The notes under the pieces were generated by a model, which searched no databases, had not been told where the DNA came from, and worked only from the letters and a program-made list of their open reading frames with translations. Both the position numbers and the translations under genes were made by a program. Below, piece by piece: positions 1 to 64,000 of a DNA stretch of 64,000 nucleotides (its first letter is position 1; each line of letters opens with the position of its first letter). Source of the DNA: Spinacia oleracea (lineage: Eukaryota > Streptophyta > Magnoliopsida > Caryophyllales > Amaranthaceae); NCBI RefSeq assembly GCF_020520425.1, contig NC_079489.1, positions 14,780,001 through 14,844,000 of the forward strand. Reading direction: 5' to 3'.

Positions 1-2716
1 TTCCTACCCGATTTATTTTTCAGTTTATAATTTTATTTCATATTTACGAGCTTAACAACCTTTTTAAATTTTAATTATTTTCGGATTTCTAAATTTTATT
101 CGGAAACTAAATTAATTATTTAATGTTCTTATTTTATTCGGAAACTAAATTTATTTTTCGTTAACGATAATTTTTATAATGAATTATTTTAAATAAACAT
201 TTCTATTTTTAAGCAATTTCCAAAAATAGCAACAATTTCTGAATTTTTGGCCAAATATTGTGAAATTACTAAAATACCCTTAAGGAACCAAAATTCCCTT
301 TCTCCTTTCCCCTTGCTCTCCACGTATAAACCAGGAAGGAATTTCCTTCCTTCCTTCCTTCCCTCAAATCAGTCCAAATTCAGATACTTGGACCCCAAGC
401 ACCTCATCTTGTTCTTCACTCCTCCTGTATACAAATTCCCTTCCAATTTCAGACATTCAACATCAAAAATCAATTACCAAAAACTGAAACTCTCACTCCC
501 TTGCTCCTTTGTTCGAACCACCAGCAACCACCGTAGGCCACCACTGCATCCACCACTGACCACCACCATCCAACAACCACCTCAACCACCCTGACCGTCG
601 TTGTCCCCCAGCACCACCGAACACCACAACCTCACCAAATCTCCCCTCCTCTGCTTTCCCTCTCGACGTAACCCTTGCCTTCCCCCTTCCCTGCCGCGCA
701 ACACCACACCCACCACCACCAACTCAGCACCACCACCTCCAGCCACCAATACCACCATCACCTAACCTCTCTACAACCACCCTGCATTGCCCGACGGCCC
801 AGAACCACCGCGAAACACCACGCAAATCTCCCCTGTTTCTCCTCTCCTTCGCGCCACTCACCACCCTCTTTCTTGCTGCTCCGTCGCCTCCGGCGTCGAG
901 TCACCCCACCCTTCCTTCCTCTCCTCCCCTGTGTCGTCCTCCCCTCCGCCCATAACTGACCGGAGAACACCCTAAACTCCCCTGCTTTTCCGCCACTTTT
1001 CGTCCTCCCTCTCCTTCGCGACGCGCCGCCGCGAACCACCCACCATCACCGGAGCCTCCTGACGCGTCTCCGGTGCTTTTGCGCCACCCAGGACCCGAAC
1101 CCAATCTCCCTCCTCCCTTCCTCTTCTCGTGCACCCCTCCCCTGCCTGCTCGTGTTTTCCATTCCCAGAAAACCAAAATCAATTAAGTTTCAATTTGAAA
1201 CTTAATTGATTCTCCTCAAACCCATAATAAGTTGGGCCATATTTCATTTGGGCTTTTGGGTGAGTTAAAAGCTAATTGTGTTTTCAGATTTCCTAGTTTA
1301 TTAATTTTCGTGTTTTAATAATTTTTATTATATAATTATTTACTAATAAAATAATTTATTATTTTTCAGGTTTAATTATTGATTTTAATAAAATAAATTA
1401 CTAGCTGCAGTTAAATAAAATGGAATTTAAATAATTCTCATGTAAATTGATTTATGAATTATAAAATTATATTCTTAAAGTTTCAATTGATAAGATTTTT
1501 GTTAAATTATGAATTTTTTTTTTTTTTAGAATTCGTTATTTATAAAATCATTACTTATAAAATTATTTAGTTATAAAATATCATTTTAGATTATTTATCG
1601 TTTTAAGTACTAATTCAATAATTTAATATTCTGAAAGAAATCGAACTTGGAGCTCAGGAAGAACGATCCATCAAACAGGAAGTATAGAACAACGGTTGAG
1701 GTAACGGCTATTGCTAGTACCCGCAATCCCCTTATAAATGTATTATGAAATTATGACATTATGATTGGATTTATGAATTAAATGTTTTGACATGTTTTAT
1801 GGATTGTGGGAATGAATTGTGATTTGTTTTAATTATTCTTTATAATATGATTTGATTGAGTTTTCTCATAAAATGATGTTTATGAGAAACCATGAATGAA
1901 ATGATGTTTTAGTGATCCGATTCCCAGGATCTAAAAGTGTTATGTTGTTTCAACTGAAATACAAGCCAAGGCTTGGTAAGAATACATACAACATGATAAA
2001 TGAAAGTGAAAGACCTGGTTTGTCTGGCGGTATATAAACTACCATCTTCCTATCTATCGGTCATGCATGCACCACGGACACCTGTCCACCCATGGATCAC
2101 GAGCCCAGGCTCCCATGGTTTATGAGCCCAAGCTCAGGGCCCAGGCCCATGTTACGATGATGAGCCCAGGCTCTTATGGGCCCAGGCCCAGTGGAGAATT
2201 CCTTCACGGTTCGTACTTGCCGACAGCTAGCATGTTAATTAAAAGTTTATGAATGACGTTTTCATTAAAAGGTTTTTATGAATGAATTAAATATGATGTT
2301 TTATTAAATGTTTTACCCATTCTATTCTCCCTGTGTTATTAAATAAAATGAGTTGAAATGAATTTACGTTGCTTAGGTTGTCGTTACTGAGTCTTCGGCT
2401 CACCGTTTTGTTTTCCGTTTTAGGTACTGCGCGGAACGAGGGACACGAGTAGTGGCGAGGAATTTCACTTTAATATTATTCACCTAGTTTATGCTTAATG
2501 TTTTAATAGTTTAATTAAAGACTTTTAGTAATTTATGTACTTGAATTTTGGGAATATAAAGGATTATTATATTAAATTGGAGGTTTTTATGGCTTATGTA
2601 TGATGTTGCCTTGTAATTTCTAAGACGGAATTACGGCAGGTAATGTCCCGACCAAATTAGGTTAATTCCGCTGCTAATTATGCTTTAATAATTGAATTAG
2701 AGGTCGGGGTGTTACA
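1..2716 (+). mobile_element. Gypsy-type long LTR, 3' part only
   Basis: The stretch ends in GGTCGGGGTGTTACA, the usual 3' end of long plant gypsy LTRs (start TGTAACACCCC). A TATA-like CGTATAAA lies near 322, just before a CTTCC run and a C-rich, CCACC-repeat stretch (about 480-1160) of the sort found in the transcribed leader of these LTRs. About 2097-2195 is built from GAGCCCAGGC-like words. The open frames at 247-1180 are by-products of this composition and match no protein I know. The 5' end is outside the window, so solo LTR and 3' LTR cannot be told apart. Family is inferred from the terminus. Confidence 0.6.
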
Positions 2717-3523
2717 ACCTTAGTTGACTAGGGATGGTGCACAGTCAGTGCAAAGATTAGAGTCTTTCCTGTTAGTCGTGCTTCTTGTTTCATGGTTAGC
2801 AATAATGGTGTTACAGCCTTGAATCCATCAGAAATTTATAATGCTGACAGCTTTATCCCTTTGCTTAAATCATTTCACAAAAAGATACAGTATGTATTTA
2901 TATTGCAAAATCACAAACACATCTCATGTTCTTTTCTACATAACCTAAGGTTGCTAACCTCATTCCCTCTCTCAAAATAAAGTTTCAGTGAAATTTGTAA
3001 ACTAGAAAATTTAGGAATTAGGATCACCTAGCCATATTTAACATCTTATAGTACCAAATCACTCGATCCAAGGAAGGAGCTAAGAGGGTTTTTATACTGC
3101 AATCTGATATTAGCCCATAAGATTATATTGGCTCTAAGTTAAAATAGGTGTGTCTTCTTTAATAAATCTGGTTTCAGTATCATAAATTCCTGAACTTGTG
3201 TAAACTATCATCTACCATTCCATTTCCTCATTACTAAATTTGTAGCTATTGTGACAGTAGTACTTGTGTACCTGATTGATAAACACCAATTTCCGTGCAA
3301 TAGCTTCAAAAATTGTACACGAGTGGTACATAGAGGAGTTTTATTTATTTTGGTTTTCATGTATGGCATGTCCCCCTGTGTTACATGCTGCCAAATTGTT
3401 GTGGGTTTATTTGGTACAGGTAAAAAGAAACGAAAAGATTTGGGGACACGGTAAGTCTTCATTGAGGGTGGATCTTAACAATAGGGTCTTGGATTGTTGT
3501 GTAGGGCTGATGGTTCGGTTTAT
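2717..3523. other. Intergenic, no supported gene
   Basis: Short open frames exist on both strands (for example 3276-3539 +), but I recognise no domain, splice structure or repeat terminus. It may hold unrecognised exon relics. Confidence 0.4.
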
Positions 3524-3557
3524 AAGTCAACTTTGGTAGCCTGGCCAAAGTTGACTT
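3524..3557. repeat. Perfect 13-bp inverted repeat (hairpin)
   Basis: AAGTCAACTTTGG at 3524-3536 is the exact reverse complement of CCAAAGTTGACTT at 3545-3557, with an 8-nt loop. It lies just left of the AT-rich, tRNA-like-bearing segment and may be its left end or an unrelated hairpin. Confidence 0.7.
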
Positions 3558-3669
3558 GTTGTTTCCTGTTTTGTTTTCCAAAAGTAAACTAAATTAATCT
3601 AAAAGTTAATTAAATCTCTCAAAGTAAACTTAATAATAATAATGAAGCGTCAATATTATTCTTCCTTTA

Positions 3670-3740
3670 AACCTATTAGCTCAAATGGTAGAGCACTATG
3701 CAGATGCATAGGGGATGTAGGTTCGATTCCTACATAGGTT
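3670..3740 (+). tRNA. tRNA-like structure, probably not a functional tRNA
   Basis: AACCTAT pairs fully with ATAGGTT (7-bp acceptor). The D arm is GCTCAAATGGTAGAGC, and the T arm GTAGG-TTCGATT-CCTAC is fully paired, so A and B boxes are present. The anticodon arm is 16 nt rather than 17 and folds as CTATGC-AGAT-GCATAG, leaving no normal 7-nt anticodon loop. That argues against a working tRNA. A related structure lies on the opposite strand at 5207-5278. Confidence 0.45.
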
Positions 3741-3845
3741 GTCTCTAAAAGTATATGAAAAACAAACTCAAAAGTAAATCATAATAAATCAAAAGTAAAT
3801 CAAAATATTTCTGGAACAAAAACTAAAATCAAATAAGGATTTTGA

Positions 3846-4630
3846 TATATGCAGCCCTTAGGCCTGCGAATAAAAGTTAGCAAAACTCACTATTTAATGC
3901 ATATTTTATAGTTTTAAAGGAATCTAATTGAACGAATAAAAAAAATTACTCCGTAATTTGTTAACCTAATTAATGCACTTCATAACAACAAATTTAGAGT
4001 TCCAATTTTATTTTATTTTTTAACAAATTAGAGTTCTAATTTTGGTCACGTAACTCACAGCTAAACTTTTTGGACGGCATAATTTTATTAAAGAACATTT
4101 AACCGAATTATATATACTTCGTTCATACATTAAGAAAACAAAATTACTCATCATACAGAGCTAACCAAATCAATTAGAAGCACAACTTATCATGAAAACT
4201 CCGTACTTAATTAGAATTATGTCTTCTGTTTGTTTCAGAAATACTAATAAGTTGTGCTCATATGCGGAAGCAAACAAATAATAAGTTGTTTTTATATCAT
4301 TAAGCAAACAAAACCAAACACCCAATTAATACTACGTACAAAACAAAAAAATCATTTTTTTTATATGAGGATTAAATTCAAAAGTAAAAAAGCAACAAAA
4401 ATAAAGAACATGCCAGAGATAAACCAAATTCTGAAGAGGTATGAAAATGAGTAGAAGAAAAATGGCAGAGGTTAATGTTGATTAGTGTAACAGTAAATAA
4501 TTAATGAGGTTTTTATATGAAATTTATTTATGTGTATTAAATTCTCCTACTAGATTCTATTTATCTTGAAAATATAAGAATATTTTAGGAGTATTTAATG
4601 CTTATTTACAGCCCTAAGGGCTGCAAATAT
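3846..4630. mobile_element. Small terminal-inverted-repeat element (MITE-like)
   Basis: The left end reads GCAGCCCTTAGGCCTGCGAATAA. The right end, reverse-complemented, reads GCAGCCCTTAGGGCTGTAAATAA. The interior is AT-rich with no coding signal. I did not find a convincing target-site duplication, so the superfamily is open. It appears nested in the tRNA-like-bearing segment. Confidence 0.5.
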
Positions 4631-4832
4631 CATTTGCCATCAAATAAAAGTAAAGTAAAATTCAATAAAAGTAAATCAAAAAAATTCAACAGTAAATCAA
4701 AGTATCTCAAATATTTTGTGGCAGCCTGCTGACTATTTGGGGCCTGCACTATTCTAGCTTGCAATTGCACGAGTTGAGTCATATTGACTTGATACTACAG
4801 TCAATCATCTGAAGTTGCAACCAGATTTGCAG

Positions 4833-4953
4833 GAACAATGAATGCCCTGCGTGCCGCTTGCATTGTGCTAGTCGTCAGTCTTTAAGAGATGATCCTGATT
4901 ATGATGCACTGATTGCTGCGATATATCCAGATATTGATCAATATGAAGAAAAG
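4833..4953 (+). pseudogene. Captured exon of a RING1-type E3 ubiquitin ligase
   Basis: The frame translates to NNECPACRLHCASRQSLRDD followed by PDYDALIAAIYPDIDQYEEK. I recognise this as the end of the C3HC4 RING finger plus following residues of plant RING1A/RING1B, the PRC1 ubiquitin ligases acting on histone H2A. The exon is preceded by TTTGCAG (acceptor) and followed by GTATGC (donor), so intron borders came along with it. The first half of the RING (zinc ligands 1-4) and the rest of the gene are absent here. Being a lone exon inside a repeat-like segment, it is best read as a captured gene fragment. Confidence 0.8.
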
Positions 4954-5206
4954 GTATGCTTCTTGAATAGCTATTTGTTTGACATACTTTGGTTAGATGC
5001 ATTGTCTATTGTTTTTTAGTTTGGTTTCTACTTGTGTTTTCTACCTTTTGGTAATAAAAGTTCTCTATTTTATATAAAAAAAAAACTTAAATGTAAATAA
5101 TATTAACTCACAAGTAAATTAAAAAATCTCAAAAGTAAATAAAAAGTTTTAAAAGTATTTACCAACAGTGTCCCAAGAAGATTTGAAGGAAACTAAAAAG
5201 TAAACA

Positions 5207-5278
5207 AACCTACGTGGGATTTGAACCCCGCATTTTTTGTGCATTTGCACAATGCTCTACCAATTGAGCTAGTAGGAT
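5207..5278 (-). tRNA. tRNA-like structure, opposite orientation, probably not functional
   Basis: On the minus strand: acceptor ATCCTAC/GTAGGTT (6 of 7 pairs), D arm GCTCAATTGGTAGAGC, T arm GCGGGGTTCAAATCCCAC (4 of 5 pairs). The anticodon arm folds as TTGTGC-AAAT-GCACAA, again 16 nt without a 7-nt loop. Compared with 3670-3740 the anticodon stem sequence differs but pairing is kept by paired changes. Confidence 0.45.
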
Positions 5279-5379
5279 AATGTTTTTAAATAGAACAAAT
5301 AAAAGTAAAGCAAAAACCCCAAAAAGTAAATCAAAATAATTCAAAAGTAAAGGCCCCGATTACTTCTGAAAATTAGCTT

Positions 5380-6520
5380 AGTAACGTTTTTGATGCAATT
5401 ATAACTCTAAATTTGAAATATATTTAATGTTTTAGAGCCCTTAACTTTCTGTATAGCCCGACGATTGCAGCTACACCCTTACCTAGTCACTAACTTATCG
5501 GACAACATCATAACCACAAAACCTAACCCATATGTCACCAAGGAACTGAGATGGCCAACAGAGCCAAGATACAAACCAAGAACAGAACAAGAACTGACTT
5601 CTAAATCCCACACCAAAGCAGCCAGCACAACCCAAGCAGAACAGTATATCAGCCATACCATATCAGCCAACAGAGAGAACGACAACACATCAGAAAGCGC
5701 GGGATAACTTTGGTCATGCTGACCAAATTGTAGCACACTAACCTAGCAAGAAACAACCCAAAAGAATAAACTAGCTCAAACAAATTTCGTCTCCAAAATC
5801 GTACAATTGAAGGTGAACTTACAAACCTTAGCGTTTTTGTTCCTTTTTTTGGTAAGTTTTGAATTTTGGGCTTCCTTGATGGTCAGTTCGTAAAAACCCG
5901 AGCTGTTGCAATAATATATATAGTTTTTTTTTTATGTTGTGGGGTGTTGGTTAATTTGGTCTTGTTGGAAAATTAGAAAGAAAATTATAACCTTGAATTT
6001 GAAAAAGATCCAGATCCATCAGGCAATTGCTTTACCCCAGCCATAGCAATTGCTGATTATTTTTGACGAACTTCGAATGGAGAGGTATGAGGGATCGACA
6101 ATGGTGGAGAAGAGGTAGAAGAGAAATAATGGAGAGGAGTGCAGAGATGAAGCAGAAAATCGCAGAGGAGAGAGGAACGAAAATTAAAATAGCAATTAAA
6201 GAAAATAAGGGGGGGGGGGGGAATTATAATTGTTATATAACACGTAAGGGTGAATACCTCCTATAGCAGGTTAGTAACTTGTTAGGCTTAATAATAGTAG
6301 TTGGGTCATAAAGGTTGGATTATTTAGAAATATCGCATAGGTAGGATTAATTAAAGAAAATCTGGCAAAGGTTGGATTAATAATTACAAATTTTCCTAAA
6401 AAATATTAAAAAAAATCACCCCCTCCCCACCAACCTCAAAAATTTGACACATTTCCCACTAACTACATTAAAAAAAATATCTAATATCAACTAGCATCTA
6501 ATTAAGTAATAAGTCAATTA
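5380..6520. other. No recognised gene; possible end of a terminal-repeat element
   Basis: Open frames at 5465-5707 on both strands and 6063-6266 show no domain I know. 6060-6220 is purine-rich with an 11-12 nt G run near 6211. The stretch 6330-6400 ends in CAAATTTTCCTAAAAA, resembling the right end of the MULE at 58440-58459, but no matching left end was found. Confidence 0.35.
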
Positions 6521-6526
6521 AATTGC

Positions 6527-7212
6527 CTTAAATTATGTGCCTCTCAAACCGATGCGAGTATTTCGGTATAGAAGGAGTAGTAACAAAATACATATTTTTT
6601 GTTGTGTGTAAATTCACATCTCTAATGGATGGTACAAACCATACAACTACTAAAATATAAAAACTATTGAAAAAAACTATAAAACCACTAATTAACTGTC
6701 AAATTGACTAAAACTGGGAAATTCGGGGCAATAACAACAGTATTGTGGAAACATCGTACAATACAAAAAAAACTATCTCGTTTAGTTGAAAACCAACGGA
6801 AAATGAGACTTCGACCATAAATGGTTCATACTGTACATGTAAATTGTCGGTAAGGGTAACAAACATATCATCCATATATGTGTAAATTAAAATAAATTAA
6901 AAATCAAACACGCCAAAGTAATTACATCATAATTCAAAAGATAAATATTCCTAACACATACAAGTTAATAAATTTCCATAACAACTTTGATTTTATAATT
7001 CGTAAATACTTTAATGAAAATTTATTATTTCATAATTTATGAAATATTAAAACATATAAATAAATTATTCTAATATGTTTTCAAAAAAAAATGAATAATA
7101 TTAAAATTTATAAAGAAATTAAATATCTATAAAAAATACTCCGTATAAGTTAATAATTATCTATAACAACTTTGATTTTGTACTTCGTAAATACTTTATT
7201 GAAAATTTATTA
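6527..7212. repeat. Tandem duplication, copy 1
   Basis: Begins near GTGCCTCTCAAACCGATGCG and ends near TTTATTGAAAATTTATTAT. It is closely related to 7213-8100: both contain the CTAATGGATGGTACAAACC and GGGGCAATAACAACAGTATT blocks in the same order. Non-coding, AT-rich, with a MITE-like opening (GAGTATTTCGGTATAGAAGG). Confidence 0.8.
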
Positions 7213-8100
7213 TGTGCCGCTCAAATTATGTGCCGCTCAAACCGATGCGAGTATTTCGGGATAGAGGGAGTAGTAACAAAATACATATTTTTTGTTGTAT
7301 GTAAACTCACATCTCTAATGGATGGTACAAACCATACAACTACTAAAATATAAAGCTATTGAAAAAAACTATAAAATAACTAATTAACTGTCAAATTGAC
7401 TTAAACTCACTAATTAATTTGGTTAGTTTTAAAGAACAAGTGGTTTACCCGTAAACAATTGTGGGCATGTTTTGAAAAAAACTATAAAACCACTAATTAA
7501 CTGTCAAATTAACTTAAACTCACAAAGGTGGGAAATTCGGGGCAATAACAACAGTATTGTGGAAACATTGTACAATACAAAAATAAAACTATCCCATTTA
7601 AGTTAAAAGTCAATGGAAAATGAGACTTCGGCCATAAATGGTTCATACTGTATATGTAAATTGTCGGTAAGGGTAACAAACATATCATCCATATATGTCT
7701 AAATTAAAAACATTAAAAATCAAACACGCCCACAATTATTTACGGGTAAACCACTTGTTCTTTAAAAACTAACCAAATTAATTAAAACATATACAAAAAG
7801 TAATTACTCCGTACATCACAATTCAAAATTTAAATATTCATAACACATACAAGTTAATAAATTTCCATAACAACTTTGATTTTGTAATTCGTAAATACTT
7901 TAATGAAAATTTATTATTTCATAATTTATGAAATGTTAAAACATATAAATAAATTATTCTAATATGTTTTCAAAAAAAATGAATAATATTACAATTTATA
8001 AAGAAATTAAATATCCATAAAAAATACTCCGTATAAGTTAATAATTATCTATAACAACTTTGATTTTGTACTTCGTAAATACTTTATTGAAAATTTATTA
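7213..8100. repeat. Tandem duplication, copy 2, with extra inverted arms
   Basis: Direct copy of 6527-7212 starting GTGCCGCTCAAACCGATGCG. It is about 200 bp longer because of two inverted segments (about 7405-7465 and 7727-7785) missing from copy 1. Confidence 0.8.
7405..7785. repeat. ~58-bp inverted repeat inside tandem copy 2
   Basis: The segment at 7405-7465 containing AGAACAAGTGGTTTACCCGT is nearly the reverse complement of that at 7727-7785 containing ACGGGTAAACCACTTGTTCT, with about 260 bp between. Both arms are absent from copy 1 at the matching sites. Confidence 0.75.
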
Positions 8101-8269
8101 TATCAAAATATGGAATTCACCGAAGTTTATCTAAACTAAATATGCAACATGTAATGTAAAACTAAATTTAAAAAAACGACAATTCATCATCCACTTAACT
8201 CACCCCTAGCCTATACTAAATTTTAGCCCGTACGATGTAAGGATTCTATTAAATTGTTATGTTTAAATA

Positions 8270-9000
8270 AAAATGCTACGTATATACCACTTTTATATAT
8301 TAGATTAGATTAGTTTTTGATTTTGCATTCAATTTCATTTTAGATTTTTTTTTATTACGAGAGTGTTTGTTTTTGGATGAAATTGTATATGCGTAATATT
8401 AATAATTAATTAATAAAAAATATCTACGTGACACTTAATAATTTCTTTACGTGGCACTCGACTTTTTGATTCAAAATTAATTTTGAAATCTTATTTTTCA
8501 TTGGAAGAAACCATTAGATTTTTCTACAAGGCGCTCTAAAATTGGATTAATTTTTTATTTTGAATTGAATTTTATTTATTTTATTTTAGATTATTGTTTG
8601 ATTTTGGATGACTTTTATTTTAGATTTATTTTTTAATTATTAGAGTGTTTGATTTTAGATGGAGTTGTATATATTAGTAATTAATTAATTAATTAAAATA
8701 TCTACGTTGCACCTAATTAATTATCTGCTTGGAAATCGATTATTTTGTAATTATTAGAGTGTTTGATTTTCGATGGAGTTGTATATACTAGTAATTAATA
8801 AATTAAAATATCTACGTGGCACCTAATTAATTATCTATGTGGCACTTGATTTTTTTAATTCAAAAAGAAATTAGAAATCTTATTTTTCATTGGCCGAAAC
8901 CATTAGTAATCGCAGGTGGCGCTCTAATATTTCAACAAATATTCCTCCATTAGCCAAAGCCATTAGATTTTTCTACGTGGCGCTCTAATATCTCATTTTT
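8270..9000. repeat. Imperfect direct repeats rich in TACGTGGCAC words
   Basis: The phrases AGAGTGTTTGATTTT..GATG, ATCTACGTGGCACCTAATTA and CCATTAGATTTTTCTACGTG occur two to four times in loose succession, with periods of about 120 to 330 bp. No coding potential. Probably the repetitive interior of a non-autonomous element whose ends I could not define. Confidence 0.5.
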
Positions 9001-9584
9001 GTTTATTTCTTTTTCAGGTACTATAATCACGTACGGGAAATAAGATGACGTACTGGCTTGTGATAATGTCATGATTCATGAACCAATAACTTAAAACGTG
9101 GTAATATATATAGAATAAATAAATGGTGGTGTGCCAACCTATTTTCTTTTGCAATGGCCACTACGTACCATCTTAGTGGTGTGCTGTTAATCTGTTATAT
9201 GATCCTTGTACTTTAGAAACTTTGTGTGGTTTGAAGCCTTTAGGCTCTAAAAGTCCAATGTAATACTCTGCATACATTTGTTTTTTGTTTTCTTCAAAAA
9301 ATTAATTTCCTCTCGTTACCATCATTGGTTGATGAAAATTATGAGAAAAATGAGATAATTGAAGTGAATTAGCATTATCATAGATTTATAGGTGTTGGTA
9401 TATGACTTTCCTTAACAAATTCATTGTATAATTATCATTTATTACCTCCTACTAACGGATTTTGTTATGTTTTTCACTTTGACAAATTTTCACAATCAAG
9501 TGAACGTTTTTTATTTAATAAAAATTAGATATCCGATTAAATTAATGAATTGATGGCCCGTTTTTAAAAAAATTGCACAAAGGC
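9001..9584. other. Intergenic, nothing recognised
   Basis: No domain-bearing frame or repeat terminus. 9116-9290 reads like a plant 3' UTR but no upstream coding sequence supports that. Confidence 0.35.
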
Positions 9585-10325
9585 CAATTATCAAGGCGTA
9601 ATCGTCGCCCCGGCACTGATCATTAATAGTTCCACAATATGCATACCGGGATTCAAGATCAAAATTAGGTTCGTGTGAGATTGTACTTGTCCGCGAGATA
9701 ACCTTTGCAAACATAAAAGGAGTACATAAATGATGAATATTTGGATATATACTTTGCAAACATAAACTGATAAAAGGAATACATAAAGAATTTGGCATCC
9801 AGACATTTCAGAGTGCGCGCCTCTTATGTTTGATTCAAGAGAGCATGCTTTCCCAGTGGTTATTAAATACTAACAAGAATATCAAAAAATCACATTGTCG
9901 CTTTGGCCGAGTGGTTAAGGCGTGTGCCTGCTAAGTACATAGGGTTTCCCCGCGAGAGTTCGAATCTCTCAGGCGACGTTTTTTGCATATGACAACGTTT
10001 TTAAATTAATACAAAGTATATATGTAATTTCGTCGATATGATTCCATGTTCGAACCCTGGATGCAGCAATTTTTAAAACCTCTCAAGATTTCTGTTTTTT
10101 ATTGTTACCACTCGGATTATCCGAATTCGGGGCAAGTTTTGGGTAGATAGGTTCTAGTCTCATCTCAAGATTATAACTTAGTATTTTATCTTTCTCTAAT
10201 ATGGGACTACTCAATTAAGGGTAATGATTTTTTTTATTTTTTTTTTACAAGGAGAGGCACATACTACAGTTATAATCGCGACCCATATCGCTATTTTAAA
10301 GAAATTTAGTCATGTTTAATAACGT
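9585..10325. repeat. Duplicated block A (with tRNA-Ser)
   Basis: Shares a collinear series of landmarks with 19870-20645: TTTGCAAACATAAAAG.AGTACATAAATGAT, AGAATTTGGCATCCA, the tRNA-Ser gene, TCGATATGATTCCA, GGGACTACTC and TTTAAAGAA(A)TTTAGTCAT. Divergence and small indels throughout suggest an old segmental duplication or two copies of one dispersed element. Confidence 0.75.
9897..9978 (+). tRNA. tRNA-Ser (anticodon GCU), copy A
   Basis: 82 nt from GTCGCTT to AGGCGAC plus discriminator G. The acceptor has seven pairs including one G-U. The D arm contains GGCCGAGTGGTTAAGGC, the anticodon loop CTGCTAA (GCT), the T arm AGAGTTCGAATCTCT. The long variable arm marks a class II tRNA-Ser. No intron. 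A T6 run at 9979-9984 fits a Pol III terminator. The variable arm has AGGG where copy B has GGGG, costing one stem pair. Confidence 0.93.
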
Positions 10326-11088
10326 TACACTTAAATACTTAACTAATGGTGTGATTACGTAATACGTACCCATCTATAAATCTACAATAGATTGGGACTT
10401 TGGGAGCTGTAACAAATGGATTTATGGATTTGTTACTGTATTATGAATTTTTATGGTTGTTGAATCTGATTTTATTACTTTACCAAACTGCCGTCGTTTT
10501 TTCTCTTACCAATTTGGTTGATCGACCCCCAAGTTTAACTTAGACTGATGGCGTCAACATAAAAAATACATGAATATTTTGCTTTATGTTCCTTAACTTT
10601 TTACTTCTAAAATCTGAAAAGTTATATGACTTCAGTAAGATTAAAATGTTGGAATTTTATAATATCGAATATAAATTTCACACATAACTTTTATTATCTT
10701 TATCGTATAACTGGTTGTATCTTATAATGGACAACTAAAGCTATTTTTTGTTCACAAAAGAAAAAAATCGACATGGTTGTAAAACGTTCTGGTCATTTCT
10801 TTACTTGTAATTTCCTAATTGACGTTATACATAGAAAATTCCTAAAACGTTCTGGTCGTTTCTTAATTCTCATTGATTTATACGCTAAAACGGTTTAAGT
10901 TTAGAGATCTATATATAGCAAATTTCGAAAAGTTATCCATTGAAGACTTGACTGAGGATCGTGATGATCCTATTGTTGTCTTAAATATTTAATCAACTTT
11001 TTCATTATGCTATTCTAAGTGAATTGATTACCATCTACCGTAGATGAGAAGTTTTAATTATCTTTCTTGTCTCTTTATATATAGACTA
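10326..11088. other. Intergenic, nothing recognised
   Basis: AT-rich, no domain-bearing frame. Two copies of an AAAACGTTCTGGTC phrase (about 10782 and 10844) show a small local duplication. Confidence 0.35.
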
Positions 11089-11125
11089 GTTGAACCACGC
11101 GGTAGTCAACTTGGTGTTTTATATA
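11089..11125 (-). mobile_element. Helitron-like 3' end (minus strand)
   Basis: Reverse-complemented it reads GTTGACTACCGCGTGGTTCA followed by ACTAGT: a short imperfect hairpin just before CTAG with T following, the layout of a Helitron 3' terminus. No 5' end or Rep/helicase frame was found. Confidence 0.35.
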
Positions 11126-11430
11126 TTAAAAATTATATATATATTTTTTCTTTTGAATTAAGTACTTGTTTGTGGTTAATGTTTCTTAGGTTTGGTTATA
11201 GTTTATAATTTTTAAAGTGTTGGTAAAGAACATTTGTTTGTTTATTCCTCTTTACCAATGCAAGAGTATTTCACTTTTAAGTCATTTCTCTTTCTTCTTT
11301 AATTCTTTATTTTTTTTAAAAAGATAAAAGTAGTTCATTCATAGAGTAGTCATATGACATCTATAATAGAAATCAAAACTAACAAATACTCCGTAAAAAA
11401 TAATTTGGATCAACATAATTTCTATATTTT

Positions 11431-12019
<589 letters not shown>

Positions 12020-12340
12020 TGTCCCTCCGTATTTTATTTAATGATGCATTTTTCTAAAACAATCGTTTTTCAATAAATGATGTACTTTTCATTTTTGGTA
12101 TGTTTTCACATTTTAATAATATATACTTATCCTCTCATGGTCCCATCTCTCACCTACTTTATTTTGTTTTCCTTACATTTACATTCTTTGAATAATTTAA
12201 TACCCGTATTATCTTTTATTACAATGAGTTGTTCTCGACTTACTCCACTTGTATCTTTTTTAAATAAAAACAATTGTTTCTCCTTAAACTCGATCTTCAT
12301 TGGTCAAAGTGCACCAGATAATGAAATACGAAAGAAGTAG
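12020..12340. mobile_element. Stowaway-like MITE
   Basis: The left end GTCCCTCCGTATTTTATTTA pairs imperfectly with the reverse complement of the right end, CTACTTCTTTCGTATTTCAT. TA lies on both sides (12018-12019, 12341-12342). 321 bp, no coding. Confidence 0.7.
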
Positions 12341-13012
12341 TAATAATCATATACTTCTCATGACTAATAAAATTAATACGGATTTTGATCAAATAACTAC
12401 GTAAGCATTTGCTTTAATTCGTGTCAATTTAAATTTCTATAATTAATTGGTTTTTGTATTTGTAACCTTAGGTGCATTTTATTCACATGTTTCGAATGAG
12501 CTTCATCGCCAATAATGTGACTTGAATGCAGCTAACATGATCATTATTAGCTGAAATTAAGTGTTAGTGGAAATTAATTTTCAGATTATACAAGTGACGA
12601 TCCACCAAATTAAATAGGCCATATAATTAAAGTAATGGTATTAAACTAAAATTTGATATTTGCAAGTACGTGATGGTGTAATGAATACGGAATTACAATT
12701 ACAAAATTAAGAGTTAATTAAAATTCTGTATTTTGGAGGAATAATTTTTATTGAAAAAAAAATCACTAAAATCATTACACTCATTAATTCTTAATGCAAT
12801 GTATAAAGGTAAAATGTAATTCTTAAAAATTTATTTATTTAAAAAAAATCATACTATAAAAAGTTAATGAAACATGTTAAAAGTTGTTAATGTACAAGTG
12901 GGTAGAAGTTATCCCGATGTACACGATATTATAGTATATCATTATTACTTTGATAAGTTAAAATCTTCTGCCCTAAAATTTATGTATCACTTGTTACTAC
13001 TCTTTCTTACTT
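12341..13012. other. Intergenic, nothing recognised
   Basis: AT-rich DNA without domain-bearing frames or clear repeats. Confidence 0.4.
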
Positions 13013-13920
13013 TGTTACTACAAAATTATGAATCAATTAGAGATGGATTTTGAGACGGATACAATAAACGTCTCAAATTTGAGACAAATTACTAAAATTT
13101 CGTCTCTAAATTACACTACTACAAAAAAGGGCAAAGAGACCCTTCCAAAATGGCTGAAGAGATCTCCTTTCAAGGGGTCTCTATCTCACAGGTCTCTTTG
13201 ATAAAGAGACTCCCTCATCGAGAGGGGGTCTGTTTGTTAAAATCTAGAGACCCCCCACGTAAGAAAGAGGGTCTCTTATGTAAAAGCTGGTGAAAATAAT
13301 TTAGAAGGGAAAGAGACCCCTTATTAGAGATGGGAGATCTGTTTTTTAAATGGTTCAGACCCCATAAGTAGGATAGGAGGTCTCTTTGAATATTTTTATT
13401 TTTGTTTATTAAAGCAGTTAAGACCTCATATATAGATAAGGGGTCTCTTTGTTATTTATTTTTTTATTTTTTTTTACAAACTAAGACCTAATATCTTAGA
13501 TATGGGGTCTCTTTGAATTTTTTTTTATTATAACTAGAGAGCCTTTATTACACCTGACGGGTTTAAAAAAAACGATAATAGCAAAATAATACACCTGGTC
13601 GATCAGCGATATATTAAGAACTAATTAATATGCATATTCAACCTGCGTTTACACCTCTATAAATACCGGCCAACCGGCATCAAACGCACAAAACCACACC
13701 TGTTATAATAAATAATTTGTAATAATTCGAGAACAAGTCCATAACCCATATATTACCAAAAAAATTATTTCCAACAAGTAATGCTCAAAATGCAAGCTTT
13801 ACATAAACTGTGATTTTCATAAGCGTCAAACTTTACATCGCAATTTCCAAAAACGTAAAACAAAAATCAATTCCAAAATATAATCATTCACACCAATTAA
13901 CCAACAATTGGAACTGAAAC

Positions 13921-14043
13921 TCATGGAGTTATTTCCATACCATCAACTTTGTTTTCTTGATCCGCTTTTTGCTTGAGCAAATACTCGACCGACATGTCTC
14001 TAACCTCATCCACATTTTCCGATGAATAAGTTTTTTCAGAAAA
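13921..14043 (-). CDS. Possible terminal exon, unknown protein, inside the CACTA element
   Basis: After a CAG acceptor the minus strand encodes FSEKTYSSENVDEVRDMSVE, then YLLKQKADQENKVDGMEITP and a stop: 40 charged residues. I do not recognise it. It does not match the C-terminus I expect for IAH1-like GDSL esterases, so it may be from a second captured gene or a chance frame. Confidence 0.25.
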   Translation of the reverse strand, partial: FSEKTYSSENVDEVRDMSVEYLLKQKADQENKVDGMEITP

Positions 14044-14790
14044 CTGTAATAAGTAGCATAACTATTAATTAGTAGTTAAACAAAGCATAATTTAAAAAAA
14101 TCGACTCATTTACCGATTAACGATAACATGAATGATGAAAAATACATAAACATCTGAATGAAACTTCGAATACAACCAGCAATATATTAAGGACAATTTA
14201 TTTGGTTGCCTAAACTAAAGGGCATTAGCATCAAGGCAGGTTGAAAACTCCAAAAACAAAACAGCGGTCACACTGTATGCAGACTATGCAACACGAATTA
14301 TCTTACCAGATGAAAATATCGTTTGAAGCATGCAGCCGAGAATATAAATAAATCAACTGTAAACTAAAGACCTAAACTATCCAAGATATGCAGATGCCCA
14401 TGCACATAAAAAAATTCGCCTTTACAACGACTATATCACATAGACCTTTGAAAGAAGTTTCAAAACATGATTTATGGCAGTAGACCTCTATGGGATTCTT
14501 TTTCTTCTAGAAACTAATATCCTCTAGGAAAATTAAAACCTCTTTCACCAAAATTGCACCAGAAAAGCTATCTATATATGTAAGTAAAGGAATGCCCCTA
14601 CTTTTGATAATTAATCTACAACTACCATTCTGCTAACGTAAGATGACAGCATTCATGAATCATGGCTAATCTGCTTAATGTATACTTTCTGTTATCGCAT
14701 GAAACAAGGTCCACCTACAAAGATTTATAAAGAATGATACAAGTGTATCTTATAAAAGACCACGGACATGTATAAGAAGAGTAGACTTAC

Positions 14791-15534
14791 TGTGCATATT
14801 CCATGCGGCCTTGCTCGTCAATAGGTGGGGGAGATATAAGCACCACTAACATGGTGGGGGAGCATTTCTGCAATTTATAGGGACAAGTGATTATATACAA
14901 GCAGAAAGTGATGATCATAGATACAAGTCGAATATACTTGAGGGTAAATTATGTAGCATGAAAACAACGGGTCTAGTAAAAGTTCCAAACTTCCAATAAG
15001 TCTGATAATATGCAGAAGGAACAACTTTTACAGAACTTTAGAAGAACGACCTACAAAACAGTTTTAGTGTTCATACTCGCAAACCATGAAATAACACTGA
15101 TTAGCCTGATTTGACTGTGAAACCAGAATCTGAAAATTCTTAGACGCAAGGATATATTTCTACTGCCAGTAATACTATCTCTTTCACTCAAATCAATTGA
15201 CTCGAATTAGAATCAAAAGTATGTATGAAAATTTCAGCATTTCCAGATAAATCAAATGAGAAAGTAAATATTATAAATAGAGAAGACTATTCTTTAGAGA
15301 CATCCTGAACTGGAAAATGAGACTATTGACTTGCAAGTTGCAACAAAGTATTAACACTAATAAGTTCACAAAGACAGGAGAAAGGATAACCTTCAAGTGC
15401 AGAACAATCTTTCTAAGGTTCTCTTTGTATTCCTCAATAGGAACATGTTTCCGTTCACTATTCCTCCCAAGCAAAGCCGCGTCATTAGCTCCAAAGAAAA
15501 TGGTGGCCGCAACAGGAGGATTAGCCAAGCCCAG
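14791..15534 (-). pseudogene. Captured GDSL esterase/lipase exons (IAH1-like)
   Basis: Exon 1 (15534-15391) encodes LGLANPPVAATIFFGANDAA, then LLGRNSERKHVPIEEYKENL and RKIVLHLK, followed by a GTTATC donor. Exon 2 (14867-14791) follows a TTGCAG acceptor and encodes KCSPTMLVVLISPPPIDEQG then RMEYA, ending at GTAAGT. The two join in phase. I recognise this as the block III (GAND) region of the plant isoamyl acetate-hydrolysing esterase group of SGNH/GDSL hydrolases. The block I GDS serine and the C-terminal DxxH dyad are not in this window, so it cannot encode an active enzyme. It lies wholly within the CACTA element. Confidence 0.85.
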
Positions 15535-17654
15535 CTCGAATTACGGTGGAAGACAAAAGATAAAAATAATATTATGGTCAGTGTGTAGACAGGAAACCAG
15601 TAAAAGATCATTCACATAGATGTCAGATAGCACAAGCCTCCAGCTTAAGACTGGAGTTCAAGTTCCATGTTATCAACCTATGACAAGGGAAGCATTACAA
15701 AGCTTGAGTTGAATCATTACCTTACCTTGTGTAAATTCGACAATTCCTAAACCATTGCGCTCATTCAGACAAGCTCTTCAACCTGAATAATTCCCTATTC
15801 CTCAAGACTTCTAATATGTTCAGCAATCCGACTTTGAATCCTAAGGACAAGTCGTACTTCTGCCGCAATCCTTTTCGACTTATCTGTCCTATACCTAAAA
15901 ATTCAAAATTCGAGAAATTGAATTCAGAAACATAGAGTTAACAACTCAAACAATTCAATTGGAAAACCTTCAGCCATGGGTGAGACATATAGAGTTAGAC
16001 ACCAATGTTTGTAGAGTGATTTGTGGTAAACGAAAGCGATTGATTGTTGTTGGTGAGGCAAAGAGGGAAGTCGGCAGAAAGCAACGAGACCCACCTTAGG
16101 GTATATACAAATAAATCACAAGTCAACAACTCATTCAGGCATTTTATCAAACACTTAGTGTGCAACTCAAATAATATAACTTCCACTACTCAATACTAAT
16201 AAAAAAATTCATCTACCATCAATAAAATCCGGGAAATTAACAACATTCAATAAATCGCTACACAATAAACAAATAATAATAACTAATTCGTCCTAATTAG
16301 AAAACCTAACTTAATCGAAATTCTAATCCTTTGAGCAATTCATAAGTTCGAAAAAAGAAATTCAAGAGAAGGAGAGAGTGATAGATAAAGCCTAAAAACC
16401 GTTACTTTGTAGTTAGTTCGCTGGTGGTAGTGAAAATCTGCCACACAAATCCTTGCCCCCAATTTGGTATCATAATAATTTTACACGATACATCAATTAA
16501 TAAGAGAATGCTAAGATTTATCACAATGACTACATCAATTAGAAACTAGATACAGAAAATCAATTAGAAACTAGATACAGAAAATGGAATGAAAACTGTC
16601 TCTGGAGGAAAAAAAAATCAATTCAATTTGAACGCAATTGAAACCCTAATTTCTAAAAACTAGATCAATTAAATCGATGAATTAATTGATAAAACCTAAA
16701 TCTATACTAACAAATATAACATCATAGCTAACAATACCTGCAATAGTCACAATTTCACTACAGATGCTAAAAAACTGAACAAATTGTTGCCCTAATTGGA
16801 AAAAACTACACCTTAGGCAAATATCACCATCCGATTTAAACCATAAAACCTTTAATTACGACAGAACTACAAAAAAAGTAGCGAACTTTGAAGAGAAAGG
16901 GAAATAACAGTGAAATCTGAAGTTCAATTTGTGAATGGCGAGGAATGCCTTGGATTAAAAGCGTGGAAAGAAGGTGTCGGTTGCGGTTCTTCAATTTCTC
17001 GATTATTTTCTTCTTTGGATCACAGATTTGCACCAAAAGCTTCTTCATCGTTGCCGGTTTTAGGGTTTTCTACTGAGACTCCCTCTTTTTTTGTAAAGAG
17101 TGAAACTTGCTGAAGGTTGAAGAGGAGAGAGAAATTAATGCTTAACTTCTGGTTGCTCGCATGTAGAGCAGTAGAGGAAGAGAGATCGCAAAAGGAGGGG
17201 TGTTGAAAAGAGACCCGTGTTTTTTGATATTAGATTTCTTCATTTTCTTCAATTGGACCCACGCAAGATAACAGACCCGTGTTCTGTGATAGTGGCTCTT
17301 CTCTTTTTCTTTCAACGGGGCCACGTATTATAAGAGACCCGTGTTTCGGGATATGAGGTCTCCTCCATCAAAGAGAGCTGTTTTTTACATAACGGGTCTT
17401 ATTTAAGAGATCTATTTGCCAATTTTTGTAGTAGTGTTAAAATTGAGATGAAATTGTATATGGAATTCCAACAATTCCGTCTCAAATTTGTAATGGATTT
17501 GCAAGAATTCCGCCTCAATTTTTTTTGAGACACCCTCTATCGAGACGCCCTATTTCCGTCTCAAATCCGTCTTTAAGCATCATTTTGAGATGGATTTGGA
17601 CTATATAGAAACGAAATTACGCGTCTCTATAAAATGAATATTTTGTAATGTGTA

Positions 17655-17909
17655 CTCCTTTCGTTTCGAAATAATATGGACACTTTGACTTTTGACACTA
17701 TTCACAAATTTCGAATTTACTATCATTTGTGATTTATTGGTAGAAAAATATAGTCGTGTGAAGTCTTGTTTGATTGTCACGATATATATACTCTCGGAAT
17801 ATCAACTTTTTATAATTCTTACGAATACAAATTAGAGATACTAATTAATGTCCAAACATTTACATTGGCAAGCGTGTAAATTGTCCCTATTATTTCGAAA
17901 CAGAACGAG
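17655..17909. mobile_element. Stowaway-like MITE
   Basis: Left CTCCTTTCGTTTCGAAATAA; reverse-complemented right CTCGTTCTGTTTCGAAATAA; TA on both sides. 255 bp, no coding. Confidence 0.88.
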
Positions 17910-18640
17910 TATTAGTTAATATTTGTAGTTAGTCATTTTTTTTTTATTTCAAATCTTAAATTAAATTAATATAAAACAATAGAGGAAGTGACACGCATAT
18001 ATACACAAACTATAGGACCACATATTCCGCTTCAAAATCCTCTATCCCAACAATTTTTATAAAGAGTAATTGTTATGTTATAGGCTTATAGAAACTCAAA
18101 CTCAATGCAAAATAAAAGACATACTCCCTTTGTCCATAAACGTTGCTCCATTTGATTTCTCATAGAATTCAAGACACAATAAAATTGTAAATAGTTAATT
18201 TTCTAAAATTATATATTGAGTCGAGAGTAACAAGAACTCGCAAAACTAAATTAATTTTTTATACGTTAGTGATAAACTGATAATTCATAAAACCTTTTAC
18301 TTTTGAACCAAAAAAATGATGAAAAAAATCAGCATGACATGCCAAGTGTCTAAATTTGTTGGCTAAGCAAATGAAAATTTGCTGACTTAGGGAGTTAGGG
18401 GCCCGGATTCAAAACCCATTAAATGTGAGTAATAAGGGACATAAAAGGTATTATTGGAAAAGATGACACTGTAGCAATAACCTTTTGGGCAATACTTCCA
18501 ATTCTCTTTTATATGAAGTTATATATAGATAAAGTAGCTTTTTAAAAAAAACTTTTGTATTCTCGACCACTGTTTACCTTATCACTAAGAAATTTCATTA
18601 GATTGATTCAAGTAGTTTTATGAGGAAAAAAATTTACAAA
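17910..18640. other. Intergenic, nothing firm
   Basis: A lone TACTCCCTTTGTCCATAAAC near 18121 looks like one MITE end without a visible partner. Confidence 0.35.
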
Positions 18641-18649
18641 CTTTTATAT

Positions 18650-18860
18650 AAGGCGGTCTTACGTACACAAAAGACCACCTTAGTATTGTATAAGTTAAGC
18701 AATAAAATTAATTAGTTAAGCATTTGAATTAATTAGTTAAGCACTGAAATCAATTAGTAAAACACTATAACTAATTAGTTAAGCAATGAAACCAATTAGT
18801 TACGCAATCAAAGTGGTCTTTCCGGTAAGGCTCTCTTTCACAAAAGTTACCGGAAAATAT
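18650..18860. repeat. Small element with ~24-bp tandem repeats
   Basis: 18691-18815 holds five or six copies of a ~24-bp unit based on AATTAGTTAAGCANTGAAAT. It is flanked by oppositely oriented GGTCTT/AAGACC words (18654-18680 and 18812-18830), suggesting a MITE with a tandem core. Confidence 0.6.
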
Positions 18861-18959
18861 AATACATAAGTCAAGATTCATTGTATTTCATAGAATATAA
18901 TTTAGTCAACTGGAGTATTTATCTAATTTATATTATGTTTTGTTCATTTGATTAGTCCT

Positions 18960-19095
18960 GTAGTCTCACAACTGGCCTGTTTGATAACTGGAATTCAAGC
19001 TGTAATTTACCAAAAACAAAAAAAACTAACATCATGGTGTATACAGTAAATATCATCTTAAACTTGTAATTTACTTCAAAATACCATTGCTTTGC
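18960..19095. repeat. Dispersed repeat, copy 1
   Basis: CCTGTTTGATAACTGGAATT, AATTTACCAAAAACA, CATGGTGTA and GTAAATATCATCTTAAACTT recur in the same order at 27335-27440. Confidence 0.75.
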
Positions 19096-19199
19096 TATCA
19101 AAATACATTAAAACTTGATTCATGTCTTGATGCTCCCTCACACAGTCGTACTCCTCGTGTCCTCAACGTTATGTCTCGAGGGAATTCTTAGTTTTTGGC

Positions 19200-19335
19200 T
19201 AACCAATTAACCAGCCACAATTTAAATAAGCAGGTCCGTACATGATGATTAAGGCACTCGTATTTAGAACACTTGTTGAGGAGTTGCCTCACAGTTTCAA
19301 CAATTCTTTTACAGTTCCTCAATATCCCACATCGA
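19200..19335 (-). pseudogene. Fragment of a PMEI-domain inhibitor gene
   Basis: Minus-strand residues ILRNCKRIVETVRQLLNKCS line up with LIRNRGIAGPVRQLLDKCYQ of the intact gene at 22788-23330. The shared DNA includes GTGAGGCAACTCCT. Only the middle of the four-helix inhibitor domain is recognisable; signal peptide and C-terminus are gone. A relic of the local cluster. Confidence 0.6.
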
Positions 19336-19869
19336 CATAATAAGGAAACTGAATGTGCTTTAATTGTCAATTACGCTAATGTAATGTTGCCCACTTGTGC
19401 ACCCGATTTTCATTGCACTCGGGTTCTTCTCTCTTTCAAAAAAAGAAAAAAAATCTGACTTATCATTAAAAAATAAAATAAAATTGTAAGCCATCCGGCA
19501 TGGATGGTCTATGTTTTTTAACTCCTTTTTTTATAACCTGGGGAATAATAAACCTTTTATTATTTGATTTACTCGATACATATATGTACGTACTATGCAC
19601 AATTATATGTTCTAATCAAATTTACCTACTATACTATGATACAAAAGTTGAAATGACAATGAACTAATTAATTTTTTCCACCAATGGTGAAATATAATGT
19701 TATGAATGTAAGTAACATTAATGAAAAACATATGGAGAGCAATATGTAATTTTTTTTTAATTTTTTTTTTCAACGTAAAACAATTTTAAGGGTAAATCAT
19801 TAAAAGAAAAAGGAAAAGAAAAAATAGAAATGCAAGAAGTGGACATATGGCAAGTAAAACATCGTGTTA
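19336..19869. other. No gene recognised
   Basis: Mostly AT-rich, with A and T runs near 19440-19480 and 19750. The minus-strand frame at 19800-20084 overlaps duplicated block B and is not supported as a gene. Confidence 0.4.
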
Positions 19870-20645
19870 TAAAATATTAGTACGTATTCGATGAATATTT
19901 GGATAACCTTTGCAAACATAAAAGAAGTACATAAATGATAAATATTTGGATAACTTTTACAGACATAAAAGGAAAATATAAAAGAATTTGGCATCCAATA
20001 CTCTTCGTGCACGTCTCTTGTGTTCCATTCAAAACAACATGCTCTCCCAGTGGCATGGTTCATCATAAGGATAAGGTCGATCACAACTTTGATAATAATC
20101 GTGACATTTCAGAGTGGATTAAAGATTATTTAGAATTATATAATATTAAGAATAGTGAGAAGACACATTGTCGCTTTGGCCGAGTGGTTAAGGCGTGTGC
20201 CTGCTAAGTACATGGGGTTTCCCCGCGAGAGTTCGAATCTCTCAGGCGACGTTTTTATGAATAGCTTTTGGCATACGACAACGTATTACAAATTCAATAC
20301 GGAATAGGTTTATACGGTATACGGTATACGGAGTATAATTTTATCACAAAAAAAGCTGCAGTAGCACATTGGTTAATTATCAGGTCGATATGATTCCAGG
20401 TAAGTACCGTGGCTGCAGTAATGTTTTCAAACCTTCATTTTTGGGCAATAACTCTCCACTGCAAACACTTATAATATGGTATTTTCTCCTATACCTCCAA
20501 TGTGGGAGTGTGGGACTACTCTAACAATTTTATTTTCATTTTTTAACAAGGGGAAAAAGGGGAATTTAATCAGGCTTGAGCACGGGAAACACGTACTCAC
20601 AGCAATAATCGCCACAAACATCGGGATTTTAAAGAATTTAGTCAT
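19870..20645. repeat. Duplicated block B (with tRNA-Ser)
   Basis: Second copy of the block at 9585-10325, about 10.2 kb downstream in the same orientation. Also contains CTGCAGTAGCACATTGGTTA at about 20357, possibly part of a second, badly degraded tRNA; block A keeps the other half (TTCGAACCCTGGATGCAGC, about 10051). Confidence 0.75.
20170..20251 (+). tRNA. tRNA-Ser (anticodon GCU), copy B
   Basis: 82 nt, identical to copy A except for GGGG in the variable arm, which restores full GGGG/CCCC pairing. This is the canonical plant sequence as I know it. A T5 run follows at 20252 for Pol III termination. This copy is the more likely functional one. Confidence 0.95.
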
Positions 20646-20689
20646 CTATAATAATTGAAGTAACAAAAACAATTACCTCACAGGTGTTT

Positions 20690-20855
20690 TACCCTCAGCA
20701 CTCAAGCAAGAGGAAGTCAAAATCCATAACGGTTATGTATTACCTCACACGTGTTTTACCCTCATCATTGCTATGTGTGGAGAATTAGAGATGAGCGAAC
20801 TGCTTACGGCTAAGCAAGAGGAAGTCAAAATCCATAACGGTTATGTATTTGTAAA
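20690..20855. repeat. Short direct duplication
   Basis: AAGCAAGAGGAAGTCAAAAT followed by CCATAACGGTTATGTATT appears at about 20702 and again at about 20813; CCTCACA.GTGTTTTACCCTC also appears twice (20676, 20743). Confidence 0.85.
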
Positions 20856-20869
20856 AACATAACAGCAAA

Positions 20870-21622
20870 AAAAGTTAATGAAATGGTACATGTTTTAATC
20901 GGATTAATAATCTGTTTTTAATGAAATTGTACTCTTTTTAACGAAATGGTACATGTTTTTATCGAAATGGTACCTTTTTTTTTAATGAATGGTACATGTT
21001 ATTGACCAAATTGCCCCTGTGATGTATTTTGAAACACCTCACAGAATGCCGCTACGATGCTCCCGCTAAGCTATCCGATATAAACAGTAGGCAGTACTAG
21101 TACGTAGCATATTGAGATCGAATAGGCATGTATTGATGTTAATACCATCCACATTAGGAGGTTGGAGAGGGGGCATGCTGTGATGTATGAGCAAATACTA
21201 TACATCACAGGGGTATTTTCATAAATTTATACCAACATCAAACAAATTAGGAATATGACAAAATGAATAGGACAATCGGAAAATGACAAAATTAATAAAT
21301 AAAAGAGAAGAGAATGACAGAAAAAGAGGAGAGAGAAAGTGACATGAAATACCATTTCTCTTTTACAATGTACCATTCTTTAAAAAACAAGTACCATTTT
21401 CTTTTAAAATGTACCATTTTTTAACAAAACACCATTTATTTTTTACAAAATGCCATTCTTATTTAAAAAATACCATTTTATTTCATTTTTTGTACCATTA
21501 CATCATTTGTTCGATCCATAATCGGTCCAAAAAAATATGACAGCAAACAATTTTGTCTTTTCTCTATTTTGTCTCTTTGTTGGTGTTATATTTTTGGTGA
21601 TACATCACAGCATGGGATTTTT
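20870..21622. repeat. Opposed arrays of AAATGGTAC-type words with inverted ends
   Basis: 20870-21000 has about four AAATGGTACATGTTTT-like words; 21340-21510 has six or more of the complementary type (GTACCATTT). The right array is bounded by inverted copies of CATGCTGTGATGTAT (about 21174 +, and reverse-complemented near 21600-21616). This looks like a fold-back or composite MITE with degenerate internal repeats. Confidence 0.55.
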
Positions 21623-21722
21623 ACTTCCTCCCACATTAGCAAGAGTCACAAGATAAAGGCTAATCATCGATGTACTATATTTTTGTATAGCCATTATCAT
21701 TTTTGTCTTTTCTGATTCTAGG

Positions 21723-22525
21723 TGTAAACACAAATTTCAGGTCTGCAAAATAAGAGAATCAAAATAATGTGAACAAAATATATTTTATTGATTTTTGATG
21801 AATTTGGGTACAATCTCTAATATTTGCTCCTCTGATTCGATCTCCACGTTGAATTTGACTTGGCTCACAAACTGATTTGATGTGATTCTCGGACTAGTTT
21901 GATTTGTACTTGAATGAGGGCCTTCGGGCTTGATCTCGTTCAAGAATGTCGATGTAGAATAGAACGGCACGTCAGTTTTGTATGCTTGTTGTTCTTCATT
22001 CTTCCACCGGGATGTTTGATGTCGATTTGGTGTTGCTCACGAACGGGATTGATTTTCTTGAATAAGGGCCTTCGGGCTTGATCTCGTCCAAGGTCGATCT
22101 TTTAGAATGGAACGGCACGCCTCTTTGAATGCTTGTTGTTTTTCTTCTAGGGAGAGAAAGAGTTTGATGAGACTTGACTGGCAGGAGAATATGTGAGAGA
22201 TTTAGGTTTGCCGTCTGTTTCTCCCCTCCTCAATGAAGTAGAAAAAACTCTATTTATAGTGCGTGAGCCTCTTAGGGTTTTGTACATTGGGCCTTTGATT
22301 TGGACTTGATAGCCATAACCCGTTTATAACAGTTTAACCCATTTTGTCAGGTTTAACAATTAAAAATATCCGGGTTAGATTAAAATAACTAAAATGGGCT
22401 AATTTAATTTATGCACCCAAATTAATTAATATCATTGACTGTCAAATAATTACCGAGTCAATGTTTTGCCTATTTGACCCGAATAAAATCAAACGTGGCA
22501 CATTAATGAATTTTTCGTGCCTACA
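21723..22525 (-). mobile_element. Solo LTR of a retrotransposon
   Basis: On the minus strand it starts TGTAGGCACGAAAAATTC and ends GAAATTTGTGTTTACA, TG...CA bounded. It is flanked by a perfect 5-bp target duplication CTAGG (21718-21722 and 22526-22530). A promoter-like CTATAAATAG is near 22250 on the minus strand. A phrase with GGGCCTTCGGGCTTGATCTC occurs twice about 147 bp apart (21919, 22066). No internal domain or second LTR, so it is a solo LTR left by LTR-LTR recombination. 803 bp. Probably gypsy-type by appearance. Confidence 0.88.
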
Positions 22526-22787
22526 CTAGGCAACAGCTTTTGTATTGATCCAAGGAGGATCCTTGGCTATTATTTTGGTAGGTTAGAACTGGTAACCTTT
22601 GTATATAAGGTGCATAGAGGAAGAGCAGCAACTTGTAACACAGAAATCAGAGAAACATAATAGAAAGAAAAGTGGTTCATTTGAAGCAAGAAAACCAAAT
22701 TATCGAGTCTTTGTTTTTTACATAGCAATATTATTCAAATACTACGTAACATCTAGTTTACCAAAAAAGGGAATGCATATTTTATAT

Positions 22788-23330
22788 TTAAGTTACATTA
22801 TTATTACTTAGGTGAGAAATAATAGCGTAAGCAACTCCAGAAAGGTCAAACATAGCCTTATTATCAGCAGATATGGGAGATTTGACGGGTTTCTTGAAGC
22901 TCCCCTCACAAACATTGACATAACGTTGTACATTTTTCATCATATCTGGAGCAAAGGCATACCTTTTGGCTAACAAATCTTCTACAGTTTCAATAAGCCG
23001 ATTCGTGATGATTCTTGAGTAATTTTGATAGCATTTGTCAAGGAGTTGCCTCACCGGTCCGGCAATTCCACGGTTCCTTATTAGACCGAATATATGATTT
23101 TGGGTTTTGGTTGACAAACCATTGGCGTGGAGCACCATGATGATGGCTAGGTGCCTCGTATCATTTGCGTAACGTGTTTTCGGGTCCGAGGTTAATGTTG
23201 AAACACAAAGGTTGTAGTTTGGTGTTTGATTGCATGTTTGGGTGATCAAGGTAGTGTTTTGAGCATGCCCTAGAATTATGAGATGGGCAACAATACTCAA
23301 CAAAATTAAGGCTTTACTAATCGTCTCCAT
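22788..23330 (-). CDS. Invertase/pectin methylesterase inhibitor (PMEI-domain) protein
   Basis: A complete intronless 180-residue protein. Residues 1-24 (METISKALILL...GHAQ) form a signal peptide for the secretory route. The rest is a PMEI-type four-helix bundle with the four disulfide cysteines C33, C42, C100 and C141; CNQTPNYNLC is the family's first cysteine pair. LIRNRGIAGPVRQLLDKC matches the helix before the third cysteine. The length is typical of stand-alone inhibitors of cell-wall or vacuolar invertase and of pectin methylesterase, which act in the apoplast or vacuole. Sequence alone does not decide which enzyme it binds. The first ATG gives the signal peptide directly. A TATA-like run lies about 50 bp upstream. 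Related intact gene at 54391 and fragments at 19200, 41246 and 60708. Confidence 0.9.
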   Translation of the reverse strand: METISKALILLSIVAHLIILGHAQNTTLITQTCNQTPNYNLCVSTLTSDPKTRYANDTRHLAIIMVLHANGLSTKTQNHIFGLIRNRGIAGPVRQLLDKCYQNYSRIITNRLIETVEDLLAKRYAFAPDMMKNVQRYVNVCEGSFKKPVKSPISADNKAMFDLSGVAYAIISHLSNNNVT

Positions 23331-23375
23331 TTTATAAGATGATTAACTATATATGGGATTAACTCTATGATTTTC

Positions 23376-23388
23376 ATTATATATATAC
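23376..23388 (-). promoter_or_regulatory. TATA-like box of the PMEI-domain gene
   Basis: TATATATATAATG on the minus strand, about 48 bp upstream of the start codon. No other core element stands out. Confidence 0.5.
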
Positions 23389-24174
23389 ACAAATTCTAGC
23401 TAAATCTTTATTTTTGGGTGCAATGGAATATTTTGTTCTTATTGCTAAATTCTAGCTCAACCTTTATTTTTTTATTGGTGTAAATGAAGATTTTATTCTT
23501 ATTGCTAATAAAACCTTTTGATATTTGATTTACTCGAGATTATTTTCCTTTCTTTTCTCAATCGTGTTGAGAATTATAGAATGGTAGGTTTCCGTTTATT
23601 ATAAAAAATGCGTATACGATTATCGATTTTTAATGGAAAGTAGAATAATTTAAAACCAACTACCATTGGAAAAAATAATACTAATTTATATCAAAAACAT
23701 TTGATGCTAATTACTATTCATAATTGACTACTGTAATGCAAATTGATACCCCCAATTAGACATGTTAAACGGATTGGTCGGGTCGGGTTGAAAAAAATTA
23801 TTTTCGGGTATGAGTTAAATTGGATCAGTTATTTTTGGGTTCGGGTTTACAAATGTTTGTTCAAGATCCATAACTTTTGAGTTCGGGTCGATCCAACGGG
23901 TTGAGAAATTTTAAAGCGTGTATTGTATTTTCATTAATTTAGGTAATAGATATACAAAATACGGGCACAAATTAACAAATTTTCCTACACAAGTTTATTT
24001 TTAGTCAAAATGATGTATAATTCAAATTAAAATCATATTACACCCAACAATAGTAAAAACAACGTGTTTATTATGCTTAAATTTCCTTGCAACGTCATTT
24101 ATTACTAAAAATACAACGATTTTCAATCGGTCGGGTCAAAAATTTCAGAAAGTGTGACTTTAATTAAGTTATAT
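23389..24174. other. Intergenic, nothing firm
   Basis: Contains GGTCGGGTCGGG-type words (about 23775-23900 and 24130), typical of interiors of some hAT-like elements, but no ends were found. Confidence 0.35.
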
Positions 24175-24176
24175 TA

Positions 24177-24530
24177 CTCCCTCCATCTCTTTTTGTTTTT
24201 TACGTTTTGTATTTTGCACGCGTTTTAACGACTAATTAATGTGCATTAAGATTCTTCTAAGTTTTTATGTAAACGGGAAAAATTACGTTTATTTATAATG
24301 TTTTCACTCTTATCAAAATTCTGATATTGGGAAAATGAGAAAAAGTTAATGTCCTAATGGAAAAGTGTGAGAGATTAAATGACCAAATGGATTTAATTGG
24401 TTAAAATAATAATTGGACACAAATTTTAATAGAATATTAAATTATTTATGTATAATATAAAAGGAAATGTAAAGAACATTTTGGGACACCCAAAAAGGAA
24501 AACGTAAAGAACAAAAAGAGACGGAGGGAG
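24177..24530. mobile_element. Stowaway-like MITE
   Basis: Left CTCCCTCCATCTCTTTTTGT, reverse-complemented right CTCCCTCCGTCTCTTTTTGT, TA target duplication on both sides. 354 bp. Confidence 0.95.
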
Positions 24531-24532
24531 TA

Positions 24533-25431
24533 TAATTTTTAAGATGTAAAAATTTGATTAATTTAGTTATTAAATTATTTGTTTTTATGAAATTTCCTTT
24601 TTATTCTTTCCTCCTTTTTTTTCTTGCTTGATTGGTGCGTAATTGAAGATATGAATTGATTGGTTTCCTTTTGATCGAGAGGGTATGACATGACATTCGA
24701 CGTGGTATAGCTGGAAGAGGAGTATTGGGGGTTTGCTCATCTCTCATTACCCACCACTTTTTCTTAATTATATAGAATAGGTAATGCCCGTCCTAATGCA
24801 CGGGATATTTATTATCATGTCAGCTATTCTGAATAATATTTAATGCTATTTTTGTGATTATTTATTACTATAGTAAATTTTATGCACGCGATGCGTGCTT
24901 GAAATTTTACGCGCGTGAACACTTAAAAATCATGCGATCTTACAAAAAAAATCGTATCGAAATTGTTCATAGTGTTTGTGCACGTTATACTTATTTTAGA
25001 TTTCATATGAACAACTTTAATTTTCCTAATATAATCATAAAGTCATAAGCTCATAACATAAGAGGGTTATTTAGTAAAGGAAATTATTTATACACAGTAC
25101 ACGATATGATTTGAAAAAAATAAAGGATGGACATTATTTAGGGTTTAGTTAACGATATAGTTGACCAAACAATTAAGAGCAAATTTTATTTTATTTTATT
25201 TTATTTTCATGTTTAAAATAATATAAATAGTGTTTGATTAATTAGGGGGAAATTAGACTATTTAGGTGGAAACTAAACTCTTTAAGAGTTGATTTTGAAA
25301 AGGGATAAAATATTGGTAATTATAAAGTTGATGAAATCAGTTTGTCCAAGTTGAGTACGATATATGGTAATATTCGTAGTATAAAATTTTGCACGATGGT
25401 TTTTTGCTTAACCAAATTGATTACTGTAGAC
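24533..25431. other. Intergenic; two GC hairpins
   Basis: GCCCGTCCTAATGCACGGGA near 24787 resembles the hairpin of a Helitron 3' end but lacks the CTAG terminus. GCACGCGATGCGTGC near 24883 is a near-palindrome. No gene. Confidence 0.35.
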
Positions 25432-27060
25432 GCCTACATTTGACCCCAGGCAAGCGATAAGTTCAGTGATGAAACAAAACATCCGCTTGTCAAACGTATT
25501 CCTAATCAAACAACGAACGTTCTAAGACTACTGACTCCTTCCCCAAACCCATGTTTTCATTTATAGTAACTGCTACTTATAGTAGCTGCAATTCTAAGTA
25601 TCTGCTAAATATAGCAAACCGTCCAAGATAGATTTACATCAAAGAGGCAGAGTTTCACTTCAACTAAACCCCTAAAAAGCATCAAAAAGGTATTAGTTGG
25701 AAATAACTCGAAATAAGATTGAAAAGCGTAAAAAAGAGTTTTAATCTGGAAATAAAAATACTGGACTAACAAGAATAAAACGCGTGGATAAGAAACGTGC
25801 GCAAGAAATTTCTTGCGCACAAGGCCAGCGCAACAAAACATTCGCGTCAACATCCACGTGCAAGAATTATTCTCACGCTCTTTTTTCAGTGTAATCCAAA
25901 TACAAATTCTGAAGCAAATCTAACGCCAGCCTGACAAATGTGGCGCATACGCTCTTGCGCGAGAAATTTCTCATGCCCAGGTGTTGTGCGCGAGAAACTT
26001 CTTGCGCCATAAAGCGTTTCAACAGTTTTGAAACTACGAACATCTCTATCTTTCACGACACTCTTTTCCTATAAATAGGGCCTTAAACCAGCCGAATAAG
26101 GGCACCAAATCAGAATCTCTATACTATACCCAAGTTAAGTCTAAGTCTAAGCCTTCTGTACGTCCCTATAATCGTCCTGTATACATTAGTTCCGCCGTAT
26201 TAACTCTTGTTAAGCGAAACTCTGCCTGTATAAACACTCAAGCTAAGTATGTATCATGCCCAAGAGTCTAGTCAATTCAAGGAAAGTACGTTGTGTAAAA
26301 GAAAAACGAGTAAATACAAGTGGTTAGTTTCTGAGAACCGCAATATAGCCTAAAACTATATTGCGACGTGCCATAATCTGTTTTACTGCTTTTATCACCA
26401 TAATAATTTTGCTAACTTTAATTTGATTATTTATAAATCCCAATAAGATATTCTTTGGAATGGCTAGGTACCTTAAATTAATCTAAATTGTCCTCTTGAC
26501 ATCTGTTAGTTAATATTTGTTCATTAAAAGCAATCAAGATTAGTAATGTAGTTTAACGCATGTCCCGTCATAGTTACATTGAACTAGTAAGGACCGTCAC
26601 ATGGGCTAATGCTAGGCACTCCGTATTAGTAAATGCCCCCCGAACCTTCAATCTCTACTCCGCTATGTTGAGCGATCTCCACGGATCACAAGGGAACCAA
26701 AGGTCGTTGTGGTCAAATACGTGAGCTTGAGTTTTGACTGCTACTCTCGTATCACAATAAACAGGTTTTGTAAGTTTTCCTCATTGTCGTTGAAAACTGA
26801 ATGACGACTCCAAGGTCTAGTAAACAGGTGACTACGGCCACCCAGTTAGTCCCCATTTACTTAATATTGCTTGCCACACATCCACGAGGGAATGGAATGT
26901 AGAGACCCTAACCCGTCTTTTCCGACCCCCTCACAGTGACAACTCAGCTGGGGAGTATATTGAAATAATTGCACAAGTAGTAAGTGGAAGTAGCCCAAAG
27001 GCAAAATCTAACGCTACGCCGCTTTATTTCCTTATTAAGTTCGGGCGATCTGAAATTTCA
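25432..27060 (+). mobile_element. Gypsy-type LTR fragment (Tat/Retand-like by appearance)
   Basis: Starts TGTAGACGCCTACATTTGAC, as in Tat-lineage LTRs I know. It has CCTATAAATAGGGCC (TATA) near 26069 and, near 26920-26955, CCGACCCCCTCACAGTGACA followed by ACTCAGCTGGGGA, a conserved phrase near the LTR/leader junction of that lineage. No coding domain, second LTR or target duplication seen, so this is a truncated fossil. Right border approximate. Confidence 0.55.
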
Positions 27061-27929
27061 ATGTAATTGTTTAACCGGACAAAACCGCACGTAATCATGG
27101 CTTCCTTGGCATGTTTCACTATCTTATCATTCTTACCCCACAATATTTACAATTTTTCACTCATTTTCTCTTACTTTATTCATTTTTTTTCGTACACTCA
27201 CTCACCTTTTTACGCACTTTTCCTATTTTGTCTTAATATTTGTGCAAGTACTAACTGTAAATAACATTTTGAAATTGAGGTAGTATATTTTTGTTCATTT
27301 AATTTCTCCAATGGTCTTATTACTCCAATAGTGTTACGACCTGTTTGATAGCTGGAATTCAGCTGGAATTTACCAAAAACATATATTAAAAAAATAAGTA
27401 ACGGCATGGTGTAGAAAGTAAATATCATCTTAAACTTGTACTCGTTACTCATGGTCTTAGATGGACAAGTATTTTATGCCACATCAGTCACCATCTTTAT
27501 TCACCAATCTTAAAAACTAAAAATTGCGTTATGACAACTAATCACAATAAATATATGTTAGAAAAATTGTTTAAAAAGTTCATATGAATAAAAATTAGAT
27601 ATAATAATCTCTAGATAAGAAAGAATTTACATAGTGAACAATGTAATACACGTATTATATGTTTCAATAAATAATATGTTTACATTGATATTAATGATAC
27701 CCTCTAATTTGATCTTAGAAATGTGTGTATGATACCCTCTAATTTGACCTAAGAAACGACATAAAGATGAAACGTAGATTTCAGAAATGAATGGAATTGT
27801 GTGTCTTATATTGATGTTAATAACATAATATATACAACATACATTGCTTGATGGAGGCCTGATTTCTAGGAGTATCTTTGACAACTAATGTACAAGAGTA
27901 TAATTAGCTAGCTAATATAGGCAATTACT
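27061..27929. other. Intergenic, includes dispersed repeat copy 2
   Basis: 27335-27440 is the partner of the repeat at 18960-19095. A phrase around TACCCTCTAATTTGA occurs twice near 27697 and 27731. No gene. Confidence 0.5.
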
Positions 27930-27956
27930 AGTATAATACCCGTGCGATGCACAATT
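27930..27956 (-). mobile_element. Helitron-like 3' end (minus strand)
   Basis: Reverse-complemented it reads GTGCATCGCACGGGTATTAT then ACTAG, followed by T: a GTGC-atc-GCAC hairpin about 10 nt before CTAG, the standard Helitron 3' layout. The 5' end may lie near 29850, 30075 or 31340, where TC-initiated sequences with AGAGAGG occur, but I cannot pair them with certainty. Confidence 0.5.
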
Positions 27957-29784
27957 TATAATCTAAGTAAATTTATATGAAATCTGGTATACAATTATCA
28001 CCAAAATATAGTTTATAGATATTCTCCAAATAAAAGATAATTAGTGATGGATAAATTTGTTATTGCTCATTCGGTGTCTTACTTATTAAAACAATTAAAA
28101 CAAATAAGGGTACATAGATAAAATTATTTTAATTCTCATTTACCACTTGTGTCAAACATAAAGTTTCTCACCCGCCCTTCACTTCTATAGTAATACCCAT
28201 TTAATATTTGCACAGTCGTCCCGTCAACCTCAATACCCGATCATTTAACACTTATCTAGATCATTTCCTTTATTGAGTTAGAGATGACTTTGAGATGGAG
28301 CAGGGCCTGCACACCCCCGCCAATAATTCTCATCTTCATCCCCTCCATCCACGATAGGAACGATACCCACTCCCCCCCCCCCCTTCTCGAGAGGTACAAA
28401 ACAAAATTCACCCCCTCTTCATCACCTCCCATCCCGTGTATCCACACCCACGCCTAGACTCGACTTTGTTTTTTGTGGTAAGAGAGTTTTGAGTTTTAAA
28501 ACTCTATTATAGAGCATCTAAAAATTCGTTTGTCTGATTAGAGTTATTGAGTCAATACCAAAACATTATAATATGTAAGTTAATAGTACTTTTTTTTTTA
28601 TAAATTCATAATCTATCAGATGAAGGATATGATTAGCGAGTCGGGCGGGTCCAATCTAAAATTCATAATCACCCCCTTCACATGCGACGATTATATTTTT
28701 TAACCCCATCACCCAATAAACTTTCTTCTATCGCGCCCACTTGGGGCGGATGCACAAGGGGGATCTCCCAAAAAACTCGCCCCACTGACAGTCTGACATC
28801 ACTATATTCAATCAATAATCCAATTTCCTTTCAAGTAAATTTTAAATATATTGACATAAGTTTGTTAAGAAGTATCAAAATTGATTGTATTGAAAAATAT
28901 ATTTAAAAGTGACATACATAATTAGGATTGCGTGAGTGTTTTCAAATCCGATCAATTCAAACTCGCCCCATCACCAGGGTAGGTGCATGTTATCCTTATA
29001 CCCATCCACTAAAAATCTCTTTTTGTCAATCAACATTAGTAATCATCTATGTTTAACTTTGTCCTCAGACCAATCTAAAATCCAAACTCACCCCGTCATC
29101 AAGTGTGATTCACCATTTACATTTATAAATTTTATTTTGCACGAAATTTTAAAGTGATGTTGCAATCATTTACATTAATATATATAAAATATTTTGTTAT
29201 TGCAAACATATTAATAATAAGGAAACTTAATCATCTAGATCTTATGACTTTGGATATAGTTGATTACGATATATTAGTCAAAATTTCAACCAACATGCTC
29301 TTAAGTCTTAAGCCTTAAATAATATGAGCGAATAAATTATTACCCGTGCTCCGTATAAAAATATTACGATAATAAGAATGTGACAAAGTTATTTTTGATA
29401 TTTAAGATTAAGTATATGTTTCGTATGAAAGAAAATATATGGCTAGGGGGATCATTTTGTTAGTTTACAAAGGGCTTATAAAATGTTTGAGACGACCTTT
29501 TTAAATACATTAAATCAATAGTTAACTTTTGTTGTACAATTCGTATTCATTATATGACACAATTCTTAAAAGGTTGATAGTATTATAATAATATAATTGA
29601 TAGTCCAAGTTAAACTATTATAATATTTTCTATATCGGTTATCAGAAATTGTATGAAAAGATTTTTCATTGGATTACAAATAATAACCGATCAAAGGAAC
29701 GTTCAAACATATCCGTACTCAATAACGTATATGACACAATTTCTAAACGAAACTTGATAGTAATTACAATTAGTCATTATTTAT
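27957..29784. other. Intergenic, nothing firm
   Basis: 28310-28450 and 28650-29110 are C-rich (ACCCC, GCCCC words; C run at 28374-28383), suggesting decayed repeat DNA. No domain-bearing frame. Confidence 0.35.
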
Positions 29785-30076
29785 GTTATAAGAGAGGCAA
29801 ATCAGAGAGAGACATTTGTCATCTCTACATCGATTTGCCTCTCTTTTAGTATAGTACGGAGTATATAGATTTAAATTAAGAAACTTATTAACATGAGTAA
29901 ATAAGTAATTTGTAGTATAATCGATTATTAGCATAAGTAATTAGAAGATTTTAGGTAAAATATAAAAAAGTATATTAATTATTTTATCATAGGTTATTTA
30001 CCAATATTATAAAAGAGGCAAATCAAAGTGGCATTTGTCAGCTCCACATCAATTTGCCTCTCTTTTAATATAGTAC
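29785..30076 (-). repeat. Two related hairpin ends with AGAGAGGCAAATC
   Basis: 29788-29860 and 30010-30076 each contain AAGAGGCAAATC followed within 35-45 nt by its complement GATTTGCCTCTCTTTTA (or ATTTGCCTCTCTTTTA) and then GTATAGTAC-like DNA. On the minus strand they read TCTATATACT..ACTAAAAGAGAGG, like Helitron 5' ends that begin with TC. A weaker third copy is at 31268-31340. Confidence 0.5.
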
Positions 30077-30862
30077 TATGTATACAGTTTTTTTTTTTAA
30101 ATCGGATAAAATATACGGAGTAAGTCAATTGATTAGCTTAAAATATTTGGAGGAGCTTTTTTGCGTAGATCAGAGGACTACGTAGTCGCGCATCATTTTT
30201 CTTGTTTACAACTTCTTCCATTTTTTTGGATAAATCAGTTTTATTTTCACGGTTATTAGTAAATAACTTCAACTATTAATATCTTAAATTATCGATAAGT
30301 AAAAGTTATTAAAAAAAAATGGTAGTGTTATATAAATATTTAGACAAATACAACAAAATGATACGGAGTACATGACGGTGTTCATCATAAAGTATTAATA
30401 ATCACAAAAAAAAAAAAAAAAAAAAGTAGAGTATGTGTGAATATAATAGCTAGTGTTATAATGAAATAGTTGCATCTAAAAAATTTAGGAATTACGTAGT
30501 AAAGTAGAAAATAGATTAGCTTACACAAGTTTTTCTCATGTTTAAAGAAGTTACATAATATTTTGTAAAGCAGTAAAATATTACTATCAATGACGTGATA
30601 ATTATCGAATTTAGTTGCTAAATATACTACGTATAAAATAGTACAATCAATGATGGTTATAATTATCGCATTTAGTTGTTAAAATATTATAGAGTACTAT
30701 TGTAATTTTTTATACACTCTTATTCATACTTGATTGATTTTTTAATTTATTTGTATTCAAATTATGTAAGTACGAAATACAAATAAGTAGACTGCTCTTG
30801 AATTTTTATAAAAATATAATCTTATATTGGTTATATTTGTTACCAAATATAGAAAAGATATA
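30077..30862. other. Intergenic, nothing recognised
   Basis: AT-rich, with an A20-or-longer run near 30406-30425. No gene. Confidence 0.4.
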
Positions 30863-31121
30863 CTTCCTCCGATTTTTAATACTCGCAACGTTTGGACTTT
30901 TTACACTATTCACATATTCTACTTTGACTATTACTTGTTATTTATAAGTAAGATAAAATATAATTATGTAATATCTTGTTAGATTCGTCTCAATGTGTAC
31001 TTCTAAAATATCAATCTTTTGTAATTTTTTCTTAAAGAGAATTAAAAATATTAATGATCAAAGTTGTGAATTGACATGCGTGAAAGTAACAAACGTTGCA
31101 AGTATTAAAAATCGGAGGAAG
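30863..31121. mobile_element. Stowaway-like MITE
   Basis: Terminal repeats CTTCCTCCGATTTTTAATAC match on both ends (right end reverse-complemented) for about 31 bp with one mismatch; TA on both sides. 259 bp. Confidence 0.95.
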
Positions 31122-31267
31122 TATATAGTTTTAAAAAATATTCCTTATGTATAGAATGAAATCTTTTTTTATTTTGAGGAAAAGGGAATCAAATATCTTT
31201 TTGAGTTAAAAGTTAACAAAATAATTATAGAATCAATTATTTTATTTTATTTTATAATTTTTCTAAT

Positions 31268-31340
31268 ATCTATAAGAGAGGTCAATCAATGAGCGTTTCC
31301 TCTCTTTTAGTATAATATATAGATATAGATATATAGATTT
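31268..31340 (-). repeat. Third AGAGAGG hairpin end
   Basis: TATAAGAGAGGTCAATCAAT... then CCTCTCTTTTAGTATAATAT and ATAGATATAGATATATAGA. Same plan as 29785-30076; possible Helitron 5' end on the minus strand. Confidence 0.4.
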
Positions 31341-32200
31341 CCGTGATTGATTTACATAATAAAATCAAAGATTATATAGCTAATATAGATTATTTTCCGT
31401 GATTGATTTTCAGTTTTTAAAATCAATAGTTAATCAGTTTCTTAAAATTGTTAGATTATATAGGTAGATAATCAAGGCATATCTTTTAATTAATTTTGGC
31501 ATAATAATATTCAGTTGTATAATCTCCCGTAACTGTAGCAATAATCAAGGCTTGTAACTGTAGCATAATCACAACCTTGATTTGTGTTGTAATTGTAGCA
31601 TAATTGTAGTAATTAATGTTGCATAACTCTTGTATATATTTTCTGACCAATGAAATGCAATAGTCAAGCGATTGAATTTCTTCATGGTACCAATAAATAA
31701 TCGGATTTACAATAATATGTAAGTGTGAAATATTAGGATATTTTAATCATTTTGCTTGGGGACACAAAAAGTGGGGTTAGCGAAATACCCCTCCCCTATG
31801 TAATAGAGATGCACATAACCTTTGTAAAGTGAGAAAGTTAGAAACCAAAATAAACGATAAGAAGACTTTGAAATTAATGTAGGGACTTACTTACACCAGT
31901 GAATGGATGCTAGGAGCCTGATGGTCAATTGTGATCGTCGAAGGAATTTTGGTCCATTCAGAACAAGTCTTTGTCTGCTTTGTTAAGCAGGAAAAGTCCA
32001 TAACATGACCCCTGCCAAGTCCCCTCCACCTTCATTAACCTTGTTTGGACTAAAATTAAGCAAGAATCAAATATGTATAAGCATCCAATAAATAAATCAA
32101 TAAATCGTACGTAGTAGGAAACTAAAAGCTATATATCCACACACAGACTCAAGTAACTTTCCCCACCACCGGCCTGATTTAACATACTCCACAATCTGTC
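31341..32200. other. Intergenic, nothing recognised
   Basis: Several GTAACTGTAGCATAATC-like phrases near 31500-31620 form a small degenerate repeat. No gene. Confidence 0.4.
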
Positions 32201-32208
32201 AATACAGG

Positions 32209-32384
32209 CAGTGGCGGACCTTGAACGGTTTTACGAGGGGGCCGGTAGAAAAAAATTAAGCAATATACTATGTAATTATACAATTATACACAAATTTTGG
32301 GGGGGCCGTAACTAAAAATACACTACAAAATTTTTCGGCCGGGGGGGCCAGGCCCACCCCAGCCACAACAAAGATCCGCCCCTG
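32209..32384. mobile_element. hAT-type MITE
   Basis: Starts CAGTGGCGGACC, ends GATCCGCCCCTG (inverted), flanked by a perfect 8-bp target duplication AATACAGG (32201-32208, 32385-32392). 176 bp, non-coding. The CAGNGGCGGA terminus is a common plant hAT MITE type. Confidence 0.92.
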
Positions 32385-32392
32385 AATACAGG

Positions 32393-33456
32393 GACTAGAT
32401 GTTATCCACACATAGATTATTACCCCGTAGAAGACATGTGACATCTCATTATTAGAAACCATGTGTCATCTCTCCTTTCATCCATCATTTTGTTTTGTTT
32501 TTTTTTTCAACTTTTCTTTATTGTTTCTATGATTTACAACTTCTAAATTTCTAATGTCTCTTCCACTTCATTTTCCTTATTCAACATCAAGTTATTAATA
32601 GTCTAATATACTCATTAGTCTCTTCCACTCCACCCCTTTAACATCCAATATTTATTCAACATATAATTTTTATATTTTTCCAACGTTCAAATTACACCTC
32701 TACTTAATTCATATATTACCAAAAATCACAAGTACTCACTAATTAAAATTTCAAAAGACATCTGAACCACCACTATACAACCACTATACAACTGCCTGTT
32801 CTATGAAAGGGCTTAAAAGCTAGTTATATTTAAAGGGCGTCTCCCTCAATCATAGACCTTTGATAAATCTCATCTGTTCAATTAGAGACTATTCAACATT
32901 CATATATGTGCCGTGCCCGCCAAAACAAGGCCCGCCACGATTGACAGTAATTTATATTGATCTATAAGAATTTTTTGTGGGATGATAATACAACTATGCA
33001 AGTTTCACAATATGAAATTTACATCCGTTAAAACCAACTTTAATGGCAAGATAATTGTCAATTTAGCTTGTTATGTCACATAAAATTTTAAACTAATTTG
33101 TATGTCAATGGAAAACTAAGTTACCAAACTACATAGTAGCTTAATATTAAATTGGGTCCACTTTTACAATTACCCATTTAATTTTAATTATTACTTAAAT
33201 CTATAGTGGACAACTTTTTTCCAAGCAAATTAGCTTGCCCAAGCTAATTTATTAAAATCACTCGAATGTTTAACCTAGTACGAAGCTTGAAACTTCTCCA
33301 AAATTGCAAGCAAGTCCCTAGCTACAACCATTGAAGTTAGTGCTATAAATAAGAAGTTAAGATGTACCCCGTACATATGTTAAGTATAATCAAGAATCAA
33401 TCATACTGTTGGATCGGATATGTAATTTTATCATGTATTCTTAAATTAACCACTAT
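32393..33456. other. Intergenic, nothing recognised
   Basis: A possible Helitron-like end (GGGCTTAAAAGCTAGT near 32810) lacks a GC hairpin. No gene. 33445-33456 is the left target duplication of the SINE. Confidence 0.35.
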
Positions 33457-33648
33457 TTTTTTTGGTTCTACTACGAGTAGCTCCCACCGCCTTCGACGGG
33501 TGGACTAATCTCACGCGGGAGTTCGCATGGGTACCTCAATGAGTAGCATCCCTCCCAGTTGAGATTTTTCCATTCCCAAGGCTCGAACCCAATACCTTAG
33601 TTAAGGAGCAAGAAATCCTTAACCACTCATGCCAACCTCAATTGGTTA
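33457..33648 (-). mobile_element. tRNA-derived SINE
   Basis: Read on the minus strand it opens with a Pol III promoter: A-box-like TGGCATGAGTGGTTAAGG and B-box GGTTCGAGCC. It continues with GGGAGGGATGCTACTC.., CCCATGCGAACTCCCGCG and ends in an A tail. A 12-bp target duplication ATTAACCACTAT flanks it (33445-33456, 33649-33660). 192 bp, full-length-looking. Confidence 0.92.
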
Positions 33649-33660
33649 ATTAACCACTAT

Positions 33661-34025
33661 AGATTATGTAATTTTATCATGTACTAGTATTCTTAAATTA
33701 ACCACCATAGAATTTATAACTATTGTTTAGTTTAAACTTTAAATGAATATTTTCATTTGTATAGCTTGTTTTATGGGGCATTGAAAAAAGCAAGGGAAGT
33801 TCTAAGGAGTACGCAATTAAGTCTTTCACAATGAATGTACTTAATTAATTGTCTGACTTTTATTTTGGCACAATAAGGTGGGGGTGCCCAATTAGTTTTA
33901 CTCTCAGTAAAATGAGTAATGGCACTTTGTATGCATGTAGGGGGATATTGTTTCAAAAATCAAAACTACTCCGTATATATAAAGAAATAGAAACGAAAGC
34001 TCTGAATTCACCTCCAAATACTAAA
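33661..34025. other. Upstream of the LRR-kinase relic
   Basis: The first ~55 bases repeat DNA just left of the SINE (TGTAATTTTATCATGTA...CTTAAATTAACCAC), a small local duplication. The rest may include the old promoter of the kinase gene. Confidence 0.4.
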
Positions 34026-34216
34026 ATGAAAGCATACAAGATGAAACCAACACTTTCCCTCTTCCTAATCATCATAACGCAACATCTAAGAGCAACTATT
34101 GTTTTTGGGATGGTGTAACTTGTGGGCTCAAACATAAAAGAGTAATTGTGTTAGATCTACATGCATGAAAGACGTTTATCAGGAACTATTTCTATTTGAA
34201 AAGCCTTTTAGAACTT
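34026..34216 (+). pseudogene. LRR receptor kinase relic, N-terminal part
   Basis: From ATG at 34026 the frame gives a short hydrophobic leader. In another frame come NYCFWDGVTCGLKHKRVIVL and DLHA, matching the LRRNT_2 cap and first repeat of subfamily XII LRR kinases (EFR/Xa21 type, pattern-triggered immunity at the plasma membrane). A stop follows DLHA, so the host gene is dead here. The copia element begins right after. Removing it in thought places ...SLLEL next to DLSQNNLSGPLP: nearly all inner LRRs were already lost before the element inserted. Confidence 0.75.
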
Positions 34217-34642
34217 TGTTGGTGTACACACTGGTGTTGGTGTACACACTCATGCTCTCAATGCTGATATGATCAACTCAAGCTTACAGCAATGCAGCAA
34301 GCAATTTCGTGCACAAGTCAAGCAGCAACAACTGCAGCAACAACTAACTGCATCAGCCTTCTAGAATGTTCAGTGTAACTGAATTCTGTTAGAGCTATTG
34401 TTAGCTTCTGTTTCTGTTATAGAGCATGTTAGTTAGAGCTTGCTGATGTGTTAATTTGAAGCACATTGATTGGCTCCAACACGTCACCTATCATTGTATA
34501 TAAAGCCAATCATGCTGTAATCTTTATTCATTCAATAAGAAAACAATCTATCTCTCTTTCTTCCTCTCTTTCTCTTTGCATTTACTGTTAAGTTGCTTAG
34601 CAACTTTCAGTTTGTGATCAACCAAGAAGGTGATCACTAACA
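34217..34642 (+). repeat. Copia 5' LTR
   Basis: Begins with an 18-bp unit TGTTGGTGTACACACTGG repeated once in slightly altered form; TATA-like TGTATATAAAGCC near 34494; ends CACTAACA. The flanking target duplication shows that both copies of the 18-bp unit belong to the LTR. Confidence 0.97.
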
Positions 34643-34654
34643 TGGTATCAGAGC
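34643..34654 (+). other. Primer binding site (initiator tRNA-Met)
   Basis: TGGTATCAGAGC directly after the 5' LTR is complementary to the 3' end of plant initiator tRNA-Met, the usual copia primer. Confidence 0.95.
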
Positions 34655-34734
34655 AGTGACTAAATCAGATCCTGCTATAATCCGTTCTTCTTTGCATATT
34701 CAATCAGCAAAACACTCAAAAAGATCAATCAAGA

Positions 34735-35625
34735 ATGCCTGATCAAACAGATCAATCCCAGAATCCTAGTTCTGTTTACTATCTGAGCAACAGTGATCTA
34801 AATGCTACAAAATTGGTGAATATTGAATTTGAGGGACAGTTTTTCAATGATTGGAAACGATCTATGATGATAGCTTTATCTGCAAGAAACAAATTGTGTT
34901 TTGTTGATGGAACACTAAATCAGCCAGCAATAAATTCTGCAAACTACAGATTATGGTGCAGATGTAATGATTTGGTGATTTCTTGGATGTTAGCTTCACT
35001 TGAACCTAAAATAGCAAGAAGTGTCTTGTATCTCAAGACAGCAAGAGCAATTTGGCTTGAATTGGCTGACAGATTTTGTAGAGAATCTGGTCCTCAATTG
35101 TTTTCTGTACAGCATCAGTTGAGTGAGTTAACACAAGAAGAGGATGAAGGAATTGCTATTTTTTACACTAAAATCAAGCTATTTTGGGACCAACTGGATG
35201 GATTAGAACCTCTGCCTACGTGTGTTTGCACTGGTTGTAATTGTAATCTCACACAAACAACTTCTGAAAACTCAGCAGAATCAGAGATTGATACAATTTT
35301 TGATGAAATTAAACCAGAAATATGAGCATCCTAAAAGTGCAATTCTCATGATGAATCCCTTACCTACAATATCTAAGGCTTATGGACTCTTACTCCAAGA
35401 AGAGCAGCAGAAAGAGTTGCACACTATCAGAAATCAATTGCAAACAACAGAATCTGCTGCATTTAGTGTCAAAAGGTTTGACAACAAGTTCTACAAGCCT
35501 CAATACAGCTCTAATTCTGGCTCTCAGATTACAACATCAACCAGGAATAATCTCTTTTGTGATCATTGCAAAATGAAAAACCATAATGTTGACAAATGCT
35601 GGAAGCTACATGGCTATCCAAAAGA
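34735..35625 (+). CDS. Copia gag region (fossil)
   Basis: The capsid-like part carries FEGQFFNDWKRSMMIALSAR and IARSVLYLKTARAIWLEL, as in the gag of plant copia elements. A CCHC zinc knuckle CDHCKMKNHNVDKC lies near 35560-35605. It packages element RNA in the cytoplasm in working family members. Confidence 0.9.
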
Positions 35626-35859
35626 TTTCAAGAATAAAGGAAAGAGGATTGCAGCAGCAGCACAGCTTGATGAAAGCTTCAACAAAGAAAATCAGAATGA
35701 AACAAATTCAGGAATGGTTCATGCCACTTTTACTGAAGATCAATACAGTCAATTGATGCAATACCTCAACAATAATCAGGTTTCTAATCAAGTTGAGAAT
35801 TCCAATCCTCACTCACTTGGATTAGCAACAACTTCTCAGCACAAAGGTACTTTCTGTTT

Positions 35860-38800
35860 ATTTTCCAATCTCAAGAAAAAATGGATTTTAGACAGTGGTG
35901 CTAGTGATCATATGTGTTCAGATCTGTCATTATTCAGTTCTTTTGAATCTGTGAATGATGCTCAGCATACTATTACTATTCCTGATGGTTCAGAATTAAC
36001 AGTTAAGCACAAAGGTGTCATTCATTTAGGTGGAAATATTACACTTAAAGATGTGCTGCATATTCCTGAGTTTCAGTTCAATTTGATATCAGTATCCAAA
36101 CTTTGTTGTGATGATGGTTATTCTGTTTCATTCACAACTAATGAATGTTTACTTCAGGACCTTTCCAAGAACAAGCTTATTCTGTTTGGTAGATTGGAGA
36201 AGGGATTGTACAGTTTAAGTGAAGATTTACTGTTGTCTAGCAAGAATAAGTATGCTCTCTCTACTGTTGGGTCAGTTGCTGTCCAAGAAGCCAAACTCTG
36301 GCATCTTAGGTTGGGACATATGTCATTTGGCAAAATAAAGGGATTACAAGGAGTTGATGTATCAGGGTGCTTAGCTGAATCTTTCTGTCAGATATGCCCT
36401 TTAGCTAAGCAGGCTAGGTTTCCTTTCTCTACTAGTAGCATCAAAACAACTAGGCCTTTTGAATTAATACACATTGATGTATGGGGTCCTTACTCTATTC
36501 CTGATTCTTCTCATTGTAATCAGTTTCTTACAATTGTAGATGATCACACAAGGATGACTTGGACTCATCTTATGAGAAATAAAACAGATTCTTTGAAAAT
36601 CATGACTCAATTTCTTATTTATGTTGAAAATCAGTTTGGCTTAAAGGTTAAACATGTTAGATCAGACAATGCACCAGATTTGACAGAAGGTAGCATGAAA
36701 GAGTTGTTTCAATCAAGGGGTATTCTAAACCAGAAAAGTTGCAGCTATACACCTCAACAAAATGGGGTTGTTGAGAGAAAACACAAGCACCTACTTGAAA
36801 CAGCTAGAGCCCTCTCATTTCAATCCAATCTCCCTGATAAATACTGGAGTGAATGTATTCTTGTTGCTACTTATCTCATTAACAGAATGCCCTTGAAAAG
36901 TATCAATTTCTACACTCCTTATGAAAAGCTATTTGGTACAAAACCAGACTTGTCTCATCTAAGGGTGTTTGGATGTCTTTGCTATATTACTACTGCAAAG
37001 ACACAGAGATCAAAATTTGATCCTAGAGCTGATCCATGTGTCTTCATAGGATATCCTTGTGATCAGAAAGCATACAAGGTTCTTAACCTTGCTACTCATA
37101 AACTTGTTACATCTAGGGATGTTGTTTTTCATGAAAAACATTTTTCATATCATTTTTCATCTTCCCCCTATTCCACTTACAAAACCAAATTTTTTCTTCC
37201 AATTGTTACTGATATTTCAGATTCCTCTTCTCTTTCCATTGCTCAAAATGAAGAATCTCATATCTCTTCTCATATCTCTTCTATTTCTACTCCTTTAACT
37301 TCTCCACTTTCTGCTCACAATTCTCCTTCTTCTATACCATCTCCTTCTTCCCCAGAAACTGTTCCCACTTCTTCAGATCTCAATCAACCTTGTGCTCCTC
37401 CTCCAAGAAGGTCCACCAGAGTACCAAAACAGCCATCTCACTATCAAGATTTTATTTGTTCAAAGCCAGTTAGACATTGGTGCAACCTTGTTGCTTTTGA
37501 CCAATTACCTGACAAACAAAAGGTCATAATTGCAGCAAATATGGACTTGATTGAGCCCACCTCTTATTCTGAAGCTGTTGGTGATCATAACTGGGTTACA
37601 GCCATGGAAAAAGAGATTACAGCTCTCAACAACAATCACACATGGGATTTTGTGGTTCTTCCTAAAGGCAAGAAAGCAATTGGCTGCAAATGGGTTTACA
37701 GAATTAAGAAAAATGCTGATGGTTCTATTGAAAGGTACAAAGCCAGATTAGTGGCCAAGGGTTTCACTCAAAAATATGGTATTGATTACCATGAAACATT
37801 CTCCCCAGTTGTAAAAATGTCCACAGTTAGATGTCTAATTTCTATTGCTGCAAGCAGAAACTGGAAATTGTTCCAACTAGACATTAACAATGCCTTTTTA
37901 CATGGCAATCTTGATGAGGAAGTTTACATGAAAGTTCTTGAAGGTGTCAATGCTCCTGTTGGACATGTGTGCAAGCTTACTAAGTCCCTTTATGGCCTCA
38001 AACAAGCATCTAGGCAGTGGTTTGCCAGACTTTTAGCTGAGTTGAAATCTCAAGGGTTTACACAGTCAAAGAATGACTACTCTCTTTTCATCAAACATGA
38101 TCTTACTGACATTACAGTGGTGGCTGTTTATGTTGATGATATTATCATCACAGGATCAAATGAATCTGTTATTACTGCACTAAAGACTCATTTACATCAG
38201 ACATTTAGCATCAAAGATTTGGGATTGCTTAACTTCTTCCTAGGGATTGAAATCTGTCACACAACAGAAGGTTACATCCTTACTCAGAAGAAGTATACTA
38301 AGGAAATGCTCCATGATTGTGAACTGGATCTTTCTAAACCAGCAGTCACACCTTTCCCTTTGAATCTAAAGCTTTCTCCTGAGGGTGATCTTTATGCAAA
38401 TCCTGACTTGTATAGATGCTATGTAGGCAAGCTAAATTTTCTCACCAACACAAGACCTGACTTGGCATTTGCTGTTCAATCACTTAGTCAATTCATGCAT
38501 TCACCCAGAATTGATCACATTGCTGCTCTCACTCATACCTTGAGGTATGTTAATCACACTGTTGGTCAAGGGATTTTGCTTAGAGCTACTGATAAACTCA
38601 CACTCCAAGCTTTCTCTGATTCTGATTGGGCTGCTTGCCCTTCAACTAGAAGATCAGTAACTGGATATATTCTCTTGCTAGGCAATTCTCCTATTAGCTG
38701 GAAATCCAAGAAGCAAACAACTATATCTAAAAGCTCTTCAGAAGCTGAGTATAGAGCTATGTCACAAGCAGCTAGTGAAGTCTCTTGGATTGTAAGACTT

Positions 38801-39060
38801 CTAGAGGAATTGGGGGTCACTGGTTTACAACCTGTTCAACTTAATTGTGACAATCAATCTGCTCTTCACATTGCCACTAACCCTATTTTCCATGAAAGAA
38901 CCAAGCATATTGAGGTTGATTGCCACTTTACAAGGGATAAAGTTCTTGAAGGTCTGTTACAACTCAGCTATCTTCCTACTCAGCACCAGTTAGCTGACAT
39001 ATTCACTAAGATTCTCCCTAGTCATCAACACAGAACTCTTTCTTCCAAACTTGGTATGAC
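35860..39060 (+). CDS. Copia pol region: protease, integrase, RT, RNase H (fossil)
   Basis: In order: aspartic protease WILDSGASDHM (about 35881); integrase zinc-binding HLRLGH...CQIC (about 36301-36400) and catalytic DDE core with HIDVWGPY, VRSDNAP, NGVVERKHK (36470-36785); reverse transcriptase QLDINNAFLHG (37873) and YVDD (about 38129); RNase H SDSDWAACPSTRRSVTGY (about 38614) with SSSEAEYRAM and TKHIEVDCHF. Key motifs of each domain are present. Integrase before RT confirms copia. Confidence 0.95.
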
Positions 39061-39084
39061 TCATGTTTCACCCATCCCAAGTTT

Positions 39085-39093
39085 GAGGGGGGG
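39085..39093 (+). other. Polypurine tract
   Basis: GAGGGGGGG immediately before the 3' LTR, after AGTTT; primes plus-strand DNA in this family. Confidence 0.9.
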
Positions 39094-39519
39094 TGTTGGT
39101 GTACACACTGGTGTTGGTGTACACACTCATGCTCTCAATGCTGATATGATCAACTCAAGCTTACAGCAATGCAGCAAGCAATTTCGTGCACAAGTCAAGC
39201 AGCAACAACTGCAGCAACAACTAACTGCATCAGCCTTCTAGAATGTTCAGTGTAACTGAATTCTGTTAGAGCTATTGTTAGCTTCTGTTTCTGTTATAGA
39301 GCATGTTAGTTAGAGCTTGCTGATGTGTTAATTTGAAGCACATTGATTGGCTCCAACACGTCACCTATCATTGTATATAAAGCCAATCATGCTGTAATCT
39401 TTATTCATTCAATAAGAAAACAATCTATCTCTCTTTCTTCCTCTCTTTCTCTTTGCATTTACTGTTAAGTTGCTTAGCAACTTTCAGTTTGTGATCAACC
39501 AAGAAGGTGATCACTAACA
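39094..39519 (+). repeat. Copia 3' LTR
   Basis: Reads as identical to the 5' LTR over all 426 bases by eye. Followed by target duplication AACTT. Confidence 0.97.
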
Positions 39520-41003
39520 AACTTGATCTTTCTCAAAACAATCTTTCTGGTCCACTACCAGACTACTTGTCTACTTTTCCCTCCATATACTTGAACTTGT
39601 CCTACAACAATTTTGATGGAGTAGTTCCAACAAAAGGAGTTTTTGCAAATGCAAGTGCGGTATCTCTTGTTGGCAATATTAGGCTTTGTGGAGGAATTCG
39701 TGAGCTACATCTACCCACATGTGTGGTGAAAAAAAGAACATCTCGTCCTCTCAATTCGTGGACAATTCTGATAATTTGTGCATTTTTTGGAGTACTAGTT
39801 GCAACATATATTCATATGGTTTTACATTAAAAGTCGTCGTAGCAAGCTAAGAAGATCTACTTCATCAGACACGCTTGTGAAGGATCCGTTTTTTAAAGTG
39901 TCCTATGACATGCTACTCAAAGCAACTGATGGGTTTTCTACGGAAATCTGGTTGGGATACTAACTGCTTGCTCAAGTATTGATTTTCAAAGAAACGAGTT
40001 CAAAGCTCTTGTTTATGAGTTCATGCCCAATGGAATTGAAGTGTTGAGAGATGGTTACACGAAGATAGCAATCTGAGCCTTCTCCAAAGGGTGGATTTAG
40101 CCATTGATGTGGCTCATGCACTCAACTATCTCCATCATGAGTGTGGTAACCCGATTGTCCATGCCGACCTAAAACCAAGCAACATATTGCTAGATAATGA
40201 CATGGTTGCCCATGTATCAGATTTCGGGTTAGCAAAGGTTCTCACTCAACCCCTCCACCCAAACCAAAGCAGCTCAATTGGAATCAGGGGGACTATTGCC
40301 TATTGGTTATGCTGCTCCAGGTAATTATACCTTGTGATTGATTCGTTTGATAACCTGTTTTTTTGTCATAATTCCATGTGATATAGCATGAATTAATCTT
40401 TTTAATTTATTCATCATTACAGAAAACATTTCTTTTGTTGGTTTCTATTCCAAAGTTGAGGCTCATAACCACTATCTAATACCTACTGAAATGATCATAA
40501 ATATATAATCCCTCGGTTGTCCACATTTATTTAAAAAATTGTTTCTTGAATTTAACTGAATGAAAATTATATATGTCTTAAGAGTATGGCGTGGGAAGTG
40601 AAGTATCGCCTGAGGCCGATCTCTACAGTTACGGGATTCTCCTGCTTGAACTCATGATAAGAAAGAGACCCACCAACGATATGTTCAAGGAAGACTTCAA
40701 CCTCCATACGTATGCAAAGGTTGCATTGCCTGACCAAGTGTTGCAGATCGATTGTTGACTCTGCACTTATTGAGGATGAAAATGATGACGAAGCTGGTGA
40801 AACGGAACCAAAGCAATGCTGCACAAAAAAGAGGAGTACGTGCATGATGTTAATGGTAAAGATTGGAGTTGCTTGCTCAAGTCATTTAATTTGCCACACG
40901 ACCGTATGAAGATAACTGAAGCATTGACTGAGCTACTCAAAGCTAGAAATATCCTTTGCAATCCCAGACGTAAGCGTAACTTGCCAAGGGGTAAATACAT
41001 CTA
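39520..41003 (+). pseudogene. LRR receptor kinase relic, C-terminal part
   Basis: Last LRRs (LDLSQNNLSGPLPDYLS, SIYLNLSYNNFDGVVPTKGV), the SLVGN..LCGGI juxtamembrane cap, a membrane segment (TILIICAFFGVLVATYI), then kinase pieces. [17 protein letters not shown] joins straight onto [14 protein letters not shown]: the glycine loop and VAIK lysine are deleted. The catalytic loop reads HADLKPSN (the non-RD class normally has HCD) and DFGLAKV is kept. An intron of about 265 bp (GTAATT near 40321 to ..TTAAG at 40584) precedes EYGVGSEVSPEADLYSYGIL. Several frame changes and deletions. Subfamily XII (EFR/Xa21-like). Not functional. Confidence 0.88.
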
Positions 41004-41245
41004 AATATCTATATTTCTTACTAGTTTTGGAAATACGTACGGTTGCTAGCTTAGTCATTCCACTCACTCTTAACTCTTAAGTTATTAATGAAGATTTTGA
41101 TGCATGCATGTTCTGCAGGAGCATGACTGGTGAAGACTGGACATATATTACATGCAATCAAATGTGTTATTGATCAAGTATATATAGCCGTATATATAGG
41201 AGCCTTTAGATTCTATCTAAAGTTATTGATGATTTCTACATGCAA

Positions 41246-41368
41246 TCAACCTCCTGCTTGATTGCATGTTTGGTGGATCAAGATAGTGTTTTGAGAATGT
41301 ACTAGAATTACTCCATAAGATAGAGCAACATAGCTCATGAAAATTAAGGCTTGACTACTTTTCTCCAT
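41246..41368 (-). pseudogene. 5' fragment of a PMEI-domain inhibitor gene
   Basis: 40 codons from ATG: MEKSSQALIFMSYVAL... ending NTILIHQTCNQAGG and stop. It matches the signal peptide and first cysteine region of the intact protein at 22788-23330 (METISKALILLS... NTTLITQTCNQTPN), then breaks off at an inverted repeat (TGCAATCAA ... TTGATTGCA). The rest of the domain is absent. Could still give a tiny secreted peptide, but more likely a relic. Confidence 0.8.
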
Positions 41369-42034
41369 TTCTGAACTTGTTCTCTTTTAGGGGGTGTAGA
41401 CCGGGTAGAGATGGTTGTTAAAATCACAATTCCAATCGGATTTAAAAATGGTCTTACTAGCTATTCGATTTACGATTCTACTATTATTCTTCATTAGCTA
41501 AATTCTCGTAAATTTGAATCATGCTGAGAAAGTTTTTAATAGATAAATAATGTTAATTATAGCTTATTTTAGCTACTAAACACCATATATATTTCAATCA
41601 TTAATTTTTTCACCTATAATATAAACACTTTAAATGAAATTTGAGAATAAAATATTGATTATACTTGTTCGTAGAATCGTACTATTCGATTCAAAGTAGA
41701 ATTCCATTTAGACAATCTTGTGTGTATAAATAAATATTTTCTTCTTATTGAGATAATTTCTAAATAAAGCCTTCCCAAATTCTTATTTAAAGTAGGTGTA
41801 CAATAAACATTGTATATTATAGTAAAAGTTAAATCAAAATGTTTAAATGTTACCAAAGTATAATATAAAGGAATTTTTATGTTTTACCACCTTAAAAAAT
41901 ACAAATTTGTGTTTTACCACCTTAAAAAAATACAAATTTGTGTTTTACCACCTAAAATTCTCAAACTTTTATTTTACCACCTGAAAATATAAATAAAAAT
42001 TCATTTTACCACCTTTTAACGGAAAGTTAACGGC
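41369..42034. other. Intergenic; TTTTACCACCTT repeats
   Basis: 41872-42022 has five TTTTACCACCT words about 22-40 bp apart with ACAAATTTG between the first ones; 42016-42044 has three GTTAACGG-like words. Looks like the end of a MULE-type or MITE element that received the LINE. No gene. Confidence 0.5.
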
Positions 42035-42136
42035 AAAGTTAACGAAAATAAATAAGCAATAAGTGAACAGAAACTTTGGGTTTCCTCTCCCCCAAGTTTC
42101 CTCTCGGCGCACGATACCTTATCGTGCACCGTCGCC

Positions 42137-43412
42137 ATGGCAAGGAAAAAGGGTGGGAAATCTCAAGGTAGGAAGTGTGATGATGCAAGGAAGAAGCCTC
42201 GTGGTCCATCCTCTGATTCGCAAGCTCTCAAAACTCGTTCGATTGATGAGGTTTTGGGGGTTAAAGCTTTGGATTTTCCAGTAGAGAATGAAGTGTTTAC
42301 ACCAAAATCTGGGTTACAACATCTGCAAGCGAGATCGGAGCTGCGACATACTGGATGCAGTCCATTCACAAATCATCTGATCATCTGAACTCTGGTCGTC
42401 CTAATGTAGAGGTTGGTATGATTACTGTACCCATTTTACAACAATGCGATGAAATTTATGAGAATTTGTCTGAACATGAGCATGCTGATGATGTTAGAAC
42501 ACTAGAATCCATAGATGATGATGATGTTCCTAGCCCTGTTCAGATTGATATTGATGATATCCAGGAGGAAGTGGATTTCTGGAACTCGTCCAGTATTTGC
42601 TATATTGTGGGTGCTAATCCACCATTACATGTGATGGAGGGTTTTATCAGGCGTATCTGGAAGAAATACAATGTGGACAAGGTAGTCTTAGTGAAGAAGG
42701 GGATCTATTTGGTGCGTTTTTTTACTATGGATATGCGTGATAAGGTCATTACTGGGCACCATTTTTTGATAACAAACCAATGATTGTCAAGCCTTGGTCT
42801 GTTGATATGGATATGGAGAAAGAGGAACTCAAATCTGTGCCAATCTAGATTCAGTTGAGACTGAACTTCAAATATCGCGGAGAAAGGTCCTTGTTCAAGA
42901 TAGTAAGCCAAATAGGTAAGCCTATTAAGAGGGACACTGCTACTGTGAGTAGGGATAAGGTGCAGTTTGCTAGGGTTTTGGTTGATATGCCTATAACACA
43001 GAAGCTTCCTGATCAAGTAGCTTTTGTTAATGAGAATAGTGAGATGGTACAAGTACCTATATCATATGAATGAAGGCCAAATATTTATGAGAAGTGTAAA
43101 ATGGTGGGACATCTATCTGCTGACTGTAAGTATAGCAAGACTAAGAGAGTGTGGGTGCAGAAAACTCAACCTGTACAGCAGCAAAGTGTACCAATAGAGA
43201 AGAGTAATCCAGAAGTGGATCGGGAAGGGTTTCAAAGGTCTCTCAGACCAATCAGGGTTAGAGTTTCTAATCCAGACCCAACAACAATTAACAATCAGTT
43301 TCAAATGTTGAATGAGGTTGAGCACAGTGTCTGCAGCACAACAGAAATGGAAGGGGATGGTGACACAGAGGATGTAAGCCCAGGAGGAGGGAACTCTTCC
43401 AAATCTTATGGA
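42137..43412 (+). pseudogene. LINE ORF1 (DUF4283 / zinc knuckle)
   Basis: Starts MARKKGGKSQGRKCDDARKK, a basic RNA-binding leader. The conserved middle includes FIRRIWKKYNVDKVVLVKKG (DUF4283) and QIGKPIKRDTATVSRDKVQF. The knuckle region reads CKMVGHLSADC; the family's first cysteine is replaced by tyrosine (IYEKC). Frame changes near 42360 and 42780; in-frame stops near 42846 (PI*IQ, where W is usual) and 43072 (YE*RP, where W is usual). Encodes an RNA chaperone in intact elements. Confidence 0.85.
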
Positions 43413-44820
43413 TAGATACTTGCTTGGAATGTTAGGGGTATCAACCTTTCTCAAAAACAGGATATTGTGAAGCAGTTTTTGCACAAGTATCAAGTGGGTT
43501 TGGTTGGTCTCCTAGAGCATAAGGTGAAGCTTCCTAATCTAGGTAAGCTTTACCAAAAAATGTTTTCTGGTTGGTGTTTTACTAGTAATGCTAGTTTCCA
43601 TGAAGGGGGTAGAATAGTAGTGGCTTGGAATCCTGGTAGCTTCTCTGTTAATATTGTTGCTGTGTCAGATCAATTAATACATTGCTATGTTATTCCAGTG
43701 AGTGGTTTACCTGGTTTCTTTTGTACTTTCATTTATGCTTTTAATGAGAGTCAAAAGAGAGAGAGGTTGTGGAAGGATGTGAAGGATCTCAATACACAGG
43801 ATGCATGGATCTTATGTGGGGATCTGAATTGTGTAATGAATGTGGGGGAGAGAATTGGAGCTCCTGTGAGGAGTATGGAGATGGTTGATGTGATTGTATG
43901 CAATACTGCCAGCTAGAAGATATTAAAAGTGTGGGGAATTTTTATACATGGAACAATAAACAATCAGGGAGTGCAAGAGTGTTTTCAAAAATTGACAGAT
44001 TTATGTCAAATTCTAAATGGCAAGGGTTGTATCCTACTGCTGAGGTTTGTTTTATGACTGAGGGGTGTTTTGACCACTCTCCTGGTTTATTGGCTGTACA
44101 TCCAAGAGATGGGGGGGGGAGCCATTTAAATATTTCACAATGTGGAAGAATTCCTCTCAATTTATTTCCACTATTCAGTCTCACTGGAATAGTCAGATGC
44201 ATGGTAGTAAGATGTTCTGTGTGGTCCATAGGCTGAAGAAGGTGAAAATGGCACTAAAGGAGTTGAATAGAACAGGTTTCACAGATGTTCAGGCAACTGA
44301 CTTGGAAGCCTATCATGATATGATTGAAGCTCAGAAAGAGATGCATTTACATCCTGATGATCAAAACATTGCTGATTTGGAACTTTTGGTTGTTTCTGAA
44401 TACAAGGTTAAACATCAGGCATATGTAGAGTTTTTGAAACAAAAGGCCAAAGCTGCTTGGTTAAGAGATGGAGATGAGAACACTTCTCTTTTTCATCAAA
44501 GTATTAGGGCTAGGAATATTCAGAACCAGGTGTACAGTATACAAGATATGGATGGTGTGTGGAAAGATAAGTCAGCTGATGTTTCTAAAGCTTTTCTGAC
44601 TTATTACACTTCTCTGTTGGGTACCACTCAGCCTAATAGGAAGTCTGTTTTAAGACAAATTGTTCAAGCAGGTCCTCTTGTAACTGATCAGCACAAATGT
44701 ATTCTCAATGCACCTTATACTGCAGCTGAGGTTAAGAAGGCTTTGGCTTCTATTCCTGGTGTGAAAGCACCAGTCCCTGATGGTTTTGGTTCCTTCTTTT
44801 ACAAAGATGCATGGCACATA
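43413..44820 (+). pseudogene. LINE ORF2, endonuclease and start of reverse transcriptase
   Basis: APE-type endonuclease: LAWNVRGIN, LLEHKVKLP (family usually ETK), GGRIVVAWNP, CGDLNCVMNVGERIG, FYTWNNKQSGSARVFSKIDR, FDHSPGLLAV. Then the linker AAWLRDGDENTSLFHQSIRA and the RT opening PDGFGSFFYKDAW. Frameshifts near 43895 and at the G run near 44112. The frame is cut by the CACTA at 44821. Confidence 0.88.
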
Positions 44821-44841
44821 GTGCACTAGTAGAAAAAACCC

Positions 44842-45075
44842 CTGTTGCAGCCCCCTTGTTGCAGCGTACATGTATTAATACGCTTCAATAACCAGTCGGT
44901 CAACGCGGGTCAAACCTTTTAAAGGGTTGTTGCAGCGTACAATTTAATTGTTCCCTGCAAAAAAGTTTGTTGCAGCGTACAATTTAAAAGCCCCCTGCAA
45001 TAACCTATTTTTGTCGCAGCGTACATTTAAAAGCCCCCTGCAATAGCCCGGGTCAAAAAAAAAATTCGCTGCAAT
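44842..45075. repeat. Left subterminal repeats of the CACTA
   Basis: TTGCAGCGTACA-type words at about 44865, 44930, 44968 and 45014, alternating with CCCCTGCAA. By analogy with En/Spm these are transposase-accessory (TNPA-like) binding sites; inference. Confidence 0.8.
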
Positions 45076-46820
45076 ATTAAAATTTCATTTCTCGCGCTTA
45101 ACTCCCCTCTTCTTCCCTTACCTTTTCCTGCGTAGTCCCCAAAAAAACCCTTCCTGCGTCGCCATAGCTTACTCGTCGGTGGTTCTGGCCTCCTCGCCAG
45201 TCGCCACCTTTATTCGAAACCCTCTCCTCTTCCAAGAAAAACCACGAGCAGCTAGTGAGCTACCAGCCTACCCTCTCAGTCCTCCCATCTTCAATTCTCT
45301 GAACTTGTACCTTTCTTTCACGAAAGCCGGCCACCAAGGGTAAGACGGATTTGTAATCTCGAAATTCTGCCGCGTTCACCACCGTCTCACCACCTTCCGA
45401 TGGAGATCCAATTGGGTTCAACTACCACCGTTTCTCACCAATCGCGTTTCTCACCACCACCACCACCGCCCGTTTTTCTTCAAATTTAAGTGAATTTATG
45501 CACTACGGAGGTATATATCTCTATTCAATTTAAGATTCGGCTTATTCAATTTTTGTAAATTTGAATTAACTATTTTCCCCCAAATTTTAGGGTTTTGGCT
45601 CCATTTTATTTTTTAATCGAAAGAGGGAACGATCTACTAAGCTAGGGTTTCCTTTTTTCCTCTTTCGTTCAGAATTAGGGATTTGAGGACGCTTAATTAT
45701 CAGGATTTCATCCGCAAACTCTGCACTTAGATTTTGGGATATGGGTTGAGGTTGATTCTTTTTTGTTATGCTACTGCTCTTTAAGTATAGGCATCGGTAT
45801 GCTTCTCTTATTTCTTCTTTAAGATTTACATAATTTTTAGTGTTGATTGAAGTTGGATTTGCTGATTGTTAGAGGTTTTAGTAATCTTGTATGATATAGT
45901 AATTTATGGCAGATATGAACTATTTAAGTTTTGTTAACCATCATTTTGCCTTTAATCTCTTTGAAGAAGTTAAAATAAAATAAGACTTAAAGTTTTAGTT
46001 AGGGAACGATTAGAGCTGAGAAATACCATGTTTATCAAGTAATACTGTCATTTGATGGGAATTAGGATGTTCACTTCATATTATTAGAAGAATTGAATCC
46101 ATCTTTACTAAAATTCTTCTTTCATTGAGATGTTAATGTCTCAGGATTGAATATAGCTTTGCAATTTCACTACAATAGTATAGATTTGTGATAATTTGGG
46201 TTTCATTGTTCAACACCAGCAAAGCAAATGGAGAGGCGTCGAGATTAGGTTTCAGAAATTGATGGTGTTTTTAATGATTAAATAAGACAGCTGGTGTTGG
46301 AAATGTTGCTGGAGTTGGAACTCATTCCTGTACTGAATGTGTTTCTGAATGTGCTGCTAAATGTATGCTTCTCTTCTTTCTTCTTCAAGATTTGTATTAT
46401 TACATGGTTTACATAGTTTTCAGTATTATATTGAGGTTAGTGGATGTTTGAGGTTTTTTGTTATTCTTATATGACATACTGATTGTTAAGTAGATATGAA
46501 CTAATTAAGTTGCTAACTTTTTGACACCAGACCATACACAGCTCAAGTCAACAATGGCCCATGTTGACCTAACAACTGCAAACAGTATCCAACAAACTCA
46601 CTCCCAACTGACTTAACACACTAGCAATGAGCCTTTCTATATAGGAGTCATGTATATCTCTTCACCTTCTTTGTCTTCTTTTCTGGCTTTCTCATTTTTC
46701 AAGTCATCTGATTCTCCAGAAAGAGGAGAATGACCCTTTCTATATATCGGGTTCCCTTTATAAGCATGTATTCTCTACGTGCACCCGTTTCTATACATCT
46801 TAGGTTTTTTGCTTCTCAAA

Positions 46821-46974
46821 AATTGAGGCCAACCTGACAAGGTTGATTGCTGCAACTGAGTTTCCAGAAGGCTCCGCACCATCATGATCTTCTTTTACAC
46901 GCAAAAGAACAGAAGGGTCTTCCCCTGGGGTATTGAAATACCCTCCACCTTCCTTGTCCATGAATAACTCATCT
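46821..46974 (-). pseudogene. Captured exon of a SPATA20/thioredoxin-domain (DUF255) gene
   Basis: Minus strand, after TATCTCAAG: DELFMDKEGGGYFNTPGEDP, SVLLRVKEDHDGAEPSGNSV, AAINLVRLASIF. I recognise the six-hairpin-glycosidase-like C-terminal part of the spermatogenesis-associated protein 20 family (plant At4g03200 type); VKEDHDGAEPSGNS is its signature. The N-terminal thioredoxin domain is absent. Lies inside the CACTA, opposite in strand to the MATE exon. Confidence 0.85.
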
Positions 46975-47410
46975 TGAGATACAAAATTCTTATTATGGAC
47001 TTTGACATGGAATTTCCTTGCGAAAATTCTTAAAAGCTCATCACCTTTACCACCATTTATTGTTAAAGGGACTTTAGATCAATCATTTCCAAACAAGTTG
47101 TCTCCCAGTTAAAGTTAAGTACTTGCAAGAAAGCTATTTGATTGCATCTTCTAGATTATTGAACTGTTCTTTCTTTATAATTTTCACACATTTAAAGTTT
47201 TCATCTTTGATGTTCTTGATTGGCATAAGAAAGAAAATACAGTCTGAAATTTTATCCAACACATTGATTTTAATAACCTTCTACTTAATAATCACCATTA
47301 CAAACTTCTTAAATTAGTCTGCTTAAGTGGCCATTGTTTGTACCTACTTAAAGTGTTACTCGTACATGTTTGGATTGCCGTCTGTTTCCTTATGTTTACC
47401 TTTTTTCCAG

Positions 47411-47574
47411 GTGGATTTCTGATTGGAAGAACTGTGGCTGTTTTGATAACTATGACGATTGGGACCTCGATGGCTGCTCGTCAAGGTCCTCTAGCTATGG
47501 CTGCTCATCAAATCTGTATGCAAGTGTGGTTGGCTGTCTCTCTTTTAACTGATGGATTGGCCGCATCTGGTCAG
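47411..47574 (+). pseudogene. Captured exon of a MATE efflux transporter
   Basis: Bounded by TTTTTTCCAG acceptor and GGTATGAG donor. Encodes GFLIGRTVAVLITMTIGTSM, AARQGPLAMAAHQICMQVWL and AVSLLTDGLAASGQ, matching the transmembrane region with AAHQIC.QVWL of plant DTX/MATE proteins of the FRD3/DTX42-45 group (citrate and related exporters). One exon only, so no transporter can be made. Both splice sites are intact. Confidence 0.87.
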
Positions 47575-47824
47575 GTATGAGCTTTCATCTAACTAGGAGG
47601 TTCGATATCCAGGCTATAGGTTTTTCAGGCATCTAGACTACCTCTATTCTACAGTGCTTGTCCATTATGATTTATGATTATCACAAAAGTTGAAGATTGT
47701 GAATAATGTGTGGGTTTTAACCAAATAGGAAAAGCTTCTTGGATTAATAAGCATTTGTTGTTGTCCAAAGATCCTGATTTGTGAACAATAAACCAAATAG
47801 GAAAAGCTACATATTTTCTCAGAG

Positions 47825-50720
47825 TATTACACTTATTACATGTTTAATATGAATAGTTTTAACTTTCTAACACTCATTCCAATCTACTTATGCAAATTTA
47901 AGGCTTGTTTGGTCGTTATAGGTCATATTAGGCTAAAATGAGGCTTTTTTGCACCCAAATATGAAATAAAGAACCTTAGGACTCATTTTAAACATATTAA
48001 ATGTTTTATATGATTAGTTTTAACTTTACAAGACTTAATCCAATCTATTTATGCACATTCATGACTTCTTTGGCCGTTATAGGTCATATTTAGGCTAAAA
48101 TGACATTTTCGCTCCCAACTTTGATCTAACGAACTTAAAAACTAATTTCAAACTTATTACATGATTCATATGATTATTTTTAACTTTTCAAGACTCAATC
48201 CTATCTATTATGCACATTTGAGACTTGTTTGGTCGTTATAGATCATATTTAAGCTAAAATGAGACATTTTCGCTCCTAACCTTGAACTAAAGAACCTAAA
48301 GACTCATTTTAAACCCTTTACATGATTAATATGCTTAGTTTTAACTTTCTAAGACTCATTTCAATCTATTTATTCACATTTAAGGCTTATTGGGTCGTTA
48401 TAGGTCATATTAAGGCTAAAATGAAGCATTTTCCCTCCCAACTTTGAACTAAAGAACCTAAGGACTCATTTTATACTTATTACATGTTTAATATGAATAG
48501 TTTTAACTTTCTAACACTCATTCCAATCTACTTATGCAAATTTAAGGCTTGTTTGGTCGTTATAGGTCATATTAGGCTAAAATGTGGCTTTTTTGCTCCC
48601 AAATATGAAATAAAGAACCTTAGGACTCATTTTAAACATATTAAATGTTTTATATGATTACTTTTAACTTTACAAGACTTAATCCAATCTATTTATGCAC
48701 ATTCATGACTTCTTTGGCCGTTATAGGTCATATTTAGGCTAAAATGACATTTTCGCTCCCAACTTTGATCTAACGAACTTAAAAACTAATTTCAAACTTA
48801 TTACATGATTCATATGATTATTTTTAACTTTCTAGGACTCATTCCAATCCATTTATGCACATTTAAGGCTCATTGTGTCGTTATAGGTCATATTTAGGCT
48901 AAAATGACATTTTCGCTCCCAACTTTGAACTTAAGAACCTAATGACTCATTTTAAACTTATTATATGATAAATATGCTTAGTTTTAAGTTTCTAAGACTT
49001 ATTCTAATCTATTTATGCACATTTAATGCTTGTTTTATCGTTATAGGTCATATTTAGGATAAAATAAGGCATTTTCGATCCCAACTTTAAAATAAAGAAC
49101 CTAAGGACTTATTTTAAACTTATTACATGATTAATATGCTTAGTTTTAAGTTTCTAAGACTTAATCTAACTACTTATACACATTTAAGGCTTGTTTGGTC
49201 GTTATAGGACATATTTAGGCTAAAATGACATTTTCGCTCCCAACTATGAACCAAAGAACCTAAGGACTCATTTTAAACTTACTAAATGTTTTATATGCTT
49301 ATTTTTAACTTTCTAGGACTCATTCCAATCCATTTATGCACATTTAAGGCTCATTGTGTCGTTATAGGTCATATTTAGGCTAAAATGACATTTTCGCTCC
49401 CAACTATGAACCAAAGAACCTAAGGACTCATTTTAAACTTACTAAATGTTTTATATGCTTATTTTTAACTTTCTAGGACTCATTCCAATCCATTTATGCA
49501 CATTTAAGGCTCATTGTGTCGTTATAGTTCATATTTAGGCTAAAATGACATTTTCGCTCCCAACTTTGAACTTAAGAACCTAATGACTCATTTTAAACTT
49601 ATTATATGATAAATATGCTTAGTTTTAAGTTTCTAAGACTTATTCTAATCTACTTATACCCATTTAATGCTTGTTTGATAGTTATAGGTCATATTTAGGC
49701 TAAAATGAGGCATTTTCGCTCCTAACTTTAAAATAAAGAACCTAAGCACTCATTTTAAACTTAATACATGTTTAATATGCATAATTTTAACTTTATAAGA
49801 CTCGTTCCAATCTATTTATGCACCTTTAAGGCTCATTAGGTCGTTGTAGGTCATATTTAGGCTAAAATGACATTTTCGCTCCCAACTATGAACTAAAGAA
49901 CCTAAGGACTCATTTTAAACCTACTAAATGTTTTATATTCTAGTTTTAACTTTCTAGGACTTATTCCAATCCATTTATGCACATTTAAGGCTCATTGTGT
50001 CGTTATAGGTCATATTTAGGCTAAAATGACATTTTCGCTCCCAACTTTGAACTTAAGAACCTAATGACTCATTTTAAACTTATTATATGATAAATATGCT
50101 TAGTTTAAGTTTCTAAGACTTATTCTAATCTGTTTATGCACATTTAATGCTTGTTTGATAGTTATAGGTCATATTTAGGCTAAAATGAGGCATTTTCGCT
50201 CCTAACTTTAAAATAAAGAACCTAAGCACGCATTTTAAACTTAATACATGTTTAATATGCATAATTTTAACTTTATAAGACTCGTTCCAATCCATTTATG
50301 CATATTTAAGGCTCATTGTGTCGTTTTAGGTCATATTTAGGCTAAAATGACATTTTCGCTCCCAACTTTGAACTTAAGAACCTAAGGACTCATTTTTAAA
50401 TTATTATATGATTAATAAGCTTAGTTTTGAGTTTCTAGGACTTATTCTAATCTACTTATACCCATTTAATGCTTGTTTGATCGTTATAGGTCATATCTAG
50501 GCTAAAATAAGGCATTTTCGCTCCCAACTTTAAAATAAAGAACCTAAGGACTCATTTAAAACTTATTACATGTTTAATATGCATAATTTTAACGACCTAA
50601 GACTCGTTCCAATCTATTTATGCACCTATAGGCTCATTGGGTCGTTATAGGTCATATTTAGGCTAAAATGACATTTTCGCTCCCAACTTTGAACTAAAGA
50701 ACCTAAGGACTCATTTTAGA
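47825..50720. repeat. ~160-bp tandem repeat array, about 18 copies
   Basis: Each unit contains TCGTTATAGGTCATATTTAG, GCTAAAATGACATTTTCGCT, CCCAACTTTGAAC, AAGAACCTAAGGACTCATTT and TTAACTTTCTAAGACT. Hallmark phrases recur at about 47914, 48075, 48234, 48396 and so on to 50645. Some variants recur every 4 units (47853 and 48497; 48871 and 49517) or 3 units (49517 and 49997), a higher-order pattern. It lies inside the CACTA element. Confidence 0.95.
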
Positions 50721-50816
50721 CTATTAGGACATTGTCATTAGTTTCTTGAATGTTAAAATGTGATATTTAATTTGTATTTAATCTAATGTTTAATTTAAAT
50801 TTCTGTTTTTGTAAAG

Positions 50817-50938
50817 GTCTACACTCCGAGGATTGCGCCTTATGCGAGGAATTTGATGTGGTTCGTGAGCAATGGGCTAAGTTTTTTACCAACAAGTATT
50901 TATTATTGGCTTTAGCGCGCTTGATCGAGTTGGTTTAG
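50817..50938 (+). CDS. Possible terminal exon, unknown, inside the CACTA
   Basis: After TTTTTGTAAAG the plus strand encodes HSEDCALCEEFDVVREQWAK then FFTNKYLLLALARLIELV and a stop. I recognise no family. Its GC content is higher than its surroundings, which hints at real coding origin. Confidence 0.3.
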
Positions 50939-51177
50939 TTGTTATAGAATAAATTTTATATTAAAATGTATGTTTATGTTGAAATTGGAACATATATTTA
51001 AATGTAATATGTGCACTTTGGTTTTGGGATATATAGTATACAAAACTCCAGTTGTTGTTTTTATATTTGTTATACAGGTTGCGTTATTCTATTATTGTTT
51101 TGACAGGTTTCTATATTTGGTGCAAGGCACTCTAGGTATCCCTAAACAAAATTAGAATTTTCCCGCCAAAAGTGCTT

Positions 51178-51555
51178 TTTTGCAGCGTACATATATGTTG
51201 TACGCTGCAACAAGGGAAAAAAATTTCGCAAAAATTCAGACTTGTTGCAGCGTACAAATAAATGTACGCTGCAAAAAATTGAGTAATTCAGACTTGTTGC
51301 AGCGTACAAATAAATGTACGCTGCAAAAAGTTGAGTCTTTTGCAGCGTACATATATATGTACGCTGCAACAAGTCCAAAATTTTGCCAATTTTTTGGCAC
51401 TTGTTGCAGCGTACATCTAAAAGCCCGCTGCAACAAATCACTTTTTGCAGCGAACATTGTACGCTGCAACAAGTTCAGACTTGTTGCAGGCCCCCCAGTT
51501 GCAGCATACGATGTACGCTGCAACAGGGGTCTAAAAGCCCGCTGCAATAAGGGTT
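51178..51555. repeat. Right subterminal repeats of the CACTA
   Basis: Dense alternation of TTGCAGCGTACA and TGTACGCTGCAA, often as inverted pairs 6-12 nt apart (for example 51181-51212 and 51243-51275). The open frames of about 100 residues across 51142-51566 on both strands are repeat artefacts. Confidence 0.9.
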
Positions 51556-51571
51556 TTTTCTACTAGTGGTG

Positions 51572-53518
51572 GGTGAAGATGTAGTAGCTTCTGTTTTGGA
51601 TGTTTTGCAAAATGGTAAACTGCTGAAGGAGCTTAATCACGCAGTGGTTACTCTCATCCCCAAGATCAAATGTCCAAAAAGTGTGAGTGACTTTAGGCCC
51701 ATCTCTTGCTGTAATACTCTTTATAAGTGTATTACCAAAGTCATCTGTGGGAGATTGAGACAAATATTGCCAGATTTAATCCTAGAAAACCAAGGGGGTT
51801 TGTTCATGGAAGATATATTGTACATAATATAATGGTTGTTCAGGATTTGGTAAAGCATTATGGGAGGAAAGATGTCAAGCCAAGCTGTATGATGAAAATT
51901 GATCTACAAAAGGCATATGATACTGTTGATTGGGGTTTTCTTAGGGAAATGTTAGAGGCTCTGGAATTTCCTGTTTCTTTGGTGGAATTGATAATGGAAT
52001 GTGTTACAACTCCTATGTTCTCCCTGATGCTTAATGGATCTATGCATGGCTTTTTTAAATCTGGAAGGGGGTTGAGACAAGGGGATCCCATGTCTCCATT
52101 GATGTTTGTTATCTGTATGGAGTATCTCTCCAGGATTCTTCACAAGATGAGTGAGTTAACTTTGTTTCAGTTTCATCCAAGATGCAGAGAAACAGGTCTC
52201 ACTCATTTATGTTTTGCTGATGATTTAATTCTGTGTAGCAAAGGTGAGTTCCCTTCTATCTATCTCCTGCTTCAAGCTTTAATTTCAAGTTATTTTCAGA
52301 CTCTTCTGGTTTACATGCTAACAATAATAAGTCCAGTATTTACTGTTGTGGGATGGAAGAAACTGAAGTAAGGAGAGTTCTTGATGCTTCTGGTTTTGCT
52401 AGGAGTCAGCTACCTTTTAGATATTTGGGAGTTCCAATCTGTGCTAAAAGAATTACAGCTGCTCAATGTGATAATTTAGTTGATAAAATGATTTTCAGAA
52501 TTAAAGTGTGGAGCTCCAGGAATTTATCTTACACAGCAAGGATGCAGCTCATCAATTTTGTGCTCATTAGCATGCATTTGTATTGGTCCCAAATTTATAT
52601 TTTGCCTAAGAAAGTTTTGAGGGATGTTGTCCAAGTCTGGAGGGCTTTCTTGTGGAGTGGAAATGCTTTCAGTAACAAACCTAGCAATATCTCATGGGAC
52701 AGTTCTTGTTGGGATAAGAAATATGGCGGATTAGGCTTCAGAGATATCTTTATTTGGAACACTGCTAACATGGGGAAGTATGTTTGGTTAGTTGCCTCTA
52801 AAAAAGATAATGTTTGGACCAAGTGGGTCAGTGTTGTGTATGTCAAAAATGGGGAGTGGTGGGACTACCAGCCTTCAGCTAATGCTAGTTGGTATTGGAG
52901 GAAAGTTTGTGCAACAAAGGATCTGATCAAGCTGGTGTATACTCAGAGTGAGTTCAGTGCTATGTCACACTATTCTGTCAAGCTTGTTTATGAAAATTTA
53001 AAAGGCACAAAACCAGTGGTACACTGGGATTGTATGGTCTGGAACAGGCTTAATACCCTAAACACAGATTTATCTATTGGATGGCTGTTCAAGCTAGATT
53101 GCAAACTACTGCTAAACTAGCCAAGATTGGCATATGTCAATCTGCTGCTTGTTTATTATGTGCTCAGCAGGATGAAGATCATGAGCATCTGTTCTTTGAG
53201 TGTCAATTCAGTAGAGCTTGCATCAATGAGGTTAAGCAGTGGATTGGTGTTAATTAAGCTTCTGCTAACCTGCATCAGCTTATGAAGATCATCAGACAGA
53301 GCAAATTGTCCAAGTTCAGGAAGCAAGTTGGGTATGCAGGTCTTGCAACTGCAGTTTATCTCATTTGGCAAAGCAGGAATAAAAGTTGTTGGGATTCTGT
53401 TGTTCCTACTATTCAGAATGTTGTAGCTAGGATTAAGCAAACTGTGAAATGTAGAATTTGGGCTGTAATGCCAAAGAAAGTCAGTAGAGGTGATAGCTTA
53501 TGGTTTTCTAAGCTGTAA
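51572..53518 (+). pseudogene. LINE ORF2, reverse transcriptase and C-terminal region
   Basis: Continues the LINE: VTLIPKIKCPKSVSDFRPIS, KIDLQKAYDTVDWGFLREML, GLRQGDPMSPLMFVICMEYL and the catalytic FADD (LCFADDLILC). Then LPFRYLGVPI, the FLWSG..SNISWDSSCWDKKYGGLGFR thumb-like region, and a CLLC....HLFFEC zinc-binding C-terminus. Frameshifts near 51805, 52300 and 53065 and an in-frame stop near 53257. Ends WFSKL at 53518, 130 bp before the poly(A). Confidence 0.9.
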
Positions 53519-53666
53519 TGGTTTGTTTTTGTTGTTAGTCTAGCTCTTGGGTGTTAGGGGTCCAACCTAGTTGGTTTTCTATTCCTTGAGTTAGTTTGGT
53601 TGTAACTGGTTTTTGTGATCTTAATATATATTCCTCTCTTGCTTAGCAAAAAAAAAAAAAAAAAAA

Positions 53667-54390
53667 GTTAACGACAATGTTCGTGAAGTCCCCAAATTAA
53701 GTTTCTCTTTACCCAAATTATGTGATTATCTTTTTTACTCCTTCTCATTCAATGTCTGAAAAAATAAACTTATTTTTGTTGAACTTATATTATCTAAACT
53801 TAACTGAACGTATCTGAACTTGTCTGAACTTATCTGGACTTATTTTGTCTGAAATAAGTCAAAACAAATTGAACATAACAAGGCCTCACTTAAGACTCCA
53901 CTATTTCCTCCCACTAAATCAAATCATGTCACATCATCAAACTTAATTATTACTTTTTACCCTTGAAAAAATTTAATTATATTTTTATTTATTTTAGCCG
54001 CACTTCACGTTTTGGAGGAGCCGCTAACTAAATTATTGTTGTTTTATGTATTCTTTGATTTCATTTGCCTTTAAATACACGTTCTACGTCTTTTTAACAT
54101 ATAGTGTTGTATTATTGTTTCTAATTTGTACGGAATTTATGCCAATTTTCAAATTAACATTTACTACCTACTACGTAAGTTTTATTTTCATTTTTTTCCA
54201 AAACATAAATTAAACGAGAAGAAATTCAAGGAATAAATGAAGGGGGAGCGCTTACATTAATAGAAATTGAACAAAAACTAAAGTCTTCTTTGTAACATGT
54301 TTGCAAAATCTTAAAAGAAGGAGAACAAATTAAAGTCCCATTTTATTAGTCACAAATAGTCAAAATATTACAATAAAAATAATAAATTAA
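53667..54390. other. Intergenic; TCTGAACTTA words
   Basis: 53766-53880 repeats a TCTGAACTTA-like word about eight times, AT-rich and non-coding. The end near 54330-54390 is probably the 3' UTR of the PMEI-domain gene (minus). Confidence 0.4.
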
Positions 54391-54939
54391 TTAAGTAACA
54401 AGCTCCAAAATATTCACAGCAATAATAGATATTTGGTAAACACTCTGATTCACAAATGGTTCTTCAACATCCCCTTTCGAGAATTCATCATCACAAGCCT
54501 TAGCATTATTTGCTATTTCCTTAAGATCTTGTATTACAACACCAAGTTTACCAGAATCAATTGATTCATATGCGTTTGGCATAAAAGTGTACACAATTTC
54601 CTTGTACTCGTCCAAACACTTACCACATTTTTGTCTTACAATCTTTGTTTTACTTTTGTCGTTAATTAAACTTTGGAGTGTGTCTAGAATTTCCTTGGCG
54701 ACTATTAAATCCTTCTCCATTACTATTCTGGCTAGCCCTTCTGTGTCGGACGCATATTTTCGCGTGTCTTGGAATAAAAGTGTCATGCATAGATCGTAGT
54801 ATTGTGTTTTGTTGCATACTCTCGTTACCAAATCTTCTTCTTCAGGAGGATTTATCGACCTCGAGCATTCGACGGAGGAGAAGAAGAGTGTGGTGAGAAT
54901 ACATAAGGTGAATGTTATTTTTAGTGATAGAGAATTCAT
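54391..54939 (-). CDS. Invertase/pectin methylesterase inhibitor (PMEI-domain) protein
   Basis: 182 residues from ATG at 54939 (MNSLSLKITFTLCIL...). An upstream in-frame ATG at 55002 would add 21 residues, but it lies within the TATA-box region and would put residues before the signal peptide, so the inner ATG is preferred. Residues 1-26 are a signal peptide. PMEI domain with cysteines C42 and C51 (VCNKTQYYDLC), C108 (KCLDEYKEIV) and C149 (NAKACDDEF); C105 is an extra cysteine. Intronless. Expected in apoplast or vacuole, inhibiting invertase or pectin methylesterase; target undecided. Distantly related to the gene at 22788, same strand. Its promoter and first codons are duplicated at 60708-60960. 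Confidence 0.9.
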   Translation of the reverse strand: MNSLSLKITFTLCILTTLFFSSVECSRSINPPEEEDLVTRVCNKTQYYDLCMTLLFQDTRKYASDTEGLARIVMEKDLIVAKEILDTLQSLINDKSKTKIVRQKCGKCLDEYKEIVYTFMPNAYESIDSGKLGVVIQDLKEIANNAKACDDEFSKGDVEEPFVNQSVYQISIIAVNILELVT

Positions 54940-54989
54940 CTTTTCAAGAATAATTGAATGGGTTATTAGTTGATTGAGAATTATGTTAC

Positions 54990-54997
54990 TTATATAG
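54990..54997 (-). promoter_or_regulatory. TATA box of the second PMEI-domain gene
   Basis: CTATATAAG on the minus strand, about 51-58 bp upstream of the chosen ATG. The same box is kept in the promoter copy near 60798. Confidence 0.6.
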
Positions 54998-55002
54998 AGC
55001 AA

Positions 55003-55385
55003 ATTACTTATTGAGATATTTGCTTTAAATTGGAGTATTTTAGTTTTCCTTATAAGCTAGGTAACATGCAATAGTTAATCAAAAATCTTTTAATAGGGGT
55101 TGACCAATTTTGTAAGTTACAAAGCAATAAAAGAAATGTTTGATTGAAAAATTAAAACGAGCTAAATAAGTACATTTGTTAACGAAAATGAGTGATATGA
55201 AATTAAGATTGTTGATTTGGAGGAAGATATGCTCTATCAGCTAGAAGTTAATACCATGTATCTGATAGTAATTTAGATGGTGGACCAATATGACAATGTG
55301 TATAGTAAGTATGGTGGACCAAAGTGCATAATGAGTACGAATGTACGATACACCCAAAAAATATAAGTACATAGCTAAAATATTA
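55003..55385. other. Promoter region and intergenic DNA
   Basis: The first ~170 bases align with 60790-60960 (TTGAGATA.TTGCTTTAA, GAGTATTTTAGTTT, CTTTTAATAG, TTGACCAAT). No other gene. Confidence 0.5.
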
Positions 55386-55651
55386 CTCCCTCCGTCCCTT
55401 AATACTCGACCCGTTTTAACTTTTTGCACTATTCACATAATTCACTTTGACCCTATTTTATTTCTAGTATATGAAAACGAATGTTAGTATATAATATATT
55501 GTTAGCTTCATCTTAATATATATTTTCAAAATATTAATATTTTTATAAGTTTTTATATATAATATGTAGTTATAAAGAAATTAGTGGTCAAAGTTGTGCA
55601 TTGACAAGCGTGTCCGGTCAAAACATATCAAGTATTAAGGGATAGAGGGAG
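55386..55651. mobile_element. Stowaway-like MITE
   Basis: CTCCCTCCGTCCCTTAATAC on the left, reverse-complemented right CTCCCTCTATCCCTTAATAC; TA on both sides. 266 bp. Confidence 0.94.
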
Positions 55652-55870
55652 TATTACCTATGTGAAAAGAGCATGGATATTTTTATTTATTTGTAGTTTT
55701 TGATAAAAGGTGAAAAAATACCACATGTTCTTTTATCGCTACATAATATCCTTTTACATGTGCACATATGTCCTTTGAATGCATCCCCTAGGAACGTACC
55801 TAGGCATACACTAAATATAACTCATGTTCTACTAATCTTAGGACAACGGTCACAACGTAAATGTTAATTA

Positions 55871-56126
55871 CTACATCCGTTTCATTAAGTTCTTTACACA
55901 TTGAAAAATGTGTCCAATAATCAAAACTTTGACCATAAGTTATCACTATTTATATCTATCAAAAATTATCATGAGATATCTTGTTAGATTCGTCTCAAAA
56001 TGTATTTTATAAATATCAACTTTTTATAATTTTTTACCATACAAAATTGAATATATTAACGGTCAAACATTGCACTGGAGTCCGTATAAATAGTAAGTGT
56101 AAATATTTTTTTAAAATCGGAGGTAG
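55871..56126. mobile_element. Stowaway-like MITE
   Basis: CTACATCCGTTTCATTAAGT on the left, reverse-complemented right CTACCTCCGATTTTAAAAAA; TA on both sides. 256 bp. More diverged than its neighbour. Confidence 0.75.
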
Positions 56127-56734
56127 TATCTTATTTCACCGGCATCTTAGGGTTTTACGGAGTATGATATTATCAAAGGCATGAGGTTGAATCCCGTGTA
56201 AATCAACATTTTTCCATTACAACTAAAACTACTTCTTTCGTCCGGCGCAGTCCTAAAAGATTGCACCATTTGACTTTTTTTGGTTTTCAAGACACGACTT
56301 AAAACGTAAATAACTCTAATTTTACAAGAGTAAAAATTAGGCAAATTTGCCAAATACAACCTAATAAAGTTCACTATTTGCCAATTACAACCTCAAATTT
56401 CTAATTTTGTCAATTACAACCTTAAACTTGTACATTTATTTTCAATTACAACCCGAAACCATTTTCCGGCAAAAATCACCGGAAGATGATGTCATAACGT
56501 TATTAAAAAACTTACGACGTACATAATATCTATATAAAAAAAAATATCAATTATTTTATGTTTTATGTTTTAATTATTATTTATCGATTTAACTTTTTTT
56601 ATAGAAATTATGTAACTATTTTTTTTAATAGCAATATGACATCATTTTTCGGTGATTTTTGCCGGAAAATAACTTCGGGTTGTAATTTAAAATAGATGTA
56701 TAAGTTTAAGGTTGTAATTGACAAAAATAAAAAT

Positions 56735-58393
56735 CGGTTTTTTCATGAAATGCCCCTGAGGTTTGCAATAATGCACCAAATACCCCTGCGCGTTTCAAAA
56801 TTCATAGAATACCCCTATTTAAACTTAAAGTGCACCAAATACCCTTGGATTTAACGGCCGTTAGTACTCCGTTAGCGTTAATTTACGTTTATGCCCTTAT
56901 TCACCCAATATTCTACATTTTAACTTTTAAAAAAAAATCTAATGTCTTCTCTCTCATCTCATCTCCTCTGTTCTTCTTAATTACTCGCCCCTCTTCTTCT
57001 TCTTCTTCTTCTTCTTCTTCTTCTTCATCGTTTCTCTTCTCTCGCCACCGTCTTCTCCTTCCTTTGCTGCTGCCGCGCTTAGTCCTCTCCTTTCGCCGCC
57101 AACCTTCAACCTTCGTCGGCGGAAATGGCGAAAATGGTGGATTCGCAGAACTACCGAGCTTGTATTTCTGAGTAATTTGAGGTGAATTAATGCCAATCCT
57201 AATTAACACTTAATGAACCCTAATTAACTCTAAATCCCCTCTCTCCTCTCACCCACCTCTCTCCTCTCAATCGCACATCTCTTTTTCCTGGGTATCAAAA
57301 TGGTGAACCCAACCACAATTTTTCCTTCTCAAACCATCTTCATCAAAAATCAATTGCTAACTCAAATCCCAAATAATCGAACCCAAATTTTCTAGTGAAT
57401 TGAAATCGTGAATTGAAGTTTGATGAACAAGGGGAGGTTTCTGTTAGGTATGGTGATGATGAATATTATGAACAAAGATGAAATTGAAGATGAAATTGTG
57501 GATATGTGGGTTAGGCATGTGCCCATGAACATGAATTCAGTTAGGGTAAGGTGATGATGAAGACAGTAGGACATGAATTCATATTTCTGTTGAAATTGAA
57601 GATGCTGAATTCAGATTTCATGTTGCCCCTATTTTCTGGGCTGATTTTTTTTGGAATTCGGGGGTTGGATTCGAAGGACGGAGAACAAAAATTGATAGTG
57701 TAGAGAGCATAGAGGGTAGCGCAACAATTAAGAGAGAATATAGAACTAGATTTTCGTTTTTTTTTTTTTTTTTGCAGATTTTCGTTCTCGAATTCGTTCT
57801 TCAGCATTTATGTTCTTCTCTTTGGTTCGAGGGAGCATATGAAATTAGAGGAGATTTTGGAGCAACATTTGTTTGTGTTTTTCAGATTTTGATTTTCGTT
57901 GGTTTTCCTATTTTAGATTTTGGAGCTGAGTTCTTCGTGAGCATAGAATAGCAGCGGCAGTAGCAAGGGGCGAAAAACAACAGAATTTAGGTAGATTAGA
58001 GAGAGATTATAGACACTGGAATTCGAATTTGTAGTTTAGATTTTCGATTTTAGGAATTAAACTCTCAAAATTTAATATTCTCTTCTTCAATATTATGGGT
58101 TTTGTTCTTCAATTTTCAGATGTATTGTTCTTCAAATTCAATTATTAATGGTATAAGCTGTTTGGGTATTTGGTGCAAAAAACTTTGTAAATAGGTGTAT
58201 ACTATGCAAAAAGTTTATAAATAGGTGTATTTGGTGAATTATAAACATGACTTAACGGAGGACTAACGGAAAGTCATAATAGGGGTATTTGGTGAACAAT
58301 ACGGAAAAAATAGGGGTATTCAATGAATTTTGAAACGCGCAGGGGTATTTGGTGCATTATTGCAAACCTCAGGGGTATTTCATGAAAAAACCG
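56735..58393. mobile_element. Inner MULE, non-autonomous, possible Pack-MULE
   Basis: Terminal inverted repeats of about 145 bp beginning CGGTTTTTTCATGAAATGCC (left) and CGGTTTTTTCATGAAATACC (right). A perfect 9-bp target duplication AATAAAAAT (56726-56734, 58394-58402). The 1.4-kb interior has no transposase but looks gene-like: a (CTT)n leader, a GC-rich stretch and ATG at 57125 with MAKMVDSQNYRACISE then stop, followed by T-rich intron-like DNA. That fits a captured gene start, but I cannot name the parent gene. Confidence 0.9.
56992..57027. repeat. (CTT)n microsatellite
   Basis: About 12 CTT units within the inner MULE; the Ser/Glu-rich frames across it are artefacts. Confidence 0.9.
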
Positions 58394-58595
58394 AATAAAA
58401 ATTTAAGGTTGTAATTGACAAATAGATAACTTTATGAGGTTGTATTTGGCAAATTTTCCTAAAAATTATAAAAAGTTGATATTTCGAAAATTTATAATGA
58501 AATGAATCTAACAAGACTTCCCCTAACTACATTATTTCTTATAGGCTAATAAAACTTTATGGTTAAAGATTTCAAATTTTAACCCCAAAAAATTA

Positions 58596-60645
58596 CTCCC
58601 TCCGTATTTTTTTTAAGAGATACACTTGGCCGGGCACGGGTATTAAGAAGAATAATTGAATGAAATCTCTATTCTATAAGCCAGCTCCTGAGGGTATTGT
58701 AGTAAATTAACTTTTCGTGTTCACTTGCCAAAACTCAATTATACCCTCCCCCGTTAACCAATAACCAGTTACCCACAACCCAAATTTTTGTGTCCAAGAT
58801 ACAGATTAATAACTGATTTTTTTAGCCAAATTAAATTAATTTAGAAAACTACTTACTGTTAATCATCAATCACAAAATTTTAACGTACATAATCAATCAA
58901 TTGGGAAAATTTATTGCAAAGAAGTCAACAAAAATTAATCCATATAGCTAACTGATTTTTTTAATCAAATTGAATTAATTTATAAAACTGACTGTTTAAT
59001 ACTAATCCTCAATCACGAAATTCTAACGTATAGAATTGTCAAAATTTATACTCCGTAGCAAATAAGTCAACAACAATTAATGAATACAGCTACAAGAAGG
59101 AAAATTACAAAGTAAATAACACATTAATCACTCAATTAATGTTGTAAATCACGCCGGCATTCTCTCTCATTTTCTTCCCGGAAACAACTATTTCTTTATA
59201 AATTTCCAGCATTACAAATCAAAAGAAGATCGTGATGAAATACAATTCTCAAATTTAACAGATAAATCAAATTAGACATCACCACCACCATTGCGGCGGA
59301 GCGATACCGGAAACCCCAATAATAGTTAGCCTAAATAAGAAAAATGAGAAGCGGTTGGTGAGGAATATTGTCGGCGTCTTTGGGCAATTGGGCAGATCTC
59401 CTTCTTTATTAATGTTGATGCTGCTGGTGTTGTCACCAAAGAAGAGAGAGCGACGAAGAAAGATCAGACAAATTGATGATTTTCTGATAAAAACAGGCGA
59501 GAGGAAGAGATTAGATGAATTGATAATTTCCTGATATGATGTTTTGATGAAAAGAGGCGAGAGAAAGAGATATGTTTGGAGTAGGGTTTATTGTTTTTAT
59601 TAAGAAAAGTTTGGTTGGAGTAATTTGGTGAGAACACCACCACCACCAATTTGGAGTAAGTGGAGTACGGAGTATATAATTCTTTAAAAGAAAAGTTCTT
59701 TATTCTTTTTTTTTTTTGAGAAAAAAAATAAACTTATCTAGAAAAGTTCTTTATTCTTGAACACATGATAACTTTATCATAGATTAATATTTGATTTTTT
59801 GAAGGATAAGTTTTATCTGATAATAGATTAATTATAATTTCTGACTTATCCTATATGGTAAAAGTGATAATTTGAAAAGTAATAATATTTACCTTACACA
59901 ATACATTTTAGACTGCTTAGCTACTAAAATAAAATTGTTATTTCATTAGAGTTCAATCTACTATGACTATGATTAACGTTTATGCAGCTTAATGGACATA
60001 ATAGGTCGAGTCATGGAAAAAGTATTCTCAAACTTCAAAACTTTTTCGTGGGCTACCTCCACTAATTGAAGATTTTAATCTAGGACATTCTTATAATTAA
60101 TGGTAGTTATGTGATGCAAATTGATTGGGCGGAGGAGTGTTAGGCAAGTACAATGTGAGAACAAAAAATGAAACACACTATTTTATTCTATGTATGTTTT
60201 AATTAATTTATTTATTTCGGTATTACAATTAAGCTTTTTCAAAGTGTACGGGAATGAGTATTATATTGTTTGAAAATTTAGATTTTTTTTTTTTAAAGTA
60301 GAAATGATGTCTAAATTCTCATTAGATCAACTTTGAAACAATAATTTTGCTTGCCTATTATTTGTGGTGATTAGCCGGAACAACACATTTTTTTATTTTT
60401 TTATAATCCTGCACGCATCGCGTGCATATAAGACTAGTAAAATAATAAAGCAAGTGGGGTTTGATAGATATTTTAATAATTAAATATGTGGGGACTATGT
60501 CATTTTGGTGGGTGGAGGGTGGGGTGAGTTTAAGAAAATATTTGTTTAATAGGATGGTGGGTGATAGGGTATATTAGATGGTGGGGTTGATAAATTACTA
60601 AAAATGGCAAGTGTATCTCTTAAATAAATACGGCCAGAAAAGACA
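58596..60645. mobile_element. Terminal-inverted-repeat element split by other DNA
   Basis: Left CTCCCTCCGTATTTTTTTTA followed by AGAGATACACTTGGCC; right reverse-complemented CTGGCCGTATTTATTTAAGA followed by GATACACTTGCC. The arms are related but 2 kb apart, and a Helitron-like 3' end at 60437 lies between, so a small MITE was probably opened by a later Helitron insertion. Its left border is not identifiable. 59290-59660 has a CACCACCACC word and purine-rich DNA but no recognised coding. Confidence 0.5.
60406..60437 (+). mobile_element. Helitron-like 3' end
   Basis: CCTGCACGCATCGCGTGCAT then ATAAGACTAG followed by T: perfect GCACGC/GCGTGC hairpin, 10-nt spacer, CTAG terminus, T target. Confidence 0.6.
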
Positions 60646-60707
60646 AGAGTAATTTTAAGACTACAATTGGTATTGCGCCTAAAAAAGGCCCAACGAGTGC
60701 GGTGAGC

Positions 60708-60960
60708 TAGAATACATAAGGTGAACGTGACTTTTAGTGATAAAGAATTCATCTTTACACAATAATACGAGTAATTTGATTGAGAACTATATACTTATAT
60801 AGAGGAGGTTTTCGATGAATAAGTAAAGTAGCAAAAAATGATTGAGATACTTGCTTTAATTCTGAGTATTTTAGTTTCACGCAAAAGGCTTTTAATAGTG
60901 ATTGACCAATACGATAAGCAATTAAAAAATGTTTGTTTGGAAATTTTTAACAGAGTTAAT
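60708..60960 (-). pseudogene. Promoter and first codons of a PMEI-domain gene (truncated copy)
   Basis: From ATG at 60752 (minus) the frame begins MNSLSLKVTFTLCIL, as in the gene at 54391-54939, then departs. The similarity continues upstream for about 200 bp, including the TATA box and CTTTTAATAG..TTGACCAAT. So the promoter, leader and about 16 codons were duplicated or left behind when the rest was lost. Confidence 0.85.
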
Positions 60961-61930
60961 CATGTAAATTTGTAACTTACATGAATAATACTTCTTTCAT
61001 ATTAATTAAAGATATACTTTGACCGACGTATTGTTGTAGGAGAGTGGGTTAAATTTACAAAAATAAGATAAAAATGAAATAATGGGTGAATTATTTTGTT
61101 ATAATAAAAAGATGATAGTGAGTAAGTGTGGGGGACCACAATAAGGAGAAAAATGTTAATATACTCCGTAATTGAAAATGGAGATCATGTCAGCCAAAAA
61201 AAGAAATATGTATTTTTTAATTAAATATGACCGATTAAATAAAAAAATATATCTTTTAATTAAATATGGAGAGAGTAAGACATTAGTATTGCTGATTTGG
61301 AAGAAACATATGCTAATCTATAAGTCAAAACAGACATATATAATTACAGAGTATATTTTTATTTATTTTTTTTGAGGGAATAATTACGGAGTATATAAAT
61401 ACAAAAAACAACCTCTATAATATGGAGTACTTCGTAAAATTTTGGTAAAAACTGTGATGCAGGAGTGCCAACGTTTAACTAAGTACGACCTTGTTCTCTT
61501 CTCTTAAAGGTTACGAGGGCGATATTTTGATCAAACTGAGCGAAAATTTTCGCCCTCCTTGATCCTGCTTGTTGTAGTGGTTTTTGCTGAACTTAAATTA
61601 CTTTTATTGGTTAAAATTTATTTTTAGTGAACCTTTTTGTTGAATTTAAATTATTTCTTATAAGTTCGAATAACAGCTATTTAATAATAATTTATAACTA
61701 AAAAGAGGGCAGTATACAACTATATAATAATTTATAACTAAAATAATAATAAGTGATAAGTATACAACTATATAATCCGTAACTTTATACTCCGTATTGT
61801 ACTAATATGCATATTTAGCTTAATTGGATATTTATTTTATACACTATGAATTCATACTTTTGTTTTGCATATATTCTTTTTACTTTCACGTTTTCCTAAT
61901 ATCACAAGTCTTTTATTTAGTATTTTAGTA
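60961..61930. other. Intergenic, nothing recognised
   Basis: AT-rich. A phrase around ACTATATAATAATTTATAAC repeats near 61678 and 61717. Several ACTCCGTA words mark decayed MITEs. Confidence 0.4.
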
Positions 61931-61933
61931 ATA

Positions 61934-61961
61934 ACCGTGCATTGCACGGGACCTAACCTAG
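61934..61961 (+). mobile_element. Helitron-like 3' end
   Basis: CCGTGCATTGCACGG hairpin, then GACCTAACCTAG and T. Same plan as 60406-60437. Confidence 0.6.
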
Positions 61962-62109
61962 TTTATAAATAAAATAAGTTTTGATAAGTGTAGATAATTC
62001 ATACTCCGTACTCCACAGTTGGCAATCTTAACATTATCGACTAAATTTTGTGATGGTTTGCAAGTATGTATCGAATCCAATAGTTTCCTCTCAAGTCTAA
62101 TCTCCCCAA

Positions 62110-63290
62110 GTTGCTACAGGCATTGGCAGCCTCACTAGAATCAGACTCACTGGAAGCATTCCTTATGGGGTTTGGGAAAGCTTCAAAGCCTTGAGTTGAT
62201 ATATTAATTAAGGGAGTGTTCGCAAATGCAATCAAATGAATGTATCTCTTGTTGGAAACAGTAGGCTTTGTGGAGGGCTACATCTAGACCTGGTTATTGG
62301 ATAGGGTAATCCAATGGATATAGGATTAGGGTCAAGTTAATAGGGCTTTTATTGGGCAGGGCTCTTATTGGACATGGCCTTTATTGGACAGGGTCATTAT
62401 ATGGTCAAACTTATACTACAATTATTTTGAAAATAAAAATAGTAATGATACAAAAAATTACGTGCATAGCTTCGTATTTACTTGTACTTGCACATGGCTC
62501 TTTTGTTTTTCATTTTTCATTGCTCGTTTATTGACCCGCCCACTAATGACCCGCTATTGACCCGCGACCCGCCTATTATCGACCCTCTAAAAATGACCCT
62601 TTCAATACCCGACCCTCTTTTGACCCGCACCGACCCTGACCCGCCCCGCCTGATAACCAGGTCTAGCTACATCTACCAAGATGCACATAGTGTGTTGTAC
62701 TCCGTACATGAAAGGTCATAGCAAGAAAAGGAAATCAACTCCAACAATGGCCCTAGTGAACAATTAAGCCATTTTTTAAAGTCCTATGCCATATATATTG
62801 CCATGCTACTAAAAGCAACTAATGGGTTTTCGTCTACTTGGTTCTGCTACATTTGGGTCTGTGTTTAAACTTTAAAGGGATCCGAGTGCGAGGCATTCTT
62901 GAATCTTGATAGACTGTGGAAATCTAAGCAATTGATGCACTCAATTATCTTCATCATGAATTAATTGCTTGATCACGACATGGTCGCGCATGTATCAGAT
63001 TTTGGATTTTCATCAACCCTTACATCCAAATTATCAAACTAGTTCAATTGGTATCAGGGGAACTGTTGGCTAATTGGCTTTGCTGCCCCAGGTAATTAAC
63101 TTAATGACATCTTAAATCTTAGTGACCTAAATTGACACATACTTTTATTTCTTCCAATCTTTTCTAAAATAGTAGAAAGCTCTCAATATTTTCTACTTTT
63201 TGCTTTCTAAATTTTTGATGCATTCTTTATCCTAAGAGTATGGCTTGGGAGGAGAGGAGAAGTATCCCCTGAGGCTGATCTCAGCAGATG
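62110..63290 (+). pseudogene. Second LRR receptor kinase relic
   Basis: LTRIRLTGSIPYGVWESFKA (LRR) then VSLVGNSRLCGGL before the hAT insertion. After it come FFKSYAIYIAMLLKATNGFS, a degraded middle, LLDHDMVAHVSDFGF with a spoiled activation segment, and AAPG followed by a GTAATT donor. An exon remnant EYGLGGE..SPEADL-like lies near 63236-63285. The transmembrane segment, glycine loop, catalytic lysine and catalytic loop are missing, with many frame changes. It is paralogous to 34026-41003 and keeps the same intron position. Confidence 0.82.
62285..62665. mobile_element. hAT-type non-autonomous element
   Basis: Terminal repeats TAGACCTGGTTAT / ATAACCAGGTCTA are perfect inverted copies; perfect 8-bp target duplication GCTACATC (62277-62284, 62666-62673). 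381 bp. The interior is rich in GACCCG words on the right and AGGGCT/ATTGGACA words on the left. Inserted in the kinase relic. Confidence 0.94.
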
Positions 63291-63537
63291 TTCAATGTAC
63301 TATATGTGTGTACGTTATACCTATCTGTACGTAAATCTATACATCCCAGAGCGAATTCATACCCTGTTTCTGTTTATGTACGTATGTCTATTGTTTAACC
63401 ACCATACACATTACACAGATGAGAATGCTTATGATTACCAAAAAATAATGTATCTATTTTGTTTTTGCTTCTCTAAATTTCATTCAGAACCTATATCAGT
63501 AAGTGAGCATGAACTTCACCTTCACTGGCCACTTAAC

Positions 63538-63862
63538 CAGTGAAAGAGTTGGGCATTCTATACTGATCATGCTCAGGAACTCTCCAGCAAGCTTCCATTC
63601 TCTTAGTTTTGGGCAACTGTACAATGTTGGGCAGCTCTGAAGCAGGCACGATACTCAGTTTCATCTTCCCAGGCATTCCTCGGTAGCCGCTGCTCAGATT
63701 GCTCCTGAAATCCTTCTCAAGTGAAGTTACATTTATATCCATAGGTCGATCAGTACCAAGCCCCCAGTAAAATACTACACTTTTCTTTGAATCTACATTT
63801 CCAGAATGTTGATCAACATATTCTGTGGGGTTTGGGTCACACAGAACGTTCATCTCCTCCAA
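63538..63862 (-). CDS. Exon of an unrecognised gene, continuing beyond the right edge
   Basis: After a good acceptor (TTGGTTGCAG) the minus strand stays open for 109 codons: LEEMNVLCDPNPTEYVDQHS, then KKSVVFYWGLGTDRPMDINV, EKDFRSNLSSGYRGMPGKMK, ACWRVPEHDQYRMPNSFTG. It ends in a stop at 63533 or at a GTTAAG donor after ACTG (63538). Composition and splice signals look like real coding DNA. I do not recognise the family and give no function. Upstream exons would lie beyond 63900. Confidence 0.6.
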
Positions 63863-64000
63863 CTGCAACCAAACCCAAATATATATGAGAAAACCCTCTG
63901 ACCACAGGAAACGTAAAGGGATTCGAGAATAAAGAAAACAATTGAAAAATGGCTAAAGAAGAATGCCAATGACACAATTGTAGCACGCAAACAAGTGTTT

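Follow-up and report, generated by a model that had tools for sequence, protein, structure and literature searches.

A 64,000-nucleotide stretch of the spinach genome (hereafter the window; G000:C3:14780001-14844000) contains a copy of a carrier element whose family has TIR-like termini beside (TA)n and holds in its interior a convergent pair of tRNA mimics. In these mimics the pairing of the anticodon arm is preserved while its letters change, and the anticodon is absent because the arm is a closed hairpin. This suggests that a transposon has put tRNA mimicry to its own use. The features of the window copy are given in Table 1.

Table 1. Features of the carrier copy in the window (positions counted from the first base of the window)
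Feature	Position	Strand	Remarks
Carrier part	2717-5783	+	89-94% identity to L009-L012 on both sides of the nested insert
Left block	3436-3669	+	conserved directly upstream of unit a; common to most fetched copies
AAAAGTAAATC words	3580-5351	+	around and between units a and b
Unit a	3670-3741	+	tRNA-like, with acceptor, D and T arms; A and B boxes intact
Nested MITE-like insert	3843-4632	.	31-nt inverted arms; not part of the carrier family
Captured RING1-type polycomb ubiquitin ligase exon	4833-4953	+	splice-like borders, by eye
Unit b	5206-5278	-	tRNA-like; faces unit a; decayed in the window copy

Facing tRNA-like units with a closed anticodon arm

Both units of the window were detected by ARAGORN, which typed each of them as tRNA-???, and both exceeded the gathering score of 29 of the Rfam tRNA model (53.1 bits for unit a and 35.6 bits for unit b). 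With the family model R1, which was built partly from these two units, the scores were 97 and 85 bits, respectively. The anticodon arm is CTATGC-AGAT-GCATAG in unit a and TTGTGC-AAAT-GCACAA in unit b, each a stem of 6 bp with a 4-nt loop. De novo RNA folding gave a cloverleaf-like fold with this 6-bp/4-nt arm for both window units, with z-scores of -3.0 for unit a and -3.6 for unit b, the T arm of b being off register; in the alignment, the decayed unit b has one surplus base in its T stem. Among the six units folded, a cloverleaf-like minimum was also obtained for unit a of L051 and unit b of L046, and the full cloverleaf was absent at minimum energy in unit a of L050 and unit b of L041. An earlier note on this DNA had described two structures which keep acceptor, D and T arms, carry such an anticodon arm and face each other across about 1.47 kb. 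The ARAGORN and Rfam matches together with the folds agree with this description of the arms, and the inner distance between the two units is 1,464 bp. The window also holds two tRNA-Ser(GCT) genes (9896-9979 and 20169-20252, both on the + strand and 10.3 kb apart), which score 57.6 and 57.8 bits with the Rfam tRNA model and share 91% identity across 122 bp, another stretch of similarity lying upstream; this pair is probably an ordinary duplication.

The genome searched comprises 894,210,420 bases in 242 contigs. A pattern that is blind to the anticodon arm, fixing the D arm and the T loop only, gave 324 matches, of which the first 100 were listed, and its control gave none. With G-U pairs counted, an uninterrupted stem of at least 6 bp was present in 89 of these 100 units and one of at least 5 bp in 96, compared with 3.3% and 12.7%, respectively, of same-letter shuffles. 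The loop was 4 nt long in 84 of the 100, and a normal arm of 5 bp and 7 nt was possible in 9. The 89 units with at least 6 bp have 16 different stems, including CTATGC/GCATAG, TTGTGC/GCACAA, ATGTGC/GCACAT, CTATAC/GTATAG and ATATGC/GCATAT, many of the 100 units being near-identical and not amounting to 100 independent cases. What had been noticed in the window pair, that the stems differ in letters yet stay paired, is supported. All 40 units reported by ARAGORN in 21 sources were typed as tRNA-???, and the units do not qualify as functional tRNA genes, which carry their anticodon in a 7-nt loop on a 5-bp stem.

An alignment of 34 unit rows (A1) was used for the analysis of covariation; the L052 unit b, whose anticodon arm has been lost, was omitted from the alignments. 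In A1, 95.6% of 743 cells are paired, compared with 25-54% in slid controls, and 62 cells carry changes on both sides, compared with 22.9 in shuffles. Six pairs changed on both sides, a number reached by 51 of 500 shuffles, and 14 pair types are present, which 467 of 500 shuffles reach. Judged from the alignment, much of this covariation is a reflection of one old split between a and b. Among the 20 rows of unit a, changes on both sides occur in two pairs, a count that 2 of 500 shuffles reach, and several slid versions equal or exceed the true covariation score; for unit b alone (26 rows), two pairs likewise change on both sides, as reached by 89 of 500 shuffles. The elbow letters are invariant or at least 90% conserved in the 34 rows, the acceptor and T arm are tRNA-like, and the D-loop GG and the T-loop TTCRA are mostly retained in both unit types.

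At least 106 genome matches to positions 3600-5350 of the window were found when the best 40 of 1,297 candidates were scored. A pattern including part of the closed arm gave 1,269 matches with up to 3 mismatches, of which the first 100 listed were all exact and the inexact ones may include true tRNAs; the reversed control gave 0. For TAGCTCAANTGGNAGAGCA, 705 exact matches were obtained, the first 100 of which were listed, and again none for the reversed control. These counts would put the number of anticodon-less mimics at the order of a thousand, and facing pairs of them are frequent.

A covariance model from the 34 units was run over the window and the 26 loci L029-L054 (27 sources, 274 kb), and 57 units were found. 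At least one convergent pair was present in 26 of the 27 sources and a second one in L042, and all 27 pairs were convergent, + then -, in a choice of loci that favours pairs and does not give the genome-wide pairing rate. The 20 loci L029-L048 were picked for similarity to the window region; L049-L053 are five short stretches from pattern matches, of which L050-L053 were picked since a pair was already visible; and L054 was picked because pieces of both units had already matched there. At L049:493-565 a single b-type unit was found, with no mate within the 3-kb stretch. By eye, the DNA upstream of this unit resembles Rop GTPase exons, and an LTR-like start lies about 60 bp downstream. Extra weak b-like units of 36 and 31 bits lie between a and b at L040:5371-5442 and L043:5390-5461, respectively, and are perhaps decayed duplicates. 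The inner distance of the 27 pairs ranges from 353 to 4424 bp with a median of 656; the fixed range of distances raised in the earlier note applies to the 22 pairs that are 353-767 bp apart and not to the other five, which are 1.2-4.4 kb apart.

The neighbours of the matches in the genome show the same preference. Among the first 100 of the 705 matches, neighbours within 5 kb were convergent in 11 cases, divergent in 1 and on the same strand in 9, six of these 9 coming from one tandem array; within 2 kb the numbers were 11, 0 and 2, respectively. For the overlapping arm-blind pattern (first 100 of 324) there were 9 convergent, 1 divergent and 2 same-strand neighbours, and each of the 9 convergent ones consisted of one a and one b. 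Many listed matches look single because exact patterns miss mates. The opposed arrangement recurs, and the view that two degenerate repeats happen to face each other is contradicted by the 27 convergent pairs, selected as described, and by the 11 convergent neighbours against 1 divergent.

Some places in the genome deserve mention in their own right. At G000:C1:66718526-66737225, seven a-type D-arm units lie on one strand with a spacing of 3.11-3.12 kb, an array which seems to have grown from the carrier family of the tRNA mimics. Four units (G000:C2:41570367, C2:60559515, C3:9311836 and C3:35489701) share an identical 53-nt match and have the lengthened arm CTATGCA-AATGA-TGCATAG; they are perhaps a recent burst of another subfamily. 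Three places at G000:C5:16149329, 16167552 and 16192406, 18-25 kb apart, have equal or near-equal match scores, and perhaps represent a segmental duplication holding the family.

Divergence of the units was compared pair by pair with that of the aligned flanks, in four bins of flank divergence. Only aligned flanks were used, because the low identity of the b flanks is partly due to mosaic, non-homologous sequence. All 210 pairs of 21 units were available for unit a and 150 of the 231 pairs of 22 units for unit b, the remainder having been filtered out for their span, their register or fewer than 60 aligned flank bases. The unit and flank divergences were 0.017/0.034, 0.036/0.095, 0.043/0.143 and 0.031/0.209 for unit a, and 0.037/0.033, 0.082/0.079, 0.112/0.152 and 0.132/0.246 for unit b, in pairs that are not independent and in bins set by the flank divergence itself. 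Unit a is two to seven times less diverged than its flanks, and unit b in close pairs diverges as fast as the flank (0.037 vs 0.033). An earlier test on fewer copies, now superseded, had placed the unit below the flank in 118 of 120 a pairs and 80 of 93 b pairs. The pattern fits a history in which copies would decay freely after insertion and the multiplying lineage would keep the units, strongly for a and weakly for b.

The carrier element and its interior

The four closest relatives of the window copy (L009-L012, the same places as L029-L032) share the carrier part up to a left limit at 2717 in L010, 2735 in L011 and 2742 in L012. Truncation has left the window copy without the outer arms and termini that its full relatives possess. 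Similarity in the left block begins at 3436-3438 in 12 of 14 copies (L013-L025 and L028), and its mean pairwise identity is 0.78-0.95 in steps of 20 columns; the block does not occur in the first pair of L042 or in L046/L047.

Both ends could be measured in 7 of 21 sources, the other fetched copies being without one or both recognisable termini. In these seven copies the carrier is 5.2-6.6 kb long and has TIR-like termini of 21-46 bp with 80-89% identity. (TA)6 or longer stands beside both termini in L029, L031, L035, L037, L038 and L044, and L030 has (TA)n beside the left terminus only. The pair of units is internal, 1.5-3.0 kb from the carrier ends; the suggestion that the units are the ends of an element was therefore rejected. 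L029 and L031 are 98.1% identical over 5.1 kb and their outer flanks look unrelated, therefore the whole element has been moved or copied. At L035, where an empty site of the carrier was sought, the left flank has a gag-like retrotransposon ORF that seemingly finds no continuation in the right flank. Among 10 ORFs from four copies no transposase was found with Pfam; one of the ten, located between the two units of L037, is a fragment of RNase H-like type (RVT_3).

The words in which the units had been said to be embedded are real and recur at a spacing of 21 bp. In the window, AAAAGTAAA occurs at 3580, 3770, 3791, 4646, 4667, 5131, 5196, 5301, 5322 and 5343, and once more at 4380 inside the nested insert; these 11 are all the forward copies in the 64 kb, and two reverse copies lie far off. 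In 21 sources there are 330 forward and 54 reverse copies, and the spacing of successive ones is 21 bp in 121 cases and 42 bp in 24. Within the 9.9 kb fetched for the seven measured copies, 0 forward words and one reverse word lie beyond the carrier ends, and over L029-L048 the A-rich AAAAGTAAATC has a strong strand bias inside the carrier and is near-absent just outside. The phasing of A tracts by two helical turns would suggest bent DNA.

The captured RING1 exon of the earlier note, carried between a and b by the window family, is real in so far as an ORF at L029:4215-4406, in the sister copy of the window exon, matches RING2 (E 9.7e-11); it is only about 121 bp long in the window, by eye, and the L029 translation gave no Pfam match. 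A native RING1 gene in the window was considered and rejected, as the unspliced RING-finger pattern is absent from the window in one reading frame, where a RING split by an intron could escape. The nested insert accounts for a further part of the interior: 3837-4638 is absent from L009-L012, in which about 3836 joins 4639. Its arms are 87% complementary and contain GCAGCCCTTAGG, and stretches similar to it are present at L005 and L007.

What may keep the units in the family

A and B boxes cover the D and T arms only; the acceptor stem and the closed anticodon stem, kept as they are, point to a folded RNA. Our best explanation, which we put forward tentatively and with more doubt than confidence, is that the fold is selected in the multiplying lineage and that the inward-facing units act as RNA-processing signals on inbound transcripts, in the way of mascRNA/menRNA or the t-elements of plant mitochondria. 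An inbound transcript on either strand would meet one unit in sense orientation and would be cut there by RNase P at the 5' end and by RNase Z at the 3' end, and transcripts leaving the interior would encounter antisense units only. Because inward-facing units are read in sense only by entering transcripts, the pair could serve as a gate. Cutting would prevent read-through RNA that fuses the interior or its cargo with neighbouring genes, and likewise the formation of silencing-inducing double-stranded RNA. Pol III might additionally be driven by the A and B boxes. The far-reaching form of this proposal, a two-way gate in which about a thousand facing mimics would cut every entering transcript and so shield the element against read-through, chimeric RNA and silencing, we consider unlikely, though not far-fetched.

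The units might instead be passive passengers, an inverted tRNA-derived pair caught once and since multiplied along with the element, the arms of which would be kept by quasi-palindrome correction and gene conversion rather than by selection on an RNA. That unit b diverges like its flank in close pairs, and that covariation within a and within b is modest, would be in line with this, and some arms are near-perfect palindromes, loop included (e.g. CTATGCATATATGCATAG in L052), the expected trace of template switching between hairpin arms. However, unit a is 6.6-fold less diverged than the flank in the most distant bin, and the elbow nucleotides are largely preserved. Two-sided changes between a and b also occur in the acceptor and T stems, neither of which is a short local palindrome, and convergence persists though the sequence between the units differs among subfamilies. 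We regard passengers as a serious possibility, though a somewhat doubtful one. Distinctly less probable to us is that the units are kept as DNA, their A and B boxes binding TFIIIC or starting Pol III to make a chromatin boundary or convergent promoters. The A-box motif is present in 19 of 21 a units and 20 of 22 b units and the B-box motif in 19 of 21 and 18 of 22, which speaks for such a role as far as the D and T arms are concerned, but the boxes do not explain paired acceptor and anticodon stems, and the B-box motif fails in 4 of the 22 b units. A T4 run within 12 nt downstream of b in 21 of 22 units (a five-T run 6 nt downstream on its own strand in the window) could be added in favour of this reading; in 17 of 21 copies the first 98 nt or more after unit a are free of T4 runs, and a tidy Pol III gene was not apparent there. 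Neither the T runs after b nor their lack after a was counted as independent evidence because the words are A-rich and their complement is T-rich.

The borders of the a-to-b stretch bear on another reading, in which this stretch would itself be mobile, a module that terminates on one side in unit a and lies within MULE-like carriers. By eye, the DNA that runs up to (C)TTA and the 5' end of a does not resemble the main left block in the first pair of L042 or in L046/L047, L052 and L053, and on the far side similarity stops near AAAGTAAAGG in L042, L051 and L053. At L054, moreover, a flank of the L046 type joins the words cleanly, lacking unit a and the roughly 24 bp that follow it. Yet inspection of the borders of L042, L046/L054 and L053 by eye revealed no target-site duplication; the left flank of L053 recurs together with unit a in five other places and therefore belongs to another carrier subfamily; and the L054 joint lies inside another intact pair, where recombination between word arrays explains it equally well. 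We read the border changes as probable recombination between word arrays, a precise gain or loss of a unit at the L054/L046 borders being the alternative reading, and hold a module to be quite improbable. Ordinary SINEs or tRNA pseudogenes with random neighbours were rejected, and we give them hardly any credence: tRNA homology, high copy number and single units such as that of L049 would be expected of them, but the missing anticodon is common to the units (closed arms in 89 of the first 100 of 324), two distinct unit types stand in opposed pairs (convergent in 26 of the 27 sources, chosen as above), and neither a tail nor a duplication was seen by eye at the unit borders.

Comparison with known systems

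SINEs have one 5' tRNA head with A and B boxes, and a 3' tail. The spinach units are like tRNA-derived SINEs in their tRNA-related sequence with A and B boxes, but there are two of them, opposed, inside a TIR-type element; with borders judged by eye, the SINE arrangement of 5' tRNA head, 3' tail and target-site duplication is broken by the opposed second unit. To our knowledge, mascRNA-type mimics have so far been described in vertebrate lncRNAs alone, and plant t-elements in mitochondria alone. The presence of mimics in a nuclear DNA transposon would mean that a mobile element exploits tRNA processing in a new way. Such units may surface in tRNA gene predictions and be dismissed there as pseudogenes or as tRNAs of undetermined type. 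In a spinach repeat survey (PMC6337768) the three mentions of tRNA fall, as far as its accessible part shows, in the methods and references, and spinach is not mentioned in the accessible part of a flowering-plant tRNA gene survey (PMC11700998).

The closest structural parallel is mascRNA/menRNA of MALAT1 and MEN-beta, described as a tRNA fold without usable anticodon and with conserved D-loop guanines (PMC11693755). In the same source the anticodon stem of these RNAs is described as lengthened and its loop as compact. RNase P and RNase Z cleave them, and the elbow that the two enzymes recognise depends crucially on a pair of D-loop guanines. The spinach units likewise have a lengthened anticodon stem, a compact loop, and a tRNA-like acceptor and T arm with the elbow. 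Whereas mascRNA/menRNA is described as a single unit with a reduced D arm in a vertebrate lncRNA (PMC11693755), the spinach units have a full D arm and lie two facing each other in a plant DNA element, their cleavage being proposed by analogy. Plant mitochondrial t-elements are reported as tRNA-like RNAs that mark transcript ends via RNase P and RNase Z; they are mitochondrial, lie at gene ends and are not described there as part of a transposon (PMC11658184).

The earlier note knew of no plant transposon with such tRNA-like units, and none was met among the listed titles and opening lines of abstracts of the open literature; at the same level, MULEs, whether TA-targeting or not, were nowhere described as containing tRNA-like units. 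tRNA is not mentioned in the Results section on MuTAnT (PMC4486113), and the word has 0 occurrences in the main text of PMC5907723. Among elements on record, the TA-targeting MULEs MuTAnT (Medicago), SaTar (guayule, rice), TAFT (maize) and Micron (rice) come closest. The spinach carrier shares with them, as they are reported, TIR-type termini beside (TA)n and multiple copies (PMC4486113, PMC5907723). It is 5.2-6.6 kb long, compared with up to about 1.9 kb for the non-autonomous TA-targeting MULEs in these reports (PMC4486113, PMC5907723), and, unlike them, it holds at least two kinds of captured gene piece, words spaced by 21 bp, and an internal pair of tRNA mimics.
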